From Robertkochia marina (GTDB lineage: Bacteria; Bacteroidota; Bacteroidia; Flavobacteriales; Flavobacteriaceae): DNA of 64,000 nt. The notes beneath the pieces are model-generated. The model was not told the DNA's origin. It made no database searches and saw only the letters and a program-made list of their open reading frames with translations. The DNA lies in the NCBI RefSeq assembly GCF_004799345.1, contig NZ_SSMC01000001.1:868001-932000 (forward strand). The letters are read 5' to 3'. A program made the translations under genes and the position numbers. Shown here in pieces: positions 1-64,000 of this stretch (its first letter is position 1; each line of letters starts with the position of its first letter).

Positions 1-621
1 GGTCACGATTCGATCCAGGTCATTCTCCCGGTAATATACCTGGCTAACCATGCTTCCATCAATATCGTCTTTTGGCGATGGGATACCCAAAACATTAGTG
101 AGAAGTTTTAGTGATGTATAATGCTTGAAGTCTCCGAATTTCCAGAGGTCCATAGTATCCAAGTGGGGAATCTCCCAAGGTTTCTTGCCAAACAGGTTAA
201 GTTTCTCCGGTAAAGAAATACCTAGTATGAGCATACGTCTTGCTATATAAGGAAAATCGAATTCCTTGGCATTGTGTCCGCAAAGGATCTTTTGCGGGCC
301 GTAATAATGGGTTTCCAGAAGATTTTTAAACTCCATTAAAAGTTCTTTTTCTTCCCCGAAGAATGAAGTGGTTCGAAACTGCCGTTCTCCGTTTTTCACC
401 GTGAAGAAGCCTACGGAGATACATACAATTTTCCCGAATTCAGCCCAGATGCCGGCCCTTTCATAAAACTCTTCAGGACTTTGATCTTCCTTGCGTTGAT
501 ATCGCGATTTATGTGCCCAAAGATCCTGTTTAACAGGGTCCAGATCATCGTATTTTTCGGTTTCAGGTACCGTTTCTATGTCCAGGAATAAAATATGATC
601 TAAGGGGAGTTTATGAAGCAT
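1..621 (-). CDS. PolB-type 3'-5' exonuclease (3' part cut off by window edge)
   Basis: The first 207 codons are visible and the frame is still open at base 1, so the C-terminus lies outside the window. The protein looks like the predicted 3'-5' exonucleases related to the exonuclease domain of DNA polymerase B (RNase H-like DEDD fold). Exo I is seen as FLDIETVPE (Asp14, Glu16) and Exo II as CGHNAKEFDFPYIARR. The visible part ends at NDLDRIVT, where the Exo III YCxxDV motif is expected next. The ATG at 621 overlaps the stop of the upstream serine hydrolase by 11 bp, so the two are probably co-transcribed and translationally coupled. A role in DNA or RNA end trimming is inferred from the family; the substrate is unknown. 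Confidence 0.85.
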   Translation of the reverse strand, partial: MLHKLPLDHILFLDIETVPETEKYDDLDPVKQDLWAHKSRYQRKEDQSPEEFYERAGIWAEFGKIVCISVGFFTVKNGERQFRTTSFFGEEKELLMEFKNLLETHYYGPQKILCGHNAKEFDFPYIARRMLILGISLPEKLNLFGKKPWEIPHLDTMDLWKFGDFKHYTSLKLLTNVLGIPSPKDDIDGSMVSQVYYRENDLDRIVT

Positions 622-1771
622 TGTTCAGAATTTTATAGGCTTCCTCAATATATATGTAGGTATCTGCTCTGAAAGGATCGTTTTCTTTTTTAGGGGCAGC
701 CTGATGGCCCAGCCTTACGATCATGATATTGTCTTCAGGCTGTACAATAACGTATTGACCTAGATGCCCGCGTAGCATAAAAAAGTCTTTTCCCATATGG
801 TTCAACAGCCAGAGTCCATACCCGTACTCGGTATCCTCGGGAAATCTTGGCACAATAGAGCGTTTGGCGAAATCTTCCGGTAAAATACGTTTGTCATTCC
901 ACAGCCCTCCATCTTTGTAAAGCTTCCCGAACCTTGCAAAATCCCTGGCAGATGCAGCTACACAACAATAGGCTTTTTCCATCCCGGAGTCTTCGCTGTC
1001 TAATTGCCATAAGGCGTCATGTTCGGCTCCCATAGGTTTCCAGAAATGCTCTGAGATATATTCAGAAAGGGTCGATCCTGTAGCCTTTTGAAGGACCATG
1101 GCTAACAACTGGGTGTTTCCACTGAGATATTTAAACTTTTTTCCGGGTTGTTCAACCACTTTAAGATCTTTAATGATAGGGGCAAGCGATTCGTCAAAAT
1201 AAGCTCTGGTGGTCACCGAGAATGGAGAATAATATGACTCATCCCAATTAAGTCCACTCGACATGCTTGACAGATCTCCTACCGTCATTTCTCCGGCGAG
1301 ACCTTCTTTGAATTCGGGGAAAAAATCACCTACAGGTTGGTCCAGGCTTTTAATACTGCCCTCCATAAGGGCATGCCCTAACATGGCCGAGACAAATGAT
1401 TTGGCCATAGAGAAGGAGTTGCTTTTACTGTTCTCGTTATAGCCATCAAAATAATTCTCATATCTCAGGCTGTCATTTTGGAAGATGAGAAATGCCACCG
1501 TACCGAATTCGCTATGAGTTTCCATGAGACGATCATTGGGTTCGCCAAGATTATAATGTTTATGTTCAGGCCAGGGTTGCGGGGTATCGGGTGCTTCTAC
1601 CACCCGGTTGTCAAAATGTTTATAGTCGTCAAGGTAGGCGGTTTTATGTCCTTCCATATAAATAACCCTGGCGGCAGTGAGCAGGTAATCGTAGTTAAAA
1701 GCATAAAGTGAGATCACCAAAAGGAGTAGTAGGGCGGTTATGAATTTAAATAGGTTTTTAAGCAGTTTCAT
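611..1771 (-). CDS. Membrane-anchored serine hydrolase, beta-lactamase/class C family
   Basis: A 386-residue protein of the serine beta-lactamase/D-alanyl-D-alanine carboxypeptidase fold. Residues about 8-25 are a single hydrophobic segment with Lys before it, either an uncleaved anchor or a signal peptide, so the catalytic domain should lie outside the inner membrane. The SxxK motif is SMAK (Ser121 nucleophile, Lys124). YLSGN around residue 220 fits the second motif (YxN) and RGHLGQ near residue 340 fits the third (K/H-x-G). Family members act as esterases, carboxypeptidases or amidases; the substrate cannot be told from sequence. Its stop overlaps the start of the exonuclease gene by 11 bp. 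It is divergent from the TSP3 lipoprotein gene. Confidence 0.85.
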   Translation of the reverse strand: MKLLKNLFKFITALLLLLVISLYAFNYDYLLTAARVIYMEGHKTAYLDDYKHFDNRVVEAPDTPQPWPEHKHYNLGEPNDRLMETHSEFGTVAFLIFQNDSLRYENYFDGYNENSKSNSFSMAKSFVSAMLGHALMEGSIKSLDQPVGDFFPEFKEGLAGEMTVGDLSSMSSGLNWDESYYSPFSVTTRAYFDESLAPIIKDLKVVEQPGKKFKYLSGNTQLLAMVLQKATGSTLSEYISEHFWKPMGAEHDALWQLDSEDSGMEKAYCCVAASARDFARFGKLYKDGGLWNDKRILPEDFAKRSIVPRFPEDTEYGYGLWLLNHMGKDFFMLRGHLGQYVIVQPEDNIMIVRLGHQAAPKKENDPFRADTYIYIEEAYKILNNAS

Positions 1772-1938
1772 CAGTTAAATTTAGGTTGGATTAAATATAC
1801 CTATTAATCACAAAAATTTTTCAGGTTGATTCTTTTTCTCTTTCAGACGTAGGTTTAAAACTGTAGTTAATCGTATAAAACCCACAAAATCAGGAATTTA
1901 CAGAGCGGTTTTCATTTTATTTTGTTAAACTTTGCAGC

Positions 1939-3417
1939 ATGAAACTTAAACTTTTTCCTGCATTTAAGACGATCGTTTTTGCACTATTTACAGTAATGAG
2001 CATCACCCTTTCCTGCGGCAAGGATGATGTTATTCCGGATAACGAAAACCCAGAACAAACAGAAACTCCTATTCCACCTGATGATGATAAAGGTTCCGGG
2101 GACGATGCTTCGGGTGGTGGCGATTCAGGAGGTTCTGATGGTGGTAATGGAGGAGACGGGAGTAGTGGCTCCGGCGGTGGTGATGGTTCTGCAGGCAATG
2201 ATGACGATAAGGACGGTATTGCCAATGACCTTGATCAGTGCCCGGAATCGCCCGAGGGAGCCAGTGTGAATGAGCAAGGCTGTGCGGAAAGTCAGTTGGA
2301 TGACGACAATGATGGCATCAGCAACGATTTGGATCAATGTCCTGAAACCCCCGAGGGATCCAGTGTGAATGGGCAGGGTTGTGCCGAAAGTCAATTAGAT
2401 GATGATAATGATGGCATCAGCAACGATTTGGATCAATGTCCTGAAACTCCTGAGGGAGCTAATGTGAATGAACAAGGTTGTGCGGAAAGTCAATTGGATG
2501 ATGACAATGATGGTGTCAGCAACGATTTAGATCAATGCCCTGAAACGCCTGAGGGTATTGATGTGAATGCTCAAGGATGTGCAGCAAGTCAGTTGGATGA
2601 TGATAATGATGGTATCAGCGACGATGTAGATCAATGTCCTGAAACCCCTGAGGGAGCTAATGTGAATGCTGAGGGATGTGCAGCAAGTCAGTTGGATGAT
2701 GATAACGATGGTATCAGCAATGATTCTGATCAATGCCCTAATACTCCTGAAGGTGCTTCGGTAAATTCACAGGGATGTCTTTTGAATCCAGATTGTAATG
2801 ATCCATCTTCATATATTTTCCAGGAGTCTGATGGACTGGTACTCGTTGAATTCGAGGCTGCTGTTTTTCCTGAAGGGTGGGTACTTAAAAATGATTTACC
2901 AGGTATTTCCGGATCAGGATATATGGTTTGGGAAAATCGTCAATATTTCAATCAACCCGGTAATGGTAGCACTTCGTATAGAATTAACATCTCAGCACCG
3001 GGCACTTATCGCTTTATTTGGAAGTCGGCCGTTACAATTGGTGACAAGGGTTCTGAGCATAATGATACCTGGCTGCGTTTTGCCGATGCAGCCGACTTTT
3101 ATGGAGAAAAAGACGGCCTAAGGGTATATCCTTTAGGTACCGGAAAGGAGCCTAACCCCGAGGGTGCATCTGGCGATGGCTGGTTAAAGGTGTATCGGGG
3201 AGGTGGTGACCTTGGATTTAAATGGCAGGCAAAAACCAGTGATAACGATCCCCATGATGTCTTTGTTGTTTTTGATGCTCCGGGCGTTTACACCATGGAA
3301 GTTTCCGCAAGATCTACAGGGCATGGAATTGATAAGTTTGCATTATTCAATAATTCAGTTTCTATAAGTAAGGTGAGAAATGAGGTCTTCGATTTCAGTG
3401 AAATAAATTGTAACTGA
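1939..3417 (+). CDS. Lipoprotein with six thrombospondin type 3 repeats and a C-terminal carbohydrate-binding-like domain
   Basis: A 492-residue exported protein. Residues 1-25 form a lipoprotein signal peptide ending in the lipobox TLSC (Cys26). Residues 27-87 are a low-complexity linker rich in Asp, Gly and Ser. Residues 88-285 are six consecutive 33-residue repeats of the type DDDNDGISNDLDQCPETPEG, each with Ca2+-ligand aspartates and two cysteines (the CP and the QGC). This is the thrombospondin type 3/OmpA-linker pattern, known to bind calcium. The last ~200 residues are beta-rich with aromatic residues and resemble galactose-binding-like/CBM6-type domains; that assignment is weak. No OmpA C-terminal peptidoglycan domain follows. 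It probably sits on the outer membrane surface; partner unknown. Confidence 0.8.
   Translation: MKLKLFPAFKTIVFALFTVMSITLSCGKDDVIPDNENPEQTETPIPPDDDKGSGDDASGGGDSGGSDGGNGGDGSSGSGGGDGSAGNDDDKDGIANDLDQCPESPEGASVNEQGCAESQLDDDNDGISNDLDQCPETPEGSSVNGQGCAESQLDDDNDGISNDLDQCPETPEGANVNEQGCAESQLDDDNDGVSNDLDQCPETPEGIDVNAQGCAASQLDDDNDGISDDVDQCPETPEGANVNAEGCAASQLDDDNDGISNDSDQCPNTPEGASVNSQGCLLNPDCNDPSSYIFQESDGLVLVEFEAAVFPEGWVLKNDLPGISGSGYMVWENRQYFNQPGNGSTSYRINISAPGTYRFIWKSAVTIGDKGSEHNDTWLRFADAADFYGEKDGLRVYPLGTGKEPNPEGASGDGWLKVYRGGGDLGFKWQAKTSDNDPHDVFVVFDAPGVYTMEVSARSTGHGIDKFALFNNSVSISKVRNEVFDFSEINCN
2200..2793 (+). repeat. Six tandem 99-bp repeats inside the TSP3 lipoprotein gene
   Basis: In-frame units start at 2200, 2299, 2398, 2497, 2596 and 2695, each 99 bp (33 codons). 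Units 2 to 5 are the most alike; the first and last diverge, as expected when an array grows from the inside. Each unit encodes a TSP3 calcium-binding repeat. The high DNA identity suggests recent duplication or homogenisation, so copy number may vary between strains. Confidence 0.95.
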
Positions 3418-3478
3418 TGCCTCTCAAACTCAATTGAGGGGTTAAAGGGATAGTCAATTTTATCGGCTAATATCCAGG

Positions 3479-3949
3479 TTAAAATAGCGTGGTTTGTGAA
3501 AACCCTTGTTCATGAGATAGCAACCATTTCTTTCTCCAGAGGCCGCCTGCATATCCGGTAAGTGAGCCATCGCTGCCAATCACCCTGTGGCACGGAATAA
3601 TGATCCATAACGGGTTCTTTCCATTGGCGGCAGCCACGGCCCTGATCGCTTTAATATCTCCGAGTTTTTTTGAAAGTTCGGCATACGAGACCGTAGAACC
3701 ATAGGGAATTTTTTCAAGAGCCGTCCAAACAGACCTTTGAAAGGGGGTGCCCTTTGGAACCAGCTGAAGCGAAAAGGTGGTGCGTTGCCCGTTAAAATAT
3801 TCAGTGATCTGACGGATGGGTTCCTCAAGACAGGGCGGGATGTTTGTATGAGTAGCCTCTTCTTCTGAAAGTGTAAAGCGGCTTAATCCTTGTTCGGTAC
3901 CCTCCAGAATAGCAGTTCCTATAGGGGTGTTAATCGATGCCCGGTACAT
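3479..3949 (-). CDS. ogt: Methylated-DNA--[protein]-cysteine S-methyltransferase
   Basis: A 156-residue suicide DNA repair protein that moves the methyl group of O6-methylguanine onto its own cysteine. The acceptor motif IIPCHRVIG is present (Cys120 with this start), and the winged-helix part TPFQRSVWTALEKIPYG is typical of the Ogt/MGMT C-terminal domain. The frame extends upstream to a TTG at 3976, but the ATG at 3949 gives the usual N-terminus (MYRASINTPIG) and has a purine-rich GGAAGA just upstream, so I chose it. It overlaps the end of the CNNM/CBS gene by 20 bp, implying one transcript with that gene. No Ada-type regulatory domain is present. Confidence 0.93.
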   Translation of the reverse strand: MYRASINTPIGTAILEGTEQGLSRFTLSEEEATHTNIPPCLEEPIRQITEYFNGQRTTFSLQLVPKGTPFQRSVWTALEKIPYGSTVSYAELSKKLGDIKAIRAVAAANGKNPLWIIIPCHRVIGSDGSLTGYAGGLWRKKWLLSHEQGFSQTTLF

Positions 3950-5039
3950 TGTCTTCCGTTTCTTCCGGGTTTTCAAGTATTCCCATTCGCTCGGCCCGAA
4001 TTTGCCAGTTACGACGAGCCAGTAATTGCAAGTCTTCTACATTATCGCTCTCATCAACGATCTCCAGCCCTAACAGTGTTTCAATGATATCTTCCATGGT
4101 CACCAGACCTCCAATAGAGCCATATTCATCTACTACGAGGGCAATATGATCCTTGTTTTCAATAAACTTCTCAAACAATTTAGGAATAGGGATATTTCGT
4201 TTGGCTACCAAAATGTCTCTTTTGAGAGCGCTGAGCTTTTCTTTTCCGTTCCCGTTGATCATTTCTTCCAGTACCTGGTCTTTTAAAACAAAACCTGTGA
4301 TATTGTCGGGTTTGTCTTGATAGATAGGTATTCGGGAAAATCGCAATTGCGGATTTTCTTCAAAGAACTTTTCAATGGGTTGATCTTCCGAGGCAGTTTT
4401 CATGACCGTTCTCGGAGTCATGATATCTTTTGCTTGTATCTGGTTAAACTGAACCAGGTTTTTGATCACCTTAGATTCTGATTCCTCAAAAACTCCTTCT
4501 TCATGTGCGATATCTGCCATGGCTGTAAAATCTTCCCGCTGAAAAACAGAGGCATGGGCACCTTTTCCTCCAATAAGTTTAGTGGTAAGCTGCATAAACC
4601 AAAGGAGACCGGTGTATTTTAAGGGAATGATTAGAAGTTTTAGGGTCTTTGCCGTAAAATTGGCCAGCTGTTTCCAATAGGTGGCCCCAAGGGTTTTTGG
4701 TATGATCTCAGAAACCACAAGGATCAGAAATGTCATGATGGCCGAAACTACACCCACCATGTTAACACCGAAAAAATCGATGGAATAAGGCAGCTTTTCA
4801 GCCTGAACTCCCACCAGGATAGCTCCCACAGTATGGGCAATGGTATTAAGGGTAAGTATGGCAATCAAGGGTTGATCAATATCTTTTTTTAACTCCTCAA
4901 GTGTAAAGGCATACCCCTTTCCTTCCTGTTTCAATACATTAATGTACGTGGGTGTGATGCTTAAGAACACAGCTTCCAGGATGGAACACAGGAATGAGAA
5001 AAAAATAGAAAGCAGGGCAAATAAAATGAGTAAGGTCAT
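3930..5039 (-). CDS. CNNM/hemolysin C-like membrane protein with CBS pair
   Basis: A 369-residue protein with an N-terminal DUF21/CNNM membrane domain (about four hydrophobic segments within residues 1-150) and a cytoplasmic CBS pair (about 200-330; QAKDIMTPRTVM and VDEYGSIGGLVTMEDIIE are characteristic). The family includes CorC/YfjD and eukaryotic CNNM proteins linked to Mg2+/Co2+ export or regulation. The protein stops shortly after the second CBS and lacks the C-terminal CorC/HlyC transporter-associated domain that many relatives carry. Flavobacterial GldE is a related gliding protein, but no gldD is adjacent, so I do not call it GldE. It overlaps the downstream ogt gene by 20 bp. Confidence 0.85.
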   Translation of the reverse strand: MTLLILFALLSIFFSFLCSILEAVFLSITPTYINVLKQEGKGYAFTLEELKKDIDQPLIAILTLNTIAHTVGAILVGVQAEKLPYSIDFFGVNMVGVVSAIMTFLILVVSEIIPKTLGATYWKQLANFTAKTLKLLIIPLKYTGLLWFMQLTTKLIGGKGAHASVFQREDFTAMADIAHEEGVFEESESKVIKNLVQFNQIQAKDIMTPRTVMKTASEDQPIEKFFEENPQLRFSRIPIYQDKPDNITGFVLKDQVLEEMINGNGKEKLSALKRDILVAKRNIPIPKLFEKFIENKDHIALVVDEYGSIGGLVTMEDIIETLLGLEIVDESDNVEDLQLLARRNWQIRAERMGILENPEETEDNVPGID

Positions 5040-5091
5040 TTGAGTGGTAGTTGCTTTATAGCTAATTTACTAATAAAATAGAGAATGCCTG

Positions 5092-5613
5092 TTACCAACC
5101 GCTATATCTGGGCGGCTCTATGTTTAACAGGTTCATATAAACAATTAATTGGCCCCGGTGATGGGTTACATGGTCTTGCAGTAAGTTTAGAATTTGCAGC
5201 CGTGTTTTAGGGCCTGCAAAAAACTCCACCTCTTCCTGAAGCCTTGCAGGATCTGAAGCCTCTACAAGAGTGGCAACCCTCTTAAAACTTTCCTTGAGTG
5301 CAAGTACGAGCTCTTGCTTGCTTGAGGGGTTCTCCTTATTGGGAGATTTTACATCGTTTGTATTGAAATAAGTATCACCCAGCCAAAGCATATTAGAACG
5401 GATATGGAGTAATTGCTCTCTGATGGTCATCTGTCTTGACGTTGGTCGATACTCCATGGAAGAATCAGGAATTTGTTCTGCCATCTCAATGAGATATGCA
5501 GATGAGTTATTCCACTTTTCAAGAAAGGCAGCTTTTACCTCGGCCTTCTGAGAGTATCCTGAAATATTCATGCTGAGAATTATGATGAGGGTTAGCAGGC
5601 TAAATTTAGACAT
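5092..5613 (-). CDS. Exported DinB-family protein
   Basis: A 173-residue protein. The frame is open up to 5682 inside hemB, but the ATG at 5613 gives a clean signal peptide (MSKFSLLTLIIILSMNISGYSQ) and lies 10 bp after the hemB stop, so it is the likely start. The mature part is a DinB/YfiT four-helix bundle with the conserved histidines of a metal site: LLHIRSN in the second helix and DHVTHHRGQL near the C-terminus. Relatives include thiol transferases and enzymes of unknown function. Export is less common for this family. Position as last gene of the haem operon suggests co-transcription; a link to haem is not shown. Confidence 0.8.
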   Translation of the reverse strand: MSKFSLLTLIIILSMNISGYSQKAEVKAAFLEKWNNSSAYLIEMAEQIPDSSMEYRPTSRQMTIREQLLHIRSNMLWLGDTYFNTNDVKSPNKENPSSKQELVLALKESFKRVATLVEASDPARLQEEVEFFAGPKTRLQILNLLQDHVTHHRGQLIVYMNLLNIEPPRYSGW

Positions 5614-5623
5614 CAATGGTGGT

Positions 5624-6595
5624 TTATAATAATTCGGCGATGTTTTTAGCAAAATAAGTTGCAATGATATCAGCTCCTGCACGTTTTATGGCGGTGGCTT
5701 GCTCCATCATGACAGCATCGTGATCCAGCCAGCCTTTTTCTGCTGCCGCCTTGATCATAGCGTATTCTCCACTTACCTGGTACACTGCCACGGGTACTGT
5801 AACCTGTTCCCTGATATCACGAACAATATCTAAATAACACAACCCTGGTTTGACCATGACGATATCGGCTCCCTCTTCAATGTCCATAAAGGTTTCCCGC
5901 AGGGCTTCCATCCTGTTGGCCGGATCCATCTGATATGTTTTTTTGTCTCCAAATCCCGGTGCCGAATCCAAGGCATCACGGAAGGGGCCGTAGAATGCGG
6001 AGGCGTATTTAGCACTGTAGCTCATGATGCCGGTATCATAAAAGCCCTCAGTCTCTAATGCCTGTCTGATCCCATAGATTCGTCCGTCCATCATATCACT
6101 GGGTGCAACAAAGTCGGCACCTGCCCGGGCATGACTTACGGCCATTTGTGACAGTACTTCCACAGTGGGGTCATTTAAGATCTTTCCGTTCTCTACGATG
6201 CCGTCATGTCCGTAACTGGAGTAGGGGTCAAGGGCTACATCGGTATATACATGCATTTCAGGAACAGTTTCCTTGACCATCTTAATAGCACGCTGCATTA
6301 AACCATCAGGGTTGAGGGCTTCAGTTCCCTTGTTGTCTTTAAGGTTGTCAGGTACCTTCACGAACAGGAGTACTGAGCGCAGGCCTCTTTGGTATAAATC
6401 CTGTATTTCTTTTTTTAACAGATCCAGGCTATACCTGTAATATCCAGGCATGGAAGCAATTTCTTCTTTTACCTGCTTGCCCTCTGTGATAAAAAGAGGT
6501 ACCATAAGATTGGCAGGAGAGAGGGTCGTTTCTCTTACCATGGAGCGGATGGCTTCAGTGGTTCTTAGTCTTCGGTTTCTGCGTAAAGGATACAT
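5624..6595 (-). CDS. hemB: Porphobilinogen synthase (delta-aminolevulinic acid dehydratase)
   Basis: A 323-residue enzyme joining two 5-aminolevulinate molecules into porphobilinogen, the second committed step of haem synthesis. The Schiff-base lysines are in SAKYASAFYGPFR and MVKPGLCYLD, and the VSGEYAMIKAA motif is present. The metal site reads DVALDPYSSYGHDG: the three cysteines of zinc-type enzymes are replaced by Ala/Asp/Asp, the Mg2+-responsive, zinc-independent type. Start ATG at 6595, 18 bp after hemF. It is separated from its logical predecessor (hemA) by the whole operon, a common arrangement in Flavobacteriia. Confidence 0.97.
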   Translation of the reverse strand: MYPLRRNRRLRTTEAIRSMVRETTLSPANLMVPLFITEGKQVKEEIASMPGYYRYSLDLLKKEIQDLYQRGLRSVLLFVKVPDNLKDNKGTEALNPDGLMQRAIKMVKETVPEMHVYTDVALDPYSSYGHDGIVENGKILNDPTVEVLSQMAVSHARAGADFVAPSDMMDGRIYGIRQALETEGFYDTGIMSYSAKYASAFYGPFRDALDSAPGFGDKKTYQMDPANRMEALRETFMDIEEGADIVMVKPGLCYLDIVRDIREQVTVPVAVYQVSGEYAMIKAAAEKGWLDHDAVMMEQATAIKRAGADIIATYFAKNIAELL

Positions 6596-6613
6596 GAGTT
6601 GATGTTTTTAAAT

Positions 6614-7519
6614 TCAGGAAACCCAGGTTACAGGGTTTTCAAGTACTTTAATGAGTTTTTCTTCTTCTGAACCCGGTTCAGGATGGTGGTCATAGACCCA
6701 TTGTACGTGAGGAGGTAAGCTCATGAGGATACTTTCAATTCGTCCGTTGGTTTTAAGTCCAAATAAGGTACCCTTGTCGTGGACGAGGTTAAATTCAACA
6801 TACCTCCCTCTTCGTATCTCCTGCCAGGTTCTGTTCTTGGGTGTAAAAGGAAGGTCTTTCCTTTTTTCTACAATAGGAACATAAGCCTTTAAAAAACTGT
6901 CTCCAACTTCGGTAACAAAGCTGTACCAGTCTGAGATAGACATGTTCTCATTGGCCCTGCAGTAATCGAAAAACAACCCGCCAATTCCTCTTGCTTCATT
7001 ACGGTGACTATTAAAGAAGTAGTTGTCGCACTTTTCCTTAAAGTCTTTATAGAAATCAGGGTGATGCTGATCACAGGCCGTTTTGCAGACGGTATGAAAA
7101 TGCTCGGCATCTTCTTCAAAGAGGTAATAAGGAGTAAGGTCCTGTCCGCCTCCAAACCAACTATCGATCACCTTCCCGTCTTTGTCGTACATTTCAAAAT
7201 ATCTCCAGTTGGCATGTACGGTAGGTACAAAGGGATTTTTCGGGTGGATCACAAGGCTCAATCCACAGGCGAAGAAATCAACATCTCCCACCTTAAAATA
7301 TTGCTGCATTGCCGGAGGTAGCGGGCCGTGCACGGCAGATATATTTACACCTCCTTTTTCGAAAACATTGCCATTTTCAATAACACGGGTGCGACCGCCA
7401 CCGCCGCCCTCTCGATTCCATAGATCTTGTTGAAATTTTGCTTTTCCGTCTATTTGCTCCAGCGATTGAGTGATCTCATCCTGCAGCTTTTGAATATATG
7501 CGTAAAACTGATCTTTCAT
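6614..7519 (-). CDS. hemF: Oxygen-dependent coproporphyrinogen-III oxidase
   Basis: A 301-residue cytosolic enzyme that uses O2 to convert coproporphyrinogen III to protoporphyrinogen IX by two oxidative decarboxylations. Signature stretches are FGGGQDLTPYYLFEEDA, RGIGGLFFDYC and RYVEFNLVHDKGT, and the length fits the family. Its presence points to an aerobic lifestyle; no oxygen-independent hemN is seen in this window. It starts 5 bp after the DUF6973-like gene and is followed by hemB, so it is part of the haem operon. Confidence 0.97.
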   Translation of the reverse strand: MKDQFYAYIQKLQDEITQSLEQIDGKAKFQQDLWNREGGGGGRTRVIENGNVFEKGGVNISAVHGPLPPAMQQYFKVGDVDFFACGLSLVIHPKNPFVPTVHANWRYFEMYDKDGKVIDSWFGGGQDLTPYYLFEEDAEHFHTVCKTACDQHHPDFYKDFKEKCDNYFFNSHRNEARGIGGLFFDYCRANENMSISDWYSFVTEVGDSFLKAYVPIVEKRKDLPFTPKNRTWQEIRRGRYVEFNLVHDKGTLFGLKTNGRIESILMSLPPHVQWVYDHHPEPGSEEEKLIKVLENPVTWVS

Positions 7520-7524
7520 TTTTG

Positions 7525-8028
7525 CTATGTGTTAAGATACAACAATTGAAGAGGGGCATGATTCATGGTCATTTGAGAGTCCTTCAATTTTTTTGCATCC
7601 TTCAACAAAGGTAATAAGGCTTGAGTGATTTGTTGATTTTTTACTGGTTTCTTCCCGAATTTTTCACGGTATAAGAGCCTTCCTGTTTGGTTATTGTGCA
7701 GGTCCATTGCCCTGGCAAGATCGCGATTGGGAGAAAAATCTTCATGCCAGTCGGTAAGTTCTTTTGCCCATGCCTCAGAAGTCATGGAATTGCTGCAACA
7801 TAGTAAGGCATTGCGTACCAAAAGCATATTCCATAAGGCGTGTCTGAAAGCATTGGCCTTATTGTCTTTATGATGGGTGTTTCCAAACTTGCGGTCACAA
7901 ATGGAAACACATTGCCAGGTAGCCGGAAGAGCGCTTAAAAAAAGAATGGGGTGTCGGAAAAAAAATCCGGCCACCCCTTTAAGTTGTCTCCATTGAATGA
8001 TCCTTAAAAGTTTTAAGGGGGCGTTCAT
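7525..8028 (-). CDS. DUF6973-like protein embedded in the haem operon
   Basis: A 167-residue protein of no established function. After an N-terminal basic and hydrophobic stretch (RHPILFLSALPATW, possibly membrane-associated) it has a conserved-looking core: NAFRHALWNMLL, then TDWHEDFSP and AMDLHNNQTGRLLY. The His/Asp/Glu pattern (HA..W, DxHE, MDxHNN) resembles DUF6973-type domains and suggests a metal or hydrolytic site. Its ATG shares one base with the hemE stop (TGATG), so it is translationally coupled to hemE, and hemF follows after 5 bp. Its place between hemE and hemF suggests a haem-related role, but that is inference. The family name is from memory and moderately sure. Confidence 0.65.
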   Translation of the reverse strand: MNAPLKLLRIIQWRQLKGVAGFFFRHPILFLSALPATWQCVSICDRKFGNTHHKDNKANAFRHALWNMLLVRNALLCCSNSMTSEAWAKELTDWHEDFSPNRDLARAMDLHNNQTGRLLYREKFGKKPVKNQQITQALLPLLKDAKKLKDSQMTMNHAPLQLLYLNT

Positions 8029-9053
8029 CAGGAGTTGTATTCTTTAACTGCCTCTATAAAGGCTTTTGCATGGTCTACCGGTACCGTGGGTAAAATACCG
8101 TGCCCCAGGTTCACCACGTATTTATCTTTTCCGAAGCGATCGATCATTTCGTGAACCATCTTTTTAAGCTGAGGAATGGGTGTAAACAACCTGGAAGGAT
8201 CAAAATTTCCCTGTAGGGTGATGTTGCCTCCGGTAAGTTTTCTTGCCGTCTCAGGAGAGCAGGTCCAATCTACTCCAAGGGCGCTGGCCTTGCTTTTTGC
8301 CATGGTGTCCATGGCGAACCAGCAGCCTTTTCCAAATACAATAACTTCCGTTAAAGGAGATAAGGCTTCGACGATCTGGTTGATATAAGGCCAGGAAAAT
8401 TCCTGGTAGTCTTCCGGTGATAGCATTCCTCCCCAGGAATCAAAAACCTGAACGGCATTCACCCCCGTGGCTACCTTTTTCTTCAGGTAGGCAATAGTGG
8501 TATCAGTGATCTTTTGGAGGAGTTGGTGGGCTGCCTCGGGTTGCGAGAAACAAAAGCTTTTTGCAGTATCAAAACTTTTTGAACCCTTACCTTCTACGGC
8601 ATAACAAAGAATGGTCCAGGGAGAACCGGCAAATCCGATCAGTGGAACTTCATCATTAAGCATTTCCTTGGTAAGCTTTATGGCGTCCATCACATAACCG
8701 AGGGTTTCATCGATATCCGGAACAATAACCTGATCAACATCTTTTGCAGAACGAATTGGCGAAGGCAGCCAAGGGCCTACTCCTGCTTTCATTTCTACCT
8801 CGATGTTCATCGCCTGGGGAATTACCAGGATGTCTGAGAAGAGGATAGCGGCATCGGGTTTAACGATCCGGATGGGTTGTACAGTGATCTCGGCTGCGAG
8901 CTCCGGAGTACGGCATCGGGTAAAAAAGTCGTATTTTTCTTTTAAAGCCATAAACTCGGGCAGGTATCTCCCGGCCTGTCGCATCATCCATACCGGTGGT
9001 CTGGAAACCTCTTCTCCTTTCAGGGCTTTTAAAAACAGATCGTTCTTTATCAT
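8028..9053 (-). CDS. hemE: Uroporphyrinogen decarboxylase
   Basis: A 341-residue TIM-barrel enzyme that removes the four acetate carboxyl groups of uroporphyrinogen III to give coproporphyrinogen III. The N-terminal signature [16 protein letters not shown] (with the substrate-binding arginines), [16 protein letters not shown] and [11 protein letters not shown] are all present and the length is normal. Its start overlaps the hemD stop by 4 bp (ATGA), and its stop overlaps the next gene's start by 1 bp, so it is tightly coupled within the haem operon. Confidence 0.98.
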
Positions 9054-9736
9054 ATTCGTGGGTCTAAATTGTGGTCTTTTTGTTTCTTAAAATACTTGAT
9101 TACCTCAAGAATAAGGCGTTCTGCGGTGGGGGTGTTTGCTATTACTGTTTCTGCATGATGCTTATCGAGGCTTTTTGCTGTGGTGGGCCCAATACAAAAG
9201 GCGATCGAATCGTTCAGGGTGTTTTCTTGCAGATAGGATGCCACAGCACTTGGGCTGAAGAACAGTATTCCGTCAAATTTACCGGGTGCCTTAGCCGGGT
9301 TTAAAACGGTTTCATACACATGTATCTCCGTCAAGGGTGTGTCATTGTTGCTTAGCATTTCGGGAAGTTCGTTTCTTCTTGAGTCCGTGCCAAAGAAATG
9401 AAAGTTTTCGCCCCGGTACTTCTCGATCAATATCCGGGCAAGTGCCGCTCCTGATTCTGCGCAAACCTCCGGGCTATAACCTGCTTCCCTGAGGGCTGCA
9501 GCTGTTTTTTGACCAACACAAAAACACTTCCCGATCTTTATTCCCCTCTCCACCAAAGGGTCAATAGCATTCATACTGGTTATAATGCCCTTTTCTACAA
9601 AGGCCGGTGCAGTAAAATTAACGGGGTTGGTCTTGATAAATGAATGTTCCACCACTGCAAATCCCGCATGCAAAAGGCGCTCCTTCTGCGGGGGCGTCAA
9701 AACCTTCGTGCTGAGAATGCGAATGGGTTTACTCAT
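9050..9736 (-). CDS. hemD: Uroporphyrinogen-III synthase
   Basis: A 228-residue two-domain protein that closes and inverts ring D of hydroxymethylbilane to form uroporphyrinogen III. HemD sequences are poorly conserved; the call rests on the overall pattern ([12 protein letters not shown] at the start, [15 protein letters not shown] and [11 protein letters not shown] in the second half, the last giving the usual xxIGxxTAxxL motif) and on its position between hemC and hemE. It starts 20 bp after hemC and overlaps hemE by 4 bp. Confidence 0.93.
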
Positions 9737-9756
9737 GGCTTACAGAACTATGTGCC

Positions 9757-10677
9757 CTAGTTGGCTAAGGCTTTCTTAATTTTTTTCATAATGGCGTCTC
9801 CACCATTCATTAAAATTTCCCTTGCGCAAATGGCTCCGAGGCCTTCTATATTTTCGATGAGCACCTTCTTTTCAATTTCTGCCTTCTGTTTTCCGTTAAG
9901 GGAGTGAAGAACCCCTTTAAAATGAAGATAATCAACATCTACGGTAGCAAGGGCTCCGATAGGTGCGGTACAACCTCCTTCAAGGGTTCTCAGAAAATCA
10001 CGTTCAATGGTCGTGCAGATATCTGTTTCGTAATCGTTCAGTTTATGCAATACCTTGAGCAAGGCTTGGTCTTTTTCCAGGGCTGCTATCATCATAGCCC
10101 CTTGCGCGGGAGCAGGAACCATCCAGTCCAGGGAGATGGCATTTTCCGGTTTCAGGTTAATGCGTTCCAGACCAGCTGAGGCAAAAATAGCGCCATCCCA
10201 TGGGTTTTCTTCGAGTTTCCTCATCCTGCTGTTCACATTTCCCCTGAGGTCAGATACCTGATGCTTTGGGTACCTGCTTAACCATTGGGCCTTTCTCCTG
10301 AGACTTCCGGTGGCTATATGACCTTTTTTACTGTCCAGGAATTCAGTGCCGTTCTTTACTACCAGGATATCGTTCGAATTGGCGCGCTTGAGTACAGCTG
10401 CTTTGACGATGCCTGAAGGCAGGGCCGTGGGCACGTCTTTCATGCTGTGCACGGCTATGTCGATCTCTTCTTTGAGCAGGGCAACATCAAGGGTTTTTGT
10501 GAAGATTCCTGTAATACCCAACTCGTATAAAGGTTTGTCAAGAACAATATCTCCTGTTGATTTTACCGGCACCAGCGATGTTTGGTACCCCAGGGCCTCT
10601 AATTTCTGCTGCACATGCCTGGCCTGCCACATGGCTAACTCGCTGTCGCGAGTACCAATTCGTATTATTTTATTCAT
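9757..10677 (-). CDS. hemC: Porphobilinogen deaminase (hydroxymethylbilane synthase)
   Basis: A 306-residue enzyme that polymerises four porphobilinogens into hydroxymethylbilane. The N-terminus IRIGTRDSELAMWQA is typical, HSMKDVPTALPSG contains the catalytic Asp region, and LEGGCTAPIGA carries the cysteine that binds the dipyrromethane cofactor. Its ATG overlaps the hemA stop by 4 bp, so its translation is coupled to hemA. It is the second gene of the haem operon. Confidence 0.98.
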   Translation of the reverse strand: MNKIIRIGTRDSELAMWQARHVQQKLEALGYQTSLVPVKSTGDIVLDKPLYELGITGIFTKTLDVALLKEEIDIAVHSMKDVPTALPSGIVKAAVLKRANSNDILVVKNGTEFLDSKKGHIATGSLRRKAQWLSRYPKHQVSDLRGNVNSRMRKLEENPWDGAIFASAGLERINLKPENAISLDWMVPAPAQGAMMIAALEKDQALLKVLHKLNDYETDICTTIERDFLRTLEGGCTAPIGALATVDVDYLHFKGVLHSLNGKQKAEIEKKVLIENIEGLGAICAREILMNGGDAIMKKIKKALAN

Positions 10678-11927
10678 TTAGAAGTTTCTAGTTGAAACAC
10701 TTTCTTGATAAGTTCAATGCTTTCATCCGAGCTGTTCGGACTTTCCCGCAGATGGTTGGCAAAATGTGTGGTGATTTTTTGTATGATACGATCACTGAGG
10801 ATCTCAGCGTGTTCGTCGTTGAAGTCCTTGATCTTTTTGCGCTGATTGTCAATCTCTGCTTCCTGGATTGATTTGAGCTTCTTTTTCAAAGCTTTGATGG
10901 TCGGAGCAAATTTTCTGGTCTCCAGCCATTTTTTGAAATCACCCTCTACCTCTGAAATGATCGCTTCGGCTTTTGGAATGTATTTTTCCCGACGTTTCAG
11001 AGTATCATCGGTCATTTTGGATAATTGATCCAGGTGTACCAGGGTTACATTCTCTAAGTTACCGACATTATCATCAACGTTTCTTGGAATGGAAAGGTCA
11101 AGTACCAGTAAAGGTTTTGAAGTATGGATCAGGTCGCCTGATACCGTGGGGTGTTGTGCCCCCGTAGCCACGACCAAAACATCGGCTTTTCGTATCTCTT
11201 CCTGCAATTCTCCGTACTCCTTTACCAGAAGATTGAACTTTCCGGCCACCTTTTCTGCTTTATCCCGTGTACGATTGATCAGTACAATATGATCGTTGTC
11301 TGTATGCTTTACCAGGTTTTCACAGGTATTTCTTCCGATCTTTCCGGTTCCGAATAAAAGAATGTTCTTTTCTGAAATATTAGGAACCTTAGACAGGATA
11401 TATTGAACCGAAGCAAAGGCTACTGAAGTGGCTCCCGAAGATAATTCGGTTTCATTCTTAATTCGTTTGCTGGCCTGGATAACCGAGTTGCACAAACGTT
11501 CCAGGAAATGGTTAGTCATATCTTCTTCCCGGGAGGCATAAAAACCTTGTTTGATCTGGCTTATGATCTCAAAATCTCCCAGGATCTGGCTGTCAAGACC
11601 TGTTCCTACCCGAAACATATGGTTGATAGCCTCATAGTTTTTGTAAACGTATCCTACCTTTTGAAACTCCTCTACCGTTCCCTGGGTGTTCCCGCAAAGT
11701 AATTGAATAAGCTGAAAAGGGTGTTGTGCAAAACCGAATAATTCGGTTCTGTTACAGGTAGAAGTAACAAGAATACCGTCAATACCTGATGATTTTGCCT
11801 GACGCAATAAATTAGTTCTCGATTCTTCGTTGAGACTGAAAATACCGCGTGTATGCACATCGGCTTTTTTATAACTCAATCCTACGACGTAAAACGAACT
11901 GTGTTTAGAGATGTTATATGCCTTCAT
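10674..11927 (-). CDS. hemA: Glutamyl-tRNA reductase
   Basis: A 417-residue NADPH enzyme that reduces Glu-tRNA(Glu) to glutamate-1-semialdehyde, the first committed and usually regulated step of C5-pathway haem synthesis. The catalytic cysteine lies in TSTCNRTELF. The Rossmann domain is marked by ILLFGTGKIGRNTCENL, and a C-terminal helical dimerisation region follows. It is the first gene of the haem operon; an exact -7 promoter element lies just upstream. The next enzyme, HemL, is not encoded in this window. The divergent AraC gene is the obvious candidate regulator. Confidence 0.98.
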   Translation of the reverse strand: MKAYNISKHSSFYVVGLSYKKADVHTRGIFSLNEESRTNLLRQAKSSGIDGILVTSTCNRTELFGFAQHPFQLIQLLCGNTQGTVEEFQKVGYVYKNYEAINHMFRVGTGLDSQILGDFEIISQIKQGFYASREEDMTNHFLERLCNSVIQASKRIKNETELSSGATSVAFASVQYILSKVPNISEKNILLFGTGKIGRNTCENLVKHTDNDHIVLINRTRDKAEKVAGKFNLLVKEYGELQEEIRKADVLVVATGAQHPTVSGDLIHTSKPLLVLDLSIPRNVDDNVGNLENVTLVHLDQLSKMTDDTLKRREKYIPKAEAIISEVEGDFKKWLETRKFAPTIKALKKKLKSIQEAEIDNQRKKIKDFNDEHAEILSDRIIQKITTHFANHLRESPNSSDESIELIKKVFQLETSK

Positions 11928-11950
11928 TCAGTTAATTCCGAATTGAACTG

Positions 11951-11958
11951 CAAAAATA
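11951..11958 (-). promoter_or_regulatory. Promoter -7 element for the haem operon
   Basis: On the minus strand this reads TATTTTTG, an exact match to the Bacteroidetes -7 consensus TAnnTTTG. It lies 23 bp before the hemA ATG, giving a short leader. No clear TTTG -33 element was found at the usual spacing. Confidence 0.55.
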
Positions 11959-12053
11959 TGACGACTGTCAGTAAAAAAATAACGCTGAAAGTACTTTTTA
12001 TATCGCTGTAAGTGATTTGCCTGTTTTTTACGTATAATTTATCCGAAAACCCT

Positions 12054-12061
12054 TAATTTTG
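12054..12061 (+). promoter_or_regulatory. Promoter -7 element for the AraC regulator gene
   Basis: TAATTTTG matches the Bacteroidetes -7 consensus. It lies about 70 bp before the AraC start codon, so the leader would contain both inverted repeats at 12066-12108. Confidence 0.5.
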
Positions 12062-12065
12062 AAGG

Positions 12066-12108
12066 ATTCACAAAGGAAGTGTGAATTTTAGTTTAGAACA
12101 ATTCTAAA
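12066..12108 (+). promoter_or_regulatory. Two back-to-back inverted repeats in the araC leader
   Basis: ATTCACA and TGTGAAT (7-bp arms, 7-bp spacer) occupy 12066-12086. TTTAGAA and TTCTAAA (7-bp arms, 3-bp spacer) occupy 12092-12108. Both are perfect. They lie between the -7 element and the start codon, so they could be operators blocking transcription or hairpins in the leader RNA. What binds them is unknown. Confidence 0.5.
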
Positions 12109-12131
12109 TAAAATACACTAGAAAACTACTT

Positions 12132-13025
12132 ATGAGCCAGGAAAAAAATATCGCTTCAGGTACCCCGGTCGAATTTCAGTTTGAAGAGGGGTTTGTAATG
12201 CTTATTAATCGTAATGATGGTGACACCATATCAGAATATACCAGGGAGGTGAACAGCAGGTTCATTCAATTCCATTTTTGCCTAAAGGGTGAAGGCGGTT
12301 TTTTGTTTAACAAGGGCAATTATTCCATACCTCTCAAAGAGGATGACTCTCTGCTTCTATACAACCCAAAACGAGACCTTCCTATTCATCTTGACCTGTC
12401 TGCCAATACCTGGGTGGTTTCAATTTTGATAAGTATCAAAAAATTTCATTCTCTTTTTTCAATGGAGGCCGGTTATATTACCTTCCTGAGTGAAGAGAAT
12501 ATGGACAAGAAATACTATAATACGGCACCTATAAACCCCGCCATGGCGGTAGTATTAAGCCAGGTCATTAATTGCAATCTGCATCCTTCGGTTAAAAAGC
12601 TTTATCTGAAAGGAAAGGTTTATGAACTATTAGGGCTTTACCTGAACAAACCTGAAGACGCCGATACCGAACAATGTCCGTTCCTGGTTGATGAAGATAA
12701 CGTAAGGCGTATCAAAAAAGCCAAGGATATCATCATTGCCCGTATGACCGACCCGCCCGGATTGCAGGAATTGTCTGAGGAGATAGGGCTCAACCTTAAA
12801 AAGCTCAAAGAAGGCTTTAAGCAGATCTATGGAGATTCGGTTTACAGTTTCCTGTTTGATTACAAGATGGCCGTAGCGCGAAAAATGCTTGAAAGTGGTG
12901 AGCATAATGTGAATGAGGTGGGTTTAAAAGTAGGGTACAGTACTTCCAGTCATTTCATTGCGGCATTTAAAAAGAAATACGGCACCACTCCTAAAAAATA
13001 TATTACCTCCCTAAACAATGGTTAG
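12132..13025 (+). CDS. AraC-family transcriptional regulator of the haem locus
   Basis: A 297-residue protein. Residues 1 to about 165 form a cupin-like ligand or dimerisation domain (FHFCLKGEGGFLFNKGNY). Residues about 195-295 are the double helix-turn-helix: GLQELSEEIGLNLKKLKEGF, then NVNEVGLKVGYSTSSHFIAA and the final KYGTTPKKY motif of AraC proteins. It is divergent from hemA with 204 bp between, and an AraC gene at this site is common in Flavobacteriia, so control of hemA and perhaps hemH is likely but inferred. The ThuA gene begins 3 bp after its stop. Confidence 0.92.
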   Translation: MSQEKNIASGTPVEFQFEEGFVMLINRNDGDTISEYTREVNSRFIQFHFCLKGEGGFLFNKGNYSIPLKEDDSLLLYNPKRDLPIHLDLSANTWVVSILISIKKFHSLFSMEAGYITFLSEENMDKKYYNTAPINPAMAVVLSQVINCNLHPSVKKLYLKGKVYELLGLYLNKPEDADTEQCPFLVDEDNVRRIKKAKDIIIARMTDPPGLQELSEEIGLNLKKLKEGFKQIYGDSVYSFLFDYKMAVARKMLESGEHNVNEVGLKVGYSTSSHFIAAFKKKYGTTPKKYITSLNNG

Positions 13026-13028
13026 GCT

Positions 13029-13781
13029 ATGATCTCGCAAACTTTCAGGCTTTTTATCTTTTTGTGTTTTACAGGTCTCTTTTCCGGCGAAGTGAGTGCC
13101 TTTCAGGCGGGAGACGATGAGGGCCCGAAAAAAGTCTTGGTGTTTACAAAAACAGAGGGCTATAGACATGGCTCTATTTCTGAAGGAGTTGCCCTGATCA
13201 GGCGGCTTGGAAAAGGTAATGGGTTTTTGGTAGACCATACCGGGAGATCTGAAAAGTTCAATACAGAGAATTTAAAGAGATATGCCCTGGTGATCTTTTT
13301 GTCAACAACCGGTGATGTGCTGAATATGGCTCAACAAAACGCCTTTGAGTCGTACATTCGGGAAGGAGGGAGTTTTATGGGTATTCACGCTGCCGCAGAT
13401 ACTGAATACGATTGGAGATGGTATGGTGCCCTGGTAGGTGGGTATTTTGAAAGTCATCCGGAACCGCAGCAAGCAACTGTTGTAGTTCGTGACCATGAGC
13501 ATCCTTCAACAAATATGCTGCCTGACTCCTGGTCAAGAATGGATGAATGGTATAATTTTAAATCTCTTCATGCTGATCTTCATGTACTTTTGATGTTGGA
13601 TGAATCAAGCTATCGGGGAGGAACAAACGGTTCTTTTCACCCTATTGCATGGTGTCATGAGTTTGATGGGGGTCGCAGTTTTTATACAGGCTTTGGGCAT
13701 AGTGATGCTGCCTTTGGTGAACCCCTTGTTGAGAGTCATATTTTGGGGGGCATTCAGTGGTGTTTGCGATCTGAAGAGTAA
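13029..13781 (+). CDS. Exported ThuA domain protein
   Basis: A 250-residue protein with a signal peptide (hydrophobic core LFIFLCFTGLF, probable cleavage near VSAFQA). The rest is a ThuA-like domain, a class I glutamine amidotransferase-like fold: KKVLVFTKTEGYRHGSI at the start, GIHAAADTEYDWRWYGALVG in the middle and RSFYTGFGHSDAAF near the end. ThuA proteins are tied to trehalose or other sugar utilisation, but biochemical function is poorly known. It follows the AraC gene by 3 bp, so it is probably co-transcribed with it; hemH downstream has its own -7 element. Confidence 0.88.
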   Translation: MISQTFRLFIFLCFTGLFSGEVSAFQAGDDEGPKKVLVFTKTEGYRHGSISEGVALIRRLGKGNGFLVDHTGRSEKFNTENLKRYALVIFLSTTGDVLNMAQQNAFESYIREGGSFMGIHAAADTEYDWRWYGALVGGYFESHPEPQQATVVVRDHEHPSTNMLPDSWSRMDEWYNFKSLHADLHVLLMLDESSYRGGTNGSFHPIAWCHEFDGGRSFYTGFGHSDAAFGEPLVESHILGGIQWCLRSEE

Positions 13782-13851
13782 GTATTGGTCATGTCTATTC
13801 GGTTATAAAATTTCAATGGGGCATGGGTCAAGAAGGTTTTTGAATTAGTCT

Positions 13852-13859
13852 TAACTTTG
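13852..13859 (+). promoter_or_regulatory. Promoter -7 element for hemH
   Basis: TAACTTTG exactly matches the Bacteroidetes -7 consensus and ends 18 bp before the hemH ATG at 13878. It covers the in-frame TTG at 13857, which argues against that upstream start. Confidence 0.55.
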
Positions 13860-13877
13860 TGTCAAAAGAATTGCTGT

Positions 13878-14912
13878 ATGAAAGGAGTATTATTGGTAAA
13901 CCTCGGATCACCCGATTCAACCGATCCCGAAGATGTAAAACGCTACCTGGATGAGTTCCTTATGGATGGCAGGGTTATCGATCTTCCAAAGTGGTTGAGA
14001 ACCCTTATCGTTAAAGGAATTATACTGAACACAAGGCCTAAAAAATCTGCTGAGGCCTATTCCAGGATCTGGTGGGATGAAGGTTCGCCTCTTATTGTAT
14101 TATCTGAAAGACTTCGCGACAAGGTAGATGATATGACTGCCGTACCTGTAGTATTGGCTATGCGTTACGGAAATCCATCTATAAAGGCCGGTTTACAGGA
14201 GCTTTATGATAAAGGAGTCAAGGAGGTTCTTTTGATGCCGTTATATCCGCAATTTGCCATGGCCACCACCGAAACCATTTTGGTGCTGGCTGAAGAGGTG
14301 CGTAAGCAACACTTTCCTGAAATGAGCTTTACCAATGTGCCTGCCTTTTATAACCATCCGGATTATGTCAGAGTGTTGGCAGAATCGATCAGGGACAGCC
14401 TGGAGGGTAAAGATTGGGAGCACCTGCTCTTTTCTTATCACGGGGTGCCGGAAAGACATATCAAAAAATCAGATATTACTAAGTCGCATTGTCGCATTGA
14501 CGGTCAGTGTTGTAAAACTCCTTCACCTGCCCACCAATACTGTTACAGGCACCAGTGTTATGAAACTACGCGGCAGGTGGCAGAATACCTGGAATTAAAA
14601 CAGGGAACTTATTCCACTTCTTTCCAGTCACGTCTGGGAATCGATCCATGGCTGAAACCCGCCACTGATAAAACCATTAACGGATTCGCAGAGAAAGGAC
14701 TTAAAAAACTGGCTGTCGTCACCCCTGCTTTCGTTTCTGATTGTTTGGAAACCCTGGAAGAGATCGGTTTAGAGGCAGATGAAGAATTTAAAGAACGCGG
14801 GGGTGAAGAGTTTCACCTCATTCCCTGTCTGAACGACAATGAAGCCTGGGTGAAGGTTATCGCCAGGTGGGTAGATGAGTGGGCTCATCAGCCTGAGGTC
14901 AGGGTGAACTAA
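13878..14912 (+). CDS. hemH: Ferrochelatase
   Basis: A 344-residue enzyme inserting Fe2+ into porphyrin, the end of the haem pathway. The N-terminal MKGVLLVNLGSPDS motif is standard, and LLFSYHGVPERHI carries the catalytic histidine. Four cysteines (CRIDGQCCKTP and HQCYETT) could fit the [2Fe-2S]-type pattern found in some ferrochelatases, but this is not certain. The frame opens at a TTG at 13857, but the ATG at 13878 restores the family N-terminus and follows a promoter element. The MATE gene starts 11 bp downstream. Confidence 0.97.
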   Translation: MKGVLLVNLGSPDSTDPEDVKRYLDEFLMDGRVIDLPKWLRTLIVKGIILNTRPKKSAEAYSRIWWDEGSPLIVLSERLRDKVDDMTAVPVVLAMRYGNPSIKAGLQELYDKGVKEVLLMPLYPQFAMATTETILVLAEEVRKQHFPEMSFTNVPAFYNHPDYVRVLAESIRDSLEGKDWEHLLFSYHGVPERHIKKSDITKSHCRIDGQCCKTPSPAHQYCYRHQCYETTRQVAEYLELKQGTYSTSFQSRLGIDPWLKPATDKTINGFAEKGLKKLAVVTPAFVSDCLETLEEIGLEADEEFKERGGEEFHLIPCLNDNEAWVKVIARWVDEWAHQPEVRVN

Positions 14913-14923
14913 CAAGTAATTTC

Positions 14924-16282
14924 ATGGCAAAAATTTCTTCGGAAGAGCTGGGTACAGAGCCTATTGGAGGTCTGTTGGTCAAGCAGGCTGTGCCGGCTTC
15001 CATCGGGATTCTTGTCATGTCTCTGAATATCCTGGTTGACACCATTTTTGTTGGTAACTGGATAGGCTCTGTGGCTATTGCAGCGATCAACGTAGTGTTG
15101 CCGGTCTCTTTTTTCATTGCTGCCCTGGGTATGTCCATCGGTATCGGGGGGGCAAGCATTATTTCCAGAGCATTAGGAGCAAAAAATAAGGACAAAGCCC
15201 TAAAAACCTTTGGTAACCAGCTGGTGCTTACCCTGGTGCTGACCAGTATTCTGGTTTTTGCAGGTATTGCCTGGGCCGATCAGATCATACCGCGATTCGG
15301 CGGAAAGGGAGCCATATTCGAACCCGCAAGGATCTATTACCTGATCGTGCTGTACGGAGTACCTTTTCTGGCGCTATGCATGATGGGGAATAACGTGATA
15401 CGCGCTGAAGGTAAACCCCGCTTCGGCATGGTCGCCATGATCATACCCTCGGTAGGGAACCTGATCTTAGACTACCTTTTGATCAATGTGATGGATCTTG
15501 GTATGTATGGAGCCGCCTGGGCAACCACCGGTTCTTACCTCCTGTGCTTTGTTTATATATTTTGGTTCTTCCTTTCAAAGCATTCCGAATTAAAGATCAG
15601 TTGGTCGCATCTCGGCCTGGATTTCTCACTGGTAAAAGAAATAGCTTCCCTGGGAGGAGTCACCCTGGCTCGCCAGGCTGTGGTAAGTGTTACCTATCTT
15701 TTTGTAAATAATATTCTGTTCGATCTGGGGGGAGAATCTTCCATTACCGTATATGCCATTATCGGGAGAATGCTCATGTTTGCCCTGTTCCCTGTACTTG
15801 GAATTACCCAGGGCTTTTTGCCGATTGCCGGCTATAACTATGGGGCCCACCAATACGACAGGGTAAAGGAGTCTATTGGCACGGCCATAAAATACGCAGC
15901 TCTTTTAGGGTTGCTGGTTTTTGCACTGATCATGGCCTTTCCTGAACAGATCACCCGGGTTTTTACCGATGATGTTGAGGTGCTCAGAGAAACTCCTGAT
16001 GCTATGCGCTGGGTTTTTGCAGCTACCCCCATAGTGGTTGTCCAGCTTATAGGTTCGGCCTATTTTCAGGCAGTCGGGAAAGCACGTCCCGCACTCTTTT
16101 TAACCCTTACGAGACAAGGGTTCTTCTTTATTCCCCTGGTGCTTATCCTGCCAAAATTTTTAGGAGAATTTGGGGTATGGATCTCTTTTTCTATCGCAGA
16201 TCTTTTATCAACCCTGGTAACCGGATATTATTTGCATAAGGAAGTCCGCACGAAATTGGTAAGAATTAGTAGCGATTCATAA
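14924..16282 (+). CDS. MATE family efflux transporter
   Basis: A 452-residue inner-membrane protein with about twelve hydrophobic segments and internal twofold similarity, as in multidrug and toxic compound extrusion antiporters driven by H+ or Na+. The N-terminal half has PASIGILVMSLNILVDTIFV and IGGASIISRALGAKNKD; the second half has GFLPIAGYNYGA, a typical MATE motif. It lies 11 bp after hemH and is probably co-transcribed, so a porphyrin or other hydrophobic molecule could be its substrate, but that is speculation. Confidence 0.92.
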   Translation: MAKISSEELGTEPIGGLLVKQAVPASIGILVMSLNILVDTIFVGNWIGSVAIAAINVVLPVSFFIAALGMSIGIGGASIISRALGAKNKDKALKTFGNQLVLTLVLTSILVFAGIAWADQIIPRFGGKGAIFEPARIYYLIVLYGVPFLALCMMGNNVIRAEGKPRFGMVAMIIPSVGNLILDYLLINVMDLGMYGAAWATTGSYLLCFVYIFWFFLSKHSELKISWSHLGLDFSLVKEIASLGGVTLARQAVVSVTYLFVNNILFDLGGESSITVYAIIGRMLMFALFPVLGITQGFLPIAGYNYGAHQYDRVKESIGTAIKYAALLGLLVFALIMAFPEQITRVFTDDVEVLRETPDAMRWVFAATPIVVVQLIGSAYFQAVGKARPALFLTLTRQGFFFIPLVLILPKFLGEFGVWISFSIADLLSTLVTGYYLHKEVRTKLVRISSDS

Positions 16283-16323
16283 TTAATTTTTAAATTGAGC
16301 CCCTAACTCTAACAAACTTAAAA

Positions 16324-19300
16324 ATGCGAACTCTACCTATGCTGAGGGGCCTGGTTATGCTCCTGTGTATACTTACCTTTATGCCTTCTCAGGCACAAAA
16401 AAATAAAGTTGAATTTACAGAAGACCTTTATAGTTCTCTTGATTACCGTTTGGTGGGTCCTTTTCGTGGCGGGCGTTCTGCTGCCGTGACAGGGGTTCCG
16501 GGAAAGCCTAACCTGTATTATTTTGGAGCTGCCGGTGGCGGTATCTGGAAAACTGAAGACGGAGGCCGAAGCTGGGAGAATATCTCTGATGGGTTCTTCG
16601 GGGGCAGTATCGGTGCTATCACTGTAGCCCGTGGCGATCACAATGTGATCTATGCCGGCGGGGGAGAGAAAACCGTACGTGGAAATGTTTCTTCTGGATA
16701 TGGGATCTGGAAAAGTGTAGATGCCGGAAAAACATGGAGTAAGGCAGGTTTGGATAAAAGCCGCCACGTGCCTCGCATTGTTGTACATCCGGAAGATCAT
16801 AATACGGTATATGCGGCAGTATTGGGTAATATCTACAAACCTACCCAGGATAGAGGGGTATATAAAAGTACTGATGGCGGAAAAACCTGGAAAAAGACTC
16901 TGTTTGCTAACGATATGGCCGGAGCGGTTGATCTGATCATGGATCCGAACAACCCGAGAATTTTATACGCCTCTACCTGGAGAGTACAACGAACTCCGTA
17001 CAGTCTGAGCAGTGGTGGGGAAGGTTCTTCACTATGGAAAAGTACCGATTCTGGAGAAACCTGGAAAGAGATATCAACTAACGAAGGTTTTGCTGAAGGT
17101 ACCCTTGGTATTATCGGGGTTACCGTATCTCCGGTAAACTCAAACCGGGTTTGGGCCATCGTAGAGAATAAAGAGAACGGAGGGGTGTACAGGTCTGAAG
17201 ATGGCGGAGAAACCTGGGATCACATTAATGATAGTCGCAGCCTGCGTCAGCGTGCATGGTATTATTCAAGGATCTATGCAGATACCCAGGATGAAGATGT
17301 GGTATATGTGATGAATGTTTCTTACCACAAATCAAAAGACGGCGGTAAGACCTTTAGCGGCAGTAATGCTCCTCACGGAGATCATCACGATCTGTGGATA
17401 GCACCGGAAGACCCACAACGAATGATCATCGGTGACGATGGTGGAGCACAGGTTTCCTATGATGGGGGAGATACCTGGAGTACTTATCATAACCAACCTA
17501 CTTCACAATTTTACAGGGTTACTACAGACAACCATTTTCCATACAGAATTTATGCAGCCCAACAGGATAACTCTACCATTCGAATCGCACATCGCACCGA
17601 AGATGGCAGCATTAGCGAAGACGATTGGGAGTCTACCGCCGGGGGTGAATCTGCCCATATTGCTGTAGACCCTGAGAACGACGACGTTGTTTATGGGGGT
17701 AGCTACGGAGGGTTTCTTACCCGTGTAAACCATGAAACGGGTTCTACCCGGGCAGTTAACGTATGGCCTGACAACCCTATGGGTTACGGTGCTGAGGGAA
17801 TGAAGTACCGTTTTCAATGGAACTTCCCCATCTTGTTCAGTAAGCATAATCCGGACCGTCTGTATACCTTTTCAAACCATGTACATGTTACCGAGAATGA
17901 AGGTCAAAGCTGGGAGGTGATCAGTCCTGATCTTACCCGTAATGATCCTGAGAAATTAAAATCTTCCGGAGGTCCTATCACCCAGGATAATACCGGTGTT
18001 GAGTACTACTGTACCATTTTTGCAGCTAATGAGAGTCCGCTTAAAGAAGGTCTTCTTTGGGTAGGAAGTGATGACGGACTGGTACATGTAAGCCGTGACG
18101 GAGGTCAAAACTGGGAAGATGTTACTCCAAAACAAGCGCCAAAATGGTTAATGATCAATAGTATTGAGCCTTCTCCTTTTGACGAGGCTGTCTGCTATGT
18201 GGCAGGTACACTTTATAAGGAAGGTGATTTTCAGCCATACTTATACAAGACTACAAATTATGGTAAAAGCTGGGAAACCATCACCGATGGAATCAACGGA
18301 GAACATTTTACCAGGGTACTGCGGGCAGATCCAAACCGTAAAGGATTGTTGTATGCCGGTACAGAAACCGGAATGTATATTTCGTTTAATGATGGTAAAA
18401 ACTGGACTCCTTTCCAGTTGAATCTTCCGGTGGTTCCAATTACCGATCTTGCTATTAAAGACAACAGCCTGATCGTGGCTACCCAGGGGCGAAGCCTTTG
18501 GATGATCGATGATCTTACGGTACTGCATCAATTGAATAAAGATCTTGAAGGTAAGGAGGCTGTACTTTACAAGCCACGTGACAGCTATCGACTTGGAGGT
18601 CGTGGCGGTCGCGAATCTAATTCGGCAGGTACGAATATGCCTAACGGGGTGATCACTCATTTTTACCTGAAGAGTTTCGATGCCAAAAAGGATTCTGTTT
18701 CTCTGACCTTCCTTGAAAAAGCAGGAGACACCATAAAAACCTATAGTACTTTCCATAAAGAGAACAAGCTGAAAGATCTGAAAGCCGGGGGTAACACCTT
18801 TGTTTGGGATACACGTTATGAAGGTGCTGAGAAATTAAAAGGGATGATCTTATGGTGGGCCAGCCTGGAAGGGGCAAAAGCTGTTCCCGGAGAATACCGT
18901 GTGGTTCTCAATGTTAACGGAAAAGAGCAGGAGCAGGCCCTCACGATTCTTCCTGATCCACGCTCAGAAGTGACGGTAGCTCAAATGCAGGAGCAATTTG
19001 AATTTGTGGAAGAGGTGAATGCTACCGTTGATGAGGCTCATCAAACCATTAAAAAGATCAGAAAGATCAATGAGCAGTTAGATACCTTTGTTAACCGTTA
19101 CGGTGATATGGAAGAGGTTTCAGACCTGGTTGAAAAGGCTAAAGGGATGAAGGAAAAATTAGGAGAGGTTGAGAAGGCACTTTATCAGACGCAGAACAGA
19201 AGTAACCAGGATCCGTTGAATTTCCCGATCAGGCTTACTAATAAGCTGGCGCACCTGAACAGCCTGGTAACTATAGATGATTTTCCTCCAACAGCCCAGG

Positions 19301-19437
19301 ATATCGCCGTGAAGGATGAGTTGTCTGTAAAGATCCGCGAAGAATTAAAGAAATTCAATGCGGTAGTTGATGAGGAAATAGATAACTTTAATCAGGAATT
19401 CAATAATAAGAACCTGGAGTATCTGAATATCAAATAG
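16324..19437 (+). CDS. Large exported BNR/Asp-box (VPS10/sortilin-like) beta-propeller protein
   Basis: A 1037-residue protein with a signal peptide (ending MPSQAQ). The first ~700 residues hold at least ten Asp-box motifs (S/T-x-D-x-G-x-T-W type), such as KTEDGGRSWENI, KSTDGGKTWKKT, RSEDGGETWDHI and VSRDGGQNWEDV, which build sortilin/VPS10-type beta-propellers. Residues about 700-890 look beta-sandwich-like, and the C-terminal ~140 residues are helical and charged. Homologues are often labelled glycosyl hydrolase, but I see no catalytic motif that supports it. hemJ begins 3 bp after its stop. Role unknown; probably periplasmic or secreted. Confidence 0.85.
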   Translation: MRTLPMLRGLVMLLCILTFMPSQAQKNKVEFTEDLYSSLDYRLVGPFRGGRSAAVTGVPGKPNLYYFGAAGGGIWKTEDGGRSWENISDGFFGGSIGAITVARGDHNVIYAGGGEKTVRGNVSSGYGIWKSVDAGKTWSKAGLDKSRHVPRIVVHPEDHNTVYAAVLGNIYKPTQDRGVYKSTDGGKTWKKTLFANDMAGAVDLIMDPNNPRILYASTWRVQRTPYSLSSGGEGSSLWKSTDSGETWKEISTNEGFAEGTLGIIGVTVSPVNSNRVWAIVENKENGGVYRSEDGGETWDHINDSRSLRQRAWYYSRIYADTQDEDVVYVMNVSYHKSKDGGKTFSGSNAPHGDHHDLWIAPEDPQRMIIGDDGGAQVSYDGGDTWSTYHNQPTSQFYRVTTDNHFPYRIYAAQQDNSTIRIAHRTEDGSISEDDWESTAGGESAHIAVDPENDDVVYGGSYGGFLTRVNHETGSTRAVNVWPDNPMGYGAEGMKYRFQWNFPILFSKHNPDRLYTFSNHVHVTENEGQSWEVISPDLTRNDPEKLKSSGGPITQDNTGVEYYCTIFAANESPLKEGLLWVGSDDGLVHVSRDGGQNWEDVTPKQAPKWLMINSIEPSPFDEAVCYVAGTLYKEGDFQPYLYKTTNYGKSWETITDGINGEHFTRVLRADPNRKGLLYAGTETGMYISFNDGKNWTPFQLNLPVVPITDLAIKDNSLIVATQGRSLWMIDDLTVLHQLNKDLEGKEAVLYKPRDSYRLGGRGGRESNSAGTNMPNGVITHFYLKSFDAKKDSVSLTFLEKAGDTIKTYSTFHKENKLKDLKAGGNTFVWDTRYEGAEKLKGMILWWASLEGAKAVPGEYRVVLNVNGKEQEQALTILPDPRSEVTVAQMQEQFEFVEEVNATVDEAHQTIKKIRKINEQLDTFVNRYGDMEEVSDLVEKAKGMKEKLGEVEKALYQTQNRSNQDPLNFPIRLTNKLAHLNSLVTIDDFPPTAQDIAVKDELSVKIREELKKFNAVVDEEIDNFNQEFNNKNLEYLNIK

Positions 19438-19440
19438 ATA

Positions 19441-19992
19441 ATGGCCGAATACTATAATTATATAAAAGCCCTGCACCTCATTTTTGTGACCACTTGGTTT
19501 GCAGGGCTTTTTTATATCCCAAGGTTATTTGTTTATCAGATCGAAGCTTCTAAGAAACCCTCTCCTGACAGGGAGATCCTTGGAAAACAACTGGCGTTGA
19601 TGGCCAAACGTTTATGGTATATCATTACCTGGCCGTCTGCTGTATTAGCCTCGATATTTGCCTTATGGCTATTGATCATCATTCCCGGATGGATCACCCA
19701 GAGCTGGATGCTGGTTAAACTTGGTTTCGTAGTACTGCTGTACGTATACCATATGAAGACGCATCAAATGTTTAAAGAGCTTCAAAGCGGGCATGTACGA
19801 TATTCTTCTGCCTTTATGCGCATCTGGAATGAGGGGGCAACCATTATTCTTTTTGCAGTGGTTTTTCTGGTGATCCTTAAAAGTACCATTAACTGGGTTT
19901 TCGGGGTGGTAGGAATTATTGGTTTAGGCGTTCTGCTGATGCTTGGTATCAAGCTCTATAAGAATATTCGTAAACGCAATCCGGAAGCCTGA
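19441..19992 (+). CDS. hemJ: Protoporphyrinogen oxidase HemJ
   Basis: A 183-residue inner-membrane protein with about five hydrophobic segments, matching the HemJ (UPF0093/CopD-like) family that oxidises protoporphyrinogen IX to protoporphyrin IX. Diagnostic stretches are ALHLIFVTTWFAGLFYIPRL with its conserved His, RLWYIITWPSAVLA, VKLGFVVLLYVYHMKTH and WNEGATIILFAVVFLVILK. It supplies the step between HemF and HemH, and no hemG or hemY is seen nearby. It starts 3 bp after the BNR protein gene, so it is probably co-transcribed with that unrelated gene. Confidence 0.93.
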   Translation: MAEYYNYIKALHLIFVTTWFAGLFYIPRLFVYQIEASKKPSPDREILGKQLALMAKRLWYIITWPSAVLASIFALWLLIIIPGWITQSWMLVKLGFVVLLYVYHMKTHQMFKELQSGHVRYSSAFMRIWNEGATIILFAVVFLVILKSTINWVFGVVGIIGLGVLLMLGIKLYKNIRKRNPEA

Positions 19993-20029
19993 TTGGCGCA
20001 ATTGTTGATGAAATACCCGAAAACTGATA

Positions 20030-21502
20030 TTGGTGTATAACAAGCTTTCTCTGAGATTTCGCATTTTCCTGACCATGATCCTGTTGGTGATCATTGCATC
20101 TATATTTTTTGCGGGACTCACTATTTATCAATACCGGGAACAAAATGTAGATTATCATAAAGATCGTCTTGAAAGAAAGGAAGAGCAGGTACAGGCACAT
20201 ATTAACTATGTGTTAGAAGAAACCACCTATGAGGTGAAGACCGAGAACTTAAAATTCATCTTTAAGGATGATATTTATGACATAGCCGATATACAAAACC
20301 TTAACTTCAATATCTTCGATCTTCAGGGCAATCTGATCAAGAGCTCCAGGCCACCTGTTTATGAAGATGATTCCATTTTTGTAAAACTCTCTCCGGTCGT
20401 TTTGAAGAATCTTCGTGAAAGCTCCGGTTCCCATCCTACACTGGGAAAACGATATGTGGAGAAAAAGTCGGCAGCCGGCGGGCGCTATCAGTCCTCTTAC
20501 AGTTATATCCTCGATAAGCGGTTCAAACCTATAGGGATCTTAAACATTCCGTATTTTGAAGACAACAGCTTTAGTAATTACGAGCTGAAAGAATTCCTTA
20601 TGCGACAGGGGGGCGGTATCCTGATCATTCTTGCCCTTGCAGTATTTCTGGCCTACCTGATATCAAGTTATATTACCAGGTCGCTTAAAACCATTATTAA
20701 GAAACTTGATGAGACACGGCTGAGTAAGAAAAATGAAAAGATATACCTGGAAGATCCCAGTGAAGAGATCGGTGCCCTGGTTGATGCCTATAACAGCATG
20801 ATCGACGAACTCGACGAGAGTGCAGCCCTCCTGGCTAAAAGTGAGCGGGAACAGGCCTGGAGAGAAATGGCCAGGCAGGTAGCCCATGAGATCAAAAATC
20901 CGTTGACCCCCATGCGGCTCAGTTTGCAAAGTTTTCAGATGAGGTTCGATCCTAAAGCCCCCGATGCCCGGGAAAAACTTCAGCAATTTGCAGATACCCT
21001 GATACAACAAATAGACACGCTCAGCAATATTGCTTCGGCATTCAGCAATTTTGCGGATATGCCGGCCCAACAGAACGAAACTCTTAATGTAGTTAAGGTG
21101 GTACGGCTTGCCCTGGATATTTTTCACGAAGACTACATTACCTTTGTAAGCGATGAAGAAGAGATCATTGCAAAACTGGACAGGACCCAATTGATCAGGA
21201 TCGTGACCAATCTTTTGAAAAATGCCATTCAGGCCATCCCTGAAGACCGTGATCCTAAGGTCGTGGTGAGCGTATTTTCACAGGAAAACAAGGTGAAGAT
21301 CTCTGTGGCAGATAACGGGATGGGTATTGAAGAAGATATGAAAGAATTGATCTTCGAACCCAAATTTACCACCAAGACCAGTGGCATGGGGCTTGGCCTG
21401 GGAATGGTTAAAAATATTGTGGAAACCTATCAAGGAAGTATTACCTTTACGTCTGTACCACAGAAGGGATCCGTTTTTACGGTGAGCTTTCCCAAAGTCT
21501 GA
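20030..21502 (+). CDS. Sensor histidine kinase with extracytoplasmic sensor and HAMP
   Basis: A 490-residue membrane kinase. A first transmembrane segment (about 9-29) and a second (about 195-217) flank a ~160-residue periplasmic sensor of unknown ligand. HAMP follows (about 218-270). The H-box is QVAHEIKNPLTPMRLSLQ, the N-box LLKNAIQAI, and G-boxes VADNGMGI and GMGLGLGMVKNIV; the arrangement is NtrY-like. No in-frame ATG lies near the start: an in-frame TGA sits at 20009, so translation must begin at TTG 20030 or GTG 20033. No response regulator is adjacent. It follows hemJ by 37 bp. Confidence 0.9.
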   Translation: MVYNKLSLRFRIFLTMILLVIIASIFFAGLTIYQYREQNVDYHKDRLERKEEQVQAHINYVLEETTYEVKTENLKFIFKDDIYDIADIQNLNFNIFDLQGNLIKSSRPPVYEDDSIFVKLSPVVLKNLRESSGSHPTLGKRYVEKKSAAGGRYQSSYSYILDKRFKPIGILNIPYFEDNSFSNYELKEFLMRQGGGILIILALAVFLAYLISSYITRSLKTIIKKLDETRLSKKNEKIYLEDPSEEIGALVDAYNSMIDELDESAALLAKSEREQAWREMARQVAHEIKNPLTPMRLSLQSFQMRFDPKAPDAREKLQQFADTLIQQIDTLSNIASAFSNFADMPAQQNETLNVVKVVRLALDIFHEDYITFVSDEEEIIAKLDRTQLIRIVTNLLKNAIQAIPEDRDPKVVVSVFSQENKVKISVADNGMGIEEDMKELIFEPKFTTKTSGMGLGLGMVKNIVETYQGSITFTSVPQKGSVFTVSFPKV

Positions 21503-21560
21503 GCCGGACACCACTTCATTACGTTCATAGTAAAAGTATCAATCTGATAAAAATTACGAT

Positions 21561-22337
21561 ATGGAATTCAATAATATTCTTACTGAAAAAGAAGAACACA
21601 TTGCAGTTATTACTATCAACAGGCCGTCTAAACTGAACGCTTTGAACCGTGAGACCATTAGTGAGCTACACACGGCCTTCAAAGAGTTTGATCAGGATAC
21701 TGATATCAGGGCAATTATTATTACCGGATCGGGTTCTAAGGCATTTGTTGCAGGGGCCGATATTTCTGAATTTGCTCATTTTTCCAAAGAAGAAGGGGCG
21801 CTTCTTGCCGCAAAGGGTCAGGAGGTTCTGTTTGATTTTATCGAGCAGTTATCAACCCCGGTCATTGCTGCGATAAATGGCTTTGCCCTTGGTGGGGGGC
21901 TTGAGCTCGCTATGGCTTGTCACTTCAGAATAGCTACTGATAATGCTAGGATGGGACTTCCTGAAGTAACCTTAGGGGTCATTCCCGGTTATGGAGGTAC
22001 CCAGCGTTTACCCCAGCTCGTTGGAAAGGGAAGGGCAATGGAAATGATCATGACAGGTGATATGATCGGTATAGAACAGGCGCATCTTTGGGGCCTGGTA
22101 AATCATATGGTAGCCCAGGAAGAGCTATTGCCGCTTTGCAAGAAGATCGCCGGCAGGATCGCTAAAAACTCGCCTAAGGCTATTGCTACGGCTATAGGCG
22201 TGGTCAATGCCGGATTTAACCGGGAAGGTTACAAGGCAGAGATCGATGGATTTGGAGCCAGTTTTGGCACCGCAGATTTCAAGGAAGGTACAACCGCCTT
22301 TCTGGAAAAGCGCAAACCTGAATTTAAAGGAGAATAA
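21561..22337 (+). CDS. Enoyl-CoA hydratase/isomerase (crotonase) family protein
   Basis: A 258-residue cytosolic protein that probably adds water across a 2-enoyl-CoA double bond. The oxyanion-hole segments FVAGADISEF and FALGGGLELAMACH are present. Both catalytic glutamates of true hydratases appear to be in place: the Glu in GGGLELAMACH and the Glu in MGLPEVTLGVIPGYGGTQRL. It stands alone without other beta-oxidation genes, so the exact acyl-CoA is unknown. DUF4269 follows after 4 bp. Confidence 0.92.
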   Translation: MEFNNILTEKEEHIAVITINRPSKLNALNRETISELHTAFKEFDQDTDIRAIIITGSGSKAFVAGADISEFAHFSKEEGALLAAKGQEVLFDFIEQLSTPVIAAINGFALGGGLELAMACHFRIATDNARMGLPEVTLGVIPGYGGTQRLPQLVGKGRAMEMIMTGDMIGIEQAHLWGLVNHMVAQEELLPLCKKIAGRIAKNSPKAIATAIGVVNAGFNREGYKAEIDGFGASFGTADFKEGTTAFLEKRKPEFKGE

Positions 22338-22341
22338 TCAA

Positions 22342-22881
22342 ATGAATATGGTTGACCCCGGCTATCTGCTCAATGGCAGTCTGAGTCAGCAAAAAGTATA
22401 CAAGGCGCTTCGGGAGCTGCGGGTTTTCGAGCGCCTTCGTCATTTTGATCCGGTGCTTGCAGGAACCTTTCCCCTGGACCTTGCAGGGCCTGAAAGTGAT
22501 CTTGATATTCTATGCGAGGTTGACGATCACGATCATTTTAAGAAAGCAGTTACAGCCTTTTTTGATCAGGAAAAGAGTTTTAATATCAAAGAAAAATTGA
22601 TCAAAGGGAAGGCTGTGATTATTGCCAGGTTTCAATATATAGACTTGCCTTTTGAAATTTTCGGGCAGGATGTTCCGGTAATTCATCAGGATGCTTACAG
22701 ACATCTGTTAGTTGAAAAACACCTTCTTCAGCATCAACTAAAGGGAAGTGAACCAACACTAAAAGCTTTGAAACAAAAAGGGAAGTCTACAGAAGAAGCC
22801 TTTGCGTTTCTGTTAAAAATGGAAGGAGATCCCTATGAAGGTCTGATCGCCCTGGGAAAAGAGCTTGGTTTGTATTCTTAA
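22342..22881 (+). CDS. DUF4269 nucleotidyltransferase-like protein
   Basis: A 179-residue protein. The open frame reaches back into the crotonase gene, but the ATG at 22342 (or 22348) is just after that gene's stop and gives the family's start (LLNGSLSQQKVYKALRELRV). The GTFPLDLAGPESDLDILCEV stretch resembles the GSxxxxxDxD motif of the nucleotidyltransferase fold, but the usual Gly-Ser is altered, so activity is uncertain. Function is unknown. Its stop codon shares a TTAA with the stop of the converging HD gene. Confidence 0.8.
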   Translation: MNMVDPGYLLNGSLSQQKVYKALRELRVFERLRHFDPVLAGTFPLDLAGPESDLDILCEVDDHDHFKKAVTAFFDQEKSFNIKEKLIKGKAVIIARFQYIDLPFEIFGQDVPVIHQDAYRHLLVEKHLLQHQLKGSEPTLKALKQKGKSTEEAFAFLLKMEGDPYEGLIALGKELGLYS

Positions 22882-23534
22882 CGTTTTCCTTCCCATTCAG
22901 CATAGAATTGTTCAAGGAAATCTTCCATGAATCTATGGCGCTCTTCAGCTAACTTCACTCCTGTTTTAGTGTTCATGCGGTCTTTGAGCAGGAGCAGTTT
23001 TTCGTAAAAGTGATTAATTGTGGGAGCCTTGTGGTTTTTATATTCTTCCTTGCTCATATTGAGCCTGGGCGGAATGTCAGGGTCGTATAAAGGTCTGTTC
23101 TTAAAGCCGCCGTAGTTGAACGTCCTGGCAATACCAATAGCTCCCAGGGCATCGAGCCTGTCGGCATCCTGTATGATGTCTAACTCAACAGACCTGAACT
23201 TTTGCGCGAAGTTACCTCCTTTAAAAGAGATGTTTTCTATGATCTTTACCACATGCTGAATAACCTCCTCTTCAACGCCAAGCTCGTGAAGAAAACCGGA
23301 AGCCATTTCCGGACCTACGGTTTCATCTCCTTCGTGGAACTTAGAGTCGGCTATGTCGTGTAAAAGAGCACCGAGTCCCACAATAAGAGGATTAGCCTTT
23401 TTTTCGTCTTTGGCGATAAAAAGGGCACTTTTAAAAACTCTTTGGGTATGAAACCAATCGTGTCCGCCCTCGGCATTCGTCAGCGCTTCTTTAACAAAGG
23501 CTATGGTCTTCTCTATGATCTCGCTATTACTCAT
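22878..23534 (-). CDS. HD-domain phosphohydrolase (YedJ-like)
   Basis: A 218-residue soluble protein with the metal-binding HD pattern: HDWFHTQRVF (first His), GALLHDIADSKF (HD) and QDADRLDALGAIGIARTF (final Asp). These enzymes hydrolyse phosphate esters of nucleotides or related compounds; the substrate here is unknown. The start overlaps the end of the acyltransferase gene by 8 bp, so it is the last gene of a three-gene minus-strand operon (phosphatase, acyltransferase, HD). Its TAA stop overlaps the TAA of DUF4269. Confidence 0.9.
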   Translation of the reverse strand: MSNSEIIEKTIAFVKEALTNAEGGHDWFHTQRVFKSALFIAKDEKKANPLIVGLGALLHDIADSKFHEGDETVGPEMASGFLHELGVEEEVIQHVVKIIENISFKGGNFAQKFRSVELDIIQDADRLDALGAIGIARTFNYGGFKNRPLYDPDIPPRLNMSKEEYKNHKAPTINHFYEKLLLLKDRMNTKTGVKLAEERHRFMEDFLEQFYAEWEGKR

Positions 23535-24267
23535 TATTGCCTATACGTGAAATTATAGTTTCTTCTATCTGATCTATCAGGGTTTCGGTATCTGTACTGC
23601 TCACCTCTACCGAGGGGTGAACATCAAAGGTAATGTGGTTGCCGACACCCATGGGAAAGGCTCCGTAACGCACAGTTTTCCATGAATTATTGATGCTGAT
23701 CGGAATGATGCGGGCTTCCGGCATATCCTCGATCAGGGTCTTCAAACCGGAACGTTTAAACTTTTTCATCCTGCCCTCGCTACTTCGGGTTCCTTCAGGA
23801 AAAATAACCACCGATCGCCTGTGCTGGTTAGCGTAGGCTGCGATCTTTTTGATCTCCCTTAACGCCTGATCACTATTTCTGCGGTTGATGAGTACAGAAC
23901 CTCCGTGACGAAGATTATAGGAAACACTGGGAATGCCTTTGCCCAGTTCTTTCTTGCTGATAAACTTCGGGTGATATTTGCGCATATGCCAAATAATAGG
24001 CGGGATGTCGTACATGCTTTGGTGGTTGGCAACAATAATGGTTGGTTTATCCGCCGGAGTTTCTTGTGTGTTTCTGAAGCTTACCCAATTACCCAGGATC
24101 AACAGGCAGCGGGTTAGCCCAAGGTTGAGGTAATCAACACTCTTTTTGTGTGCCTGGTATCCAAAAACATTCAGGCAAAACCATTGAATCGGATGGAATA
24201 TCACCAAAAGGAGCCCAAAAACAAAGTAGTAAATGACCGTTAATGGATAGGAGATGAGTTTCAACAT
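23527..24267 (-). CDS. 1-acyl-sn-glycerol-3-phosphate acyltransferase family protein
   Basis: A 246-residue membrane-associated acyltransferase of phospholipid synthesis. The acyl-transfer motif NHQSMYDIP (NHxxxxD) and the glycerophosphate-binding motif FPEGTRSSEG are both present, after N-terminal hydrophobic segments. The frame opens further up at 24318 inside the neighbouring gene, but the ATG at 24267 lies 4 bp after that gene's stop and gives a normal PlsC N-terminus. It overlaps the HD gene by 8 bp. A second plsC elsewhere cannot be excluded, so I give no symbol. Confidence 0.92.
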   Translation of the reverse strand: MLKLISYPLTVIYYFVFGLLLVIFHPIQWFCLNVFGYQAHKKSVDYLNLGLTRCLLILGNWVSFRNTQETPADKPTIIVANHQSMYDIPPIIWHMRKYHPKFISKKELGKGIPSVSYNLRHGGSVLINRRNSDQALREIKKIAAYANQHRRSVVIFPEGTRSSEGRMKKFKRSGLKTLIEDMPEARIIPISINNSWKTVRYGAFPMGVGNHITFDVHPSVEVSSTDTETLIDQIEETIISRIGNNE

Positions 24268-24271
24268 AACA

Positions 24272-24727
24272 TCATTTATCTGCGGGTTGAAAATAGGGCA
24301 ATTTGATGGCTTCAACAAGTTTCACTACCTCTTTCTCCAGGGCCGGAAGTACCAGGGCCGGGTCTTTGATATAATCGTCTTCAAAGCTCCAGTACTCAAT
24401 GCGCTCTGCCCATTCCGGATATTTTTCCTGCATGAGCACAAAGTGTTCCTTTCGGTCCATGGCAATGACCCTTGTGGCTTCTTTAAGGTCTCTAAGGCTT
24501 AATGAAAGGGGTAAACGAAGGTGCTCAGTAATGTCGATCCCTTTTTGTTCCATATAGGTCATGGTGTGTTTCGATAAAGGACCTTTGTTACCGCTCCATA
24601 ATTGAAGTCCTCTTGAAAAGGAAGTCACCCCATGATCGACATGGTTGGTTAGATGGTTAAACATGATTTCGGCAAACCGACTGCGGTAGTAATTGCCGGT
24701 ACAAATGAATAAAATGTTTTGTTGCAT
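24272..24727 (-). CDS. Low-molecular-weight protein tyrosine phosphatase-like protein
   Basis: A 151-residue cytosolic protein starting MQQNILFICTGNYYRSRFAE. The P-loop CTGNYYRS (Cys9 nucleophile, Arg15) fits the CX5R(S) signature of low-molecular-weight phosphatases and the related arsenate reductase fold. A DPA near residue 130 may supply the general-acid aspartate. Only one cysteine of the arsenate-reductase triad is evident, so phosphatase activity is favoured. It heads the operon with the acyltransferase (4-bp gap) and the HD gene. The bacilliredoxin terminator lies just upstream, so it has its own promoter. Confidence 0.85.
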   Translation of the reverse strand: MQQNILFICTGNYYRSRFAEIMFNHLTNHVDHGVTSFSRGLQLWSGNKGPLSKHTMTYMEQKGIDITEHLRLPLSLSLRDLKEATRVIAMDRKEHFVLMQEKYPEWAERIEYWSFEDDYIKDPALVLPALEKEVVKLVEAIKLPYFQPADK

Positions 24728-24750
24728 GTTGGTGGCAGGTCAAGGGGGAT

Positions 24751-24780
24751 AAAAAAGCCACGTAATGAACGTGGCTTTTT
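24751..24780 (-). terminator. Intrinsic terminator of the bacilliredoxin gene
   Basis: GCCACGT and ACGTGGC arms with loop AATGA, flanked by A-run and T-run so that the hairpin extends with A-T pairs. It lies 24 bp after the end of the bacilliredoxin gene on the minus strand. Confidence 0.9.
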
Positions 24781-24803
24781 GTAATGATTTATTTCAGAGC
24801 TGA

Positions 24804-25214
24804 TTAGCAAAAGTCGTTGTAAGCTTCCATCAGGTTGTCTGCGATCATTTCTGCAGGTCTTCCTTCAATATGATGACGCTCAAGCATGTGAACCAGCTCG
24901 CCGTCTTTGAAAAGAGCCATGCTCGGAGATGATGGAGGGAAAGGAAGCATGTAACTTCTTGCCTTATCAGTGGCTTCACGATCAAAGCCGGCAAAAACGG
25001 TGAAAAGATTATCAGGAGTTTTAGTGTTTTGAAGGCTCATTTTAGCTCCCGGTCTCGCATTTGCCGCTGCGCATCCGCAAACTGAATTTACCACGATCAG
25101 TGTAGTTCCTTCTTTTGCGATAGCCTTATCAACATCTTCTACAGTTAATAATTCTGTAAACCCAACCGATGTCAGGTCTTCCTTCATGGGTTGTACTAAT
25201 TCTGCTGGATACAT
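24804..25214 (-). CDS. Bacilliredoxin (BrxA/BrxB, YphP/YqiW family)
   Basis: A 136-residue thioredoxin-fold protein that reduces protein-bacillithiol mixed disulfides in species that make bacillithiol; Bacteroidota do encode this family. The hallmark CGC motif is at Cys46-Gly-Cys48 (VVNSVCGCAAANARP). The frame is open up to 25400 but the ATG at 25214 gives the usual MYPAELVQPMKEDL N-terminus, and the -7 element at 25279 rules out the longer form. It is a single-gene transcript with its own promoter and terminator. Upstream bacillithiol biosynthesis genes are not in this window. Confidence 0.93.
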   Translation of the reverse strand: MYPAELVQPMKEDLTSVGFTELLTVEDVDKAIAKEGTTLIVVNSVCGCAAANARPGAKMSLQNTKTPDNLFTVFAGFDREATDKARSYMLPFPPSSPSMALFKDGELVHMLERHHIEGRPAEMIADNLMEAYNDFC

Positions 25215-25278
25215 ATATTTCCTTTGTTTAGTTTGATCTGAGACGGACTCAGTAAATTTTATCTCAAATAAGATGTCG

Positions 25279-25286
25279 CAAATATA
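25279..25286 (-). promoter_or_regulatory. Promoter -7 element for bacilliredoxin gene
   Basis: Reads TATATTTG on the minus strand, an exact -7 consensus match about 65 bp before the ATG at 25214. Confidence 0.5.
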
Positions 25287-25425
25287 TGGAAAAACATACA
25301 CCTGCAGGGTCATTTTTTCTTTTCCCGGATTGGTTTTCAGGTCATAGGGAGCAGGCTTGCTTCGGCTCTTACATCTAATACCGCAAACTGCACACAGCAA
25401 ACTGTAAACTACTTTTCAGAAACAC

Positions 25426-25433
25426 TATATTTG
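25426..25433 (+). promoter_or_regulatory. Promoter -7 element for the J-domain gene
   Basis: TATATTTG, exact consensus, ends 18 bp before the ATG at 25452 and overlaps the alternative TTG start at 25431, which supports the later start. Just upstream (25383-25404) the octamer GCAAACTG occurs twice, 6 bp apart. Confidence 0.5.
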
Positions 25434-25451
25434 AACTCTCAAAGTACTACT

Positions 25452-26183
25452 ATGTATAAATGGATAGGCGCATTTATTGGTTTCCTTCTATATCGTTTTC
25501 CGGGAGCCGTACTCGGATTTTTTATTGGGAGCTTTATTGATGGCATTAAGGTTTCGCGGGTAGATCCCGGAACTATTTTTGGCAGCCGGGGTAATGAGGT
25601 GAGTCCGGCAGATTTTGAATTAAATCTTCTATCTCTTTGCTCTATTGTGATCAAGGCTGATGGCCGGGTGAACACCACAGAACTCGATTATGTACGCAGG
25701 TATTTTGTGTCTACCTACGGAAAAGAAAAGGCGAATGCCATTTTCCGAACCTTTAATGAGGTGGTTAAAAACCGGGAGGTTAATGCCCGTCGTATTTGTT
25801 TGTACCTAAACACAAAGCTGGGGTACGCGGTCAGGTTGCAGCTCATTCACTTTCTTTTCGGTATTGCCGCGGCAGATGGCGCCGTTAGTGAGAAAGAAAG
25901 CGGGAAGATCCTTGAAATAGCCGGATTCTTTCGCATAAGTTACCGGGATTTTGAAAGTGTTAAGGCCATGTTTGTCAATTCTGCCGATAACGCCTATAAG
26001 ATCCTTGAAATAGAATCTACGGCTTCAGTAGCTGAGATCAAGAAAGCCTATCGTCAGATGGTGAAAAAATATCACCCCGATAAAGTACGCTCTCAGGATG
26101 AAGCCATTAAAAAAGGGGCCGAAGATAAGTTCAGGCAGGTACAAAAAGCCTACGAACAGATCCAGAAAGAAAGAGGGTTTTAG
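25452..26183 (+). CDS. DjlA-like protein: membrane segment, TerB-like domain, C-terminal J domain
   Basis: A 243-residue protein. The N-terminus (MYKWIGAFIGFLLYRFPGAV) is a glycine-rich hydrophobic segment as in DjlA anchors. Residues about 55-175 are a helical TerB-like domain (IVIKADGRVNTTELDYVRRY and AAADGAVSEKESGKI). Residues about 182-243 are a J domain with the HPD motif (VKKYHPDKVRSQDE), which stimulates DnaK ATPase. DjlA-type co-chaperones recruit DnaK to the membrane. The TTG at 25431 is rejected because it overlaps the promoter element. Stands as a single gene. Confidence 0.9.
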   Translation: MYKWIGAFIGFLLYRFPGAVLGFFIGSFIDGIKVSRVDPGTIFGSRGNEVSPADFELNLLSLCSIVIKADGRVNTTELDYVRRYFVSTYGKEKANAIFRTFNEVVKNREVNARRICLYLNTKLGYAVRLQLIHFLFGIAAADGAVSEKESGKILEIAGFFRISYRDFESVKAMFVNSADNAYKILEIESTASVAEIKKAYRQMVKKYHPDKVRSQDEAIKKGAEDKFRQVQKAYEQIQKERGF

Positions 26184-26325
26184 ATCCTTGACAGGGCCTG
26201 ACGAATATTTACATGGTTCTCAGGAGGTGTTAATGGAGGGGGTGTCACCTGGAGTCTGGCAGGAAATAACTATAAGGCCGTCTATTTTCGTAGGGTAGGT
26301 AGTTCATTCTTTTCACGAATTATTG

Positions 26326-26333
26326 TAAGTTTG
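26326..26333 (+). promoter_or_regulatory. Promoter -7 element for the HupE-like gene
   Basis: TAAGTTTG, exact -7 consensus, 27 bp before the ATG at 26361. Confidence 0.5.
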
Positions 26334-26360
26334 ACCGTACCTGAATTTTAACCTCAAATT

Positions 26361-26948
26361 ATGACTGACTTTTGGTTCAATGTGAAGCTGGGACTCACCC
26401 ATGTTTTAGATATTAATGCCTACGACCATATTCTTTTTCTTATTGCGCTTACGGTGCCTTATACCTTTAAAGACTGGAAAAAGGTACTTTGGCTCGTAAC
26501 GGTTTTTACCATTGGACATTCGATAAGTTTACTTCTGGGGTCGTATAATGTGATCGCAGTAAATAGCGCCTGGGTTGAGTTTTTAATACCCGTTACCATT
26601 TTGTTGACGGCTCTGTTTAATGTATTTACTGCCGGGAAGGGAGCGCGAAAGGAGAAAATGGGGATTAATTTCTTTGTGACCTTATTTTTCGGATTGATTC
26701 ACGGTCTTGGATTCTCCGGTTTTTTCAGGATGAATGTAGAAGGCAGAGATAATAAATTACTGACCTTACTTGAGTTCGCCCTTGGGGTCGAAGCTGCTCA
26801 GATCATTGTGGTGTTGGCAGTGCTTTTACTCGGGTTCCTGATACAGGCCGTATTCCGGTTCAATAAACGTGATTGGGTCATGGTGATCTCTTCGATAGTG
26901 ATCGGAGTGGCCCTGCCCATCTTAAGAGATACCTATCTCAGTTTATAG
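26361..26948 (+). CDS. HupE/UreJ family membrane protein
   Basis: A 195-residue protein with about six hydrophobic segments. The DFWFNVKLGLTHVLDINAYD start with conserved His, the FTIGHSISLLLG motif and FFGLIHGLGFSGFFR are typical of HupE/UreJ proteins, which have been linked to nickel or cobalt uptake. No hydrogenase or urease gene is nearby, so the metal and purpose are unknown; in Flavobacteria such genes are often orphan. A strong terminator follows. Confidence 0.88.
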   Translation: MTDFWFNVKLGLTHVLDINAYDHILFLIALTVPYTFKDWKKVLWLVTVFTIGHSISLLLGSYNVIAVNSAWVEFLIPVTILLTALFNVFTAGKGARKEKMGINFFVTLFFGLIHGLGFSGFFRMNVEGRDNKLLTLLEFALGVEAAQIIVVLAVLLLGFLIQAVFRFNKRDWVMVISSIVIGVALPILRDTYLSL

Positions 26949-27014
26949 AAAATTTTAATAGCTATAGTGTTGTAAATCAGTAACAAACCTTATATCTTCG
27001 TTAAACATCGAAGG

Positions 27015-27050
27015 AAGCAACCTATATGATCAGATAGAGTTGCTTTTTTT
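27015..27050 (+). terminator. Intrinsic terminator after the HupE-like gene
   Basis: AAGCAAC pairs with GTTGCTT, with an inner CTAT/ATAG helix and one bulged A, followed by a T-run. A smaller CTTCG/CGAAG hairpin precedes it at 26996-27013. Confidence 0.8.
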
Positions 27051-27065
27051 GACCCAAATTCACCT

Positions 27066-27500
27066 ATGTCAGAGAAAAAACAGCTGAAGTACGATAAAGC
27101 CTACTTGCGAATGGCCCGGGAATGGGGAAAATTGTCATATTGCAAAAGAAAGCAGGTTGGGGCAGTTATTGTTAAAGACCGAATGATCATCTCCGATGGT
27201 TATAACGGCACCCCTACAGGATTTGAAAATTACTGTGAAGATGATGAGGGTTATACCAAGTGGTATGTGCTTCATGCAGAGGCTAACGCTATCTTAAAGG
27301 TGGCCTCTTCAACACAGTCCTGTAAAGGAGCTACCCTGTATATCACCTTATCGCCCTGTAAGGAGTGCAGCAAATTGGTGCACCAGGCAGGAATTACTCG
27401 TGTGGTTTATCACAGTGCCTATAAGGATGACTCCGGTATGCAATTTCTCTCCAGGGCAGGTGTGGAATTGGTTCATATGCCAACCTTAGAAGATGATTAA
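27066..27500 (+). CDS. dCMP deaminase family protein
   Basis: A 144-residue zinc enzyme of the deoxycytidylate deaminase (ComEB) group, which makes dUMP for thymidylate synthesis. The zinc and proton-shuttle motif HAEANAIL and the second zinc motif SPCKECSKLVHQAGI are intact. The N-terminal KRKQVGAVIVKD and the NGTPTGFENYCE substrate-site stretch match dCMP deaminases rather than cytidine deaminases. Its TAA is directly followed by the ATG of the S41 protease gene, so the two are co-transcribed. Confidence 0.9.
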   Translation: MSEKKQLKYDKAYLRMAREWGKLSYCKRKQVGAVIVKDRMIISDGYNGTPTGFENYCEDDEGYTKWYVLHAEANAILKVASSTQSCKGATLYITLSPCKECSKLVHQAGITRVVYHSAYKDDSGMQFLSRAGVELVHMPTLEDD

Positions 27501-29093
27501 ATGAAGCTTAAATCGTATTTACTACCCTTTGTACTCGCAATGGCTTTCGCATTTGGATTGCTCATAGGGGGTAAATTAAATTTTAACGATACGCCCGAGA
27601 AGCTCTTCTCGACCAACTCCAAGAAAGATAAATTGAACAGACTCATCGACTACATTGATTATGAATATGTAGATGAGGTGAATACCGATAGTATCGTTGA
27701 TGTTACGGTAAATAATATTCTCGATAAGCTCGATCCGCATTCGGTATATATTCCCAGGCAGGAGGCAGCCAGGGTGGCTGATAATATGAAGGGTGATTTT
27801 GTGGGTGTAGGAATAAGCTTCAACATGTTCAAGGATACCGTTGCCGTGATCAGGCCCCTGGAAGGAGGTCCCAGTATGTTGGCCGGTATCAGGGCGGGCG
27901 ACAGGATCCTGGTGGCCGATGAGGATACACTTTACGGGAAAAATTACAATAACGAAATGGTGGTCAGAAAACTCAGGGGTATGGTCAATACGCCTGTGAA
28001 TCTGAAGGTCTACCGAAAATCTGAAGACAAGGTCTACGATGTAGAGATCAATCGCTCTAAGGTGCCACTGCCCAGCCTTGACGCCTATTATATGCTTACC
28101 GAAGACCTGGGGTATATTCGTCTGAATCGTTTTGCTGAGAGTACCTTTAAGGAATTTAAGGTTGCCATGAAGGCCTTAAAATCAATGGGCATGAAAAAGC
28201 TTGCCCTGGATCTCAGAGATAATCCCGGAGGCTATTTGGGAATTGCCGAACAAATAACCGATGAATTTCTTCCTTCCCGAAAACTGATGCTTTTTACCCG
28301 GAATAAAAGCGGGGCTGTAGAACAATCTTTTGCCACTCGTCGTGGGGATTTTGAAGATGGAGAGGTCTTTGTGATGCTTAACGAGAAGTCTGCTTCAGCC
28401 AGTGAGATCGTGGCCGGAGCCATACAAGACAACGACCGGGGTACCATCGTTGGCCGTCGTTCATTCGGAAAGGGTCTGGTACAGCGTGAAATGGAACTAG
28501 GTGACGGCTCTTCTGTCCGGCTTACTGTTTCAAGATATTATACTCCAACGGGCCGATCTATTCAGAGGTCTTATGAAAATGGCACCGATGATTATTATGA
28601 GCAGTTCTATAAGCGTTATGACAATGGCGAATTGTATTCAGCAGATAGTATAAGGGTGGCAGATTCTCTGGTGTTTAAAACACCTAAGGGGAAGATCGTT
28701 TACGGAGGGGGAGGCATTATTCCGGATATTTTTGTACCCCTTGAGGAAACGAGAAAAGAAACCTATTATAACGGATTTTTTGAATCGGGTATTATGTCTT
28801 TCTACGTTTTTGAGTACCTGGATGCGCATCGTGAAGACTTCGTCGATATGGATTTTGAAGTATTCCAGGAAGAGTTCACCGTGGGAAATGAATTTGTGGA
28901 TGGCTTTGAGAAATACCTGAGAAAGGCAGATTTTGATGCCGACCTTTATGAGTATCGGGATAGCGCTAAAAAATACATCAAAGCAACCATAGCAGAACAG
29001 CTCTACGGCCAAAATGCCTATCAGCAGGTGCTGCGAAAAGAAGATCCCATGATTCTTGCCGTGATCGATATCAGCAAAAAGTCTGATCTGTAA
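27501..29093 (+). CDS. S41 family carboxy-terminal processing protease
   Basis: A 530-residue periplasmic serine protease (CtpA/Prc family). An N-terminal hydrophobic segment (about 6-22) is a signal or anchor. A PDZ domain follows (about 90-180; GVGISFNMFKDTVAVI and AGIRAGDRILVADEDTLYG). The catalytic domain has the Ser in NEKSASASEIVAGA and the Lys in RRSFGKGLVQ, the Ser-Lys dyad of the family. A ~150-residue helical C-terminal extension follows, as in many Bacteroidetes members. It starts immediately after the dCMP deaminase stop. Substrates are presumably cell-envelope proteins. Confidence 0.93.
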   Translation: MKLKSYLLPFVLAMAFAFGLLIGGKLNFNDTPEKLFSTNSKKDKLNRLIDYIDYEYVDEVNTDSIVDVTVNNILDKLDPHSVYIPRQEAARVADNMKGDFVGVGISFNMFKDTVAVIRPLEGGPSMLAGIRAGDRILVADEDTLYGKNYNNEMVVRKLRGMVNTPVNLKVYRKSEDKVYDVEINRSKVPLPSLDAYYMLTEDLGYIRLNRFAESTFKEFKVAMKALKSMGMKKLALDLRDNPGGYLGIAEQITDEFLPSRKLMLFTRNKSGAVEQSFATRRGDFEDGEVFVMLNEKSASASEIVAGAIQDNDRGTIVGRRSFGKGLVQREMELGDGSSVRLTVSRYYTPTGRSIQRSYENGTDDYYEQFYKRYDNGELYSADSIRVADSLVFKTPKGKIVYGGGGIIPDIFVPLEETRKETYYNGFFESGIMSFYVFEYLDAHREDFVDMDFEVFQEEFTVGNEFVDGFEKYLRKADFDADLYEYRDSAKKYIKATIAEQLYGQNAYQQVLRKEDPMILAVIDISKKSDL

Positions 29094-29103
29094 TCAACCC
29101 TTT

Positions 29104-29715
29104 TTACTTTGCAACCTTGTCGTGTACCTTGGTATGAATCCCGTCATTCCATAAGGTGAGAATATCGGTGGCAACCTGTGCCCCGCTTCCTGCTGCGATG
29201 GCAAATTGACTTCGCCATCCGGCAAGTGTGCCGGCCACCCAAATTCCGGGAGTCACCAGGTGATTGGTGTTTCTCAGCTGAATACGGTTTTTATCAGCAG
29301 GAGATAAGGCATGAGGCTCTATATAGGATTCCAGTCCTTTTATGTTAAAGAGGTCGGTATAACCTACCGCAATGACCACCTTGTTTGCTGTATAAACCGA
29401 TTTGCTGGTTCTTACCTGAAATACCCCTGTATCCTCTGAGATCTCAAGTACTTTTTCTTTATGAATCTGATCTATATGAGGGTAAAGGGTAGCGAGCTGT
29501 TGTTTTCCTTCTTCTAAAATATCGATCCCAAGGGTTCCCGGTTTTAAACCAAGTACATTATTGAACAGGGCATTTTGAAGATGAGACGCCTTCTGATGCA
29601 TGATGATGCCGGTAACCTTATCAAGGGCATAGGGTTTGTTTACTGCAGAACCAATTACAAGAGCACATTGCATGCCCGCAGCACCTCCACCTATAATGAG
29701 CAGATCGTACTTCAT
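29104..29715 (-). CDS. Short FAD-dependent oxidoreductase, thioredoxin reductase-like, lacking the NADPH domain
   Basis: A 203-residue protein with an N-terminal FAD-binding motif (DLLIIGGGAAGMQCALVIG) and the C-terminal FAD motif (TPGIWVAGTLAGWRSQFAIA). Between them there is no second Rossmann domain and no redox-active CxxC, so it is a single-domain flavoprotein about two thirds the length of thioredoxin reductase. The gene looks intact, not frameshifted: both ends of the FAD fold are present. Electron donor and acceptor are unknown. Its start overlaps the stop of the small membrane protein gene by 4 bp. Confidence 0.8.
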   Translation of the reverse strand: MKYDLLIIGGGAAGMQCALVIGSAVNKPYALDKVTGIIMHQKASHLQNALFNNVLGLKPGTLGIDILEEGKQQLATLYPHIDQIHKEKVLEISEDTGVFQVRTSKSVYTANKVVIAVGYTDLFNIKGLESYIEPHALSPADKNRIQLRNTNHLVTPGIWVAGTLAGWRSQFAIAAGSGAQVATDILTLWNDGIHTKVHDKVAK

Positions 29716-29915
29716 TTTTTCTCCTTTACCTTGTCCTGTATTTTCTTTGAGATGTTTAAAATGATAAGCAGTAATACCGCACAGAGGGCAGCAACCACCC
29801 CGATAAGGGCAATGGCACTGTCGCCTTCCAGCGGATTGCTGAAATCTACAAGGGTTGCGTTATAAATGATAAGGCCTAAGGCTATAACGATAAGGATGAT
29901 GTTGAATACTTTCAT
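29712..29915 (-). CDS. Small two-helix membrane protein (hypothetical)
   Basis: A 67-residue protein with hydrophobic helices at about 4-22 and 34-56 and a lysine-rich C-terminal tail (KKIQDKVKEKK), predicted inner-membrane. I do not recognise a family. It starts 9 bp after the MarC gene and overlaps the flavoprotein gene by 4 bp, so all three form one operon; the tight spacing makes it likely to be real and perhaps a membrane anchor or partner for the flavoprotein, which is inference. Confidence 0.7.
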   Translation of the reverse strand: MKVFNIILIVIALGLIIYNATLVDFSNPLEGDSAIALIGVVAALCAVLLLIILNISKKIQDKVKEKK

Positions 29916-29924
29916 AGCAAGTTT

Positions 29925-30503
29925 TTAAAGTAATCCTGAAATGTTGGTAGTAAATAGTTTTACAGCAATGGCCAGCAGAATAACACCAAAGATCTTTCGT
30001 ATAACAGCCAATCCTGATTTCCCCATTACCTTCTCTATTTTCTTAGACGATTTCAGAATAATGTATACAAAGATAATGTTAGCAATGATGGCTACAATAA
30101 TATTTTCCACATGATATTCGGCCCTGAGGGATAGTATGGAGGTAAGGGTTCCTGCTCCGGCAATTAAAGGAAAGGCCAGAGGAACAATGGAAGCGGTTTC
30201 CGGGGCGTCGTCCTTGTAAAGGGTGATACCAAGGATCATCTCAAGCGCCAGGAAAAAAAGGATAAAACTACCGGCAACTGCAAATGAATTTACATCAATA
30301 CCAATGAGCTTCAGGATAGACTCTCCAATAAACAAAAATGCGATCATGATCACCGAGGCAACCAAGGCGGCTTTCTCTGATTGAATATGACCGGCTTTTG
30401 CTCTCAGGTCAACAATGATGGGAACACTGCCAATAATATCTATAACCGCAAAAAGGATCATGGTGGCAGGAGTGATCTCAGAAATGCTCAAATTCATGGA
30501 CAT
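29925..30503 (-). CDS. MarC family membrane protein
   Basis: A 192-residue integral membrane protein with about six hydrophobic segments, matching the MarC/UPF0056 family (AVIDIIGSVPIIVDLRAKAG, PLAFPLIAGAGTLTSILSL). The family was once linked to multiple antibiotic resistance but its function is unproven. The ATG at 30503 is used; the Met two codons later is equally possible. First gene of the operon with the small membrane protein and the flavoprotein, with a -7 element 24 bp upstream. Confidence 0.9.
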   Translation of the reverse strand: MSMNLSISEITPATMILFAVIDIIGSVPIIVDLRAKAGHIQSEKAALVASVIMIAFLFIGESILKLIGIDVNSFAVAGSFILFFLALEMILGITLYKDDAPETASIVPLAFPLIAGAGTLTSILSLRAEYHVENIIVAIIANIIFVYIILKSSKKIEKVMGKSGLAVIRKIFGVILLAIAVKLFTTNISGLL

Positions 30504-30526
30504 AGAGGTTAAAAAAAAATTGGCCG

Positions 30527-30534
30527 CAAAGGTA
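30527..30534 (-). promoter_or_regulatory. Promoter -7 element for the MarC operon
   Basis: TACCTTTG on the minus strand, exact -7 consensus, about 24 bp before the MarC ATG. Confidence 0.5.
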
Positions 30535-30616
30535 CTGATAACTATGAGATTAACATTAATTCCAGGTTAAAATTTTGGAGTCTTTTTTAGGTGCCGTATG
30601 AGTCGTAAAAACAAGG

Positions 30617-30624
30617 TATCTTTG
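30617..30624 (+). promoter_or_regulatory. Promoter -7 element for the DUF3109 gene
   Basis: TATCTTTG, exact -7 consensus, ends only 4 bp before the ATG at 30629, so the transcript would be nearly leaderless. Confidence 0.5.
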
Positions 30625-30628
30625 CACC

Positions 30629-31204
30629 ATGTTTCAATTGGGAAAAAGTATCGTATCAGAAGAGATCCTGGAAAATGATTTTGTGTGTAATCTGAACGCA
30701 TGCAAAGGTGGATGTTGTGTAGAAGGAGAAGCGGGAGCACCGCTTGAGGAAGACGAACTATCCATCATGCAGGAGATATACCCCAAAGTAAAACCCTATC
30801 TCAGAGAACAGGGGGTACAGGCTGTTGAAGAACAAGGCGTTTATATAAAAGGCAAGGACGGAGAATGGGAAACTCCGCTGGTAAATGGATCAGAATGTGC
30901 CTATGTTACCTTTGATGATAAAGGTACAGCACTTTGTGGTATCGAACAGGCATACATGCAGGGAGCCATAGATTGGAAGAAACCCCTTTCCTGTCACCTA
31001 TATCCTGTGCGTATAAAACAATATGCCGAATTTTCTGCTGTGAATTATCACAAATGGTATATCTGCGACGATGCCTGCTCCCTGGGCAAAGAACTGGGTG
31101 TTCCCGTTTATAAGTTTGTCAAGGATGCCTTGATAAGAAAATTCGGGGAAGCCTGGTACGAAGAACTGGAAAGTGTGGCCCGGGAACTGAAAGAAAGCAG
31201 ATAA
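30629..31204 (+). CDS. DUF3109 cysteine-rich protein
   Basis: A 191-residue soluble protein. A CNLNACKGGCC cluster near residue 20, CGIEQAY, SCHLYPVR and CDDACSLGKE supply conserved cysteines as in DUF3109 and the related YkgJ-like zinc or iron-sulfur binding proteins. Function is unknown; a metal site is inferred from the cysteine pattern. It is a single-gene unit divergent from the MarC operon. Confidence 0.85.
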   Translation: MFQLGKSIVSEEILENDFVCNLNACKGGCCVEGEAGAPLEEDELSIMQEIYPKVKPYLREQGVQAVEEQGVYIKGKDGEWETPLVNGSECAYVTFDDKGTALCGIEQAYMQGAIDWKKPLSCHLYPVRIKQYAEFSAVNYHKWYICDDACSLGKELGVPVYKFVKDALIRKFGEAWYEELESVARELKESR

Positions 31205-31323
31205 GTAAAATTAAATTACTCTCAGAAGCGGTTATTATTTATAATGCCCGTAAAGTTTATTGAATTCTCCGGATGCTTTTTAAAACGATAAACATTCGCT
31301 GTAATCCCTCTTTATGGTTCCTC

Positions 31324-31569
31324 TTAAGGACAAGTTTCAAGACACTTTGCATTCAGGGCACGTAATTCTTTCCCGCTGTAATAAGTGTCTTCTCCTATAA
31401 CATCATCTGCGGTTAGGTGCTTTGGTAAATATTGGTTGATCTCGGGATAAAAATTGCAATTACAACCATCGGGATCTATCTCCTCCCTCGTACAGGCATA
31501 AAAGGTAAGTCCACCTAACAGGATCACCGCAACAGATCTGCCGACTTTAGAAACCATCTTCTTCTTCAT
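31324..31569 (-). CDS. Small cysteine-rich lipoprotein (hypothetical)
   Basis: An 81-residue protein with a lipoprotein signal peptide (basic start, hydrophobic SVAVILLGGLTFYAC, lipid-bearing Cys26). The mature part has four more cysteines: Cys36 and Cys38 in DGCNCNFY, and Cys76 and Cys80 at the very C-terminus (AKCLETCP), so two disulfides or a metal site are possible. I do not recognise a family. It stands alone between the DUF3109 gene and the long gap before nrdB. Confidence 0.6.
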   Translation of the reverse strand: MKKKMVSKVGRSVAVILLGGLTFYACTREEIDPDGCNCNFYPEINQYLPKHLTADDVIGEDTYYSGKELRALNAKCLETCP

Positions 31570-32123
31570 ATTACTTCGTGTTTTTGGTATTAGTTATTAC
31601 AATAATACTGTTGCATTTTAGTTGGGGTGTTAAGTGGAAGTTAGGGGATTGTTAGATTTTCTTTCTTTATGAAGAAAAATAATCAATAACTTGACAATCA
31701 GGCTATTATAAATTTAATAAAAATTTCGGGAGGTTGTCAGTATAATTGAAAATACACCCTCCTTTAGGTTTTTATCCCGTCTTAAGGATCTTAAGAATAC
31801 TACCTTTTTTTCGGGTAGCTTATACGTTCGCGTTCACCCGTCTGTATTCACTTTGAAGCATAATTGAAGTGAGGTATTATGAACTGCCTGACAAAGTCGA
31901 TTTTGTTGCACACTTCCTTTTTAAGAATTCAGTATTAGTGTTCAGGGTTTACGAATTTATTCCTTATAGCCATTGACCTGGTGACACATTTCAACAATTT
32001 GTGTTAAAAACTTTTAAATCTTATAGGTTCAACAACCTTTCAAAATCACCCTTCTTTTTAAATCTTTGTTAGTCCCCCGAGTCTTCAAAATTTATCGTAA
32101 TCCCTTTAAAACGAGCATAGAAT
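31570..32123 (+). other. Long AT-rich intergenic region upstream of nrdB
   Basis: I see no gene in these 554 bp. It holds several inverted repeats: TTTTCTT/AAGAAAA (31657-31678), CTACC/GGTAG (31800-31818), TCACTT/AAGTGA (31848-31872) and ACACA/TGTGT with an 11-bp spacer (31984-32004). The last is reminiscent of, but longer than, a 16-bp NrdR box. No exact -7 promoter element was found near nrdB, although TTTAAATCTTTG at 32057-32068 is close. Regulation of dNTP synthesis through this leader is plausible. Confidence 0.4.
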
Positions 32124-33104
32124 ATGTCTGAGGTAAAAGAACCCATCTTACAGGAGAACAAAGATCGCTTTGTTATTTTTCCAATTCAACACCACGACAT
32201 CTGGGAGTGGTATAAAAAGCAGGAAGCTTGCTTCTGGACGGCAGAAGAGATAGATCTTCACCAGGATCTGAATGACTGGAACAACAAGCTCACAGCCGAT
32301 GAGCAGTATTTTATTAAGCACATCCTCGCATTTTTTGCTGCTTCAGATGGGATCGTGAACGAGAATCTGGCTGAGAATTTCGTTAATGAGGTGCAATATT
32401 CGGAAGCCAAATTTTTCTACGGTTTTCAGATCATGATGGAAAACATTCATTCGGAGACTTATTCTCTTCTGATCGATACCTATGTAAAAGATGAGAAGGA
32501 AAAGAACGTACTTTTTAAGGCTATTGAAAATTTTCCTGCCATCAAGAAGAAGGCCGAATGGGCATTGCGGTGGATAGAATCGCCGAGTTTTGCTGAGCGA
32601 CTCATAGCCTTTGCTGCGGTAGAAGGAATATTTTTTTCGGGTGCATTTTGTTCTATTTTTTGGTTGAAGAAGCGTGGTTTGATGCCCGGTCTGACTTTTT
32701 CTAATGAATTGATCTCGCGAGACGAAGGGATGCACTGTGATTTTGCCGTTCACCTGCACAATAAGCACCTGGTGAATAAGGTGCCAAAGGAAAGGATCAG
32801 GGAGATCATCACCAATGCTCTTGATATAGAACGTGAATTCATTACAGAATCACTTCCTGTAAGCCTTATCGGGATGAATGCGACCCTGATGACTCAATAC
32901 CTTGAATTTGTGACCGACAGGCTTTTGGTGGAGCTGGAGTGTGAAAAAATATATAACTCATCCAATCCATTTGACTTTATGGATATGATCTCTCTGCAGG
33001 GTAAGACTAACTTTTTTGAGAAAAGGGTTTCTGAATATCAAAAGGCAGGAGTATTGAATAAAGACGAGTCTGACCAAAAGATCAGCTTTGACGCTGACTT
33101 TTAA
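32124..33104 (+). CDS. nrdB: Ribonucleotide-diphosphate reductase subunit beta (class Ia, eukaryote-like)
   Basis: A 326-residue ferritin-fold protein holding the di-iron centre and tyrosyl radical needed for NDP reduction. Metal and radical motifs: [24 protein letters not shown] (with the radical Tyr three residues after the His-Ser-Glu), [10 protein letters not shown] and [10 protein letters not shown]. The sequence is strikingly like animal R2 along its length, and ends in FDADF, the tail that docks R2 to R1 in eukaryotes. nrdA follows after 81 bp. Confidence 0.97.
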
Positions 33105-33185
33105 TACCTGCTCCGGAATTTCCCGGGGGTAGTGGTGTAAAGTACATTTTAAACTAACCAACCTAAACTTTTTTAATTGTAGCCT

Positions 33186-35615
33186 ATGTATGTTTTAAAA
33201 AGAGATGGCAGGAGAGAGCCTGTCATGTTCGACAAGATCACTGCCCGAGTACGGAAATTATGCTACGGACTCAATGACCTGGTAGACCCGGTAAAGGTTG
33301 CCATGCGTGTTATTGAAGGTCTTTATGATGGGGTAACCACCTCAGAACTGGATAACCTTGCGGCTGAGATCGCAGCTACCATGACCACCACCCATCCTGA
33401 TTATGCCCGCCTGGCAGCCAGGATATCGGTCTCTAATCTTCATAAGAACACCAAAAAGTTGTTCTCTGAAACCATGACCGATCTGTATGAGTATGTAAAT
33501 CCCCGTACCGGTAAAAAGGCGCCGATGATATCTGATGAGGTGTACCGGGTCATTATGGAGCATGCAGAAAAATTGGACTCCACCATCATTTACAACAGAG
33601 ATTTTGGCTATGATTATTTTGGTTTTAAGACCCTGGAGCGTTCTTACCTGCTGAAGATCAATGGAAAAATTGCCGAACGCCCCCAGCATATGTTGATGCG
33701 GGTGGCCGTAGGTATTCATTTGAACGATCTGGATAGCGTGGTGGAGACCTATGAGCTGATGTCTAAAAAGTATTTCACTCATGCCACCCCAACCCTCTTC
33801 AATTCAGGAACACCCAAGCCTCAGATGTCTTCCTGCTTTTTACTTACCATGAAGGAGGATAGTATTGAAGGCATCTACGACACCTTGAAGCAAACAGCGA
33901 AGATCTCCCAATCTGCCGGGGGCATTGGCTTATCTATTCACGACATCAGGGCAACGGGAAGTTATATCGGAGGCACTAACGGTACCTCTAATGGTATCGT
34001 ACCCATGCTGAAGGTTTTTAACGATACAGCGCGATATGTGGATCAGGGAGGCGGAAAGCGCAAAGGTTCTTTTGCCATATATATTGAGCCCTGGCATGCA
34101 GATATTATCGATTTTCTTGACCTTAAAAAGAATCATGGTAAGGAAGAAATGCGAGCCAGAGATCTGTTCTATGCCATGTGGATCCCCGATCTGTTCATGA
34201 AAAGAGTAGAAGAGGATGGCAGCTGGACCCTGATGTGTCCCAATGAATGTCCCGGACTTTCCGAAGCCTACGGAGAAGCCTTCGACACCCTATATAAAAC
34301 TTATGAAGCAGAAGGTAAGGGACGTAAAACCATGAGGGCCCGAGATATCTGGGAGAAGATCCTGGAGTCTCAGATCGAAACCGGCACCCCTTATATGCTT
34401 TATAAGGATGCGGCGAACAGAAAATCCAATCAGAAGAATCTGGGTACTATCAAGTCATCAAACCTGTGTACAGAGATACTGGAATACACAGCTCCTGATG
34501 AGGTTGCGGTCTGCAATTTGGCTTCCATAGCCCTGCCTATGTTCGTGAAAGACGGTAAATTTGATCATAAGGAGCTGTTTAAGGTTACCAAACGCGTTAC
34601 CCGAAACCTTAATAAGGTGATTGATCGCAATTATTATCCGGTAGAAGAGGCCAAAAACTCCAATATGCGTCATCGTCCTGTAGGTCTGGGGGTTCAGGGG
34701 TTGGCAGATACTTTTATTCAGCTTCGACTGCCCTTTACCTCTGATGAAGCCAAGAAATTGAATCAGGATATCTTTGAAACCCTTTATTATGCTGCCGTGA
34801 CCGCCTCTATGGAAATGGCTAAAGAAGAAGGACCTTATTCTTCTTACGAAGGTTCCCCGATGTCAAAGGGAGAGTTTCAGCATAATATGTGGGGCATTAA
34901 GGACGAGGAGCTTTCAGGAAATTGGGATTGGGCTAAACTTCGAAAGAATGTCAAAAAGCACGGGGTTCGCAATTCCCTTCTGGTAGCGCCCATGCCAACA
35001 GCCTCTACCTCTCAGATCCTGGGTAATAATGAATGTTTTGAGCCTTATACTTCTAATATTTACACCAGAAGGGTATTGTCGGGTGAATTTATCGTGGTGA
35101 ACAAACATTTGCTGGAAGATCTTGTTGAGCTGGGCTTATGGACCGAAGAATTAAAACAGGAACTTATGCGAGCCAATGGCTCGATACAGCATATAGAAGG
35201 AATTCCTGAAAACATTAAGGAGTTGTATAAAACCGTGTGGGAGCTCAGTATGAAGGATATTATTGATATGGCCCGCCACAGAGGTTATTTTATTGATCAG
35301 TCACAGTCTCTTAACCTGTTCATGGAAGGGGCTAATTTTGCCAAATTAACTTCGATGCATTTTTATGCCTGGAAAAGCGGCCTGAAAACCGGAATGTATT
35401 ACCTGCGAACCAAATCGGCGGTAGATGCTATTAAATTTACCCTGGATAACAGTAAGGCGGCAAAGCCTGCAGCCGCAGTACAAGCTGTGGCAAAACCAGC
35501 TGAGGTCAAAGAAACACCGGTGGCTGTGGAGCCCCTGACTCCTCAGGAACTTAAAGAAATGATCGCAAGATCAAAAGACAGTCAGGATGATGATTGTTTG
35601 ATGTGCGGATCCTAG
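33186..35615 (+). CDS. nrdA: Ribonucleoside-diphosphate reductase subunit alpha
   Basis: An 809-residue catalytic subunit. An ATP-cone (residues 1 to about 90; [20 protein letters not shown]) mediates allosteric dATP inhibition. Core features include [13 protein letters not shown] (first redox cysteine), [23 protein letters not shown] (catalytic Asn, Cys and Glu region) and [20 protein letters not shown]. The C-terminal ~60 residues are an Ala/Pro/Lys-rich linker ending in the shuttle cysteine pair CLMCGS, which passes electrons from thioredoxin. Paired with nrdB; a shared bidirectional terminator follows. Confidence 0.98.
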
Positions 35616-35644
35616 CCGATCTGAATCGTTTTTAAGTAAAGCTA

Positions 35645-35672
35645 AAAAAGGGAGTTCAAAGCCTCCCTTTTT
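35645..35672. terminator. Bidirectional terminator between nrdA and the DUF6503 gene
   Basis: AAAAAGGGAG pairs with CTCCCTTTTT around the loop TTCAAAGC. The A-run and T-run on either side serve both converging transcripts; the minus-strand gene ends at 35673. Confidence 0.88.
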
Positions 35673-36383
35673 TTATTTTGCATTGACTAATAGGTCAGTC
35701 CCCAGGAATTTATCTTCCTTGTTAGTGTACCAGCTTCTTGATTTCGGAATACGCATGCCCTGAACCTCCATCAGGTCTTTGAGAATGATGTATTCGCCAT
35801 CGACTTCGTTTTCATCATGAAAGAACTGATAGACCTCCATGGCATAGGTTTCCGGGTTCATGTAGAAGTACCAGGTGTCTTTACCCACTTCAGGGTCGTA
35901 TGTAGCCTTTAAAACGAGATATTCTTGACCCTGAAATGTTTTACGGGTAACCTGAGGGTCAATATGGGTACCCGGGTCTCTTAATTTCATGGGCAACCCA
36001 TAAAGATAGGTGTAATAGTTTTTCATCATTTCAGTGCGTTCACAGGTGCCCCGGTGAGCCTCTATCTCCTCAGCGCTGAGGTCGGTTCTGCCATTCAGCT
36101 CAAAGGTGCAGGAGTCATGAGAGAACTCCCTGTAGGTAACAATCGTATCTCGGGTAGTTTTGGCGGTAAACCGGTTTTCCGGAAGGTTAAGGGTAAGTTC
36201 ACTGTTTCTGACCGGTTGGTCGGGCGTGGTTAACTCTATGGTCAATGCGCCTTTAAATTGCGGCCAGTTTCCTTCGGGATCGTGATAAGCTATAGACTTA
36301 TTAAGCAGGGCCTCACCGTCCGGGATTGGGTTGCAGGAGGTGAATGTAATTACAAAGAGCAATATGGGAAGTAAATGTTTCAT
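35673..36383 (-). CDS. DUF6503 family lipoprotein
   Basis: A 236-residue lipoprotein. The frame opens at 36446 but that stretch overlaps the PiT terminator; the ATG at 36383 gives a proper lipoprotein signal (MKHLLPILLFVITFTSC, Cys17). The mature protein (LLNKSIAYHDPEGNWPQF near its start, then many beta strands with EYLVLKATYDPEVGKDTWYFY) resembles DUF6503 and LolA/outer-membrane-lipoprotein-like folds. Function unknown. The PiT terminator separates it from the upstream phosphate operon. Confidence 0.7.
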   Translation of the reverse strand: MKHLLPILLFVITFTSCNPIPDGEALLNKSIAYHDPEGNWPQFKGALTIELTTPDQPVRNSELTLNLPENRFTAKTTRDTIVTYREFSHDSCTFELNGRTDLSAEEIEAHRGTCERTEMMKNYYTYLYGLPMKLRDPGTHIDPQVTRKTFQGQEYLVLKATYDPEVGKDTWYFYMNPETYAMEVYQFFHDENEVDGEYIILKDLMEVQGMRIPKSRSWYTNKEDKFLGTDLLVNAK

Positions 36384-36421
36384 GGTTGGTGATATGAAAT
36401 TTATTGGTGCTGGATAAAAAT

Positions 36422-36451
36422 AAAAAATGCGCCGTAAAAGGCGCATTTTTT
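36422..36451 (-). terminator. Terminator of the PiT transporter gene
   Basis: AAAAAATGCGCC and GGCGCATTTTTT form a 12-bp stem with loop GTAAAA, abutting the PiT stop codon at 36452. Confidence 0.92.
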
Positions 36452-38722
36452 TTAGTTTGATGTTCCGGCGGGTTCTGCCACCGGTATCTTGCTGTCGTAT
36501 TCGTTGGCGTAAAGTTCCATGAGGTTCATTACCGCTACGGTAAGGTCTCTGGTCTCCATGAGAATACTGAAATAAAGAGAGGTATTCTTCGGGCTCGATT
36601 CTTCAGTGCGCGTTCTTGCGATCTGCTTTTGAACTTTATCCGAAACCTTGTTCATCAGTTGCTCTTTATTCTTAAGGAAAGATTCGATAGCTCCGAAGTC
36701 TTTGTTTAAAAAGGCAACATTGATCTGGTTGAATAAGGTACCCATCTCAGACTGTAGATCAAGTAACTCACGGGTTTGGTTGAACTTCAGCTTTCGGTGA
36801 TTATTATTCACGTGTTTGTAACTTGCTTTGCTGATAAATTCAAGCGACTGGCTCATATCCTGCAAGTATCCCAGGGCAGTAATGTAGAAGTTAGAGGCTC
36901 CCACACTGGCTTCATCAAGGTTCTTAATGAAATAGAAGATGTTATCTCTCATTTCTTCCACCTCAGTTGTAAGCTTGGTAGTACCCTTTTTACTCTTCTT
37001 CAGAAGTTTCAGATCTTCCAGGGCAAGTCCGTTGATCGAATCAGAAAGTATCTTGTTACTTCTGCTGGCAACGGCTGCGATATTATCAGCACTTTCCTGG
37101 ATAACCCCCTGAATAGAGCTGCTTTCGGCACGCTTCAGGCTGTCTTCTTCTTTGGTAAGGGAGTTGCTCTTTTTGTAGCTGATGTAGTTACGTACCAATA
37201 GAACTACGGCAAAGAACAACAGTATTGCAATGGCTGCAGGTCCACCCAGGTAGATGATCGATGCCATAATAGCGGCTGCGATAAAGGCAGAGAAAGCAGT
37301 AAAGAACCATCCTCCGATCACGTTAAATACTCCGGCTACACGGTAAACAGCACTTTCTCTACCCCAGGCACGGTCGGCCAGAGAGGTACCCATGGCCACC
37401 ATAAAGGTCACATAGGTGGTAGATAATGGCAGCTTCATAGAAGTAGCAATGGAAATAAGAACTCCCGCGATCATAAGGTTTACAGAGGCTCTGATCATAT
37501 CGAATACAGGAGCATCTTCTTTGCTGATGGCTTTGGTTTCTACTTTGGTAAACTGCTTTGCGATATGACTTTTTGCTGAAGCAGGTAGTACAGCTGTCAA
37601 TCCATCATTAACACGAGTGGTAAGGCGTACAATAGAACGTGATAAAAGGTTTGGCTGAAACTTTTCTCTACCTTCATCCTGGCGGGCAAGTCCCAGCTCA
37701 GTTTCAGTAACAGAACGCGCTTTCTTAGAGAACCAAAGGGTAAGTACCATCACACCTCCGGCGATGAATAATAACAGGGGTTCAGTGGGTACTTTGTTAG
37801 CTAAAACACCCATTGAGAATTCTCCCGGAGCCACACCGCTGGCTACCCATGCTTCGTAAGAGTGGTAGGCTGCCATAGGTACTCCGATAAAGTTTACCAG
37901 GTCATTTCCTGCAAAGGCCAGGGCCAGACCGAATGTTCCCATGATGATCACAAATACCAGTATATTCTTCTTAAAGATGCTGGTGTAAAGTTGTGAGAAA
38001 AGGGTCCAGATTACAAAGCTTCCTGCAAGGATGTAAAGCTCGTTTCCGGTCAGATAGGTCTTGATATCATCGTAGTAAGGCGTACCTTTTAGTCCCTTCA
38101 TAATGATGAAGTACGTAATGGCGGTTAAGGCCAGCCCTCCGAATACAGCTCCGAAGTGCTTGATCTTTTTCTCGTATTGGAAAGAGAAAACCAATCGTGA
38201 AATGAACTGCACCAGGGCACCTATGGTAAAGGCAATGACTACCGAGAGTAAGATTCCGGATATGATTACCAGCGCTTTATCAGAATTAATGTAATTCCCC
38301 AGATCGGCCAGGGTCTCTGTCTGGGAGGCTCCGATCTTAATAAGGGCCATGGCTACAGCAGCTCCGAGTAACTCAAATACAATGGAAACGGTTGTAGATG
38401 TAGGCATTCCCAGGGTGTTAAAGAAATCCAGTAACAGGATGTCTGTGATCATCACGGCCATAAAAATGATCATGATCTCACTAAAGGCAAACTGATCGGG
38501 TACAAAGATCCCCTTTCGGGCTACCTCCATCATTCCGCTGGAGAACACAGCTCCGAAAAATATTCCCAAACTTGCAATGATCATGATGGTTCTGAAGGAT
38601 ATAGCCTTCGATCCGATCGCCGAGTTCAGGAAGTTAACTGCATCGTTACTTACCCCGACTACCAGGTCGGCGATAGCCAGAACGGCCAGTGCAACGATCA
38701 TTAATAAATAGATATTTTCCAT
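36452..38722 (-). CDS. PiT-family inorganic phosphate transporter with fused C-terminal PhoU-like domain
   Basis: A 756-residue inner-membrane protein. The two PiT signature repeats are visible: GVSNDAVNFLNSAIGSKA near residue 25 and FAGNDLVNFIGVPMAAYHS near 270. More membrane segments run to about residue 515. The last ~240 residues are soluble, helical and charged and resemble a PhoU-like cytoplasmic domain, making this much longer than a ~420-490-residue PiT. The fusion may let the cell gate the transporter by internal phosphate. It lies 42 bp after the porin gene, so outer- and inner-membrane phosphate uptake are probably co-transcribed. Confidence 0.9.
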   Translation of the reverse strand: MENIYLLMIVALAVLAIADLVVGVSNDAVNFLNSAIGSKAISFRTIMIIASLGIFFGAVFSSGMMEVARKGIFVPDQFAFSEIMIIFMAVMITDILLLDFFNTLGMPTSTTVSIVFELLGAAVAMALIKIGASQTETLADLGNYINSDKALVIISGILLSVVIAFTIGALVQFISRLVFSFQYEKKIKHFGAVFGGLALTAITYFIIMKGLKGTPYYDDIKTYLTGNELYILAGSFVIWTLFSQLYTSIFKKNILVFVIIMGTFGLALAFAGNDLVNFIGVPMAAYHSYEAWVASGVAPGEFSMGVLANKVPTEPLLLFIAGGVMVLTLWFSKKARSVTETELGLARQDEGREKFQPNLLSRSIVRLTTRVNDGLTAVLPASAKSHIAKQFTKVETKAISKEDAPVFDMIRASVNLMIAGVLISIATSMKLPLSTTYVTFMVAMGTSLADRAWGRESAVYRVAGVFNVIGGWFFTAFSAFIAAAIMASIIYLGGPAAIAILLFFAVVLLVRNYISYKKSNSLTKEEDSLKRAESSSIQGVIQESADNIAAVASRSNKILSDSINGLALEDLKLLKKSKKGTTKLTTEVEEMRDNIFYFIKNLDEASVGASNFYITALGYLQDMSQSLEFISKASYKHVNNNHRKLKFNQTRELLDLQSEMGTLFNQINVAFLNKDFGAIESFLKNKEQLMNKVSDKVQKQIARTRTEESSPKNTSLYFSILMETRDLTVAVMNLMELYANEYDSKIPVAEPAGTSN

Positions 38723-38764
38723 GGTAATTAATTTAAAAGTGCTTTACAGCAAAGATTTAATTTT

Positions 38765-39967
38765 TTAAAAGTGGAAATCTAACTGCAGTCTCCATTGTAA
38801 ACGGTCAGGACTTGCGTCGAAATCCAGTAAAGTTACGTCTGTTTGCAGTTTTAGTTTATGTCCTACAAAATATTTTGACAAACCTAAGGTATATTGATTC
38901 TCTTCACCAATTCCGGTTATTGATTCGTCAAGAGTAACATTAGAGTATCTTCCTGTTACCTCGTAGTTATTCTTGAATAAATAACCAGACATCAGGTTGA
39001 GGCCGTCACCCACCCAAACTACATCACCGGTAGCGGTGCCGTCAAGATTCGTGGCAACAGGATCGTCAGCAGTTCTCTTTGCGTATTCTCCCATAAAGGA
39101 AAATCCTTTGTATTTGAACATCATATCTGCAAAGAAGGTGTTGATGTCTGTCTGGTGAAATCCGTAATCTGTTTCCATATAACTACCCATATTACTACGA
39201 GTACGAACAGCGTCTTTGTTCATGTCGTAGGTAGCGGCAACCATTAATTTAGGGGTTTCCTGTCTGTCTAAAGCCGCTCCTCGGTAATCACCCTTGTTGG
39301 CGAATTTACCGAAAGGCAACACCTCAAGTCGTCCGGTGTACTGGTGACCTCCTAGGTTACCGGTGGTTACGTTTCTTCCTTCTCCCTGAGAAAGAGCAAT
39401 CTTTTCTCTGATCAGGAAAGAATTTCCAAGAGTTATATGGTGCCTTAACTGCACGCCCATGTCACGGTCAATATTAAAACGTGAATTTACCACAGAACGA
39501 TCTACTAATTGCAGGTCTCCTGAAGAAATTACACGCTCAATGTTACCGGGTAGTTTGGTTTGTCCTGCCCATAACTCAAAATTCTCGTAAAAATTCCATT
39601 TTAACACAGCGTCCATGATAAAACGCGGGGCGTTATTGGTAAAAGCTGAAGCACCACCCATATCTCTGTTAGATAGGCCGAACTCCATCTTATAGGTTAC
39701 TTTAGGGTTAAAAAGATGACCTTTAAATTTTAGTCTTGATCGTCTGATCAGGGTGTTGGTACGGTCGTATTCAAAATTATCGTCTTCTATAAACCAGGTA
39801 GATCCTGAAAGAAGCTGAACACGAGCAGAGAAATTCATGCTCCAGGTGCTGTCCTGTCCAACAATGTTTAAAAGTCCTTTTCCGAATTTTGGGGCTGTTA
39901 CTTCCTGCGCTTTTACAGCGGCAGTACTCATTAGTAACAGCATAATTGCCGTTGCTAAATACTTCAT
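38765..39967 (-). CDS. OprO/OprP-type phosphate-selective porin
   Basis: A 400-residue outer-membrane beta-barrel with a signal peptide (MKYLATAIMLLLMSTAAVKA) and the typical alternating aromatic strands ending in a terminal Phe (LQLDFHF). Features of the phosphate-selective porin O/P family include RVQLLSGSTWF, RRSRLKFKGHLFNPKVTYK, NFELWAGQTKLPGN and DRDMGVQLRHH. Selectivity is inferred from the family and from the adjacent PiT transporter. A hairpin with a minus-strand U-rich tail lies 117 bp upstream. Confidence 0.9.
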   Translation of the reverse strand: MKYLATAIMLLLMSTAAVKAQEVTAPKFGKGLLNIVGQDSTWSMNFSARVQLLSGSTWFIEDDNFEYDRTNTLIRRSRLKFKGHLFNPKVTYKMEFGLSNRDMGGASAFTNNAPRFIMDAVLKWNFYENFELWAGQTKLPGNIERVISSGDLQLVDRSVVNSRFNIDRDMGVQLRHHITLGNSFLIREKIALSQGEGRNVTTGNLGGHQYTGRLEVLPFGKFANKGDYRGAALDRQETPKLMVAATYDMNKDAVRTRSNMGSYMETDYGFHQTDINTFFADMMFKYKGFSFMGEYAKRTADDPVATNLDGTATGDVVWVGDGLNLMSGYLFKNNYEVTGRYSNVTLDESITGIGEENQYTLGLSKYFVGHKLKLQTDVTLLDFDASPDRLQWRLQLDFHF

Positions 39968-40320
39968 TATAGTTTACTAGTATTAGTTTTTGTCGGGTGC
40001 AAAGAACATGCTCTTATGTTAACTGAATGTAAACTGACTGTTATTAAAGGATGTTTTTTATCGGTGAACTACCTGAAAAAGAAAAGGGTTACCGGTTGGT
40101 GGTAACCCTTAATACTTCATTAAAGTTGACAAAAACTATATTAGAATAATGAAATATGGTTTTGTCTTAAGACAGGACAAAAATGAAGTATGTTGCTGAA
40201 ATAAAAGTTTCGGAAATGTTATCTTAATATTAATTCAATTTTTTCAGGAAAAAATTCAAAGACACTAAAGCGTCATTTTTAAAACATACCATAGTATATT
40301 GCGATTGACAAAATCAGCTT
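39968..40320. other. Divergent intergenic region between porin operon and dgt
   Basis: These 353 bp contain no gene. They hold the 10-bp hairpin at 40084-40110 and a perfect 12-bp palindrome TGTCTTAAGACA at 40163-40174, enclosed in a wider TTTTGTC/GACAAAA inverted repeat (40160-40181). The palindrome is a candidate operator. No exact -7 element was found for either gene. Confidence 0.45.
40084..40119 (-). terminator. Terminator-like hairpin upstream of the porin operon
   Basis: AAGGGTTACC and GGTAACCCTT form a perfect 10-bp stem with loop GGTTGGT. Downstream in the minus-strand sense (40083 to 40075) the RNA reads UUCUUUUUC. No minus-strand gene precedes it, so it may be an attenuator in the porin leader or the end of a short RNA from 40120-40320. 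Confidence 0.5.
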
Positions 40321-41664
40321 ATGAACTGGGAAGACCTATTATCGCTAAAACGCTCCGGAGATACCTTTAAAAGATTACGAAAGGAACAGGATGAGACCCG
40401 CCTTGGATTTGAAGTAGATTATGATCGCATCATATTCTCTTCGGCTTTTAGGAGTCTGCAGGACAAGACACAGGTGATACCACTGTCGAAAACCGATTTT
40501 GTGCACACCCGGCTCACCCACAGTCTTGAAGTTTCTGTAGTGGGAAGAAGTTTGGGAAGGGCCGTAGGAAAAGCAGTTCTGGAAAAACACCCCTACCTGG
40601 CTGAAATTCACGGGTACCGGTTTAATGACTTTGGTGCCATTGTAGCGGCAGCTGCACTTGCCCACGATATTGGGAACCCTCCTTTTGGTCATAGCGGAGA
40701 AAAAGCCATAGGTGAATTTTTCTCGATAGGCAATGGACTTCAATTTAAAGAATTGCTTACCGAAAAGGAGTACCAGGATCTGGTGGATTTTGAAGGTAAT
40801 GCCAACGGTTTTAGCATTCTGACCGAAAATCGGAAAGGTATCGAGGGCGGTTTGCGTCTCAGCTATGCAACCTTGGGGGCCTTTATGAAATATCCTAAGG
40901 AATCTTTGCCTAAACGGCCCAGTAATAAAATAGCCGATAAGAAATACGGGTTTTTCCAACATGAGAAAATAATCTTTCAGAATGTTGCTGCTGAACTGGG
41001 GCTTATTGCTACAGGGAAGGGTGGTGACATTTCTTATTGCAGGCACCCCCTGACGTTTCTGGTGGAAGCCGCTGATGATATTTGTTATACAATTATAGAC
41101 TTTGAAGATGGGATCAACTTAGGACTTATTGCCGAAGAATATGCCCTGGAGTACCTTATCAATCTGGTGAGAGATTCTATTAATACGGGTAAATACAATG
41201 CTCTTACCAGTAAGGAAGATCGGCTGGCCTATCTGCGTGCCCTTTCTATCAGTACCCTGATCAACGATGCAGTACGTGTGTTTTTAGAGAATGAAGAAAA
41301 GATCCTGAATGGAGAATTTCATGTTTCCCTGCTGGAACGGTCCAGGTTTAAAGCGCAAATAGATGATATTATAAAGATCAGTGTATCTCATATTTACCAA
41401 AGCCAGGAAGTGGTACAGAAAGAAATTGCCGGGTACCGCATTCTAAACACCCTTCTCGACATTTTTTGCGGAGCGGTCATGAGAGATTTTAACGGCAGGT
41501 CTACCAATTATGACAAACTTATTTTAGGGATGCTTCCCGGTAAATTCCAGGAGTCAGAGAGTGCCTATGGCAAGCTGCTCGCAGTCTCTCAATTTGTAGC
41601 CGGACTCACAGACGGTAACGCCTTATTGATCTTTAATAAGATCAACGGCCAGTCACTCACTTAA
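40321..41664 (+). CDS. dgt: dGTP triphosphohydrolase
   Basis: A 447-residue HD-domain enzyme that cleaves dGTP (or other dNTPs) to the nucleoside and tripolyphosphate. The metal site is seen as HTRLTHSLEVSVVGRSLG and AALAHDIGNPPFGHSGEKAI, with the later LVEAADDICYTIIDFEDG. Length fits the Dgt type 1 family. With nrdAB and dCMP deaminase in the same window, several dNTP-balance genes are present, though not in one operon. Its TAA overlaps the converging DUF3078 stop. Confidence 0.95.
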   Translation: MNWEDLLSLKRSGDTFKRLRKEQDETRLGFEVDYDRIIFSSAFRSLQDKTQVIPLSKTDFVHTRLTHSLEVSVVGRSLGRAVGKAVLEKHPYLAEIHGYRFNDFGAIVAAAALAHDIGNPPFGHSGEKAIGEFFSIGNGLQFKELLTEKEYQDLVDFEGNANGFSILTENRKGIEGGLRLSYATLGAFMKYPKESLPKRPSNKIADKKYGFFQHEKIIFQNVAAELGLIATGKGGDISYCRHPLTFLVEAADDICYTIIDFEDGINLGLIAEEYALEYLINLVRDSINTGKYNALTSKEDRLAYLRALSISTLINDAVRVFLENEEKILNGEFHVSLLERSRFKAQIDDIIKISVSHIYQSQEVVQKEIAGYRILNTLLDIFCGAVMRDFNGRSTNYDKLILGMLPGKFQESESAYGKLLAVSQFVAGLTDGNALLIFNKINGQSLT

Positions 41665-42689
41665 AAGTTGTAGATCAGTCCTATCCCCAGCAATTGTTTG
41701 AGCTGTAATCGCGGCCCGACGGGAACGTTTTCTCCGGTTACAGCATCGGTCTCACTAAACTTAACGTCGTTATCGTAGATGATGTGTGTTCCAAGGGTGG
41801 CTTTTACGTATTCATTCACCCGAAGTTCCAGGTCAAGGATCCAGTTAATATCAATGTTTCCGAAGCTGTTCAGGTAATCGGTATACAGTGCTATTCGGCT
41901 GGCGAGGAACATGTTTTCGTAAATTTTTCTCTGAATCTGGTGAGTGATGAGAATACCGATCTCTGTCAATACTTTTTGTCCGTCCCGGATCTTTACCCCC
42001 AGGGTGTCAAATGCTGCCGGACGCACCCCGAAGGCACCTGAATCGGCCAGACTTTGGTCAAGAACAAAGGTGGTTTTTTGCGTCAGAGGTGAGATATAAA
42101 GCGACATGTCTTTATTGTCGGGGGAGTATTCTGCTCCGACCCCCAATAGTAAATAACCCGGCGCCATAAATTTAGAAATGGGTTGTTCGCGGTCAGGGTA
42201 TTTATATCCGCTGGCAAATTGGGTCTGAAAGTTAAATTTAGCCGACATATACCAATCAGACAAAGCATCGTGACGAGCACCGAAGGTCGAGTTCATTTGA
42301 ATGACATCATCTGATTTGCGGAGTTTCTGTCCTTCCTGGAGGTTTAAACCGAAACGAAACAACATCTCATTGGTCCATTGTATGTTCCTATCCTTATATT
42401 TTCGGTTAAACTCAGCTCTTAAAAGGGTGGTGATGGCATTGTTACCCCCGGCATTCCAGTTCAGGAATGCGATCTCGCTTAGATCAAACCCCAGTCTGTT
42501 TACTTTCGACCATTTTGGAGGCGTGGGCTGGTAACTCGACAGGAGTTGTTCAATTTGAAGAGTATCATTTTTTATGATCAACAAAGTGTCTTGAAAAGGT
42601 TTTCCTTCAAGGACATAGGAGTCATTTTGTGCGGAAATTTGATAATAATTGCATAATATGACGAACAGGAGTAAGATCCGGTAGCGCAT
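41661..42689 (-). CDS. DUF3078 outer-membrane-type protein
   Basis: A 342-residue exported protein with a signal peptide (MRYRILLLFVILCNYYQISA) and a beta-barrel-like body (NAGGNNAITTLLRAEFNRKY, EMLFRFGLNLQEG and a terminal aromatic, GIGLIYNF). This is the Bacteroidetes DUF3078 family, of unknown function. It begins 25 bp after dxs and is probably co-transcribed with it; a functional connection to isoprenoid synthesis is not established. The TTAA at 41661-41664 forms both its own stop and the dgt stop. Confidence 0.85.
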   Translation of the reverse strand: MRYRILLLFVILCNYYQISAQNDSYVLEGKPFQDTLLIIKNDTLQIEQLLSSYQPTPPKWSKVNRLGFDLSEIAFLNWNAGGNNAITTLLRAEFNRKYKDRNIQWTNEMLFRFGLNLQEGQKLRKSDDVIQMNSTFGARHDALSDWYMSAKFNFQTQFASGYKYPDREQPISKFMAPGYLLLGVGAEYSPDNKDMSLYISPLTQKTTFVLDQSLADSGAFGVRPAAFDTLGVKIRDGQKVLTEIGILITHQIQRKIYENMFLASRIALYTDYLNSFGNIDINWILDLELRVNEYVKATLGTHIIYDNDVKFSETDAVTGENVPVGPRLQLKQLLGIGLIYNF

Positions 42690-42714
42690 GGGTCAGTTTA
42701 GGTTAGTTCGGGTT

Positions 42715-44502
42715 CTACATCTTGGCCAAAAGCTGCTTCAACTCTTGTGCCAAACTCATTTCATCGATCTCAGCGATCCTAAATAATTCTTTTACATTGC
42801 CGTGTTCAATAAAAGTGTCAGGAATTCCCTTAAGAAAAACCGGGGTTTTATACCCGTGTTCTGCCGCGAATTCCAGTAAGGCACTTCCCATTCCGCCATG
42901 CACTACGCCGTCTTCCACGGTAATGACGGCCCGGTGTTCCAAAAATACTTCATGAAGCATCTTGGTATCTAATGGTTTCAGAAAGCGCAGATCATAATGA
43001 GAAACAGCCTGCAGCTCTTCCTTGGTTAATTGGCTTAGAGCGTCCTGTACATTATAGGCCATATTACCTATGGTAACCAGTGCGATCTTATTGCCTTTTC
43101 TTAAGATATCACCCTTGCCGATAGCAATGGTGTTAAAGGGTTTCTCCCACTCAGTGATCCGTCCTCGTCCCCGGGGGTAGCGAATCGCGATCGGGTGGGC
43201 CAATCCTTTGGAAGCTGTGTAGAGTATGTTTCTCAGTTCCACAACGTTCCTTGGTGCAAAAATAATGAGATTTGGGATACATCTCAGAAATGCAAGATCA
43301 AAAATTCCATGATGGGTAGCCCCATCATGTCCAACCAGGCCTGCCCGGTCTAAACAAAAGATCACCGGCAGATCCTGAAGGGCCACATCATGAATGACCT
43401 GGTCATAAGCCCTTTGTAAAAAAGTGGAATAAATATTACAAAACGGGATCATGCCGCTTTCGGCCATACCCGCGGCAAGGGTTACCGCATGCTGCTCGGC
43501 AATACCCACGTCGAAAGCGCGGTCCGGATAGGTTTTCATCATGATATTCAAAGAACTGCCCGTTGGCATGGCAGGGGTAATGGCAGTGATCTTATCATTA
43601 TAACCGGCCAGTTCGGTAACCGTTTTTCCGAAAACATCCTGGAATCGTGGCGGAAGCCCTTCTGTGTTTTCCGGGATCAATTTTCCTGTTCTGGCATCAA
43701 ACCTGCCCGGAGCGTGATAGCGCACCTGGTCTTCTTCAGCTTTTTTTAGCCCTTTGCCTTTAGTGGTGATCAGATGAAGAAAATGAGGCCCTTCTAATTT
43801 TTTTATACGCTCTAATTCCTTGAGCAAGAGCGGCAGATCATGACCGTCAATAGGGCCTGTGTAATCTATATTGAGAGCCTTGATGATATTCGGGGCTCTG
43901 TGGTTGGGGTATTCCTTGATTCTGGTGAGGTAATTTTTTAATGCCCCAACACTGGGGTCAATGCCAATAGCGTTGTCATTTAAGATGATCAGGAGGTTGG
44001 CATCACTGACTCCTGTATGATTCAAAGCTTCAAAAGCCATTCCGGCAGCAATCGAAGCATCTCCTATCACTGCAATATGCCTGCGATCACTTATTCCCTG
44101 CATTTTAGATGCCATGGCCATACCAAGGGCTGCCGAAATAGAGGTGGAACTATGCCCGGTGCCAAAGGTATCGTAAATACTTTCTGACCGTTTGGGAAAT
44201 CCGCTAATGCCATCAAGCTGTCTGTTGGTGTCAAAAATATCTCTTCTTCCGGTAAGGATCTTATGTCCGTAGGCCTGGTGACCTACATCCCACACCAGTT
44301 TGTCATCGGGGGTGTTAAAAATGTAATGCAGGGCTATGGTGAGCTCAACAACGCCCAGGCTTGCTCCGAGGTGCCCCTCTTTGGTGGCAACGATGTCAAT
44401 GATAAACCGGCGTAATTCTGCGGCCAGATCTTCAAGTTGATCAGGTGGTAAGCTGCGAAGGTCAGAAGGATCATTGATCGTGTTCAACAGGGAGTTGCTC
44501 AT
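42715..44502 (-). CDS. dxs: 1-deoxy-D-xylulose-5-phosphate synthase
   Basis: A 595-residue thiamine diphosphate enzyme that condenses pyruvate and glyceraldehyde-3-phosphate, the entry to the MEP isoprenoid pathway. Signature segments: WDVGHQAYGHKILTGRRD, the TPP motif GDASIAAGMAFEALNH with LLIILNDNAIGI, FCLDRAGLVGHDGATHHG and RYPRGRGR. It is slightly shorter than the ~620-residue E. coli enzyme, as usual in Flavobacteria. It is divergent from tadA, with a -7 element only about 6 bp before its ATG. Confidence 0.97.
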   Translation of the reverse strand: MSNSLLNTINDPSDLRSLPPDQLEDLAAELRRFIIDIVATKEGHLGASLGVVELTIALHYIFNTPDDKLVWDVGHQAYGHKILTGRRDIFDTNRQLDGISGFPKRSESIYDTFGTGHSSTSISAALGMAMASKMQGISDRRHIAVIGDASIAAGMAFEALNHTGVSDANLLIILNDNAIGIDPSVGALKNYLTRIKEYPNHRAPNIIKALNIDYTGPIDGHDLPLLLKELERIKKLEGPHFLHLITTKGKGLKKAEEDQVRYHAPGRFDARTGKLIPENTEGLPPRFQDVFGKTVTELAGYNDKITAITPAMPTGSSLNIMMKTYPDRAFDVGIAEQHAVTLAAGMAESGMIPFCNIYSTFLQRAYDQVIHDVALQDLPVIFCLDRAGLVGHDGATHHGIFDLAFLRCIPNLIIFAPRNVVELRNILYTASKGLAHPIAIRYPRGRGRITEWEKPFNTIAIGKGDILRKGNKIALVTIGNMAYNVQDALSQLTKEELQAVSHYDLRFLKPLDTKMLHEVFLEHRAVITVEDGVVHGGMGSALLEFAAEHGYKTPVFLKGIPDTFIEHGNVKELFRIAEIDEMSLAQELKQLLAKM

Positions 44503-44507
44503 AACAG

Positions 44508-44515
44508 CAAATTTA
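44508..44515 (-). promoter_or_regulatory. Promoter -7 element for dxs
   Basis: TAAATTTG on the minus strand, exact consensus, immediately before the ATG at 44502; the transcript would be leaderless or nearly so. Confidence 0.45.
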
Positions 44516-44551
44516 CGGGGAGATTGGGTTTTTACCTACCTAATTATTCAA

Positions 44552-44586
44552 TTTGCTTCAAGAAAAACGGTGAAATTGTATTTTTG
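44552..44586 (+). promoter_or_regulatory. Complete Bacteroidetes-type promoter of tadA
   Basis: TTTG at 44552-44555 and TATTTTTG at 44579-44586, 23 bp apart, match both the -33 and -7 elements of the Bacteroidetes sigma-ABfr promoter. The tadA ATG at 44592 follows after 5 bp. Confidence 0.65.
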
Positions 44587-44591
44587 CTGTT

Positions 44592-45041
44592 ATGATAGAC
44601 GTATTTGACGACACCTATTTTATGCGTAAGGCCCTGCAGGAAGCAGAAGAGGCCTTTGAACGAAACGAGATCCCTGTCGGAGCCGTTGTCGTGATAGATA
44701 ATCGTATTATAGCACGGGCCCATAATCTCACCGAAACGCTGAACGATGTTACAGCCCACGCGGAGATGCAGGCCATTACTGCGGCGGCCAATTTTTTAGG
44801 AGGTAAATACCTAAAAGGGTGTACGCTCTATGTTACCCTGGAGCCATGCCAGATGTGTGCCGGAGCACTTTACTGGAGTCAGATAGACAGAATTGTTTAT
44901 GGGGCTAAAGATGAACACAGGGGCTGTGGGGTGATGGGAACTAAACTGCACCCAAAAACAAAAATGCAAGGTGGGGTACTTCAGGAAGAAGCTGCAGATC
45001 TTATGAAACGTTTCTTCATTCAAAAACGCAATCTCAATTAA
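44592..45041 (+). CDS. tadA: tRNA-specific adenosine deaminase (A34 to inosine)
   Basis: A 149-residue zinc deaminase that makes wobble inosine in tRNA(Arg). HAEMQAI (zinc His, proton-shuttle Glu) and EPCQMCAGALYWS (two zinc cysteines) are intact, and FERNEIPVGAVVV and GAKDEHRGCGVMG are typical of TadA. Length is normal. Single gene with its own promoter and a terminator shared with the cold-shock gene. Confidence 0.95.
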   Translation: MIDVFDDTYFMRKALQEAEEAFERNEIPVGAVVVIDNRIIARAHNLTETLNDVTAHAEMQAITAAANFLGGKYLKGCTLYVTLEPCQMCAGALYWSQIDRIVYGAKDEHRGCGVMGTKLHPKTKMQGGVLQEEAADLMKRFFIQKRNLN

Positions 45042-45045
45042 TGAA

Positions 45046-45071
45046 AAAATGCACCCTTTTGGGTGCATTTT
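45046..45071. terminator. Bidirectional terminator between tadA and the cold-shock gene
   Basis: AAAATGCACCC and GGGTGCATTTT form an 11-bp stem with a TTTT loop, placed between two converging genes (ends 45041 and 45095). Confidence 0.9.
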
Positions 45072-45094
45072 CAAACAAAATAAAATAAATATCC

Positions 45095-45289
45095 TTAGCC
45101 AATAACCTCTACATCTGTAGCGGTCATTCCCTTTCTGCCTTCTGTTTCTGAATATTCTACTTTGTCACCATCACGAAGTTCAACTCCGTTCAGATTTGAA
45201 ACGTGAACAAAGATGTCTTTACCTGATTGATCATTGGTGATGAATCCGTATCCTTTAGATTCATTGAAAAATTTAACTGTACCAGTCAT
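45095..45289 (-). CDS. Cold-shock domain protein (CspA family)
   Basis: A 64-residue single cold-shock domain that binds single-stranded RNA and DNA. RNP1 is KGYGFITND and RNP2 is DIFVHVS, after the standard start GTVKFFNESKG. Such proteins act as RNA chaperones. A TACCTTTA element (one mismatch to the -7 consensus) lies about 30 bp upstream on the minus strand. Single gene. Confidence 0.96.
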   Translation of the reverse strand: MTGTVKFFNESKGYGFITNDQSGKDIFVHVSNLNGVELRDGDKVEYSETEGRKGMTATDVEVIG

Positions 45290-45374
45290 TGTAATAAAAA
45301 ATAAAAAATTAATGCCGTAAAGGTAGGTTTATATTTGTTGGAAACTGTTAATAAATAGCTATTTATATGAAAAA

Positions 45375-45629
45375 TTATTGATTGTTGGTTTTTTTGTGCT
45401 TTTCATCCTTCATCTTCTCAAGGTTTTCCGGGGTTAACGTATAATCTTTCAGCTTTTTACCTTTAGAGCGATGGAAGATGAATAAAGGCATTAATACAAA
45501 GGCTGCCGTTAGCACGGCAATGCCCACAATACGGTCGCCGGTAAGATGATCGTTCTGCCATTTAAAATAATACCCCACCCCAATAGCTGCGAGTATTAAA
45601 AAGAAAAGAGCCTGAAGCAAACGTTTCAT
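45375..45629 (-). CDS. Small two-helix membrane protein (hypothetical)
   Basis: An 84-residue protein with hydrophobic helices at about 4-22 and 33-51 and a highly charged cytoplasmic-type tail (KGKKLKDYTLTPENLEKMKD). I do not recognise a family. It starts 2 bp after the ClC channel gene, so it is co-transcribed and probably translationally coupled with it; an accessory role for the channel is inference. Confidence 0.65.
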   Translation of the reverse strand: MKRLLQALFFLILAAIGVGYYFKWQNDHLTGDRIVGIAVLTAAFVLMPLFIFHRSKGKKLKDYTLTPENLEKMKDEKHKKTNNQ

Positions 45630-45631
45630 GA

Positions 45632-47431
45632 TTATCTGGTTAAATGAATTAATTTTCTTCGGTAAGCGGTCAATAGTTTCGACTTGGAGACAAAGCCGTA
45701 GTACTTACCGTCTTTGATCACAGGAAGGTTCCAGGCTCCACTGTCCTGGAATTTTTTCATCACCTTGGTCATTTTATCCTGTTTGATCTTGATCACGGTA
45801 GGAGGGTTGTTCATCAGGTCCTGTGCAAAGATCTCATCATACATCTTGTGTTCGAACATGATGGGGCGCAGGTCATCCATTAATATAATTCCTTCCAGGT
45901 AATTCGTCTCACGGTTCAATACAGGGAAAATATTTCTTTTTGATTTCACGATGGCCTCCCTGACGATCTCACCCAGGCTCATGTCTGGGTATACAGGAAT
46001 GAAATTGGTTTCTACCACAGATTCAATATCCATTAAGGTAAGTACAGCATGATCCTTATTGTGTGTTATGAGTTCTCCTTTACGACCCAGCTCCATGGCG
46101 TACACCGAATGCGGTACGAAATAGCGGGTAATACTGTAGGAGATGGCGGCAGTGATCATTAAGGGTACGAAAAGACCGTACCCTCCGGTTAATTCTGCAA
46201 TAAGGAATATCGCCGTGAGGGGGGCGTGAAGTACGCCGGCAAGTAAGCCTGCCATACCTACCAGAGTAAAATTACTGGTGGAGATCATTCTTGGTAAGAT
46301 ATTGAGCGTATTGATAAATAATGCCAGGCAATATCCCATGATGCTCCCCATGAAAAGTGTAGGCGCAAAAATACCTCCAACACCTCCTGCCCCAAAAGTG
46401 AAGGTCACTGCAAAGATCTTGAAGATCACCAGTCCGGCAAGCAGGGCAATAACGATCCATGCATTGCTGAGGTCGAGGGTGAGAATGCTGTTGCTTAAGG
46501 TTTTTTCAGGTTGGCCCTGGATGAGGTTATTGATCACCTCGAAACCTTCCCCGTATAAGGGCGGAATAAGAAATAATAGTAATCCGAGAGCCAGTCCTCC
46601 CAGCAGTAAACGGCGCAACGGATGTTCGATCTTCTCAAAATAATTAGCCGATCGCTCGTAAATATTTGAAAAATATACAGATACCATGGCTGCTACTACC
46701 CCCAGTATAATATAGTAAGGGAGGTCGTAAATGTCATAAGTGTCAGTAACCTTGAAGGGCAATATAATATCGTTTCCAAAGAAAAAATAAGAAGTGATCA
46801 CTCCCGAGAGAGAAGCCAGCAACAATGGCAAAAGAGATGCCAGGGTAAGATCGAGACTAAAAACCTCCACCGCAAAAATAATAGCAGCGATCGGAGCTTT
46901 AAAGATCGATGACATGGCCCCTGCAGCGGCACATCCGATAAGAAGCATGCGCGATGCCTGGTTGGTGTGCAAAAGTCTGGAAATATTGGAACTGATAGCC
47001 GCACCGGTGGCAACTGTTGGACCCTCTAATCCGACCGATCCACCAAATCCCACTGTGATAGGAGCAGTGAGTAAGCTTCCGAACATCTGGTACCTTCTCA
47101 TAAGACCTTTACGTTTGGAAATAGCAAAAAGGGTAGAGGGAATACCGTGACTCACCTTATTGCGAATCCCGTACTTTATGATCAGCAGGGTGATGGAGAA
47201 GCCGATGATGGGAAAGATGAAATAAAACTCCAGGTTCAGATCCCGCACCAACACCCTTTGCAGCATCAGGTCAATGAAATGGGTGAGATTTTTTAAGGCA
47301 ACAGCCACCAGACCGGATAAGAGCCCTGCTATTACACTGAGAATGTAGATGAAGTTTTTATCGGATATATGCTTGTACTTCCAGATGAGGAAGCGGGTGA
47401 TCAGATTCTTTTTTGACTTGGTACGCGCCAT
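45632..47431 (-). CDS. ClC-family chloride channel/antiporter with CBS pair
   Basis: A 599-residue membrane protein. ClC signatures are VSHGIPSTLFA (first anion-binding stretch), GSVGLEGPTVATGAAI (with the gating glutamate of GxEGP) and FTFGAGGVGGIFAPTLFMG. A CBS pair fills the last ~120 residues (LMDIESVVETNFIPVYPDM, then NPPTVIKIKQDKMTKVMKKF), a cytoplasmic regulatory module. The frame extends to 47509, but that part runs through the aspS terminator; the ATG at 47431 (MARTKSKKNL) is preferred. Confidence 0.92.
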   Translation of the reverse strand: MARTKSKKNLITRFLIWKYKHISDKNFIYILSVIAGLLSGLVAVALKNLTHFIDLMLQRVLVRDLNLEFYFIFPIIGFSITLLIIKYGIRNKVSHGIPSTLFAISKRKGLMRRYQMFGSLLTAPITVGFGGSVGLEGPTVATGAAISSNISRLLHTNQASRMLLIGCAAAGAMSSIFKAPIAAIIFAVEVFSLDLTLASLLPLLLASLSGVITSYFFFGNDIILPFKVTDTYDIYDLPYYIILGVVAAMVSVYFSNIYERSANYFEKIEHPLRRLLLGGLALGLLLFLIPPLYGEGFEVINNLIQGQPEKTLSNSILTLDLSNAWIVIALLAGLVIFKIFAVTFTFGAGGVGGIFAPTLFMGSIMGYCLALFINTLNILPRMISTSNFTLVGMAGLLAGVLHAPLTAIFLIAELTGGYGLFVPLMITAAISYSITRYFVPHSVYAMELGRKGELITHNKDHAVLTLMDIESVVETNFIPVYPDMSLGEIVREAIVKSKRNIFPVLNRETNYLEGIILMDDLRPIMFEHKMYDEIFAQDLMNNPPTVIKIKQDKMTKVMKKFQDSGAWNLPVIKDGKYYGFVSKSKLLTAYRRKLIHLTR

Positions 47432-47465
47432 TTCTGATTTTCTATATCCAAATCTAAGCAAAATA

Positions 47466-47500
47466 AAAAGGCTGCCGGCCAAATATTCCGGCAGCCTTTT
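47466..47500 (-). terminator. Terminator of aspS
   Basis: AAAAGGCTGCCGG and CCGGCAGCCTTTT form a 13-bp stem around a 9-base loop, 14 bp after the aspS stop, with more T on the minus strand. Confidence 0.92.
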
Positions 47501-47513
47501 GATTTTCATTGGA

Positions 47514-49259
47514 TTATCGTAAAGAAATATGTAGTTCTTCCAGCTGCTGATCGTCTAATGATGCCGGAGCATCGATCATTACATCTCTTCCTGCATTGTT
47601 CTTGGGAAAAGCAATGTAATCTCTGATGGATTCCTGTCCGCCTAAAATGGCGGTCAGTCGGTCAAACCCGAAGGCAATTCCTCCGTGAGGAGGGGCACCG
47701 TACTGAAAGGCGTCCATGAGGAATCCGAACTGCTCCCGGGCTTCTTCTTCAGAAAATCCGAGGTGTTTAAACATCAGGCTTTGCAGGGCCTTATCGAATA
47801 TACGTATCGAACCACCACCGATCTCGTTACCGTTCAATACCAGGTCATAGGCATTGGCGCGAACCGCTCCCGGATCTGTTTCCAGTTTTGCGATGTCTTC
47901 AGTTTTCGGAGAGGTAAAAGGGTGGTGCATAGCATGATATCGCTCTGTTTCCTCATCCCACTCCAGAAGTGGAAAATCAACCACCCATAAAGGAGCGAAT
48001 ACCTTTGGATCTCTTAATCCTAAACGCTCTGCCATCTCCATACGTAATGCACTGAGTTGAGGGCGTACCTTGCCGGCGTCTCCTGATAGTATACAGATCA
48101 GGTCACCGGGCTTGGCACCGGTAGCTTCTGCCCATTTAGCCAGATCTTCCTCATCGTAGAATTTATCAACCGAAGATTTAAAGGTACCGTCTTCGTTACA
48201 TTTTACGTATACCATTCCCAAGGCTCCTACCTGAGGACGTTTTACCCAGTCAATGAGCTTATCGATTTCTTTTCTGGTATAGGAGGCAGCACCGGGAACA
48301 GCGATACCGATAACCAATTCGGCTTCGTTGAACACTTTAAATTCTTTGTGCTGGGCAACTGCATTTAACTCTCCGAACTCCATGCCGAACCTGATGTCTG
48401 GTTTATCATTACCATAACGTCTCATGGCCTCGTCATAGGTCATTCGTGGAAACTCGCCGGTGTCGATTCCTTTTAGGGTCTTGATCAGATGTCGGGTCAG
48501 GCCTTCAAAGGTGTTTAAAATGTCTTCCTGATCAACAAAGGCCATTTCGCAGTCTATTTGTGTAAACTCCGGCTGACGGTCGGCTCGCAGGTCTTCATCG
48601 CGGAAACATTTCACGATCTGGAAATACTTATCCATCCCGCCAACCATAAGCAGCTGCTTAAAGGTTTGAGGTGATTGGGGGAGGGCGTAGAACTGCCCTT
48701 CATTCATTCTTGATGGCACCACGAAATCTCTGGCGCCCTCAGGAGTAGACTTGATAAGGTAAGGAGTTTCCACCTCGATAAACCCTTCGTTTGCAAGGTA
48801 ATTTCGAACCTGCATGGCTACCTGGCTTCTGAAGATCAGTTTGTTCTTCACCGGGTTTCGGCGAATATCCAGATAGCGGTATTTCATTCTCAGGTCTTCA
48901 CCCCCATCGGTGTCGTCTTCTATGGTAAAAGGCGGTGTGGCAGCTTCATTTAATATCGTCAATTCCTTTACAAGGATCTCGATCTCCCCGGTTGGGATGT
49001 TCTTGTTCTTAGATTCTCTTTCTATGACCTCTCCTGTAACCCGGATCACATATTCCCGGCCCAGACTTCCCGCTTTTTCAAAAACCTCTTTTGGAGTGCG
49101 TTCTTCATCAAAGATCAATTGGGTGATCCCATAGCGATCTCTGAGGTCGACCCATACCATAAAGCCTTTATCTCTTACTTTCTGTACCCATCCGGCCAGG
49201 GTAACCTCTTTGTTGATGTCTGCAGCTCTCAATTCACCGCAGGTATGATTTCTGTACAT
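47514..49259 (-). CDS. aspS: Aspartyl-tRNA synthetase
   Basis: A 581-residue class II synthetase. The N-terminal OB-fold anticodon-binding domain ([20 protein letters not shown]), motif 2 ([18 protein letters not shown]), the bacterial GAD insertion (about 290-410) and motif 3 ([13 protein letters not shown]) are all present. The frame opens at 49313 but the ATG at 49259 gives the family N-terminus [12 protein letters not shown], and the -7 element at 49282 excludes the longer form. Own promoter and terminator, single gene. Confidence 0.97.
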
Positions 49260-49281
49260 AGATGTTAATGCATTTAGGCTG

Positions 49282-49289
49282 CAAAGGTA
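49282..49289 (-). promoter_or_regulatory. Promoter -7 element for aspS
   Basis: TACCTTTG on the minus strand, exact consensus, 23 bp before the ATG at 49259. Confidence 0.55.
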
Positions 49290-49492
49290 AGAAGTTACAG
49301 AAATAAAACGCACCCCGGAGGCGAATAGCTGCTGAAGGTACTTTCGTTAAAGTACAAGGATAATTTCTGTAAGAAAAGACATCTTTTAGTAAGAATTAAC
49401 ACTATTAAACACGGCAAATCAACAGATTTTATCGATATATGAATTAAAATATGTTATTTTACGCACAAATAGTCTAATCAAACAAACGAATT

Positions 49493-52420
49493 ATGAAACA
49501 AAAAACATTGAAGAGTATCATTTTCATGGGTCTCTTAATGCTTCCATTATTCGGGTTTTCTCAGGGGCAAGTGACCGGAACGGTTACCGATGCTGAAAAC
49601 GGAACCCCGTTGCCGGGAGTAAGTGTAATTATTAAGGGGACTACCCAGGGAGTTTCTTCCGATTTTGACGGAAATTATTCGATTACCGTCAGCGAATTTC
49701 CCGCCACCCTGATCTTTTCTTATATTGGTTTTGAGACCATAGAGAGAAGAGTAGCAGGGCCCATTTCTATGGACGTTGCCTTGAACATTGAGGCTACCGG
49801 ACTTGAAGAGGTGGTAGTAACCGGTTTAGGATCGTCTGTAAAGCGGGCCAACCTGGCCAACGCAGTTTCGACGGTATCTTCTGAAGAACTGGTAGGAACC
49901 ACTGCACAGCCAACCCTTGACGGAGCCCTTTACGGGAAGTTAACAGGGGTTAACATTGTATCGGCTTCCGGTGCTCCCGGTGGGGGTATCGCCATGCGTT
50001 TGAGGGGTATTTCTTCGATCAATGGTAATAACCAGCCACTTTATATTATAGATGGGGTTTATGTAAACAACGCAGAGATTCCTTCAGGACTCCGTTTTGC
50101 CTCGGGTGCAAACCAGGGTAACGAGGAGAACTCTTCTAACCGTATTGCCGACCTTGACCCGAACGATATCGAAAATATCGAGGTGTTAAAAGGAGCTTCT
50201 GCGGCAGCTATTTATGGTACCCGTGCAAATGCGGGGGTTGTGATCATAACCACCAAGCGTGGTCGCGAAGGGAAAACTGATATTCGCTACAGCCAGGATG
50301 TTGGATTTAACACCATCATTAAAAAGCTGGGAATGCGCGACTGGACCAGAGAGCGGGTAGTAGATGTTTTTGGAGAAGATGAGGCTTTGATCTATGACCA
50401 GGCGATCGCTGAAAACGGTGGTCTTTACGATTATGAAGACGAAATATATGGAGAGCAGGGTTTAATTACCGATACCCGTATCAGTGCTAGTGGAGGAAGT
50501 GAGAAAACAAGATTCTTCCTTTCTGCAGGCCTTAGAGATGAGGAAGGTATTATTAAGAATACCGGTTTCGAGCGTTTCTCTCTAAGAGCTAACCTCGATC
50601 ATAAGATTTCTAAAACCTTTAGTATTTCGGCCTCAACCAACTTCGTAAAAAGTAGTTCCAGCAGGAGTTTTACCGGTAATGAGAACGAAGGAGGTTTAAG
50701 TTATGGGTACAACCTGGCTTTTACAAGGCCTTGGGTTAATCTGTACCCCAATGAACTGGGGGTGTATCCTAATAACCCTAACTTTGCGGGGAACCCATTG
50801 TTTGTAAGAGACCGCGCCAAGAACGAAGAAACGAACAATCGTTTTATCCAGGGACTTAAATTCACTACCAATATCCTCAACGGAGATACCAATAAGGTGC
50901 GATTGATCCTGAACGGAGGTGCTGACTTCCTTGCTAATGAAACCTTTGTGTATGTACCCGAAGATCACCAGGCACAAGCAGGAGCCCAGAACGGATTTAT
51001 CGGGGCGGGTAGAAATAACTTTGACTTCTATAACTTCCAGGGTATTGCTGTTTGGGATACCTTTTTAATGGATGGTAATTTAAGTTTAACCACCCAGGGA
51101 GGTGTTGCTTATCTCGAGCAGCAATCAGACCTGATCTTTAATCAAACCACCCAGCTAAACTCTGCTCAGACTAACCTGTCTCAGGGTAGTGCCTTTGATA
51201 TTGATCAAAAAATTCAGAACGTAAAGGAATTTGGTTATTTCTGGCAAACAGAAGCTAATTACCGCGATATATTTATCGGTACGATAGGATATCGTTTAGA
51301 TAAGTCGACCCTTAACGGAGATCCTAATAAATTTTACGGATTCCCAAAGGCCTCTGCAGCAGTAAACCTTCATAATTTTGGTTTCTGGGATGTTGATGCC
51401 GTAAACCAATTGAAATTCAGAGCTGCCTACGGGGAAACCGGTTCTTCAGCAACTTTCGGAAATGTATTTACCAGTTTAAATCCTGTTATTATAGGTGGAA
51501 ATGGTGGTACTACTATCGATCCTGCTAAGGGAGACAGTGCGATCGATCCGGAAACCTCTGCAGAGTTCGAGGTTGGGCTGGATGCCACCTTCGGCAATGC
51601 TGTAACCATGGAGTTTACCTATTATAACCGTACGGTTCGAGACCTGTTACTTCAGCGAGTACTGGAAACTTCCAGTGGATTTGGTTCAGAAACCACCAAC
51701 CTGGCTGACCTTAGAAATACCGGGGTTGAACTTGCATTAAAAGCAACAGTATTGAACAGTGACAACCTGTTTTGGAATACAGGGGTGCAATTCTGGAAGA
51801 ATGTTTCTGAGGTAACCCGACTTGATGTGCCGCCATTCCCACAGCCGGGAGCCGGATTTGGATTAGGACTTGGTACTTTTTATATTCAGGAAGGACAGCC
51901 GGTTACACAATTGGTAGGAAACATTGACGGAACACCCACCCAGGTGGGGAATACGGAGCCAGATTTCCAGATGACCTTTAATAACCAGTTTAACTTTTTC
52001 AACCACTGGGATCTTTCTTTCCTGCTGCATTGGAAAGCCGGGGGAGATAACCTGAACCTGTCGAAGTTCCTTACTGACCTTGGGCAGCTCACACCCGACC
52101 TTGATGATCAGTCCGGGCAGGATCGTGTTGCCTTAGGTACAACAGCAGTGAGATTTGTGGAGCCTGCTGATTATTTAAGAATGCGGGAATTAGCACTTTA
52201 CTATACTTTTAATTCTGAGCAGTTGGGAGGTATGTTAGGAGAAACCATTTCAGGTATCCGAATTGGTGCCAGTGCCCGTAACCTGTTTACCATAACAGAC
52301 TACAGTAGTTATGATCCGGAAACCTCAGTTAACGGTAGTGCCGGATTGTCAACAGGAATCGAGGTAACTCCATTCCCGAGCTCTAAGCAATATTATTTCC
52401 ATCTAAGAGTTAATTTCTAA
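49493..52420 (+). CDS. SusC/RagA family TonB-linked outer membrane protein
   Basis: A 975-residue TonB-dependent transporter. After the signal peptide (ending GFSQ) comes a carboxypeptidase regulatory-like domain (about 26-105; GQVTGTVTDAENGTPLPGVS), the TonB box region (EEVVVTGLG), a plug (about 120-250; PLYIIDGVYVNNAEIP, AAAIYGTRANAGVVIITTK) and a barrel ending in YYFHLRVNF. It takes up nutrients through a SusD lid, here encoded 12 bp downstream. No enzyme, sensor or sigma/anti-sigma gene is linked, so the substrate is unknown. Confidence 0.95.
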   Translation: MKQKTLKSIIFMGLLMLPLFGFSQGQVTGTVTDAENGTPLPGVSVIIKGTTQGVSSDFDGNYSITVSEFPATLIFSYIGFETIERRVAGPISMDVALNIEATGLEEVVVTGLGSSVKRANLANAVSTVSSEELVGTTAQPTLDGALYGKLTGVNIVSASGAPGGGIAMRLRGISSINGNNQPLYIIDGVYVNNAEIPSGLRFASGANQGNEENSSNRIADLDPNDIENIEVLKGASAAAIYGTRANAGVVIITTKRGREGKTDIRYSQDVGFNTIIKKLGMRDWTRERVVDVFGEDEALIYDQAIAENGGLYDYEDEIYGEQGLITDTRISASGGSEKTRFFLSAGLRDEEGIIKNTGFERFSLRANLDHKISKTFSISASTNFVKSSSSRSFTGNENEGGLSYGYNLAFTRPWVNLYPNELGVYPNNPNFAGNPLFVRDRAKNEETNNRFIQGLKFTTNILNGDTNKVRLILNGGADFLANETFVYVPEDHQAQAGAQNGFIGAGRNNFDFYNFQGIAVWDTFLMDGNLSLTTQGGVAYLEQQSDLIFNQTTQLNSAQTNLSQGSAFDIDQKIQNVKEFGYFWQTEANYRDIFIGTIGYRLDKSTLNGDPNKFYGFPKASAAVNLHNFGFWDVDAVNQLKFRAAYGETGSSATFGNVFTSLNPVIIGGNGGTTIDPAKGDSAIDPETSAEFEVGLDATFGNAVTMEFTYYNRTVRDLLLQRVLETSSGFGSETTNLADLRNTGVELALKATVLNSDNLFWNTGVQFWKNVSEVTRLDVPPFPQPGAGFGLGLGTFYIQEGQPVTQLVGNIDGTPTQVGNTEPDFQMTFNNQFNFFNHWDLSFLLHWKAGGDNLNLSKFLTDLGQLTPDLDDQSGQDRVALGTTAVRFVEPADYLRMRELALYYTFNSEQLGGMLGETISGIRIGASARNLFTITDYSSYDPETSVNGSAGLSTGIEVTPFPSSKQYYFHLRVNF

Positions 52421-52432
52421 ACCGAACAAGGA

Positions 52433-53749
52433 ATGAAAATCACAAAACATATTAGAATAAAACTTCAAAGGATCGTATTGGCAGGTGCAGCTCTTGTTGC
52501 TACCTCCTGTACCTTCGATGAACAAATTGATCCCAATGGACCCAGTTTGCAGGGTGTATTGACCAACGCAACATCACGACAGTTAAACGAAATGGTGGTG
52601 GGCGTAGAGGCACGAATGAGAAACAGCATGGGTATACAGACAACTGGATCCGGTACCATGGCCAGAGAGTTATATCTTTTTGATGCTGACCCTCGTAATA
52701 CGGAAGACCTTTTAGGAAAGAACGGGACGAGTCTCGATAATAACTCTTTCTACTCTACCGCCCCATGGGCAGCGAGGTATCGCTCTATAAAGAATGCTAA
52801 CATTCTTATTGAAGCGGCTTTAAATACGGAGTCAATTAGTGCCGAAGAGGCTTCAGGTTATATCGGTTTTGCAAAGACCATTAAGGCGTATGAACTGATA
52901 CAGATCCTGAAATCCTATAACCGTGCAAGAATTGATGTGGCAGATCCGGAAAACCTGGGGCCTATCCTGGAATTCGGGGAAGCTATGGATAACGTTCGGT
53001 TAATGCTGGATGAGGCTTTAAGCGATATTAACGCTGCAGGCGATGCTTTTACCTTCGAGCTTGCAGGTTTTGATGGCTACGATACACCGGCCGGATTTGC
53101 AGAATTTAACAGAGCAGTAGCCGCTCTTGCCGCTGTCTATGACGGTGACGGACAAGCAGCCCTGACCGCATTATCTAATTCGTATTTTGATCTTAACGGA
53201 GATTTTAACATGGGTCCAAAACATGTCTTTTCTCAGGCTGGGGGTGACCTCACCAACCCTCTGTTCAAGATCGTGAATAACAATGGAGACCAGATCATTG
53301 TGCACGATAGCTGGATCAACGAGGCAGAAGCCGGTGATGAGCGGGTAGACCTGAAAACGGTTATTCGTGCCAACCCTACCTCTCAGGATGGGTTGAACGG
53401 AGCGTATCAGACTGCACTTTATGAGACCAACGAATCTCCAGTTGACATTTTGCGAAATGAAGAGTTGATCCTTTTATACGCAGAGGCTAATATTCTTACC
53501 GGAAATACCGGGGAAGCCGCAACTGCCTTAAATGTGATAAGAAATGAGTGGGGATTACCTAATACTTCGGCATCAGCGGAGCCCGGACTGATTGACGAGC
53601 TTCTGAATCAAAGAAGGTATTCCTTATGGTGTGAAAACCACAGGATGTTTGATCTTCGCAGGTATGGCAGAGGAGATGATCTGCCTATAGACAGAGCAGG
53701 AGATCAGATCTTTAATGTACTTCCTGTACCGCTTACTGAGAACGAATAG
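52433..53749 (+). CDS. SusD/RagB family nutrient-binding lipoprotein
   Basis: A 438-residue surface lipoprotein (lipobox ATSC, Cys26) with SusD-type TPR helices: AARYRSIKNANILIEAAL, GFAKTIKAYELIQILKSYN and the C-terminal LRNEELILLYAEANILTGN and LLNQRRYSLWCENHRMFDLR. It forms the lid over the SusC barrel. It is slightly shorter than the ~500-residue polysaccharide-type SusDs, perhaps reflecting a smaller substrate. A strong terminator follows, so the operon is just the SusC/SusD pair. Confidence 0.93.
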   Translation: MKITKHIRIKLQRIVLAGAALVATSCTFDEQIDPNGPSLQGVLTNATSRQLNEMVVGVEARMRNSMGIQTTGSGTMARELYLFDADPRNTEDLLGKNGTSLDNNSFYSTAPWAARYRSIKNANILIEAALNTESISAEEASGYIGFAKTIKAYELIQILKSYNRARIDVADPENLGPILEFGEAMDNVRLMLDEALSDINAAGDAFTFELAGFDGYDTPAGFAEFNRAVAALAAVYDGDGQAALTALSNSYFDLNGDFNMGPKHVFSQAGGDLTNPLFKIVNNNGDQIIVHDSWINEAEAGDERVDLKTVIRANPTSQDGLNGAYQTALYETNESPVDILRNEELILLYAEANILTGNTGEAATALNVIRNEWGLPNTSASAEPGLIDELLNQRRYSLWCENHRMFDLRRYGRGDDLPIDRAGDQIFNVLPVPLTENE

Positions 53750-53771
53750 TTCCTTTAAATAGTATTGTATT

Positions 53772-53804
53772 AAAAGCCCCTCGATCGAGGGGCTTTTCTT
53801 TTTA
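53772..53804 (+). terminator. Terminator of the SusC/SusD operon
   Basis: AAAAGCCCCTC pairs with GAGGGGCTTTT around GATC, followed by CTTTTT. Confidence 0.92.
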
Positions 53805-53964
53805 TAGCGGCCTGACCTATTGGGCATATTATCAGGTATTTACCATGAGTGATGAGCTTTACGTTAACAGGGGTATTTTCACGTATTGAGTTGTAAATCA
53901 ATGCAAAAGCACTCTAATGTTAATTTAATGTTACGTAAACGTTTCATTAGTATGAAATATTTAA

Positions 53965-53972
53965 TACATTTG
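53965..53972 (+). promoter_or_regulatory. Promoter -7 element for the YwqK-like gene
   Basis: TACATTTG, exact -7 consensus, 35 bp before the ATG at 54008. A TTTC at 53942-53945, 19 bp upstream, could be a degenerate -33 element. Confidence 0.5.
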
Positions 53973-54007
53973 TAATCATAGTGTTAATGAAACTAAAGCC
54001 GAATACC

Positions 54008-54361
54008 ATGAGAAATATAATGTTAACGTTTGCGATGCTTTTCTCAATGACTCTGTTAGCTCAGGAGGAGATCAAGCCAAAATATGAGATAGAAGGAAAC
54101 ATGGTAAAGGCTACCTACTACCACGATAATGGTAAGGTTGCCCAGACAGGGTATTATCTTGATGGTAAATTACACGGCGAATGGAAGGCTTATAACCAGG
54201 AGGGTAAAAAAATAGCTATGGGTACCTATAACCAGGGAGAGAAAACCGGTAAATGGTTCTTCTGGAGTGAGAATACACTGCACGAGGCTAATTACGAGGA
54301 TAGTCGTTTGGCCAGTGTTACCAAATGGAACAATTCCAATTCTATCGTGATAAGTAATTAA
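54008..54361 (+). CDS. Exported MORN-repeat protein, YwqK-antitoxin-like
   Basis: A 117-residue protein. The frame begins at a GTG (53981) with an ATG at 53987, but the ATG at 54008 gives a clean signal peptide (MRNIMLTFAMLFSMTLLAQ). The body has two or three MORN-variant repeats (NGKVAQTGYYLDGKLHGEWK, GKKIAMGTYNQGEKTGKWFF) as in YwqK-type proteins. The toxin-antitoxin label attached to this family does not fit an exported single gene; the actual role is unknown. Confidence 0.8.
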   Translation: MRNIMLTFAMLFSMTLLAQEEIKPKYEIEGNMVKATYYHDNGKVAQTGYYLDGKLHGEWKAYNQEGKKIAMGTYNQGEKTGKWFFWSENTLHEANYEDSRLASVTKWNNSNSIVISN

Positions 54362-54384
54362 CAAACCAAAAATGCTAATTGTAT

Positions 54385-54418
54385 AAAAGGCCCGGAGTTT
54401 TCCGGGCCTTTTGTTTTT
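54385..54418 (+). terminator. Terminator of the YwqK-like gene
   Basis: AAAAGGCCCGGA and TCCGGGCCTTTT form a 12-bp stem with loop GTTT, followed by GTTTTTT. Confidence 0.93.
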
Positions 54419-54459
54419 TGGCTCTTTCCAATTATCATTAAAGGTAGTCGACAATTTCG

Positions 54460-54467
54460 TACTTTTG
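54460..54467 (+). promoter_or_regulatory. Promoter -7 element for the yicC-gmk-nadD operon
   Basis: TACTTTTG, exact consensus, 19 bp before the yicC ATG. Confidence 0.55.
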
Positions 54468-54486
54468 CCCTAATTAAAACATCAGC

Positions 54487-55359
54487 ATGATCCATTCTAT
54501 GACCGGTTTCGGGAAGAGCGTTCGTCAGCTTCCCGCCAAAAAGATCACCATTGAAATCAAGTCGTTAAACAGTAAATCATTAGACCTGAATGCCAGGATA
54601 CCTTCCAATTACAGGGAAAAGGAGCTGTCTATGAGAAAACTCATAGCCGATCGCATGATGCGGGGAAAGGTTGATTTTAACCTGTATATCGAGATTACCG
54701 GAGAAACTACATCTACGGCGGTCAATAAAGGCGTTGTTAAAGAATATGTGCATCAGTTGATGGAGGTATTTCCGGAGATAGTCGATGATAGCATGAAGGT
54801 AGAGATGATGAAAATGGCTGTGCGAATGCCCGATGCCCTTAAAACTGAAAAAGATGAGATCGATGAGTCAGAATTTGCAGTGATCCTGGAAGCCCTCGAG
54901 GAGGCCCTGGATCAAATATCTGAGTTTCGTGCTCAGGAAGGGGTGGCTCTGGAAAATGATTTTAAGGCCCGTGTGACGGCTATCGCCGACCTGCTGGAGC
55001 AGGTAAAAGCCATTGACCCGGAACGTACTGAGGCCATTCGTATTCGTTTGCAAAATGCGGTATCAGACCTGAAGGAGAATGTAGACGAGAACAGGTTTGA
55101 ACAGGAGCTTATCTACTATTTGGAAAAATTCGATATTACAGAAGAGAAGGTTCGCCTGGAGAATCACCTTAAGTATTTTGATGAGAGTCTGAATTCGGAA
55201 GATTCCAACGGAAAAAAGCTGGGCTTTATCTGCCAGGAGATCGGCAGGGAGATCAATACCATCGGGTCAAAAGCCAATTATGCTCCCATGCAACAGCTGG
55301 TGGTACAGATGAAAGATGAATTGGAAAAAATAAAAGAACAAGTACTCAACGTATTATAA
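54487..55359 (+). CDS. yicC: YicC family endoribonuclease
   Basis: A 290-residue protein of the YicC/YloC family, reported in E. coli and B. subtilis to be an RNA endonuclease or RNase regulator. The start MIHSMTGFGKSVRQLPAKKI is characteristic, and the C-terminal DUF1732 part (KKLGFICQEIGREINTIGSKANY) is conserved. It heads an operon with gmk (8-bp gap) and nadD; the yicC-gmk pairing is widespread. Confidence 0.93.
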   Translation: MIHSMTGFGKSVRQLPAKKITIEIKSLNSKSLDLNARIPSNYREKELSMRKLIADRMMRGKVDFNLYIEITGETTSTAVNKGVVKEYVHQLMEVFPEIVDDSMKVEMMKMAVRMPDALKTEKDEIDESEFAVILEALEEALDQISEFRAQEGVALENDFKARVTAIADLLEQVKAIDPERTEAIRIRLQNAVSDLKENVDENRFEQELIYYLEKFDITEEKVRLENHLKYFDESLNSEDSNGKKLGFICQEIGREINTIGSKANYAPMQQLVVQMKDELEKIKEQVLNVL

Positions 55360-55367
55360 GGAGATTT

Positions 55368-55976
55368 ATGGAGGAGCATCGATCAGGAGGCAAATTAATT
55401 ATTTTTTCTGCCCCTTCAGGCAGTGGAAAAACGACCATAGTAAAACACTTACTGAAGCACCCGGAATTAAATCTGGCATTCTCTATCTCGGCCACTTCCA
55501 GGGAGCCGAGGGGCGATGAAAAGCACGGCCAACACTATTACTTTCTATCTGCACGTGAGTTTAAAGATCATATCAAAGCCGGTGATTTTCTCGAATGGGA
55601 AGAGGTGTACCGCGATAACTTCTACGGAACCCTGAAATCGGAGGTGGAGCGACTTTGGGCTGAAGGCAAGAATGTGATCTTTGATATTGATGTTGCGGGC
55701 GGACTGCGTATAAAAAAGAAGTTTCCGGAAGAAACCCTTGCAGTTTTTGTAAAGCCACCCAGCGTTGATGAATTGAAAAGACGTTTGAAGAAACGTAAAA
55801 CAGAGAGCGAAGACCGTATAAACATGCGCATTGCTAAAGCCTCTGTTGAATTGGCTACAGCACCGCAGTTCGATACCATTATTAAAAATTACGACCTCGA
55901 CACGGCTAAACAGGAAGCCTATAACCTGGTAGCTGACTTTATCGGAATAAGTACCTCGGAGACAAAAAACTCTTAG
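55368..55976 (+). CDS. gmk: Guanylate kinase
   Basis: A 202-residue enzyme phosphorylating GMP to GDP. The P-loop is SAPSGSGKTT, and the GMP-binding stretch SATSREPRGDEKHGQHYYF and EWEEVYRDNFYGT are typical. An unusually good Shine-Dalgarno (AAGGAG, 55358-55363) overlaps the yicC stop, 4 bp before the ATG, which is notable because most Bacteroidetes genes lack one. Middle gene of the yicC-gmk-nadD operon. Confidence 0.97.
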   Translation: MEEHRSGGKLIIFSAPSGSGKTTIVKHLLKHPELNLAFSISATSREPRGDEKHGQHYYFLSAREFKDHIKAGDFLEWEEVYRDNFYGTLKSEVERLWAEGKNVIFDIDVAGGLRIKKKFPEETLAVFVKPPSVDELKRRLKKRKTESEDRINMRIAKASVELATAPQFDTIIKNYDLDTAKQEAYNLVADFIGISTSETKNS

Positions 55977-55984
55977 CGATCGCC

Positions 55985-56569
55985 ATGAAGAAAAAGGTAG
56001 GATTGTATTTCGGTACCTTTAACCCCATTCATATTGGGCATCTTGTTATTGCCAATTATATGGCAGAGTTTAGTGATCTCGATGAGGTTTGGATGGTGGT
56101 AACCCCCCATAACCCATTTAAGAACAAACGAACATTGCTCGAAGACCACCATCGGTTCGAGCTGGTTTACAGAGCTACCGAACACTACCCTCATCTAAAA
56201 CCTTCTGATGTGGAGTTTGGACTGCCTCAGCCTAACTATACAGTGAATACCCTGGCGGTACTTGAAGAAAAATACCCGGACCTGAACTTCGCCCTGATCA
56301 TGGGAGAAGATAACCTGGATCATTTTCACAAATGGAAGAATCACGAGCTGATTCTGCAAAGACACGATATTTATGTGTATCCAAGGATAAGCGGAGATCG
56401 GCAAAAGACTCCGGCAATGACCCATGAGCGAATTCATAAGGTTGATGCCCCCGTTATGGAGCTATCGTCAACTTTTATTAGAAAGGCTATTGCCCAGGGT
56501 AAGGATGTGCGCCCCATGCTTCCTGAACCGGTGTGGGCCTATATCGATGAAATGAACTTTTACCGTTAA
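55985..56569 (+). CDS. nadD: Nicotinate-nucleotide adenylyltransferase
   Basis: A 194-residue NAD-synthesis enzyme transferring AMP from ATP to nicotinate mononucleotide. The nucleotidyltransferase motif GTFNPIHIGHL and the ATP-binding SSTFIRKAI are present, along with MGEDNLDHFHKWKN. It begins 8 bp after gmk and is the last gene of the operon. No plus-strand terminator is evident immediately after it. Confidence 0.96.
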   Translation: MKKKVGLYFGTFNPIHIGHLVIANYMAEFSDLDEVWMVVTPHNPFKNKRTLLEDHHRFELVYRATEHYPHLKPSDVEFGLPQPNYTVNTLAVLEEKYPDLNFALIMGEDNLDHFHKWKNHELILQRHDIYVYPRISGDRQKTPAMTHERIHKVDAPVMELSSTFIRKAIAQGKDVRPMLPEPVWAYIDEMNFYR

Positions 56570-56644
56570 TGGTTGAATCTCCAAACTCGTCCCTGAAACT
56601 CATCCCTTTTACCGACCGTAGCTTGAGCAAGGGTTGGCAAACTC

Positions 56645-56871
56645 AAAAAAAGAACCGCCCTTCCAAAACAGGAAGAACGGTTCTCCAACTAAATAACCAA
56701 CCAAAAAATCAACTAACTAAATTATTCCAAAACTTCGGAGCAGTTTTTCCGTCTTTACCTTCAAGTTCAGGAACTCACTACGGTGTTCTCAAACAGCTCC
56801 TGTTGATTTCATCCAATCAACCGGATGATTGAAGATCTCATGTCTTTTAGACCTTTTAGATCAGAAAAGAC
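56645..56871 (-). ncRNA. Candidate structured small RNA ending in an orphan intrinsic terminator
   Basis: On the minus strand an intrinsic terminator (arms AGAACCG 56678-56684 and CGGTTCT 56651-56657, inner CTTCC/GGAAG helix, then a U-run at 56645-56650) faces no gene. Preceding it are a 10-base pairing with one mismatch (56791-56800 with 56737-56746), two mutually exclusive hairpins (56802-56821, and 56809-56828) and a GTCTTTT/AAAAGAC hairpin (56842-56871). No convincing ORF or exact promoter was found, and the 5' end is unknown. I could not match it to tmRNA, SRP or RNase P RNA. Confidence 0.4.
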
Positions 56872-57119
56872 TCCCGGGCGGCGGAAACAATTTGATAGTT
56901 TTATTATACAGAACGCTGCTTTTGAAAAATTCATTGTCCTTCATGTCATAATCATGTGTTAAAGTTTTATCCCGGCTGCATGGATGAACAGGAATGGGCA
57001 AGTTCACCATACGAGGGCACAGCATTATGCAGGCCTGAATTTCGGGTTTGTATTTACAACCTTTCAACCATCATGCCAAAATGATGATGAAGACGGTATC
57101 TGAATTGAATTATATCCTT

Positions 57120-57127
57120 TATTTTTG
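57120..57127 (+). promoter_or_regulatory. Promoter -7 element for gpsA
   Basis: TATTTTTG, exact consensus, 25 bp before the ATG at 57153. Confidence 0.5.
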
Positions 57128-57152
57128 GGAAGATTTTTCGAAATGAACAGGT

Positions 57153-58154
57153 ATGGATAACAAGGCAAAAGTGGCTGTTTTCGGAGGAGGAAGCTGGGCC
57201 ACCGCAATTGTAAAGATGTTAAGCGAGAATCTCGATGAGATCGGCTGGTATATGCGTAGTGTTTACGCCAAGGAACACTTGCTGAATCAACAGCATAATC
57301 CGAATTACCTCAGTTCAGTTGAATTTCATACAGAGCAGTTAAAACTAAGCAATGATATCAATGAGATCGTCGCCTGGGCAGATATACTCATCTTTGCCAT
57401 TCCAAGTGCTTTTTTAAAGAAGGAACTGGAGGCACTTAATCTGCCATTAAGCGACAAGATCGTTTTTTCTGCCATTAAGGGAATTGTACCGGAAACGGGG
57501 CAGATAGTCGGAGAATATTTTAATGAGCACTATCAGGTGCCCTTAGAGTCTATCGGCGTGATCACCGGGCCCTGTCATGCAGAAGAAGTGGCATTAGAGC
57601 GTCTTTCCTATATTACCGTTGCCTGCTTTGACCGTGAAAAGGCAGAGACCGTTGCCGGGTATCTGAGAAGTGATTATATCAAAACCAAGATCACCGATGA
57701 TATTATTGGGACGGAGTATGCAGCAGTTTTAAAAAATATCTATGCCATAGCAGCGGGCATAGCCCACGGTCTGGGTTACGGAGATAATTTTCAGGCTGTT
57801 TTAATGAGTAACGCCATCCGTGAAACAAGGCGCTTTATAAAGCGAATTCATAAAATGAAGCGCAATATCAATAACAGTGCTTACCTCGGGGATCTTTTGG
57901 TAACCGGGTACTCTGTTTTTTCCAGGAACCGAATGTTCGGGAATATGATCGGGAAAGGGTATACGGTGAAGAGCGCCATGATGGAGATGAATATGATCGC
58001 TGAGGGGTATTATGCTACCAAGAGTGCTTATAAGCTCGCCAAAGACTACAAGCGCAAATCAAGGACCCCTATTCTTGATGCGGTGTATCAGGTGCTCTAT
58101 GAGGGGAAAGACCCTATGCCTGTATTCAAAAAGCTTACCGAGAAGTTAGATTAA
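57153..58154 (+). CDS. gpsA: NAD(P)H-dependent glycerol-3-phosphate dehydrogenase
   Basis: A 333-residue cytosolic enzyme that reduces dihydroxyacetone phosphate to sn-glycerol-3-phosphate for phospholipid synthesis. The Rossmann motif is VFGGGSWATAIVKML, and the catalytic Lys region is LKNIYAIAAGIAHGLGYGDN. The C-terminal domain (KGYTVKSAMMEMNMIAEGYY) is complete. It converges on glpD, which runs the opposite reaction, and both stops share the TTAA at 58151-58154. Confidence 0.95.
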   Translation: MDNKAKVAVFGGGSWATAIVKMLSENLDEIGWYMRSVYAKEHLLNQQHNPNYLSSVEFHTEQLKLSNDINEIVAWADILIFAIPSAFLKKELEALNLPLSDKIVFSAIKGIVPETGQIVGEYFNEHYQVPLESIGVITGPCHAEEVALERLSYITVACFDREKAETVAGYLRSDYIKTKITDDIIGTEYAAVLKNIYAIAAGIAHGLGYGDNFQAVLMSNAIRETRRFIKRIHKMKRNINNSAYLGDLLVTGYSVFSRNRMFGNMIGKGYTVKSAMMEMNMIAEGYYATKSAYKLAKDYKRKSRTPILDAVYQVLYEGKDPMPVFKKLTEKLD

Positions 58155-59812
58155 ACCCGGTCAAAACTAAAATTTGAATGTTCTTCTATGGCGTGAAGAA
58201 GATCTGATCTTTCGTCATCGAGTTGTTCCGGATCTATATCAAACTTTTCCCCATAATCTTTTAGGATCACCTCCAGCCACTCGCGCACGCTGTCTATATA
58301 GAAGTACATTCTACCCGTACGGCGAATAAAGAAATCGAACACATTTAAGATCATTTCATGTTCGCAAGCAAATTGAAATTCTGCCCTGATCATTCGTTCT
58401 TTAGGACTGCCTTGATCGATAGACCTGTATATGTCTAACAATTGATCGGTTTGCCTGCCATAATTATGCACCAGGTAACGTGCATCTTTTGCGTCGAAAC
58501 CGTCCTTTTCCAATTCCTGTAACAGGTCTTTTTCATATTGCAAAACCTCTTTGTATCCTTTTTTCCAGGGCCCTCCGCACAGGTCAATGCTGTCGGTAAT
58601 GCAGGGGTTGAATTCCTGCTCCCTGCTTTCCCGGTATTTTTCAGCAATTCGGTCAACCACCCTTTCAGCCATTTTTCTATATCCTGTCAGCTTACCACCG
58701 GCAATACTGACAAGTCCGCTGTCGGAGGTAAAGATCTCGTCTTTACGGCTGAGTTCTGTTGGTGACTTTCCTTCTTCATGAATAAGCGGACGTAAGCCGG
58801 CCCAGCTCGAAATAATATCTTCCATTTCGAGGTTGATGGAAGGAAACATATTGTTTACCGCTGAGATCAGGTAGATGGCATCGGCAATATCAGTATGTAC
58901 TTGCTCTTTCTGGTCATTGTAATTGGTGTCTGTGGTGCCCACGTAGGTAACACGCCCCCTTGGAATGGCAAAGATCATCCTGCCATCAGGAACATCGAAG
59001 TAGACCGATTGCTTTACCGGCAGCTTTTCATATGGAAATACCACATGAACTCCTTTGGTGAGGTGAAGCTGTTTTCCCTTTTTAGAATTGTTCAGGCTTC
59101 TCAGCTCGTCTACCCACGGCCCTGTGGCATTTATGATGTAATCAGACCTGATGTTAATACTTTTTCCCGTAACCTCATCTTTAGCGATGACCCCGCTAAC
59201 CTTCTCATCTTTATAGGTAAATTCGGTGACCTTCATATAGTTTATCGCTTCAGCTTCATAGTTCAATGCCGTTTTAATGATCTCCAGGGTTAACCGGGCA
59301 TCATCGGTTCTGTATTCGGCGTAGTAGCCTGCTCCCTTTAATAGTTTTTCAGGTAGCAGGGGTTCTTTTTCCAGGGCTTCTTCCTTCTCCAGCATCCGTC
59401 TTTGATCATCTCCTTCTACCTGGGCTAAAATGTCATATACCTTCAGTCCGATAGAGGTAAGCCACTTTCCGTAGGACCCATTCTCTATAAGGGGTAAAAG
59501 CATTTTTTCAGGGATCACCAGGTGAGGAGCCAGCTGATGTACGATGGCCCTTTCAGAACCTACCTCCTTGACCAGCCAGAAATCGAATTGTTTCAGGTAT
59601 CGCAATCCTCCATGAATAAGCTTGGTCGATTTACTGCTGGTTCCCGAGGCAAAATCACCCATTTCCAGTAACAGGGTTTTCATTCCTCTTGAAGCTGCAT
59701 CTAAAAGAATACCTGCGCCGGTAATACCACCGCCAATAACGATCAGATCGTATGACGCCTCTTCCAGCCTTGAAAGATGTTCTGTCCGATTGATATTTGA
59801 AAATGGTTTCAT
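58151..59812 (-). CDS. glpD: FAD-dependent glycerol-3-phosphate dehydrogenase
   Basis: A 553-residue membrane-associated flavoenzyme oxidising glycerol-3-phosphate to dihydroxyacetone phosphate and passing electrons to quinone. The FAD motif [20 protein letters not shown] and the family signature [19 protein letters not shown] are present, with a C-terminal helical domain. Its start overlaps the glpK stop by 4 bp, so kinase and dehydrogenase are translationally coupled for glycerol catabolism. No glpF facilitator gene is adjacent in the visible operon. Confidence 0.96.
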
Positions 59813-61320
59813 AGTTTCTTGTCTGCGTTTTCATGTTCTTCAAGCCATTGTCGAGATCTGCCCACCGCTTTTTTCCAGCCGGTATAGCGCTTGCTGCGTT
59901 GTTCGTGACTCATATTCGGGGTAAATACCCGCTCAATGGTTTTAAGTTCTCTGATCTCCTCCAGGGTCCAGATGCCGGAAGCGTATGCGGCCAGAGAGGC
60001 CGCCCCCAAAGCGGTGCTCTCAACGCTTTGATGGCGTATAACTTCGTTGTTCAGAATATCGGCCTGGAATTGCATCAGGTAATTATTGGAACTGGCGCCT
60101 CCATCAACTTTGAGTTCGGTCAATTCGGTTTGAGCATCCTTCTGCATGGCATCGAGAATGTCTCGAGTTTGATAGGCGAGGCTGTCAAGGGTAGCCCGGG
60201 TTATATGAGGTATCCCGGTGTCTCTGGTCAATCCGAAAATGGCACCTCTGGCATACATATCCCAGTAAGGGGCGCCCAGGCCTGCAAAGGCAGGGACCAC
60301 ATAAACCGGATTCTCTTTTTTTAATTCAAGAGCTATCGGCTCTGACTCAGCGGCGTCTTCAAAAAACTTCAATTCATCTCTTAACCACTGCACGGCGGCC
60401 CCGGCTACAAAAATACTACCTTCCAGGGCGTAATAGACCTCGTTGTCAAGACCCCAGGCAATGGTGGTGATCAATCCATTTTTTGATCTTTTGATCTTCT
60501 TCCCGGTATTCATGAGCATAAAGCAACCCGTACCATAGGTGTTTTTGGCTTCTCCGGCCGTAAAACATCCCTGGCCGAACAGGGCTGCCTGCTGATCTCC
60601 TGCTATACCCATGACAGGAATGGGTTTGCCGTCAATCTCAATATCACCAAAATGCGCTGCTGAGGGTAAAACCTCAGGAGCCATACTTTTGGGGATCTCC
60701 AGGGCTTCAAAGAGCTTGCTGTCCCAACACAGGTCCCGGATATTAAATAACATGGTACGGGAGGCATTGGTCAGGTCTGTAAGATGTTGCTGTTGTATGG
60801 TAAGACGCTGTATGAGCCAGGTGTCAATAGTCCCAAAACACAGGTTTCCGGCTTCGGCCTCTTCCCGGGCTCCTTCTACATTATCGAGGATCCATCTGAT
60901 CTTGGTTCCCGAAAAATAAGAGTCAATGAGAAGACCGGTGTTTTCGGATACGTAGTCGGAGAGCCCTTGGTTCTTTAAAGATTCACAGATAGATGCTGTG
61001 CGGGAGTCCTGCCATACAATGGCGTTGTAGATAGGTTTACCGGTAAGTTTGTTCCAAACCACAACCGTTTCTCTTTGGTTGGTGATACCGATGGTTTTGA
61101 TCTGATCGGGATGAATCTGCCGGTCGGAGATCAGGTCCTTGAGAACCTCGATCTGAGAACTGATGATCTCTTCAGGGTCATGTTCGACCCATCCGGGCTC
61201 GGGAAAGTATTGCTTGAATTCTTTTTGTTTCATGCCGGCAATACGACCGTTGAGGTCTACCAGCAAGGCTCTAGAGCTCGTCGTACCCTGATCGAGGGCA
61301 ACGATATACTCTTGTTTCAT
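59809..61320 (-). CDS. glpK: Glycerol kinase
   Basis: A 503-residue FGGY-family kinase phosphorylating glycerol at the 3 position. ATP and glycerol motifs: [44 protein letters not shown] and [18 protein letters not shown]. The frame opens at 61368 but the ATG at 61320 gives the canonical [17 protein letters not shown]. It overlaps glpD by 4 bp. A terminator of the upstream iaaA-like gene lies 46 bp before its start, so it needs its own promoter, which I could not identify. Confidence 0.97.
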
Positions 61321-61365
61321 AGGTGTACGGGTTTTCCTTAAAGATACTGGAAACCCCTTTATTTT

Positions 61366-61397
61366 CAAAAAGATACCCGGCTGCTAGGCCGGGTATC
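61366..61397 (-). terminator. Terminator of the isoaspartyl peptidase gene
   Basis: GATACCCGG and CCGGGTATC form a 9-bp stem around CTGCTAGG, followed on the minus strand by TTTTTG. It lies just after the gene end at 61406. Confidence 0.88.
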
Positions 61398-61405
61398 ATG
61401 ATGTT

Positions 61406-62476
61406 TTACTCTTCGTAAATGCCTATGTAAAGCTCTTCATTGGCATCGATGCTCGCCCGGTACATTCCCGGAGTGTTGAACTCCATAGAGATCTCTCCGT
61501 TTTTGTCAATGGCAATGATACCTCCTGTACCACCCATCTCGGTTAGTTTATCCTGAATAACCTCTTTAGAAGCGTCGGCAACCGATTTATTCTGGTATTC
61601 CATTTTAGCTGCAATGTCGTAGGCAACGACTCCTCTGATAAAGTATTCACCCCATCCGGTAGAAGATACGGCACAGCTCTTATTGTTGGCATAGGTACCT
61701 GCTCCGATGATCGGGGCGTCACCAATTCTGTTATATCTTTTATTGGTCATACCTCCTGTTGAGGTTCCTGCCGCAAGGTTTCCGTTCTTATCCAAGGCCA
61801 CACAACCCACGGTACCGTATTTGGAATTTTTAATGTAGGGATCATAAAAGGCTGCTTGTCCGTCGTGGTCCAGTTCTACTTTTTCTCTTTCAATTGCCCT
61901 TTCTAATGACCGCATGCGATTTTCAGTGTAGAAATAATCAGGAGATACGATCTCAAGCCCTTGCTGTTGGGCAAAGGTTTCGGCGCCTGCTCCTGAAAGC
62001 ATTACATGCTCTGATTCTTCCATGATGGTTCTGGCTAATTGAATAGGGCTTTTTACCGTGCTTACCCCGGAAACAGCTCCGGCATTGAGGTCTTTCCCGT
62101 TCATGATCGAGGCGTCAAGTTCGTTTTTGCCTTCGTGGGTAAAAACAGCTCCAACTCCGGCGTTGAATAATGGAGATTCCTCCATGATCTGAATGGCCGC
62201 GATGACCGCATCGAGACTCTCCCCGCCGTTCTTTAACACTTCGTATCCGGCAGTTACTGCTTCTTTTAGTTTGGCCTGGTAAGCCTCCTCCTGTTCAGGA
62301 GTCATGTTTTCTTTTAAAATGGTTCCGGCTCCACCATGGATTACAATACCAATTGGAGGCTCCTGTTCTGTGGTTGCAGCTGTATCTTCAGCAGTGTTCG
62401 TGGTACTCTGTTCCTCGGTTGAAGGTTTGCAATTCAGGAACAATAGCATTAGGACGAAAATTTTGACAAATTTCAT
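61406..62476 (-). CDS. Isoaspartyl peptidase/plant-type L-asparaginase, lipoprotein
   Basis: A 356-residue Ntn-hydrolase that hydrolyses beta-aspartyl peptides and asparagine after self-cleavage. The nucleophile is Thr222 in KYGTVGCVALD, followed by GTSTGGMTNKRYNRIGDAP; the N-terminal half has VIHGGAGTI and NAGVGAVFTHEG. Unlike cytosolic IaaA it carries a lipoprotein signal (MLLFLNC, Cys16) and a ~25-residue Thr/Glu linker, so it should be tethered in the periplasm. Single gene with its own terminator. Confidence 0.93.
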   Translation of the reverse strand: MKFVKIFVLMLLFLNCKPSTEEQSTTNTAEDTAATTEQEPPIGIVIHGGAGTILKENMTPEQEEAYQAKLKEAVTAGYEVLKNGGESLDAVIAAIQIMEESPLFNAGVGAVFTHEGKNELDASIMNGKDLNAGAVSGVSTVKSPIQLARTIMEESEHVMLSGAGAETFAQQQGLEIVSPDYFYTENRMRSLERAIEREKVELDHDGQAAFYDPYIKNSKYGTVGCVALDKNGNLAAGTSTGGMTNKRYNRIGDAPIIGAGTYANNKSCAVSSTGWGEYFIRGVVAYDIAAKMEYQNKSVADASKEVIQDKLTEMGGTGGIIAIDKNGEISMEFNTPGMYRASIDANEELYIGIYEE

Positions 62477-62535
62477 GGAGTTCTGTTAGATTTTGATTAA
62501 AAGCGTTTAAATTTAGGTGATTCGAAAAGAATTAA

Positions 62536-62568
62536 AAAAGAACCTCCTGTTTTTTTAAGAGGTTTTTA
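62536..62568. terminator. Terminator-like hairpin between divergent genes
   Basis: AACCTC (62541-62546) pairs with GAGGTT (62559-62564), with A-runs on the left and T-runs on the right, so it could stop transcription in either direction. It lies in the divergent region between the isoaspartyl peptidase and CAP genes, where no terminator is expected. Confidence 0.4.
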
Positions 62569-62672
62569 TTTGCCTCTTTCCTTTAAGTTTTTCTACACCC
62601 CATTTCATTTAAGGCCCCGTTTATTTTAACAATGCTCCCTCTCTGATCATGGCTTGTTAATTCGGGCAGGTA

Positions 62673-63167
62673 ATGAAGAATGTTTTTTTAATGATGACCA
62701 TATTCCTTGGGGGGGTGTTGGTTTCTTGCAATAATGAAGGATTGGAAGCCCCCGCGCCAAGGGCTGTCGGGGAGGTGGTTGCTGAAAAGCAATTGGAATC
62801 TCAGACGTTGAACCTGGTGAATGACTTTAGAAGTTCACTTAACCTTGGTATACTGAAATATAATGAAAAGGCCTATGATCTGGCCTTTGAACATGCTGTC
62901 TATATGGCCGGAACGGGTAAGTTAACCCACGATAATTTTCAACAACGGGCAGAACAGCTGGCCGCTGAGGTGAACGCCGTATTGGTTGCAGAAAACCTCT
63001 CCAGAAATTATCCGGATCCCTTCGAAACGCTTAAGGGCTGGCGAGAAAGCCCGGGACACCTGGCAAATATAGTGGGCGATTATACCCATACTGCTGTGGC
63101 AGTGGTAAGCACTAAAGACGGACAGGTGTATTACACCCAACTCTTCTTCAAAACAGCCGGTGAGTGA
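62673..63167 (+). CDS. CAP-domain (SCP/PR1-like) lipoprotein
   Basis: A 164-residue lipoprotein (lipobox VLVSC, Cys19). The body is a CAP domain: LNLVNDFRSSLNLGILKYNE, AFEHAVYMAGTGKLTHDNFQ with the conserved His, VAENLSRNYPDPFETLKGW, and SPGHLANIVGDYTHTAVAVV. CAP proteins bind small ligands or act as proteases in some cases; function in bacteria is mostly unknown. Single gene. Confidence 0.9.
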   Translation: MKNVFLMMTIFLGGVLVSCNNEGLEAPAPRAVGEVVAEKQLESQTLNLVNDFRSSLNLGILKYNEKAYDLAFEHAVYMAGTGKLTHDNFQQRAEQLAAEVNAVLVAENLSRNYPDPFETLKGWRESPGHLANIVGDYTHTAVAVVSTKDGQVYYTQLFFKTAGE

Positions 63168-63271
63168 TCATAGATCCCGGCGGAAACATTCAAGCGTAGT
63201 ATTTTGATAATGTTTTAACCCTTCAATCGGCCTGCATTTCTTAATTTTAGAAACCGAAAAAATAAAACGCT

Positions 63272-63817
63272 ATGTCAGTTAGCCCACCTTTTAATTTACA
63301 TAAGTGGCTTGAAGAGAACAGAGAGCTTCTTAAACCCCCTGTGGGAAACAAAAACCTTTATAAAGAATCCAAAGATTATATCGTTATGGTCGTAGCCGGT
63401 CCGAATGCACGGAAAGACTACCATTACAATGAAACCGAAGAACTCTTTTACCAGTTGGAAGGAGAGATCGAAGTACACATACAGGACGAAGGGAATAAGA
63501 AAACCATGAAGCTGGGGCCGGGAGATATGTATCTTCACCCTGCAGGTATACCGCATTCTCCGGTTAGAAAGGAAGGCTCCGTAGGGCTGGTGGTTGAACG
63601 TAAGCGTACTGCTGAGTCAGGAAAAGACGGGTTGCTTTGGTTTTGTGACCATTGCAATAATAAGCTGTACGAAGTGTATTTTCCTTTACACGATATTGAA
63701 AAGGACTTTCTCGGGCATTTCAAAAAATTCTACGGTTCGGAAGCACTTAGAACCTGTGACCAATGTGGTCATGTAATGCCTGTTGATAAAAGATTTGTTG
63801 CTGAAGACGCTGAATAG
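63272..63817 (+). CDS. nbaC: 3-hydroxyanthranilate 3,4-dioxygenase
   Basis: A 181-residue cupin dioxygenase that opens the ring of 3-hydroxyanthranilate in the kynurenine pathway of tryptophan degradation. The iron ligands are in DYHYNETEELFYQLEG (His, Glu) and YLHPAGIPHSP (His). The bacterial rubredoxin-like zinc site is complete at the C-terminus (CDHCNNKLYE and CDQCGHVMP). An aldehyde dehydrogenase-like gene starts 86 bp downstream, which could supply the next oxidation step. Confidence 0.95.
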   Translation: MSVSPPFNLHKWLEENRELLKPPVGNKNLYKESKDYIVMVVAGPNARKDYHYNETEELFYQLEGEIEVHIQDEGNKKTMKLGPGDMYLHPAGIPHSPVRKEGSVGLVVERKRTAESGKDGLLWFCDHCNNKLYEVYFPLHDIEKDFLGHFKKFYGSEALRTCDQCGHVMPVDKRFVAEDAE

Positions 63818-63858
63818 GAATTGTACTTAAGACAGTGGGCAAAAGTATTAAATCTTTG

Positions 63859-63866
63859 TACATTTG
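63859..63866 (+). promoter_or_regulatory. Promoter -7 element for the last gene
   Basis: TACATTTG, exact consensus, 37 bp before the ATG at 63904, suggesting this gene can be transcribed apart from the dioxygenase gene. Confidence 0.5.
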
Positions 63867-63903
63867 TGATATTCATAACAAAAAACACCCAAATAGTTAA
63901 ATA

Positions 63904-64000
63904 ATGTCAATTACTTTAGAAGATTATGGAATTCGAGAAGCCCTGGAAAAACTGGGGGTTAAAGAGATAAATGAAGGTACTTCTACCGGATCGCATTGGT
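63904..64000 (+). CDS. Probable aldehyde dehydrogenase, N-terminus only (cut by window edge)
   Basis: Only 32 codons are visible, starting MSITLEDYGIREALEKLGV and followed by NEGTSTGSHW. This resembles the N-terminus of Bacteroidetes aldehyde dehydrogenases of the ALDH7 (aminoadipate semialdehyde dehydrogenase) type, where the GTSTG stretch precedes the strand into the NAD domain. No catalytic residues are in view, so the call rests on similarity remembered from the N-terminus and on the neighbouring dioxygenase. Confidence 0.5.
   Translation, partial: MSITLEDYGIREALEKLGVKEINEGTSTGSHW

Follow-up and report, generated by a model that had tools for sequence, protein, structure and literature searches.

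The window analysed here (the whole stretch of 64,000 nucleotides of Robertkochia marina DNA) carries a strong intrinsic terminator which faces the minus strand (56645–56686), with a stem of 16 pairs followed by a run of T, while the flanking genes nadD and gpsA are both on the plus strand. The locus raises the question of which transcript this terminator ends. A first-pass annotation had placed terminator and flanking genes in the same way and had regarded the terminator as an orphan, preceded by a candidate undescribed minus-strand RNA with alternative hairpins and by no plausible minus-strand protein. On sequence grounds, a minus-strand RNA ending at the terminator is very likely. To our knowledge, small-RNA regulation in Bacteroidota is poorly understood, and it seems to run without classic chaperones.

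A decayed lipoprotein gene upstream of the terminator

Many relatives also carry the minus-strand sequence preceding the terminator, with the stronger matches mostly adjoining gpsA. Among 79 gpsA loci, sampled without regard to the pre-terminator element described below, 49 have an intact minus-strand lipoprotein gene (~310 aa, e.g. MKTIKLL...SCYTEVIVED...), with the element forming the end of the gene in 37 of these. No Pfam or NCBIfam model matches the lipoprotein. Within the window, an in-frame relic of its C-terminus (KTLTHDYDMKDNEFFKSSVLYNKTIKLFPPP, 31 codons, 56876–56968, minus strand) was identified through similarity to the intact protein of one relative, L031 (61% identity over 31 residues, E 1.9e-5). 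Since the gene is intact in most of the relatives examined and its relic is found in the window, the supposed orphan is the 3' end of a decayed minus-strand gene. The window itself indeed holds no plausible minus-strand protein, as had been annotated, but the in-frame remnant of one was overlooked. The relic was also considered as a conserved minus-strand ORF, which was excluded by an in-frame stop within it in the sister species.

The remaining four genus genomes contain no match to the lipoprotein; the ORF is gone and the element retained in all five genus genomes examined. The element was retained in only 6 of 29 unselected ORF-less gpsA loci, so it has been lost together with the gene in many lineages. 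Unselected figures for the element are those from these 29 loci and the five genus genomes, as loci L001–L025 were collected via the element and contain it by construction. At L013, a stop-ridden lipoprotein relic is accompanied by a damaged sigma-54-type site. Intact ORFs also contain a second strong window of synonymous constraint at the lipoprotein N-terminus (alignment columns 24–35), in addition to the one described in the next section.

Promoter-like sequences

A putative sigma-54-type promoter (TTGGCATG-ATGG-TTGA, equivalent to TTGGCATGATGGTTGA) with a predicted start near 57052 lies upstream on the minus strand (57064–57079), where the −24/−12 pattern TGGCAY-R-N4-TTG is read at 57079–57064 on the same strand as the terminator. 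The strict pattern occurs in the 64 kb twice on the minus strand and not at all on the plus strand, the other site being at 42738–42753 (minus strand, TTGGCACAAGAGTTGA). The promoter region ATCATTTTGGCAYGAWGGTTGAAA is conserved in the sister species (L002), and 28 of the 49 intact relatives have a sigma-54-type site on the gene strand, most often ~80 nt before gpsA. Within the genus, such a promoter is clear at the locus in only two of five members, with a near match (ATGGCAYGGTTTATG) in two more.

A second promoter-like block, AAAACTTTAACA-cat-GATTATGA...CAAT-N17-CGTT (56912–56968, minus strand), is situated inside the former coding sequence and comprises TTTAACA (56963–56957), CAAT (56936–56933) and CGTT (56915–56912). 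The protein sequence alone does not account for the constraint on the codons of intact ORFs around AAA-ACT-TTA-ACA...CAAT...CGTT, which extends to synonymous sites (27 ORFs; 41 ORFs). C precedes AAT and GTT in 35 of 41 ORFs, the amino acid there being any of four or five. Because the N-terminal window ranks as high as the block in the synonymous-constraint scan, the argument for the block also draws on these two third-base C sites and on its retention where the ORF is missing. CAAT-N16/17-CGTT is retained in 14 of 16 ORF-less loci, compared with 24 occurrences in 384,000 background bases; in these loci it usually has TTTAACA upstream and mostly lies 72–87 nt before the element. In the whole genome, the block with TTAACA at the right distance was found once, at the nadD-gpsA locus. 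We infer that the block is a promoter, with an RNA start near 56905. The CGT of the block is reminiscent of the −10 box in an ECF-type motif described for Flavobacterium psychrophilum (PMC9723704).

The pre-terminator element and its recurrence in Flavobacteriaceae

Just before the terminator lies an 18-nt core element, TTTTGGTTGGTTATTTAG (56689–56706, minus strand; element sequence UUUUGGUUGGUUAUUUAG), within a 42-nt stretch, GAATAATTTAGTTAGTTGATTTTTTGGTTGGTTATTTAGTTG (56686–56727, minus strand), which is shared letter for letter with the sister species L002. The pattern TTTTGGTTGGTTAKTTAG (K at position 14) was found in 153 of 299 Flavobacteriaceae genomes, the reversed control giving one match, and was absent from all 166 genomes drawn from other families in the same order. 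Of 30 sampled TTTTTGGTTGGTTA sites, 20 (23 by eye) are followed by a terminator; the reversed pattern gave 2 of 30. In folded loci the element is followed by a hairpin with 8 or more pairs in 46 of 47 cases, with differing stem sequences, and is itself exposed, at least 17 of the first 20 nt being unpaired in 33 of 47; the window segment in this set was incomplete, its own stem being seen in separate folds.

The element occurs behind genes for the lipoprotein, a Ser/Arg-rich protein and a YxRGR-type protein, and in a stand-alone sRNA. Upstream of it, 63 sigma-54-like sites were counted on the same strand and none on the opposite strand (134 kb), with none near control sites, the element loci being a few homologous classes and not independent of one another. 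The association is nevertheless common to several classes, namely the lipoprotein, the Ser/Arg-rich protein, the stand-alone sRNA and sites after uvrA. The 3'UTR of uvrA was considered as an element context for L117 and L251 and dropped, a sigma-54-like site being located between uvrA and the element.

The stand-alone sRNA (~115 nt) lies behind a sigma-54-type promoter and comprises two stems that show compensatory changes, a loop, GAGUGGUUACUU, that is conserved, and a UUUUGGUUGGUUAGUUAG tail; it corresponds to no Rfam family. It was seen at L118, L123, L127, L130, L191, L196, L197, L215–L219, L221, L222, L227, L228, L236, L238, L240 and L248, with a likely counterpart in the present genome within L151. 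The protein with a Ser/Arg/Asn-rich C-terminus (~350–470 aa) is encoded by a gene ending in the element, mostly with a sigma-54-type site ~1.1–1.4 kb upstream (L220, L223, L225, L226, L231, L232, L237, L239, L245, L246, L249, L250, L252 and L253).

In the genome of R. marina, the element (exact or with one mismatch) ends likely RNAs at L151, which has a sigma-54-type promoter, and at L147 and L153, which by eye have primary-type promoters. L147, downstream of an hppD-like gene, is a likely sRNA in which a TTTTCATAATTTAAAG stretch precedes GGTTGGTTA and a terminator, with its primary-type promoter (TATATTTG) upstream. What is likely the same sRNA is present at L256, L270, L272, L273, L281 and L282, and its 3' part occurs in three exact copies in one genome (G027). 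At L113 a terminator preceded by a related form of the element, AGTTGGTTGGTTAGTTAG (TTTTAAGTTGGTTGGTTAGTTAG), lies behind a clpB-like gene; among the F. psychrophilum genes listed with sigma-54-type promoters is clpB (PMC9723704). Sequence around TTTTTGGTTGGTTT is found on two contigs (L152 on C3 and L154 on C5, one of them at a contig end) and is probably a repeated element.

Proposed origin and action of a probable minus-strand RNA

The reading we favour, and hold to be probable, is that the lipoprotein mRNA has become a stand-alone non-coding sRNA (minus strand, 56645–57079), which would probably act in trans via its tail. The ancestral unit would have been a lipoprotein gene behind a sigma-54-type promoter, its mRNA ending in a largely single-stranded element and a terminator, and in relatives a short RNA limited to the mRNA end could arise from the block inside the 3' part of the ORF. 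In this genus the ORF would then have decayed with the promoter-like elements, pre-terminator element and terminator being retained. A start at the internal block would give an RNA of ~260 nt ending near 56645, and perhaps a second start at the sigma-54-type promoter one of ~400 nt. Such a transcript would cross decayed sequence which has no conserved fold, expose the GU-rich element and stop at the terminator.

Action in trans is suggested because the tail is common to otherwise unrelated RNAs; the GU-rich element would probably mediate it, either pairing with mRNAs or binding a protein. Complementary sites before ATG, searched for with TAACCAACCAAA, exceed the permuted control, the excess coming mostly from the antisense strands of RNAs that bear the element; a small number of genuine 5' sites were seen (L259, L275, L283 and L285, and in this genome L149 and L150), not clearly above control.

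It is unlikely that the locus is a mere pseudogene in which promoter, 3'UTR and terminator are parts not yet eroded and devoid of present function. The relic with its stops would fit such a remnant, as would the loss of the element from 23 of the 29 ORF-less lineages and the state of L013. However, two species share 42 identical nucleotides and a conserved promoter with unalignable sequence between, the element persists throughout the five genus members, and the internal block has outlived the ORF in most of the ORF-less loci.

Still less probable is that the retained parts only terminate or buffer transcription, shielding the convergent nadD from antisense reading, and that no trans-acting RNA is made. 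Conservation of 18 nt across the family exceeds the needs of termination, the element recurs at stand-alone sRNAs, and the promoter-like block, which termination does not need, has also been kept. These observations outweigh the position of the terminator between convergent units, the invariable placement of the element right before terminators and the fact that not all such transcripts have sigma-54-type promoters.

The sRNA derived from the lipoprotein mRNA would most likely be a member of an undescribed Flavobacteriaceae family of sRNAs and 3'UTRs which is partly under sigma-54-type promoters. More tentatively, this family, with the tail UUUUGGUUGGUUAKUUAG and a terminator, comprising stand-alone and 3'UTR-derived sRNAs and having many members under sigma-54-type promoters, may constitute a non-coding arm of a stress response that operates without Hfq; as part of the same proposal, the nadD-gpsA mRNA would have turned into an sRNA by loss of its coding part, promoter and tail being kept, possibly in more than one lineage.

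The family-wide element, together with the many RNAs having sigma-54-type promoters, offers a handle, as there is one short sequence to mutate and one bait for capturing a protein. The nadD-gpsA locus presents naturally occurring stages, beginning with an intact mRNA that likely has a small RNA built in and ending with an RNA that stands alone, and because this series is available the origin of new regulatory RNAs from coding genes is directly testable.

Folding of the region preceding the terminator

The hairpins that had drawn attention to the locus are all present, and consist of (i) a long-range helix of 9 out of 10 pairs between 56737–56746 (GGAGCAGTTT) and 56791–56800 (AAACAGCTCC), (ii) GTTGATT/AATCAAC (56802–56821) and TCATCC/GGATGA (56809–56828), and (iii) GTCTTTT/AAAAGAC (56842–56871), with the direct repeat CTTTTAGA at 56844 and 56853. 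With the terminator included, 231 nt fold better than 200 of 200 shuffles (z −3.24). With the terminator left out, 56690–56880 gives z −0.49, and 55 of 200 shuffles are equally good. The region had been called rich in pairing, and it does contain seven perfect inverted repeats of at least 6, against a shuffle mean of 2.7; this excess is weak, with 35 of 500 shuffles reaching seven. These comparisons with and without the terminator place the terminator beyond chance and the hairpins not clearly so.

The part of the RNA that holds the hairpins (56728–56875, minus strand) is decayed and unconserved. Between two congeners the hairpin region has ~30% identity and cannot be aligned, in contrast to the 42 nt preceding the terminator, which do not differ in the same pair. 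A structured regulatory RNA acting via mutually exclusive helices in 56737–56871 is thus highly improbable: the helices exist, but no conserved or covarying helices are seen between the congeners, the folding without the terminator is ordinary, the region is unalignable with the sister species, and downstream there is no minus-strand gene for a cis switch to control. The alternative hairpins look incidental, sitting as they do in decayed sequence. Of the annotated undescribed structured RNA, what stands is an RNA very likely ending at the terminator. What is conserved, as judged by comparison of the available genomes, is not the hairpins; it is the promoter-like elements and, before the terminator, the single-stranded element.

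Comparison with known RNAs

No Rfam 15 family reaches its gathering score in the window, and 6S and Flavo-1, the two families singled out in the first-pass annotation, are not even among the weak matches at the locus. These include two Bacteroides sRNAs, BTnc049 (26.6 bits, gathering score 81.9) and BTnc201 (23.0 bits, gathering score 105), which resemble the locus in having a terminator hairpin near an AU-rich stretch; at these scores the locus is not a member of either. Ten other element-bearing loci gave nothing relevant in the same database. No description of the RNA or element was found in the literature searched, which was open-access only, so this absence is no proof. A search for Hfq found none in this genome or in 12 relatives, the positive controls being found, and a protein with an RRM_1 domain (RbpB-type) was absent from this genome and four congeners and found in the Bacteroides control.

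Type I 3'UTR-derived sRNAs are transcribed from an internal promoter in a coding sequence, as are MicL and DapZ of enterobacteria. Intact relatives of the present locus resemble them in layout, in that the promoter-like block, a putative promoter, lies towards the 3' end of the ORF, with the 3'UTR element and terminator beyond; as these two follow the intact ORF, the terminator is common with the parent mRNA, as in type I. In the present genome, by contrast, the ORF has decayed and the RNA end stands alone, there is no Hfq, and the tail is common to several unrelated loci.

FopS/GibS, which RbpB binds, is a family of sRNAs present in multiple copies in Bacteroides (PMC11697453). It belongs to the same phylum and likewise has several sRNAs per genome with a common sequence and no involvement of Hfq (PMC11697453). 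It differs in that the common part in our case is a GU-rich stretch right before the terminator, a distinction made by description only, and in that here no RRM_1 protein is found, many RNAs have sigma-54-type promoters and many are the 3' ends of mRNAs. Closer in lineage is Rfp36, a putative regulatory RNA of F. psychrophilum with a sigma-54-type promoter (PMC9723704), which, compared by description and not by sequence, is like the present RNA in being flavobacterial and having a promoter of this type. The regulon in which Rfp36 lies covers protein quality control and envelope functions (PMC9723704).
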